DNA of 11,237 nucleotides. Source: Verrucomicrobiota bacterium. GTDB taxonomy: Bacteria > Verrucomicrobiota > Verrucomicrobiia > Chthoniobacterales > UBA10450. Below the pieces are notes generated by a model that saw nothing but the letters and a program-made list of their open reading frames with translations, was not told the origin of the DNA and did no database searches. The stretch spans positions 25,056 to 36,292 of the forward strand of contig QHRC01000075.1 in NCBI GenBank assembly GCA_003219995.1, read 5' to 3'. This document shows positions 1 to 11,237 of the stretch, one piece after another. The stretch's first letter is position 1. The number at the start of each line of letters is the position of its first letter. The translations under genes and the position numbers were made by a program.

Positions 1-332
1 AAAAGGTTGAGCAAGGCGTCCTGACCCTGAATCAATATCTCGGTTACGATTTAAACACGGTTGAATTTGCGATTCGCGACGGTGTTCCGGTGGCGATCGA
101 TTTTTGCAACCCGGCGCCGGATGCGGAAGCAGCCAACGTCGGGCAGGCAAACTTCGAATGGGTCGTGGAAGCGGTTTCAGAGATGGCGATCCGTAAAGCC
201 CGTGAGCATGCTCCCGGTCGTGACAATTTGAGCTGGGGCAAGTTCGTTCATGCCGCAGTAACGCAGCGTTCGTTAGGCGAACTCGCCCAAGATCGACAAT
301 CGCTCTCGCGCCTTAATCGGGTGTCATCCTGA
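1..332 (+). CDS. ATP-grasp ligase, C-terminal fragment (5' end outside window)
   Basis: The frame is open from base 3 to the TGA at 330-332, giving the last 109 residues of a protein that begins upstream of the window. The segment NTVEFAIRDGVPVAIDFCNP followed by APDAE resembles the last strands of an ATP-grasp domain of the RimK/glutathione-synthase-like kind, where the acidic and Asn residues of a D-x-x-N-P stretch would bind Mg-ATP. Such enzymes join a carboxylate to an amine using ATP. The next gene is a carboxylate-amine ligase and an aminopeptidase follows, so a role in making a small peptide or amide is plausible but inferred. The final residues (VSS-stop) are encoded by the edge of a dispersed palindromic repeat, so the natural C-terminus may have been altered. 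Substrate unknown. The family call rests on recognition of about 75 residues and is moderately sure. Confidence 0.6.
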   Translation, partial: KVEQGVLTLNQYLGYDLNTVEFAIRDGVPVAIDFCNPAPDAEAANVGQANFEWVVEAVSEMAIRKAREHAPGRDNLSWGKFVHAAVTQRSLGELAQDRQSLSRLNRVSS

Positions 333-438
333 GCGGAGCGAAGGACCTCACATTTGGATTTTTGGTTACGCAAGAAGTCCTAGGGTAGCGTTCGAGCTTG
401 CGTGAGGTCCATCGTCGTCTGCGCGACTCGGGATGACA
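322..438. repeat. Palindromic intergenic repeat, family A copy 1
   Basis: The left arm (322-351) starts TGTCATCCTGAGCGGAGCG and ends GGACCTCAC. The right arm (402-438) starts GTGAGGTCC and ends GGGATGACA. The two arms are inverted copies with an imperfect middle and about 50 bases between them, so the transcript could fold into a long hairpin. The same arm sequence recurs at 4409-4502 and 5741-5772. It fills most of the gap between the ATP-grasp fragment and the carboxylate-amine ligase and overlaps the stop codon of the former. It resembles a REP/MITE-type element. No coding capacity seen. Confidence 0.8.
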
Positions 439-478
439 GGGCTTTGTTTTTGAGAGAAGTTTGTCGGCGGCGCTCACA

Positions 479-1606
479 ATGAAAGACCACGTTTACACCC
501 TCGGCATCGAAGAAGAATTCGCGATTGTCGATCCGGAGACGCGCGAGCTGCGCTCGCACATTCAGGAAATTCTCGAAGGCGGAAAAGTCATGCTCAGGGA
601 GCAAATCAAGCCGGAGATGCACCAATCGGTCGTCGAGCTCGGCACGGAAATTTGCCAGTCGATCGTGGATGCCCGCGAGCACGTCGTCGAATTGCGGAGC
701 AAGCTCGCCGAGCTGGCCGGGCGCGGCGGACTAAAGATCGCATCAGTCGGCACGCATCCATTTTCGCATTGGCACGATCAACTCATCACTGAAGGCGAGC
801 GTTATCAGGAGATCGTCAAGGACATGCAATTGCTCGCGCGCGCGAATCTCATCTTCGGTTTACACGTGCACGTCGGCATTCCCGAACGTGCATCGGCCAT
901 TCACGTCATGAATCAGGCCCGCTATTTCTTGCCGCACATTTATGCGTTGTCAGTCAACTCGCCTTTCTGGGTTGGGCACAACACCGGATTGAAAGGCTAC
1001 CGGCTCAAAGTGTTCGAGCGTTTTCCGCGCACCGGCATTCCGGATGCGTTCGAATCGCTCTCCGAGTACGAGGATTACTGCAAGCTGCTGGTCAAAACCG
1101 GGTGCGTCGATAACGCGAAGAAAATCTGGTGGGACATTCGCCTGCACCCTTTCTTCGACACACTCGAAGTCCGCGTGTGCGATGCGCAATCGCGCGTGGA
1201 TGACACGCTTGCCATCACCGCGCTGATCCAGGCGGTCATTGCCAAGTTGTTCAAGTTGCTTCGGCAAAACACGACCTTTCGCGTTTATCGCCGTCGGCTT
1301 CTCGATGAAAATCGCTGGCGCGCCACGCGCTACGGCATCGACGGCAAGCTGATCGATTTTGGGCGCGAAGCCGAAGTCGATACGCGAAGTCTTTTAAACG
1401 AGCTGCTCGAATTTGTTTCCACCGAAGTCGAGGAGCTCGGCAGCAGAAAAGAAATGGCGCACATCGAGCGGATCATGCGCGAAGGCACCGGCGCGGATCG
1501 GCAATTGGCCGCGTTCGAGCGCACGAACGACATGAAAGCGGTTGTCGATCAAATCGTCGAGGAAACCTATGAAGGCCTGAACATCGCGAGAGCGAACGTG
1601 GCCTAG
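479..1606 (+). CDS. YbdK/GCS2-family carboxylate-amine ligase (glutamate-cysteine ligase-like)
   Basis: Predicted ATP-dependent ligase of the glutamate-cysteine ligase type 2 (YbdK) family, which forms gamma-glutamyl or other amide bonds in the cytoplasm. Visible family signatures are LGIEEEF near residues 8-14 (metal/ATP-binding acidic strand), GTHPFSHW, GLHVHVGIP near residue 127, WWDIRLHP and TLEVRVCDAQ. The 375-aa length is normal for the family. The start is taken as ATG 479, because the family begins just before the L-G-I-E motif. A TTG in frame at 461 would add six residues and cannot be excluded. Neither start has a clear ribosome binding site. The gene follows an ATP-grasp gene and is followed 54 bases later by an M29-type aminopeptidase in the same direction, suggesting co-expression. 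Family members often show weak or unknown activity in vivo, so the real substrate pair is open. Confidence 0.9.
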   Translation: MKDHVYTLGIEEEFAIVDPETRELRSHIQEILEGGKVMLREQIKPEMHQSVVELGTEICQSIVDAREHVVELRSKLAELAGRGGLKIASVGTHPFSHWHDQLITEGERYQEIVKDMQLLARANLIFGLHVHVGIPERASAIHVMNQARYFLPHIYALSVNSPFWVGHNTGLKGYRLKVFERFPRTGIPDAFESLSEYEDYCKLLVKTGCVDNAKKIWWDIRLHPFFDTLEVRVCDAQSRVDDTLAITALIQAVIAKLFKLLRQNTTFRVYRRRLLDENRWRATRYGIDGKLIDFGREAEVDTRSLLNELLEFVSTEVEELGSRKEMAHIERIMREGTGADRQLAAFERTNDMKAVVDQIVEETYEGLNIARANVA

Positions 1607-1660
1607 CGTCTGCTGGTTTGCCCGGTGGCGATTTCCGCGTAATTCTCATCACTTTCCGAA

Positions 1661-2686
1661 ATGCCTGATCGACTCGCCGCCGTTAACATCGACATCGACC
1701 CGGAGCTGGTTCCGGGTGCGCACAATGCCGTAAGCGTTTGCCTTCAGCTAACGCCGGGAGAGCGGGTCACGATCATTACGGACGATGCAACCTCCGACAT
1801 CGCAGCCGCATTGCGAGCTGAAGTCGAAGCAGTCGGTTCGGAACACACGGTCTTCGTTTTGGAAAACTACGCGTCTCGTCCGCTCACAGCGATGCCGCAA
1901 AATATTCTCGACGATCTGGCCCAATCGCAAGTGTCGATCTTTTGCGCGCAGACTCAGCCCGGCGAGCTCAGCTCGCGCATGCAGATGAGCGATGTCGTGA
2001 ATAAAAAACACATTCGCCACGGCCACATGGTCAACATCACCCGGCAGATCATGATGGAAGGAATGCGCGCCGATTTTCGCGCGATCGATGCGCTCAGCCA
2101 GCGCTTGATCGAACGCGCGCGTCACGCGGAGCGAATCATCTGCCGGACCCCGCGCGGCACCAATTTTGAAGCCGAATTTTCGCCGAAACTAAAATGGTTG
2201 AAGACGAGCGGGATCATCACGCCGGAAAAATGGGGAAATCTTCCGGGCGGCGAAATTTTCACCGCACCGGGCAACACCAACGGGAGATTCGTCGTCGACG
2301 GCGTGGTCGGCGATTATCTCTGCAACAAATACGGCGATTTGAAGGACAATCCGCTCACGATTGAGGTGAAGAACAACCGTATTGTCGATCTTCGCTGCGA
2401 CTATAAAGAGTTGCTCGAAGATTTCCGCGCTTACACCGGCACGGATGAAAACAGCAATCGGGTCGGCGAATTCGCCATTGGCACGAACACCGCGTGCACA
2501 CACGTCATCGGCAACATTTTGCAGGACGAAAAAATTCCCGGCGTCCACATTGCCTTCGGTCATCCTTACGCCGAACACACCGGCGCGAACTGGGTCTCCA
2601 AGACGCATATCGACTGCGTCGGGCGCGACTTTGACATCTGGTTCGACGGCGAACAGGTGATGCGCGCCGGGAAGTTTTTAGTGTGA
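1661..2686 (+). CDS. M29-type (AmpS/AmpT-like) metallo-aminopeptidase
   Basis: A 341-aa protein resembling the leucyl aminopeptidase/aminopeptidase T group (COG2309, peptidase family M29), which removes N-terminal residues from short peptides with a two-metal centre. Candidate metal ligands fall in family-like order: Glu198 in LPGGEIFTAP, Glu270 in VGEFAIGTN, His296/His301 in HIAFGHPYAEHTG, and His316/Asp318 in THIDC. The N-terminal part (LTPGERVTIITDDAT) matches the Rossmann-like start of the family. The protein is shorter than the roughly 400-aa thermophilic members. There is no signal peptide, so it is cytoplasmic. ATG 1661 is preceded by CACTTTCCGAA, with no ribosome binding site. Its place between amide ligases suggests it trims or recycles a peptide they make, which is an inference. 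Individual metal ligands are assigned by pattern, not by alignment. Confidence 0.75.
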   Translation: MPDRLAAVNIDIDPELVPGAHNAVSVCLQLTPGERVTIITDDATSDIAAALRAEVEAVGSEHTVFVLENYASRPLTAMPQNILDDLAQSQVSIFCAQTQPGELSSRMQMSDVVNKKHIRHGHMVNITRQIMMEGMRADFRAIDALSQRLIERARHAERIICRTPRGTNFEAEFSPKLKWLKTSGIITPEKWGNLPGGEIFTAPGNTNGRFVVDGVVGDYLCNKYGDLKDNPLTIEVKNNRIVDLRCDYKELLEDFRAYTGTDENSNRVGEFAIGTNTACTHVIGNILQDEKIPGVHIAFGHPYAEHTGANWVSKTHIDCVGRDFDIWFDGEQVMRAGKFLV

Positions 2687-2830
2687 GTGGATTTGAGCAG
2701 TCCCTTGCTCGACGTCAGGAAGTGCGCCCCAGGCGCCACATTGAACATCATCCGCGGAGCGGCCTATCCACCCAGCTTTGTGAAATTGTTTTCGCTGGCG
2801 CGAACGGCGTCGGCGCGAGAGAAATAAGTC

Positions 2831-2851
2831 GGACGGATCGGAGATCCGTCC
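2831..2851. repeat. Perfect 9-bp hairpin just upstream of the 2861 gene
   Basis: GGACGGATC at 2831-2839 and GATCCGTCC at 2843-2851 are exact inverted copies around a 3-base loop (GGA), followed by CTACC. The hairpin ends nine bases before the ATG at 2861, so it occupies the place of a ribosome binding site. There is no T-run, so it does not look like an intrinsic terminator. It may be a small dispersed repeat or an attenuating leader hairpin. Confidence 0.7.
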
Positions 2852-2860
2852 CTACCTGAA

Positions 2861-4048
2861 ATGGATCCGGAACTTCGCTCGCGATTCAACGCTGACTTCA
2901 CGCCGGAAAAATACGCTGCGCTCCTGCGTTGCGTGAATGAGACAGAAAAATGGCCGGCCGACTTCCGGATTTCAGAAACACCGATTTTTTTGACGCGTGA
3001 GTTCACCGATCTAGTCACACGCGCGGCAAATGAGATTGTCGATCTTACACGCACGGCCGAGTTCGCACGGCACGCGGCCTCAGCGATCCCAAAAGGTTTG
3101 GAGGTCCCGAATGAATCGGCGCATCCAAATTTTATCGTGGTCGATTTTGGGATTTGCACCGAGGGCGCTCAGCTTGTGCCACGGTTGATCGAGCTGCAGG
3201 CATTTCCGAGCCTGTTTGGATTTCAACTGCTGGTCTTACATTGCCTGCGCAAAGCTTATCCGGCAATCCCGCGCAATTGGACCTCGTCATTTGGCGGAAT
3301 CAAAGACCATGCTTACATCGAGCTGCTGCGACGGACGATCGTCGGCGATGCCGATCTGGAAAATGTAATTTTACTCGAGATCGAACCGGAGAAACAAAAA
3401 ACGCGCATCGACTTCGCCGCGACGAAAACGCTTCTCGGCATCCGCTCAGTTTGCCTGACCAAAATCAAAAAAAGCGGCCCGCAATTATTTTATGAGCGTG
3501 CCGGGCGCGAAGTGCGGATCGAGCGGATTTATAACCGCGTTATTTTCGACGAACTGCTGCGACGACCAGAGTTGGGTATCGGGTTCGGTTTTCACGATGA
3601 TCTCGATGTGAGGTGGGTCGGTCATCCGAATTGGTATTTTCGGATCAGCAAACATTCGTTGCCGTTTTTGAACACAGAACATTCATTGCCCGCGTTCTTC
3701 GCGGACGAATTTCCAGCCGATGCCAGGATTGACAATTACGTTTTGAAGCCGCTTTATTCCTTCGCAGGTCTCGGCGTCGACATGGAACCAACGCGGGAAA
3801 AACTTTCCGCGCTGGAAAATCCGAGCAATTGGATTCTGCAAAAGAAAGTGAGCTACGCGGAGTTTGTTCGAACACCGGGCGGGCCGAAATCAAAAGCCGA
3901 AATCCGGATGATGTTCATCTGGCCGGAGAACGGCGAACCGATTCTGGTGAACAATCTTGTCCGCATGAGCCAGGGCAAAATGATGGGCGTCGATTTCAAC
4001 AAAGATAAAACCTGGGTCGGCTCCAGCATCGCGCTGCACGAAGATTGA
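2861..4048 (+). CDS. Uncharacterised ATP-grasp-like ligase
   Basis: A conserved 395-aa protein of unknown function with a soluble, signal-less sequence. The C-terminal third looks like an ATP-grasp fold: NYVLKPLYSFAGLG near residues 290-305 (ATP-binding Lys and glycine-rich loop), NWILQKKVSY near 320-330, KAEIRMMFIW near 345-354, and NNLVRMSQGKMMGV followed by NKDKTWVG to about 387. The N-terminal half holds PNFIVVDFGI and RLIELQAFPSLFGFQ, which recalls the acidic metal-binding strand found early in circularly permuted ATP-grasp enzymes such as glutathionylspermidine synthase. ENVILLEI and RIYNRVIFDEL are further strongly patterned blocks. I recognise it as a conserved family but know no function. 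It lies 174 bases after the aminopeptidase in the same direction, behind a perfect hairpin, and may be a further ligase of the same pathway. Start ATG 2861 has no clear ribosome binding site. Confidence 0.6.
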   Translation: MDPELRSRFNADFTPEKYAALLRCVNETEKWPADFRISETPIFLTREFTDLVTRAANEIVDLTRTAEFARHAASAIPKGLEVPNESAHPNFIVVDFGICTEGAQLVPRLIELQAFPSLFGFQLLVLHCLRKAYPAIPRNWTSSFGGIKDHAYIELLRRTIVGDADLENVILLEIEPEKQKTRIDFAATKTLLGIRSVCLTKIKKSGPQLFYERAGREVRIERIYNRVIFDELLRRPELGIGFGFHDDLDVRWVGHPNWYFRISKHSLPFLNTEHSLPAFFADEFPADARIDNYVLKPLYSFAGLGVDMEPTREKLSALENPSNWILQKKVSYAEFVRTPGGPKSKAEIRMMFIWPENGEPILVNNLVRMSQGKMMGVDFNKDKTWVGSSIALHED

Positions 4049-4078
4049 TCCGCAGATTTCGCAGGCTTACGCAGATTT
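4048..4078. repeat. Short periodic repeat (CGCAGATTT units)
   Basis: Three head-to-tail units, CGCAGATTT (4051-4059), CGCAGGCTTA (4060-4069) and CGCAGATTT (4070-4078), follow ATCC and begin at the last base of the stop codon of the upstream gene. This pattern is a familiar kind of dispersed intergenic repeat in several bacterial phyla. It abuts a second, hairpin-rich repeat. Confidence 0.65.
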
Positions 4079-4127
4079 GTAGGGGAAGCCGTTCGCTTCC
4101 CATGGGACGCTGACAGCGTCCCCTACA
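4078..4127. repeat. Three-stem hairpin repeat
   Basis: An outer stem pairs TGTAGGGG (4078-4085) with CCCCTACA (4120-4127). Inside it, GGGAAGC (4083-4089) can pair with GCTTCCC (4095-4101), and GGGACGCT (4104-4111) with AGCGTCCC (4115-4122). Some bases are shared, so the outer and inner stems partly compete. It ends inside the last codons of the DUF3303-like gene on the other strand and lies between two converging genes, so it could help end transcription. A short T-run (4129-4134) follows on the + strand. Confidence 0.75.
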
Positions 4128-4413
4128 ATTTTTTGCCCATGATCTCTCGCACTTCTGCCGATGTGCGCACGGGCACGATCTCGAAAACCATTAGGTCCCG
4201 CCAATTGTCGATCCAACGATCGAACAGTGCGAAGTCTTCAGTTTGCATGAGCTGCCAACAGACCTTGAAATCGTGATCAATCCAGCTTGAAACATATTCC
4301 AGGCCTTCGGGCATCATTCGGCCTTTCTCGCGAAAGCGTCGATAAATCGCCGGCGCAGCGTTTTCTTTGAAATGCTCGATCACCATGTAAAGCATGTGCT
4401 TTTCTACCGTCAT
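4123..4413 (-). CDS. Small DUF3303-like protein
   Basis: A 96-aa soluble protein with the pattern MLYMVIEHF, then YRRFREKGRMMPEGLEYVSS, then CWQLMQTED and LFDRWIDNW. I associate this with the DUF3303 group, which are small ferredoxin-fold-like stand-alone proteins of unknown role. The longest reading starts at 4413, but that ATG and the next bases belong to a palindromic repeat. The family-like start MLYMVIE corresponds to an ATG at 4395 and may be the ancestral or true one. Neither has a ribosome binding site. The gene follows kbl on the same strand, with only the repeat between them, so the two are probably co-transcribed. No link to threonine catabolism is known. Confidence 0.65.
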   Translation of the reverse strand: MTVEKHMLYMVIEHFKENAAPAIYRRFREKGRMMPEGLEYVSSWIDHDFKVCWQLMQTEDFALFDRWIDNWRDLMVFEIVPVRTSAEVREIMGKKL

Positions 4414-4502
4414 TCCGAGCGAAGTCGAGGAATCCCGTTGCCTTAGCTCTCAGGTTACGCCGCGGGATCCTTCGACTCCGCTTCGCTGCGCTCAGGATGA
4501 CA
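4409..4502. repeat. Palindromic intergenic repeat, family A copy 2
   Basis: The left arm (4409-4437) begins GTCATTCCGAGCGAAGTCGA and ends GAATCCCG. The right arm (4463-4502) begins CGGGATCCTTCGACT and ends CTCAGGATGACA, an inverted and slightly longer version. It matches copy 1 (322-438) at the arm ends. It makes up the entire spacer between kbl and the DUF3303-like gene and overlaps both coding ends. Confidence 0.85.
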
Positions 4503-5685
4503 GCGCTCTTAATTCTTTATTCGTTTCTGCAAAGGCATCGACGGCGAATTCCAGATCTTCGCGGGAATGGGCGGCCGAGACCTGGGTGCGGACGCGGGCG
4601 GTGCCGTGGGGGACGACCGGATAGAAAAAGCCGATGACATAAACGCCTTTCTCGAGCATGCGCGCGGCGAACTTTTGCGATTTGGCGGCGTCGCCGATCA
4701 TGATTGGGACAATCGGATGGGTGCCGGGCTTGATCGTCAGGCCGCGCTCGGTCAATGCGGCGCGAAAATATTTTGTGTTTTCCTCAAGCTTGTCACGCAA
4801 TTCGGTGGAAGCGCTGAGCAATTCGAGCGCCTTCAACGAAGCGGCGACGACCGGTGGCGCGATCGTGTTGGAAAACAGATAGGGACGCGATCGTTGCCGT
4901 AAAAGATCGACAATCTCTTTGCGACCGCTGGTGTAGCCGCCGCTGGCGCCGCCGAGCGCTTTGCCGAGCGTGCCGGTGATGATGTCGATCTTACCCATCA
5001 CGCCACAATGCTCGTGCGTGCCACGGCCGGTCTTGCCCAGAAATCCAGCAGCGTGGGCATCGTCGATCATAGTGAGCGCGTCATATTTTTCGGCAAGATC
5101 GACAATCGCTTTCAAGTTCGCGATCGTTCCGTCCATCGAGAAACAGCCGTCTGTCGCGATCAAACGAAAGCGCGCGCCTTTCGCGGCAGCCAGCTGCGCT
5201 TCGAGATCGGCCATATCGCTGTGCTTGCAACGAAAGCGCTGCGCTTTGCAGAGCCGAATGCCGTCGATGATGCTGGCGTGATTCAATTCATCGCTGATGA
5301 CTGCATCCTCATCGGTGAGCAGTGTTTCGAACAGACCGCCATTTGCATCGAAACATGATGGGTAAAGAATGGTGTCCTCAGTCCCGAGGAATTTTGTGAG
5401 TGAAGCTTCGAGTTGTTTGTGAATGTCCTGCGTGCCGCAGATGAAGCGGACGCTGGCCATGCCAAAGCCATGAGTGTCGAGCGCTTGCTTCGCGGCAGCG
5501 ATGAGCGCGGGATGATCGGCCAGGCCGAGATAATTGTTCGCGCACATGTTGAGCACGCGTTTGCCGCCGGCGATCTCGATCTTCGCATCTTGCGGACTGG
5601 TGATGATGCGCTCGGTTTTGTAAAGACCCTGCGATCTTATTTCCTCTAGTGTGCGCGAAACCTGCTGTTCAAATTGGTCGAACAT
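4492..5685 (-). CDS. kbl: Glycine C-acetyltransferase (2-amino-3-ketobutyrate CoA ligase)
   Basis: A PLP enzyme of the alpha-oxoamine synthase family that splits 2-amino-3-oxobutyrate with CoA into glycine and acetyl-CoA, the second step of threonine catabolism. Strong signatures are [30 protein letters not shown], the cofactor-binding [10 protein letters not shown] (Asp208-Asp209) and [18 protein letters not shown] with the Schiff-base Lys242. The C-terminal [20 protein letters not shown] is typical. ATG 5685 gives 397 aa, against 398 in E. coli. A TTG two codons upstream (5691) is possible but less likely. No ribosome binding site is seen. The last residues and the TGA come from a palindromic repeat. 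Its partner tdh is on the same strand but about 2.2 kb upstream, so the usual kbl-tdh pairing is broken here. Confidence 0.95.
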
Positions 5686-5740
5686 GATCAAACGTTGGGC
5701 GTGGGACGGGATTTGGCAAAGAAGATGTCAATCTTTAGAG

Positions 5741-5772
5741 CAAGAGATTTCTCGACTTCGCTCGAAATGACA
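5741..5772. repeat. Half copy of palindromic repeat family A
   Basis: On the minus strand this reads TGTCATTTCGAGCGAAGTCG followed by AGAAATCTCTTG, closely matching the left arm of the copy at 4409-4437. No second arm is evident nearby, so it is a solo or decayed copy. It lies between the divergent kbl and lipoprotein starts and could affect their promoters. Confidence 0.7.
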
Positions 5773-5817
5773 ACTTGACCGGTTGTGAATAACTGTTAAT
5801 AACTTTCCCGATCTCCC

Positions 5818-6564
5818 TTGCGGACCACCCAGATACTTTTTCTTTCGCTGCTTGCGACCGGCGCTCTCTTTCTTGGCGCTTGCGGAACGACCAGAACACG
5901 CGCCCTCCCGCAATATGAACCGCCGCTGGCAAAAACAGACTTCCAAAATGTGCGCATGACCGCCTACACGCACACCGAAAGCGACCATCGCGAATTCACC
6001 AATCACAACGCACTGGGCGGCGAACTCCATGCCGCCGGTCCGGCGATTCATCGAGCCGAAAACATCGTGCGCGCGCTCGCCGTTTCCGATACCGAAGATG
6101 TCGGTCTGCGCCGTGTCTCCAACTCGGGGGTGGCTCTTCAGCCTTTCTCTGCGGACGAAACCCGGCCAGTCGTGCGCGTGACGACGATCAAGCGTGTTAC
6201 CAAAACAACACGCCGCGTGAAACGCGCAATCGGCGTTACTAGAGCGCCACGAATCGGCAGCGCTGCGGCTGATTGGTCGCGCTGGCCGGTGGGTACGACG
6301 TTTCGTTTGCTTTCAACCGGACAAATCTATCGTGTTGACGATTATGGTTGGGCGCTCTCGGGGCGTAACACGATCGATCTTTACATGGCGAACTCGCGCG
6401 ACATGAACACATGGGGCGCGCGCCAGGAACCGATTCAAATTCTCCATTGGGGCGATCCGCAGCAAAGTTTGCAGTTTCTCCAATCCCACCAGGACTACAA
6501 ACACATCAAACGGATGGTCCTGGAACTCGAAGGCCAAGACGCGGCGGCTGCGAGCTTGGAATAG
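5818..6564 (+). CDS. Lipoprotein with a 3D (MltA-type) domain
   Basis: A 248-aa predicted lipoprotein. The N-terminus MRTTQILFLSLLATGALFLG is a signal peptide leading to the lipobox LGAC with Cys22, so the protein should be lipid-anchored in the cell envelope. The only usable start is the TTG at 5818: a stop lies at 5800-5802 and the next ATG falls beyond the lipobox. The mature part shows the elements of the 3D domain: VRMTAYTHTESDH (about 45-57), SAAADWSRWPVGT (148-160), and RVDDYGWALSGRNTIDLYM with Asp174, Asp175 and Asp187. This double-psi barrel is found in lytic transglycosylase MltA and resuscitation-factor-like proteins, which suggests peptidoglycan binding or cleavage. About 75 residues, partly Arg/Lys-rich, separate the first block from the rest. 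It sits on the opposite strand to its neighbours and looks monocistronic. Confidence 0.75.
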   Translation: MRTTQILFLSLLATGALFLGACGTTRTRALPQYEPPLAKTDFQNVRMTAYTHTESDHREFTNHNALGGELHAAGPAIHRAENIVRALAVSDTEDVGLRRVSNSGVALQPFSADETRPVVRVTTIKRVTKTTRRVKRAIGVTRAPRIGSAAADWSRWPVGTTFRLLSTGQIYRVDDYGWALSGRNTIDLYMANSRDMNTWGARQEPIQILHWGDPQQSLQFLQSHQDYKHIKRMVLELEGQDAAAASLE

Positions 6565-6582
6565 CGAAGGGTCACAGCTGGC

Positions 6583-6644
6583 GCTCGGTTCTAATTACCG
6601 AGCAGCTTCACTGATAGAATTCATCGCCAAAGGGAAATGAATTC
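6583..6644. other. Two inverted repeats between convergent genes
   Basis: GCTCGGT (6583-6589) pairs with ACCGAGC (6597-6603) around seven bases, and GAATTCAT (6617-6624) pairs with ATGAATTC (6637-6644) around twelve. They lie in the 118-base gap where the lipoprotein and methyltransferase genes converge, so they may act as a two-way transcription stop. Neither has an adjoining T-run, so the terminator reading is weak. Confidence 0.35.
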
Positions 6645-6682
6645 AAGAACAAGTTTTTGAAACTGCCGCGCTTTCAAACACG

Positions 6683-7774
6683 TCAAACTAATTCAGCGAA
6701 GCTTTGATATAGTGCGTGCCATGCAGTGGGCGCGGCATGGTCCGTGATCTCAAATGGCACCGACATCAAACGCAAAGCGAATGGAATGAGCGCGCTCCTA
6801 TCGTTAGGCAATTGGACTGCGCCGATATTTCCACCGCGGATTTTTCCGAACGGCCAGGAATCAAAAAGCCATTCCGCTCCATACGGGGCACCCAAGCTCA
6901 ATCTCTGACCAGCTTCGATCGCCTTTCGGCCGATCGTGCCCAATTGAATATCGTGCAACACAATCCATCCTCTGCTTGTGATGTAGGGCGCGAGTCGCAA
7001 GAGGTCGAGCAAGGGCGAAGGATGTCGGTGGTCGGCGTCGATAAACACGATTTCGAGTTCGTCACGTTTCGCCAGTTCGCTGACCACTGTAGAATTGTGC
7101 GGGATATGCAAGCGAATCATTGAGGCAAGTTGCGGAAACGATTCGGCAATCTCGAACCCAGTCGGGCGTGTCTCGTCAATGAGGCATTTTGATAGAACGT
7201 CGATTGTGTCGACCCAGCTCTCGCTGTCTTTTCCATGCTGGTGACGGAGAGCGGCCGCGATAATTGCTGCCGAGAAACCGGTCAGAGTTCCGATTTCAAC
7301 CACGTGTTTTGGCGCGAGAATGCTAACGAAAGCGGTAAGGAAGAAATAATCGCTTATTCCGATCGTGCCTGGATACTGGATTTGCCGATTCACCACTGAC
7401 CGCAGAAATTCCAGCTCGCTTGGCGGTGGAGTTTTTCCAGCGAGCCCCAACATCGCTGCAAGGTGGGTGTAACCTGATTCAAAGTTGGCCAACGACTTGA
7501 ACTCACAAACTTCAGCGGGTGCAGGCGGAAACAGCACAGAAGGAGAAGGAAACAGCCGCTGAAAAAGCCTTATCCGACAACGCCAAGGCGCATGACGAAC
7601 GACCTCTAACAAAACGCCAAGTGGCACTTTCAGATTGCCGGCACGACTGATGGAGGGGGTAAAGCAAAAATTTCGTACGGCCCTTCGAACCTTTCGCAAC
7701 CAATCTCGCGCGGTGTGTGATGATTCCCTTATCAAGTGCGCTGTGGCGAATGCGGTTTTATGAAAAAGCATCAT
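6683..7774 (-). CDS. Class I SAM-dependent methyltransferase (Methyltransf_24-like)
   Basis: A 363-aa protein with a class I Rossmann methyltransferase domain in its second half. HVVEIGTLTGFSAAII (157-172) is the SAM-binding glycine-rich motif I. EIVFIDADHRH (241-251) carries the family's acidic D-x-D-H stretch, and GWIVLHDIQ (269-277) is the following strand. This arrangement fits the Methyltransf_24 group, whose members often methylate small molecules or glycans; the substrate here is unknown. About 110 N-terminal residues (Arg-rich, then LFPSPSVLFPPAPAEV) precede the domain without a recognised fold. The start is a tandem ATG-ATG at 7774, with a weak GAG just upstream. Codon use looks more mixed than in neighbouring genes, with AGG, ATA and CGA codons near the start, hinting at acquisition by transfer. 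It sits between tdh and kbl without an obvious functional link. Confidence 0.8.
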   Translation of the reverse strand: MMLFHKTAFATAHLIRESSHTARDWLRKVRRAVRNFCFTPSISRAGNLKVPLGVLLEVVRHAPWRCRIRLFQRLFPSPSVLFPPAPAEVCEFKSLANFESGYTHLAAMLGLAGKTPPPSELEFLRSVVNRQIQYPGTIGISDYFFLTAFVSILAPKHVVEIGTLTGFSAAIIAAALRHQHGKDSESWVDTIDVLSKCLIDETRPTGFEIAESFPQLASMIRLHIPHNSTVVSELAKRDELEIVFIDADHRHPSPLLDLLRLAPYITSRGWIVLHDIQLGTIGRKAIEAGQRLSLGAPYGAEWLFDSWPFGKIRGGNIGAVQLPNDRSALIPFALRLMSVPFEITDHAAPTAWHALYQSFAELV

Positions 7775-7930
7775 ATCTCACACTCGCGATGTCTTGCGCA
7801 TGCCTGCGGAAACGCAAGGGTTAAGTTATGCTGAGCGTCAGCTCATTCAGATTTGCACGATAATTTGCAAAACGGAGCGAGAATTTTCAGGTGAGGATAG
7901 CTGAACTGAGTTCGCCGGTGGTTTGAACAT

Positions 7931-8974
7931 TTAATCTCGTTCCCACACGAGCACAATTTTGCCGGAGTTGCCGGATTTCATGAGCTCGATCGCTTCCTTG
8001 AATTGCGTATAAGGGAAGCGGTGTGTGATGACCGGTGAGATGTCGAGGCCGGACTGGATGAGCGCGGTCATTTTGTACCAGGTTTCGTACATCTCACGCC
8101 CGTAGATTCCTTTGATGGTGAGTTGGTTGAAAACGACCAGGTTCCAATCGATCGCAGCGCTGCCGGGCATGATTCCGAGGAGTGCGATTTTACCGCCGTG
8201 AAACATGTTCGGCAAAATGTCGGTGAAAGCTTTTGGGCTGCCGGACATTTCAAGCGCGACGTCGAATCCTTCTTTCATGTCGAGTTTCTTCATCGGTTCG
8301 GTGTGTTTTTCCGTGCGCACATCGAGCGCGAGAGCGGCCCCCATTTTGCGGGCAAGATCGAGACGGTACGGATTAATATCTGTGATGACGACGTGACGCG
8401 CGCCGGCTTGTTTGCAGATTGGGATGGCCATGCAGCCGATCGGGCCGGCGCCGGTGATGAGGACATCTTCGCCAACGAGATCGAATGAGAGCGCCGTGTG
8501 CACGGCGTTGCCGAGCGGATCAAAACAGGAAAGGACATCGAGCGGGATCGACGGATCGGCGTGCCAGACGTTTGACTGCGGTATCGCGACAAACTCGGCC
8601 CAGGCGCCGGGCCGATTCACGCCAACGCCTTGCGTGTTCGGACAAAGATGACGCCGACCAGCGAGACAATTGCGACAATGACCGCAGGTGATGTGGCCTT
8701 CGCCGACAACAAGATCGCCGGGAACAAATCCTTTCACGTGATCGCCGGCAAGATCGACAATCCCGACAAATTCATGCCCGATGGTCATTGGGACGGGAAT
8801 CGTCTTCTGCGCCCACGCGTCCCAGTTATATATATGGACGTCAGTCCCGCAGACCGATGTTCTAACCACGCGAATGAGCACATCGTCGCCAGCGATTTGC
8901 GGAATGGGAACTTCTTCCAGCCAAAGACCGGGCGCGGCTTTGCTTTTCACGACGGCCTGCATCGTTTTCAGCAT
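7931..8974 (-). CDS. tdh: L-threonine 3-dehydrogenase
   Basis: A zinc-dependent medium-chain dehydrogenase that oxidises L-threonine to 2-amino-3-oxobutyrate with NAD+, supplying Kbl. Visible are the catalytic zinc region with Cys42-Gly-Thr-Asp and IGHEFVG (His67, Glu68), the four structural-zinc cysteines 97, 100, 103 and 111 in [20 protein letters not shown], and the NAD-binding GAGPIG (175-180). The segments [24 protein letters not shown] and [12 protein letters not shown] are characteristic of threonine dehydrogenase rather than sorbitol or alcohol dehydrogenase. The 347-aa length is normal; E. coli has 341. ATG 8974 is used, and an ATG four codons later is an alternative. No ribosome binding site is visible. 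It is transcribed divergently from cdsA across a 106-base gap. Confidence 0.95.
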
Positions 8975-9080
8975 GAGAAGAAAGTAGGCGAATCAGCAGA
9001 GCAGGAAAGCAGGAAAAGATTTGGCCAATCGTGATCGTCGATCTTGCGCGCATCGCCATCCTTCGAGATGATGCGGATGC

Positions 9081-9995
9081 ATGCCTGCGGCGCTTGAGCA
9101 AGTCGAAACGAAACCGACCGTCACGCGATCCACTTTTGTTTTCCGCTTTATCAGCACGATCGTCCTTTGGTCGGTCGCGCTGGTCATCGCCTTTTCCGGT
9201 TACGAATTTGCGTTCTACGGGTTGATCTGCGTCTTCGGTCTGATCGCGCTTTGGGAATTTTATCGGATGCTCGATCACCGCGGTCTGCCGAACTTCAAGA
9301 TCACAGCCATGATTTGCGGCGCGGTCATGTTAATCGGAAGTTTTTATTACTTCGCGAAAATGGGACCGGCACGCTCCTATGACTTTGAAGTCGCGGTCCT
9401 GGTCTTTTTCTTGCTGACGGTTTTCGCGCGGCAAATGTTTGCACGCCTGCGCCATGACGAACCGCTGCAGACGATGGCCTATACGTTGTTCGGTCTGCTC
9501 TACGTGCTGTGGCTGTTCAATTTCATGACGAAAATTGTTTACCTAATGCCGCGCACGAGCAGTGGCGCGGTGACGGGACAGTTTTACTGCCTGTATCTGA
9601 TCGCGGTCACGAAATTCAGCGATATGGGCGCGTATCTCGTTGGCAGCGGGGTCGGGCGCCACCTGATGAGCCCGCATATCAGTGCAAAAAAAACGTGGGA
9701 AGGCTTCTTCGGTGCGCTTGCTTTCGCGCTACTCGCCAGTTTGATGTTGTTCAAATTGATGCCCGGGCATTTGGGGGCGCTTAACTGGACACATGCGATC
9801 ATACTAGGATTGTTGCTCGGTTTTGCGGCCGTGGTCGGCGACTTGGCGGAGTCGATCATTAAACGCAGCACCGGCGTGAAGGATTCGGGGAATTTTCTGC
9901 CGGGAATTGGTGGCGCGCTCGATTTGGTCGACAGTCTGCTCTTTACCGCGCCGCTTTTGTTTTTTTATCTGCGACTTGTCATTCGCGTACCGTGA
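9081..9995 (+). CDS. cdsA: Phosphatidate cytidylyltransferase (CDP-diacylglycerol synthase)
   Basis: An integral membrane enzyme converting phosphatidic acid and CTP to CDP-diacylglycerol, the precursor of bacterial phospholipids. The 304-aa protein is a series of hydrophobic segments with the family blocks KFSDMGAYLVG (168-178), SPHISAKKTWEGFFGA (187-202) and the C-terminal signature from Ser248 to Asp274 (SIIKRSTGVKD, then GNFLPGIGGALDLVDS). Two positions of the classical signature differ: the His of GHGG is Ile266, and the Arg between the two Asp is Leu272. The metal-binding Asp271 and Asp274 remain. ATG 9081 is the first start after an in-frame stop at 9069. It is the first gene of a + strand group. 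uppS, often found before cdsA, is absent. The stop overlaps the GTG start of the next gene (GTGA). Confidence 0.93.
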   Translation: MPAALEQVETKPTVTRSTFVFRFISTIVLWSVALVIAFSGYEFAFYGLICVFGLIALWEFYRMLDHRGLPNFKITAMICGAVMLIGSFYYFAKMGPARSYDFEVAVLVFFLLTVFARQMFARLRHDEPLQTMAYTLFGLLYVLWLFNFMTKIVYLMPRTSSGAVTGQFYCLYLIAVTKFSDMGAYLVGSGVGRHLMSPHISAKKTWEGFFGALAFALLASLMLFKLMPGHLGALNWTHAIILGLLLGFAAVVGDLAESIIKRSTGVKDSGNFLPGIGGALDLVDSLLFTAPLLFFYLRLVIRVP

Positions 9996-10453
9996 AAACT
10001 CAAATTTCTGACAGAATTAACAAAATAAACAGAATCAAAGAGGCACCGGCGGCCTATGATTTGTGCGGTCAGATTATCGGCCTAGCGATGAAAGTCCACT
10101 CGACGTTTGGTCCCGGTTTTCTCGAGTCCGTCTATCAGAATGCGCTGGTCTGGGAATTGCGGAAAAGTGGATTTAGATCCGAAGTGCAAAGGCCTATTAG
10201 CGTGACATACGATGGCCAGATCGTCGATGCGTTTGCGGCAGATATGTTGGTCAACGATTCAGTCATCGTTGAAGTCAAAGCCATTCAAACGCTGGGAAAG
10301 CCACACGAGATTCAACTTGTAAATTACCTAACAGCAACCGGATTGAACGAAGGTTTGCTCCTGAACTTCGGCGCTGAGCGGCTGGAATTTAAGAAAAAGT
10401 TTCGTTTGCCAAAAACAGAGTCAGCTTCTCCCAACTCCGAAATCATTCTGTAG
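9992..10453 (+). CDS. GxxExxY-family protein (PDDEXK-like)
   Basis: A 153-aa protein of the GxxExxY family (TIGR04256/PDDEXK_3-like). The name motif is GFLESVY (Gly42, Glu45, Tyr48). It is followed by the nuclease-like core with Asp84 (AADMLV) and Glu94-Val-Lys96 (VIVEVKA), and then by LGKPHEIQLVNYLTATG and LLLNFG. This order matches the D...ExK pattern of PDDEXK nucleases, but no activity is established for the family. The GTG start overlaps the cdsA stop codon. The early residues DRINKINRI are encoded by an AT-rich inverted repeat, and the TAG stop lies inside the matching repeat at the other end. The domain proper begins near residue 22. The gene splits the cdsA-dxr pair and looks like an insert rather than a pathway member. 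Confidence 0.85.
   Translation: MKTQISDRINKINRIKEAPAAYDLCGQIIGLAMKVHSTFGPGFLESVYQNALVWELRKSGFRSEVQRPISVTYDGQIVDAFAADMLVNDSVIVEVKAIQTLGKPHEIQLVNYLTATGLNEGLLLNFGAERLEFKKKFRLPKTESASPNSEIIL
10010..10035 (+). repeat. Left inverted repeat of the GxxExxY cassette
   Basis: Made of units GACAGAAT, TAACAAAAT and AAACAGAAT (9-bp period). It matches the reverse complement of 10445-10470 at 22 of 26 positions without gaps. It is translated as DRINKINRI near the start of the GxxExxY protein. Confidence 0.8.
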
Positions 10454-10470
10454 ATTCTGTTCATTCTGTC
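10445..10470 (-). repeat. Right inverted repeat of the GxxExxY cassette
   Basis: Read on the minus strand: GACAGAAT, GAACAGAAT, CTACAGAAT (9-bp period). It contains the TAG stop of the GxxExxY gene (10451-10453) and ends six bases before the dxr ATG, taking the place where a dxr ribosome binding site would be. Confidence 0.8.
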
Positions 10471-10476
10471 GAAAAA

Positions 10477-11237
10477 ATGAAACGTAAACGCGTCGTCGTT
10501 CTTGGCGCGACCGGGTCGATCGGCGAAAGCGCGCTCAAAGTCGCACGCGACATTCCGGAGCGGATGGAAATCGTTGGTCTGGCCGCGAATAGAAACGCAG
10601 GAAAACTGGCGGCGGCGGCGAACAAGGCCCGCCCAGAGTCCGTTTGCCTGGTTGATGAAGCACAGATCGGCATCCTGCGAAGTGCACTTGAGTACAAACC
10701 CCAGATTTTTTCGGGCGAAGATGGGTTGTGCGAGATCGCTTCTCTGGCGAATGCCGACATGGTGTTGGTCGCGATCGTTGGCACCGGGGGCTTACGCCCC
10801 GCCCTGGCGGCGATTGACGCGGGCAAGGATCTGGCGGTGGCGAGCAAGGAGATTTTGGTGATGGCGGGTGAGATTGTGATGCGCGACGCGAGCGCGAAAA
10901 GTGTGCGTGTTTTGCCAGTTGATTCGGAGCACAATGCGATTTTTCAATGTTTGGATGGTCGCGCGTCCGAAGTCCGCCGAATAATTTTAACGGCGTCGGG
11001 CGGACCGTTTCGCGAAATGCCGGCGGAAGAGTTTGTCGATGTTGCGCCGGAGCAGGCCCTCAAGCACCCGACTTGGAACATGGGGCCGAAGATCACGATA
11101 GATTCGGCCACGCTATTTAATAAAGGACTGGAGATGATCGAGGCGCACTGGTTATTCGCTGTGGAAATGAAGCGCGTCGAAGTGGTGATTCATCCGCAAA
11201 GCATTGTCCATTCGATGGTCGAATTCGCCGATGGCTC
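10477..11237 (+). CDS. dxr: 1-deoxy-D-xylulose 5-phosphate reductoisomerase, N-terminal part (runs off window)
   Basis: A cytoplasmic NADPH-dependent enzyme that turns DXP into 2-C-methyl-D-erythritol 4-phosphate, the committed step of the MEP isoprenoid pathway. The 253 codons present are about two thirds of the usual 398. Features are the NADPH-binding GATGSIG (10-16), VAIVGTGGLRPALAAIDAGK, ASKEILVMAG (most members have ANKE), metal-binding Asp149 and Glu151 in PVDSEHNAIFQCL (E. coli D150, E152), TASGGPFRE, HPTWNMGPKITIDSATLFNK and GLEMIEAHWLF. The frame is open to the window edge. ATG 10477 follows a run of six A and the right inverted repeat of the GxxExxY cassette, with no Shine-Dalgarno sequence. 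It probably belongs to the same transcription unit as cdsA, supplying isoprenoid precursors for envelope lipids. Confidence 0.95.
   Translation, partial: MKRKRVVVLGATGSIGESALKVARDIPERMEIVGLAANRNAGKLAAAANKARPESVCLVDEAQIGILRSALEYKPQIFSGEDGLCEIASLANADMVLVAIVGTGGLRPALAAIDAGKDLAVASKEILVMAGEIVMRDASAKSVRVLPVDSEHNAIFQCLDGRASEVRRIILTASGGPFREMPAEEFVDVAPEQALKHPTWNMGPKITIDSATLFNKGLEMIEAHWLFAVEMKRVEVVIHPQSIVHSMVEFADG

Follow-up and report, generated by a model that had tools for sequence, protein, structure and literature searches.

A GxxExxY nuclease gene between inverted unit arrays at the cdsA-dxr junction of a Verrucomicrobiota bacterium: a candidate nuclease-and-repeat partnership

Here we describe a small nuclease gene of the GxxExxY family that lies between cdsA and dxr in the window, meaning the whole 11,237-base stretch of DNA that was analysed. 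The gene is bounded by two inverted arrays of a short unit and, compared with the same junction in many relatives, appears to be an insert. On balance, we favour reading the feature as a partnership of nuclease and repeat resembling RAYT/REPIN systems, with a Cas4/lambda-exonuclease-like PD-(D/E)XK nuclease as its probable enzyme. In REPIN/RAYT systems, according to PMC8049555 and PMC3116915, a single enzyme gene is kept vertically and inverted doublets of its repeats are scattered extragenically as non-autonomous elements.

The armed gene and its protein

The features of the locus are collected in Table 1. The earlier note had described a PDDEXK-like GxxExxY gene wedged between cdsA and dxr and fused to the operon boundaries on both sides. 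The profile matches confirm the identity of the gene and its neighbors, and the boundaries are as the note gave them. The GTG start of the nuclease gene overlaps the cdsA stop in the sequence GTGA (9992-9995), and six bases (10471-10476) separate the right arm from the ATG of dxr (DXP reductoisomerase) at 10477. The arms are arrays of a 9-bp unit (ACAGAATNA). The two arms agree at 22 of 26 positions, as the earlier note had also stated. The best 26-mers in dinucleotide shuffles of the two flank regions averaged 15.1 with a maximum of 19, and none of 300 reached 22. Across the window, the arms are the sole pair matching at 22/26 or better within 1 kb of each other. The left arm doubles as coding sequence, specifying the N-terminal stretch DRINKINRI of the nuclease. 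Nothing in the window matched Rfam at gathering scores.

Table 1 Features of the cdsA-dxr locus, in window coordinates.
Feature	Position	Strand	Detail
cdsA-type gene (phosphatidate cytidylyltransferase family), upstream host gene	9081..9995	+	PF01148 172 bits (CTP_transf_1)
GxxExxY / PDDEXK_3 nuclease gene, 153 aa, GTG start	9992..10453	+	TIGR04256, PF13366
Left arm GACAGAATTAACAAAATAAACAGAAT	10010..10035	+	Three 9-bp units: ACAGAATTA, ACAAAATAA, ACAGAAT
Catalytic residues	10124..10279	+	E45 10124-10126, D84 10241-10243, E94 10271-10273, K96 10277-10279
Right arm, inverted array of the left-arm unit, three units	10445..10470	-	Minus-strand reading GACAGAATGAACAGAATCTACAGAAT
dxr 5' part, downstream host gene, continues past window end	10477..11237	+	PF02670 132 bits, PF08436 137 bits

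The window protein is a full-scoring member of its family, with 135.3 bits against TIGR04256 (cut-off 35) and 129.4 bits against PF13366 PDDEXK_3 (cut-off 22). The GxxExxY motif and the PD-(D/E)XK catalytic set are complete, and E45, D84, E94, and K96 are invariant both in 14 and in 54 aligned sequences. The predicted model of the protein appears to have the fold common to Cas4, lambda exonuclease, and Hjc nucleases, although identity to these is low and a common fold proves no function. We take SSO0001 to be Cas4. Among solved structures related by sequence there was a single chance-level match (E 0.3). GxxExxY is a common, uncharacterised nuclease family, with genes found in 48 of the 58 relatives searched. 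No description of repeat arms for this family was found in the literature searched, outside which lay most subscription journals and all preprints.

The junction in relatives and the inheritance of the insert

Same-family genomes were searched for the junction (83 genomes, 70 with a dxr match), and 67 distinct cdsA-dxr junctions were read from 80 loci before duplicate removal, with junction sub-types sorted by eye. The spacer measures at most 60 bp in 21 of the 67, including three with 0-3 bp, and two of these short-spacer junctions (L065 and L139) retain an apparent remnant of the right arm. An ACAGAAT-armed GxxExxY element occupies 15/67 junctions (14 detected by script, L042 recognised by eye), and orthologues at this junction carry arrays of the identical kind to those of the window element. 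A CACGAAT-armed element with a different GxxExxY protein is present in 2/67; a third such locus, L077, is truncated at a contig end and was left out of the count. By eye, the remaining 29 junctions comprise 27 with gene-less repeats and 2 with neither, and gene-less unit arms of other families (ACAGGATT, CACAAAGG, CACGAATG, and CACGGATT) were assigned to 19/67. Palindromic repeats of the GGGAGCGC or GGGAGCGCAGGC type, unrelated to the unit arms, occupy 8/67 gaps, again by eye; the loci with GGGAGCGCAGGC-type repeats are L126, L134-L137, L144, L151, and L153. Within genus g10, the junction was read in five genomes and occurs with 0 bp (G072), as an overlap (G021 and G033), with a 77-bp ACAGGATT mini-element (G027), and with a 645-bp spacer holding both a mini-element and a gene (G012). 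Since relatives display empty or short junctions, junctions with other repeats, and armed junctions, the GxxExxY gene is, judging by these sequences, an insert relative to many relatives, as the earlier note had supposed, and the gap is one used by several repeat families.

To follow the gene between sites, 117 GxxExxY domains were sorted by insertion site from their flanks, which gave 16 sites common to at least two copies (95 copies). For 75 of the 93 copies at shared sites, the nearest relative lies at the same site. Fifteen looser site groups require 19 changes on the tree, against a possible minimum of 14 and a value of 57.9 for shuffled labels, and the larger insertion sites are each occupied by one protein clade. 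The 15 cdsA-dxr rows form one clade (98/96), and its sister is a gyrB-gyrA clade of nine (100/98; gene names checked in L050) whose unit, ACAGGATT, differs by one base. Seven of the 15 site groups (S5, S7, S9-S12, and S15, with the merged group S1 set aside), most of them small, are not single clades, and thus some movement or misgrouping occurred.

The element and its flanks mostly diverge jointly. Over 336 same-site pairs, the median of element identity minus better-flank identity is -0.095, and the element lies more than 0.05 above its better flank in only three pairs, a count in which older transfers could be masked by faster element divergence. The dN/dS values are mostly 0.05-0.13. Among 13 orthologues, mean pairwise divergence is 0.146 in the left arm and 0.091 in the right arm, whereas fourfold sites in the genes on either side reach 0.523. 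These comparisons indicate that inheritance of the gene at its site is mainly vertical, with purifying selection on the gene and on the arms. The gene tree of 11 orthologues and the corresponding flank tree agree in part, both being weakly resolved: L038 and L039 are joined in one, and L039 falls with L040/L041 in the other.

Free mobility is not supported; the earlier note had raised the possibility of a minimal mobile or homing unit. The window's own genome (a 2.1 Mb draft in 285 contigs, about 77% complete) contains no second copy of the element DNA, only a 22-bp match, and the window element does not show the near-identical copies at several loci by which a transposon or MITE is classically recognised. 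The missing copies, the site-wise clades, and the joint divergence with the flanks all disfavour free transposition. Of the two signs of mobility that the earlier note had named, empty cdsA-dxr junctions do exist and no target duplication could be demonstrated; the element ends read CTAG or TAA (at cdsA-dxr and in the mini-elements inspected), which could be a target copy or the element end. The pattern that the note had named as contradicting mobility, a gene at one position in all relatives with diverging flanks, is seen in part, in that one protein clade holds each of the larger sites and most elements diverge together with their flanks.

A homing-type selfish element, whose nuclease would cut those alleles of its own junction that are empty or older, with the element then copied in by repair, is suggested by the empty cdsA-dxr alleles and by the site fidelity of the larger clades, features in which GxxExxY elements resemble homing endonuclease elements. 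The partial conflict between gene and flank trees also fits. The clearest single case is the pair G022/G034, in which the element is 0.957 identical (95.7%) and the flanks are 0.825 and 0.878 identical (82.5% and 87.8%). Between the new element and the real dxr at the G022 junction (L016) lie, in this order, a 31-bp copy of the start of dxr and the 3' remnant of an older diverged element, a pattern that a homing or conversion event could leave. In G060 and G012, short flank copies separate a mini-element from a neighboring full element (by eye). Together, the arrangements in G022/G034, G060, and G012 look like rare conversion or duplication at an occupied site. However, such excess identity is confined to the three pairs above, and a search with the window protein at E 1e-5 matched 8 records among 72,556 from plasmids and none among 50,697 from phages, on which basis plasmid or phage carriage was rejected. 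We consider homing an improbable account of the feature.

Arms around other genes and around none

A named-genome sample was drawn from many phyla as the best 80 of 573 confirmed GxxExxY loci, 74 of which had enough flank. In these 74, the score of a locus's own 5' arm against its 3' arm averaged 23.8, versus 11.7 (SD 3.5) between loci; 35 loci score above the 99th cross-score percentile, in 37 the locus's own arm is the best match among all 74, and 11 are at chance level (arm score of at most 13). For control ORFs taken from these loci, the means were 11.5 for self and 10.3 for cross, with 2/64 above their 99th percentile. An earlier comparison of 30 loci had given 24.2 for self and 11.8 for cross, and the loci L003, L010, and L020, which rank 19th, 22nd, and 22nd of 30, each have a unit array on one side only.

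Inward unit arrays flank both sides of the gene in 69/104 GxxExxY loci, in 61/117 loci of a second, partly overlapping set, and in 0/66 control ORFs. Outward arrays, taken as a control count in the 104 loci, number 18 on the left and 19 on the right, versus 79 and 82 inward. The arm-finder pattern was built from units already seen, and these rates hold for units of those types; only loci with sufficient flank were kept (104/110 and 117/119, and 26/30 for the Y1 loci below). Units in an array are mostly spaced at 9 bp, with 8 and 10 bp also seen, and they vary between clades yet agree at both ends of any one element. An absence of inverted repeats around other GxxExxY copies would have contradicted the earlier note; in fact, arms flank most of the genes sampled. 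These results bear on the explanation that an ordinary host gene has incidental repeats, hot gaps gathering REP-like sequences with the nuclease among them by chance. The unrelated GGGAGCGC-type repeats seen by eye in 8/67 cdsA-dxr junctions are of the kind this would predict, but the self-over-cross matching of arms, their inward orientation, and the control ORFs without arrays make it very unlikely.

Unit arms also occur without a gene. Dispersed inverted doublets of ACAGGATT and CACGAATG units are present in relatives, and the pattern ACAGGATTNACAGGATT, with one mismatch allowed, has up to 53+53 matches in one relative; read backwards, it has 0 matches in all 58 genomes. All 24 opposite-strand pairs among the 46 arms of G016 and the 36 of G028 face inward, 21 of them spaced at 42-76 bp and the others at 235, 426 (the full gyrB-gyrA element), and 673. 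Thirty fetched ACAGGATT loci comprise 16 paired inward, one outward, and 13 without a detectable partner, and 30 fetched CACGAATG loci comprise 13 paired and 17 without one. The window's own genome has no ACAGGATT array and four matches of the CACGAATG type. It also has a gene-less element with unit arms between pgk and tpiA (L002:1447-1520), the only gene-less ACAGAAT-unit element seen there.

The mini-elements span about 60-97 bp and often abut stop codons. A stop codon at the arm is the commonest distance (position 0 in 5/26 for ACAGGATT and -1 in 7/17 for CACGAATG), counting only long open frames that end within 80 bp outside the arm, so that gene ends here are those of open frames and not of annotated genes. 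In 12 of 20 minis, each side has an open frame of at least 55 codons that ends no more than 80 bp away, the arrangement expected between convergent genes, and the left end is CTAG in 12/20 by eye. At L432 and L437, both mini ends coincide with the stop codons of converging open frames. The interiors of minis within one genome are unrelated (mean scores of 5.1 and 5.1 versus 4.7 and 4.5 when shuffled; 20 minis, G016 and G028), which speaks against recent copying of whole minis.

Genomes with the cognate gene have more arrays, with one strong exception. G027 has the most ACAGGATT arrays (106 matches) and no matching GxxExxY clade member at the cut-off used. A second, unrelated enzyme, for instance a Y1/RAYT transposase, might move the repeats, and Y1_Tnp genes are indeed found in 51/58 relatives. 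However, arrays stand on both sides at 0 of 26 testable Y1 loci (30 fetched; one has an inward array on one side), and G034 and G044 have ACAGGATT arrays (13 matches each) without a Y1 match. The Y1 transposase was rejected as the mover on the count of loci with arrays on both sides, and a second enzyme of any such kind is scarcely credible.

Nuclease, repeat, and RNA stem

The main rival is an RNA-level role, which is not exclusive of the partnership. In this explanation, the feature would resemble an intervening sequence (IVS): once transcribed into the polycistronic RNA, the arms would form a stem, and its cleavage by RNase III or the nuclease would separate the insert from the cdsA and dxr mRNA, with DNA mobility secondary. 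Of the 77 elements with an arm score of at least 19, 67 have an MFE fold in which half or more of the left arm is paired to the right arm, and in the window element (L024) the paired fraction is 0.81, but complementary arms would be expected to pair to some extent in any case. The gene is co-oriented with both neighbors in 50 and antisense to both in 5 of the 68 loci (out of 110) where both were called, a bias compatible with either reading. Against a purely RNA role, the unit sequence itself is conserved beyond the needs of pairing, and the minis often lie as if between convergent genes.

The RNA-level reading also draws on S23 genes, the ORF of the 23S IVS, which are armed likewise. In relatives, S23 (four-helix-bundle, TIGR02436) genes at L242-L271 are also bounded by inverted short-unit arrays. 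For the 28 of 30 fetched S23 loci, self scores average 22.5 versus 12.2 for cross, the locus's own arm is the best of the 28 in 14 loci, and 11 loci lie above the 99th percentile; by eye, their units include the other types GTTGAGG, GTTCAGG, and GTCAGGA. The Coxiella 23S IVS, as given in PMC4990558, has a 28-bp terminal stem, is excised by RNase III, and contains tandem heptamers, GACAGAT. The likeness to the window element lies in a small ORF between stem-forming terminal inverted repeats with tandem short units near the ORF start (PMC4990558). The S23 genes and the Coxiella IVS tie the armed architecture to a known RNA-processing element. The window element differs in lying between the protein genes cdsA and dxr and not in a 23S rRNA gene, and in encoding a nuclease in place of S23p; RNase III processing is putative here. 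As a full explanation of the feature, we hold the RNA-level role to be possible but rather unlikely.

In the nuclease-and-repeat partnership, which we prefer, the nuclease gene occupies a gap in the operon and is enclosed by inverted unit arrays that its protein most likely recognises. The arms would pair with each other, either as single-stranded DNA or within the transcript of the operon, and the nuclease would bind or cut the unit arrays. Rare repair or copying events may then place or convert arm doublets at gene ends, and the folded arms may keep the insert harmless within the operon. We infer recognition and cleavage of the units, and their mobilisation in trans by the nuclease. Several of the results above count against the partnership: the unrelated mini interiors, the lack of a second copy and of ACAGGATT arrays in the window's own genome, the many arrays of G027, the arrays with no partner arm, the 11 loci with chance-level arms, the site groups that are not single clades, and the incomplete agreement of gene and flank trees. 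The likeness to REPIN/RAYT lies in a single, mostly vertical gene beside repeats (with one transfer case and partly conflicting trees) and in inverted doublets dispersed in relatives' genomes. In contrast to RAYT, the GxxExxY enzyme is a PD-(D/E)XK nuclease and not a Y1/HUH tyrosine transposase, its arms are arrays of 8-11-bp direct units and not palindromic REPs, and copying of the minis is putative.

More tentatively, and with less confidence than in the partnership itself, we suggest that prokaryotes may hold a large and as yet unnamed class of nuclease-repeat systems. In it, each GxxExxY lineage would read its own 8-11-bp word, keep inverted arrays of it round its own gene, and govern tens of gene-less hairpins at gene ends. 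The S23/four-helix-bundle genes would form a parallel branch, with the 23S rRNA IVSs as its rRNA-dwelling members, and the armed architecture that S23 genes have in common with GxxExxY genes suggests how 23S rRNA intervening sequences may have arisen. If true, many of the "anonymous" intergenic repeats of environmental genomes would fall into one nuclease-repeat class. Arrays of short units recur between genes, and their link to GxxExxY genes would merge two unexplained annotations into one testable system. Under the partnership, the unit array of each GxxExxY protein would be its predicted substrate, and the system would be a non-HUH counterpart to RAYT/REPIN.
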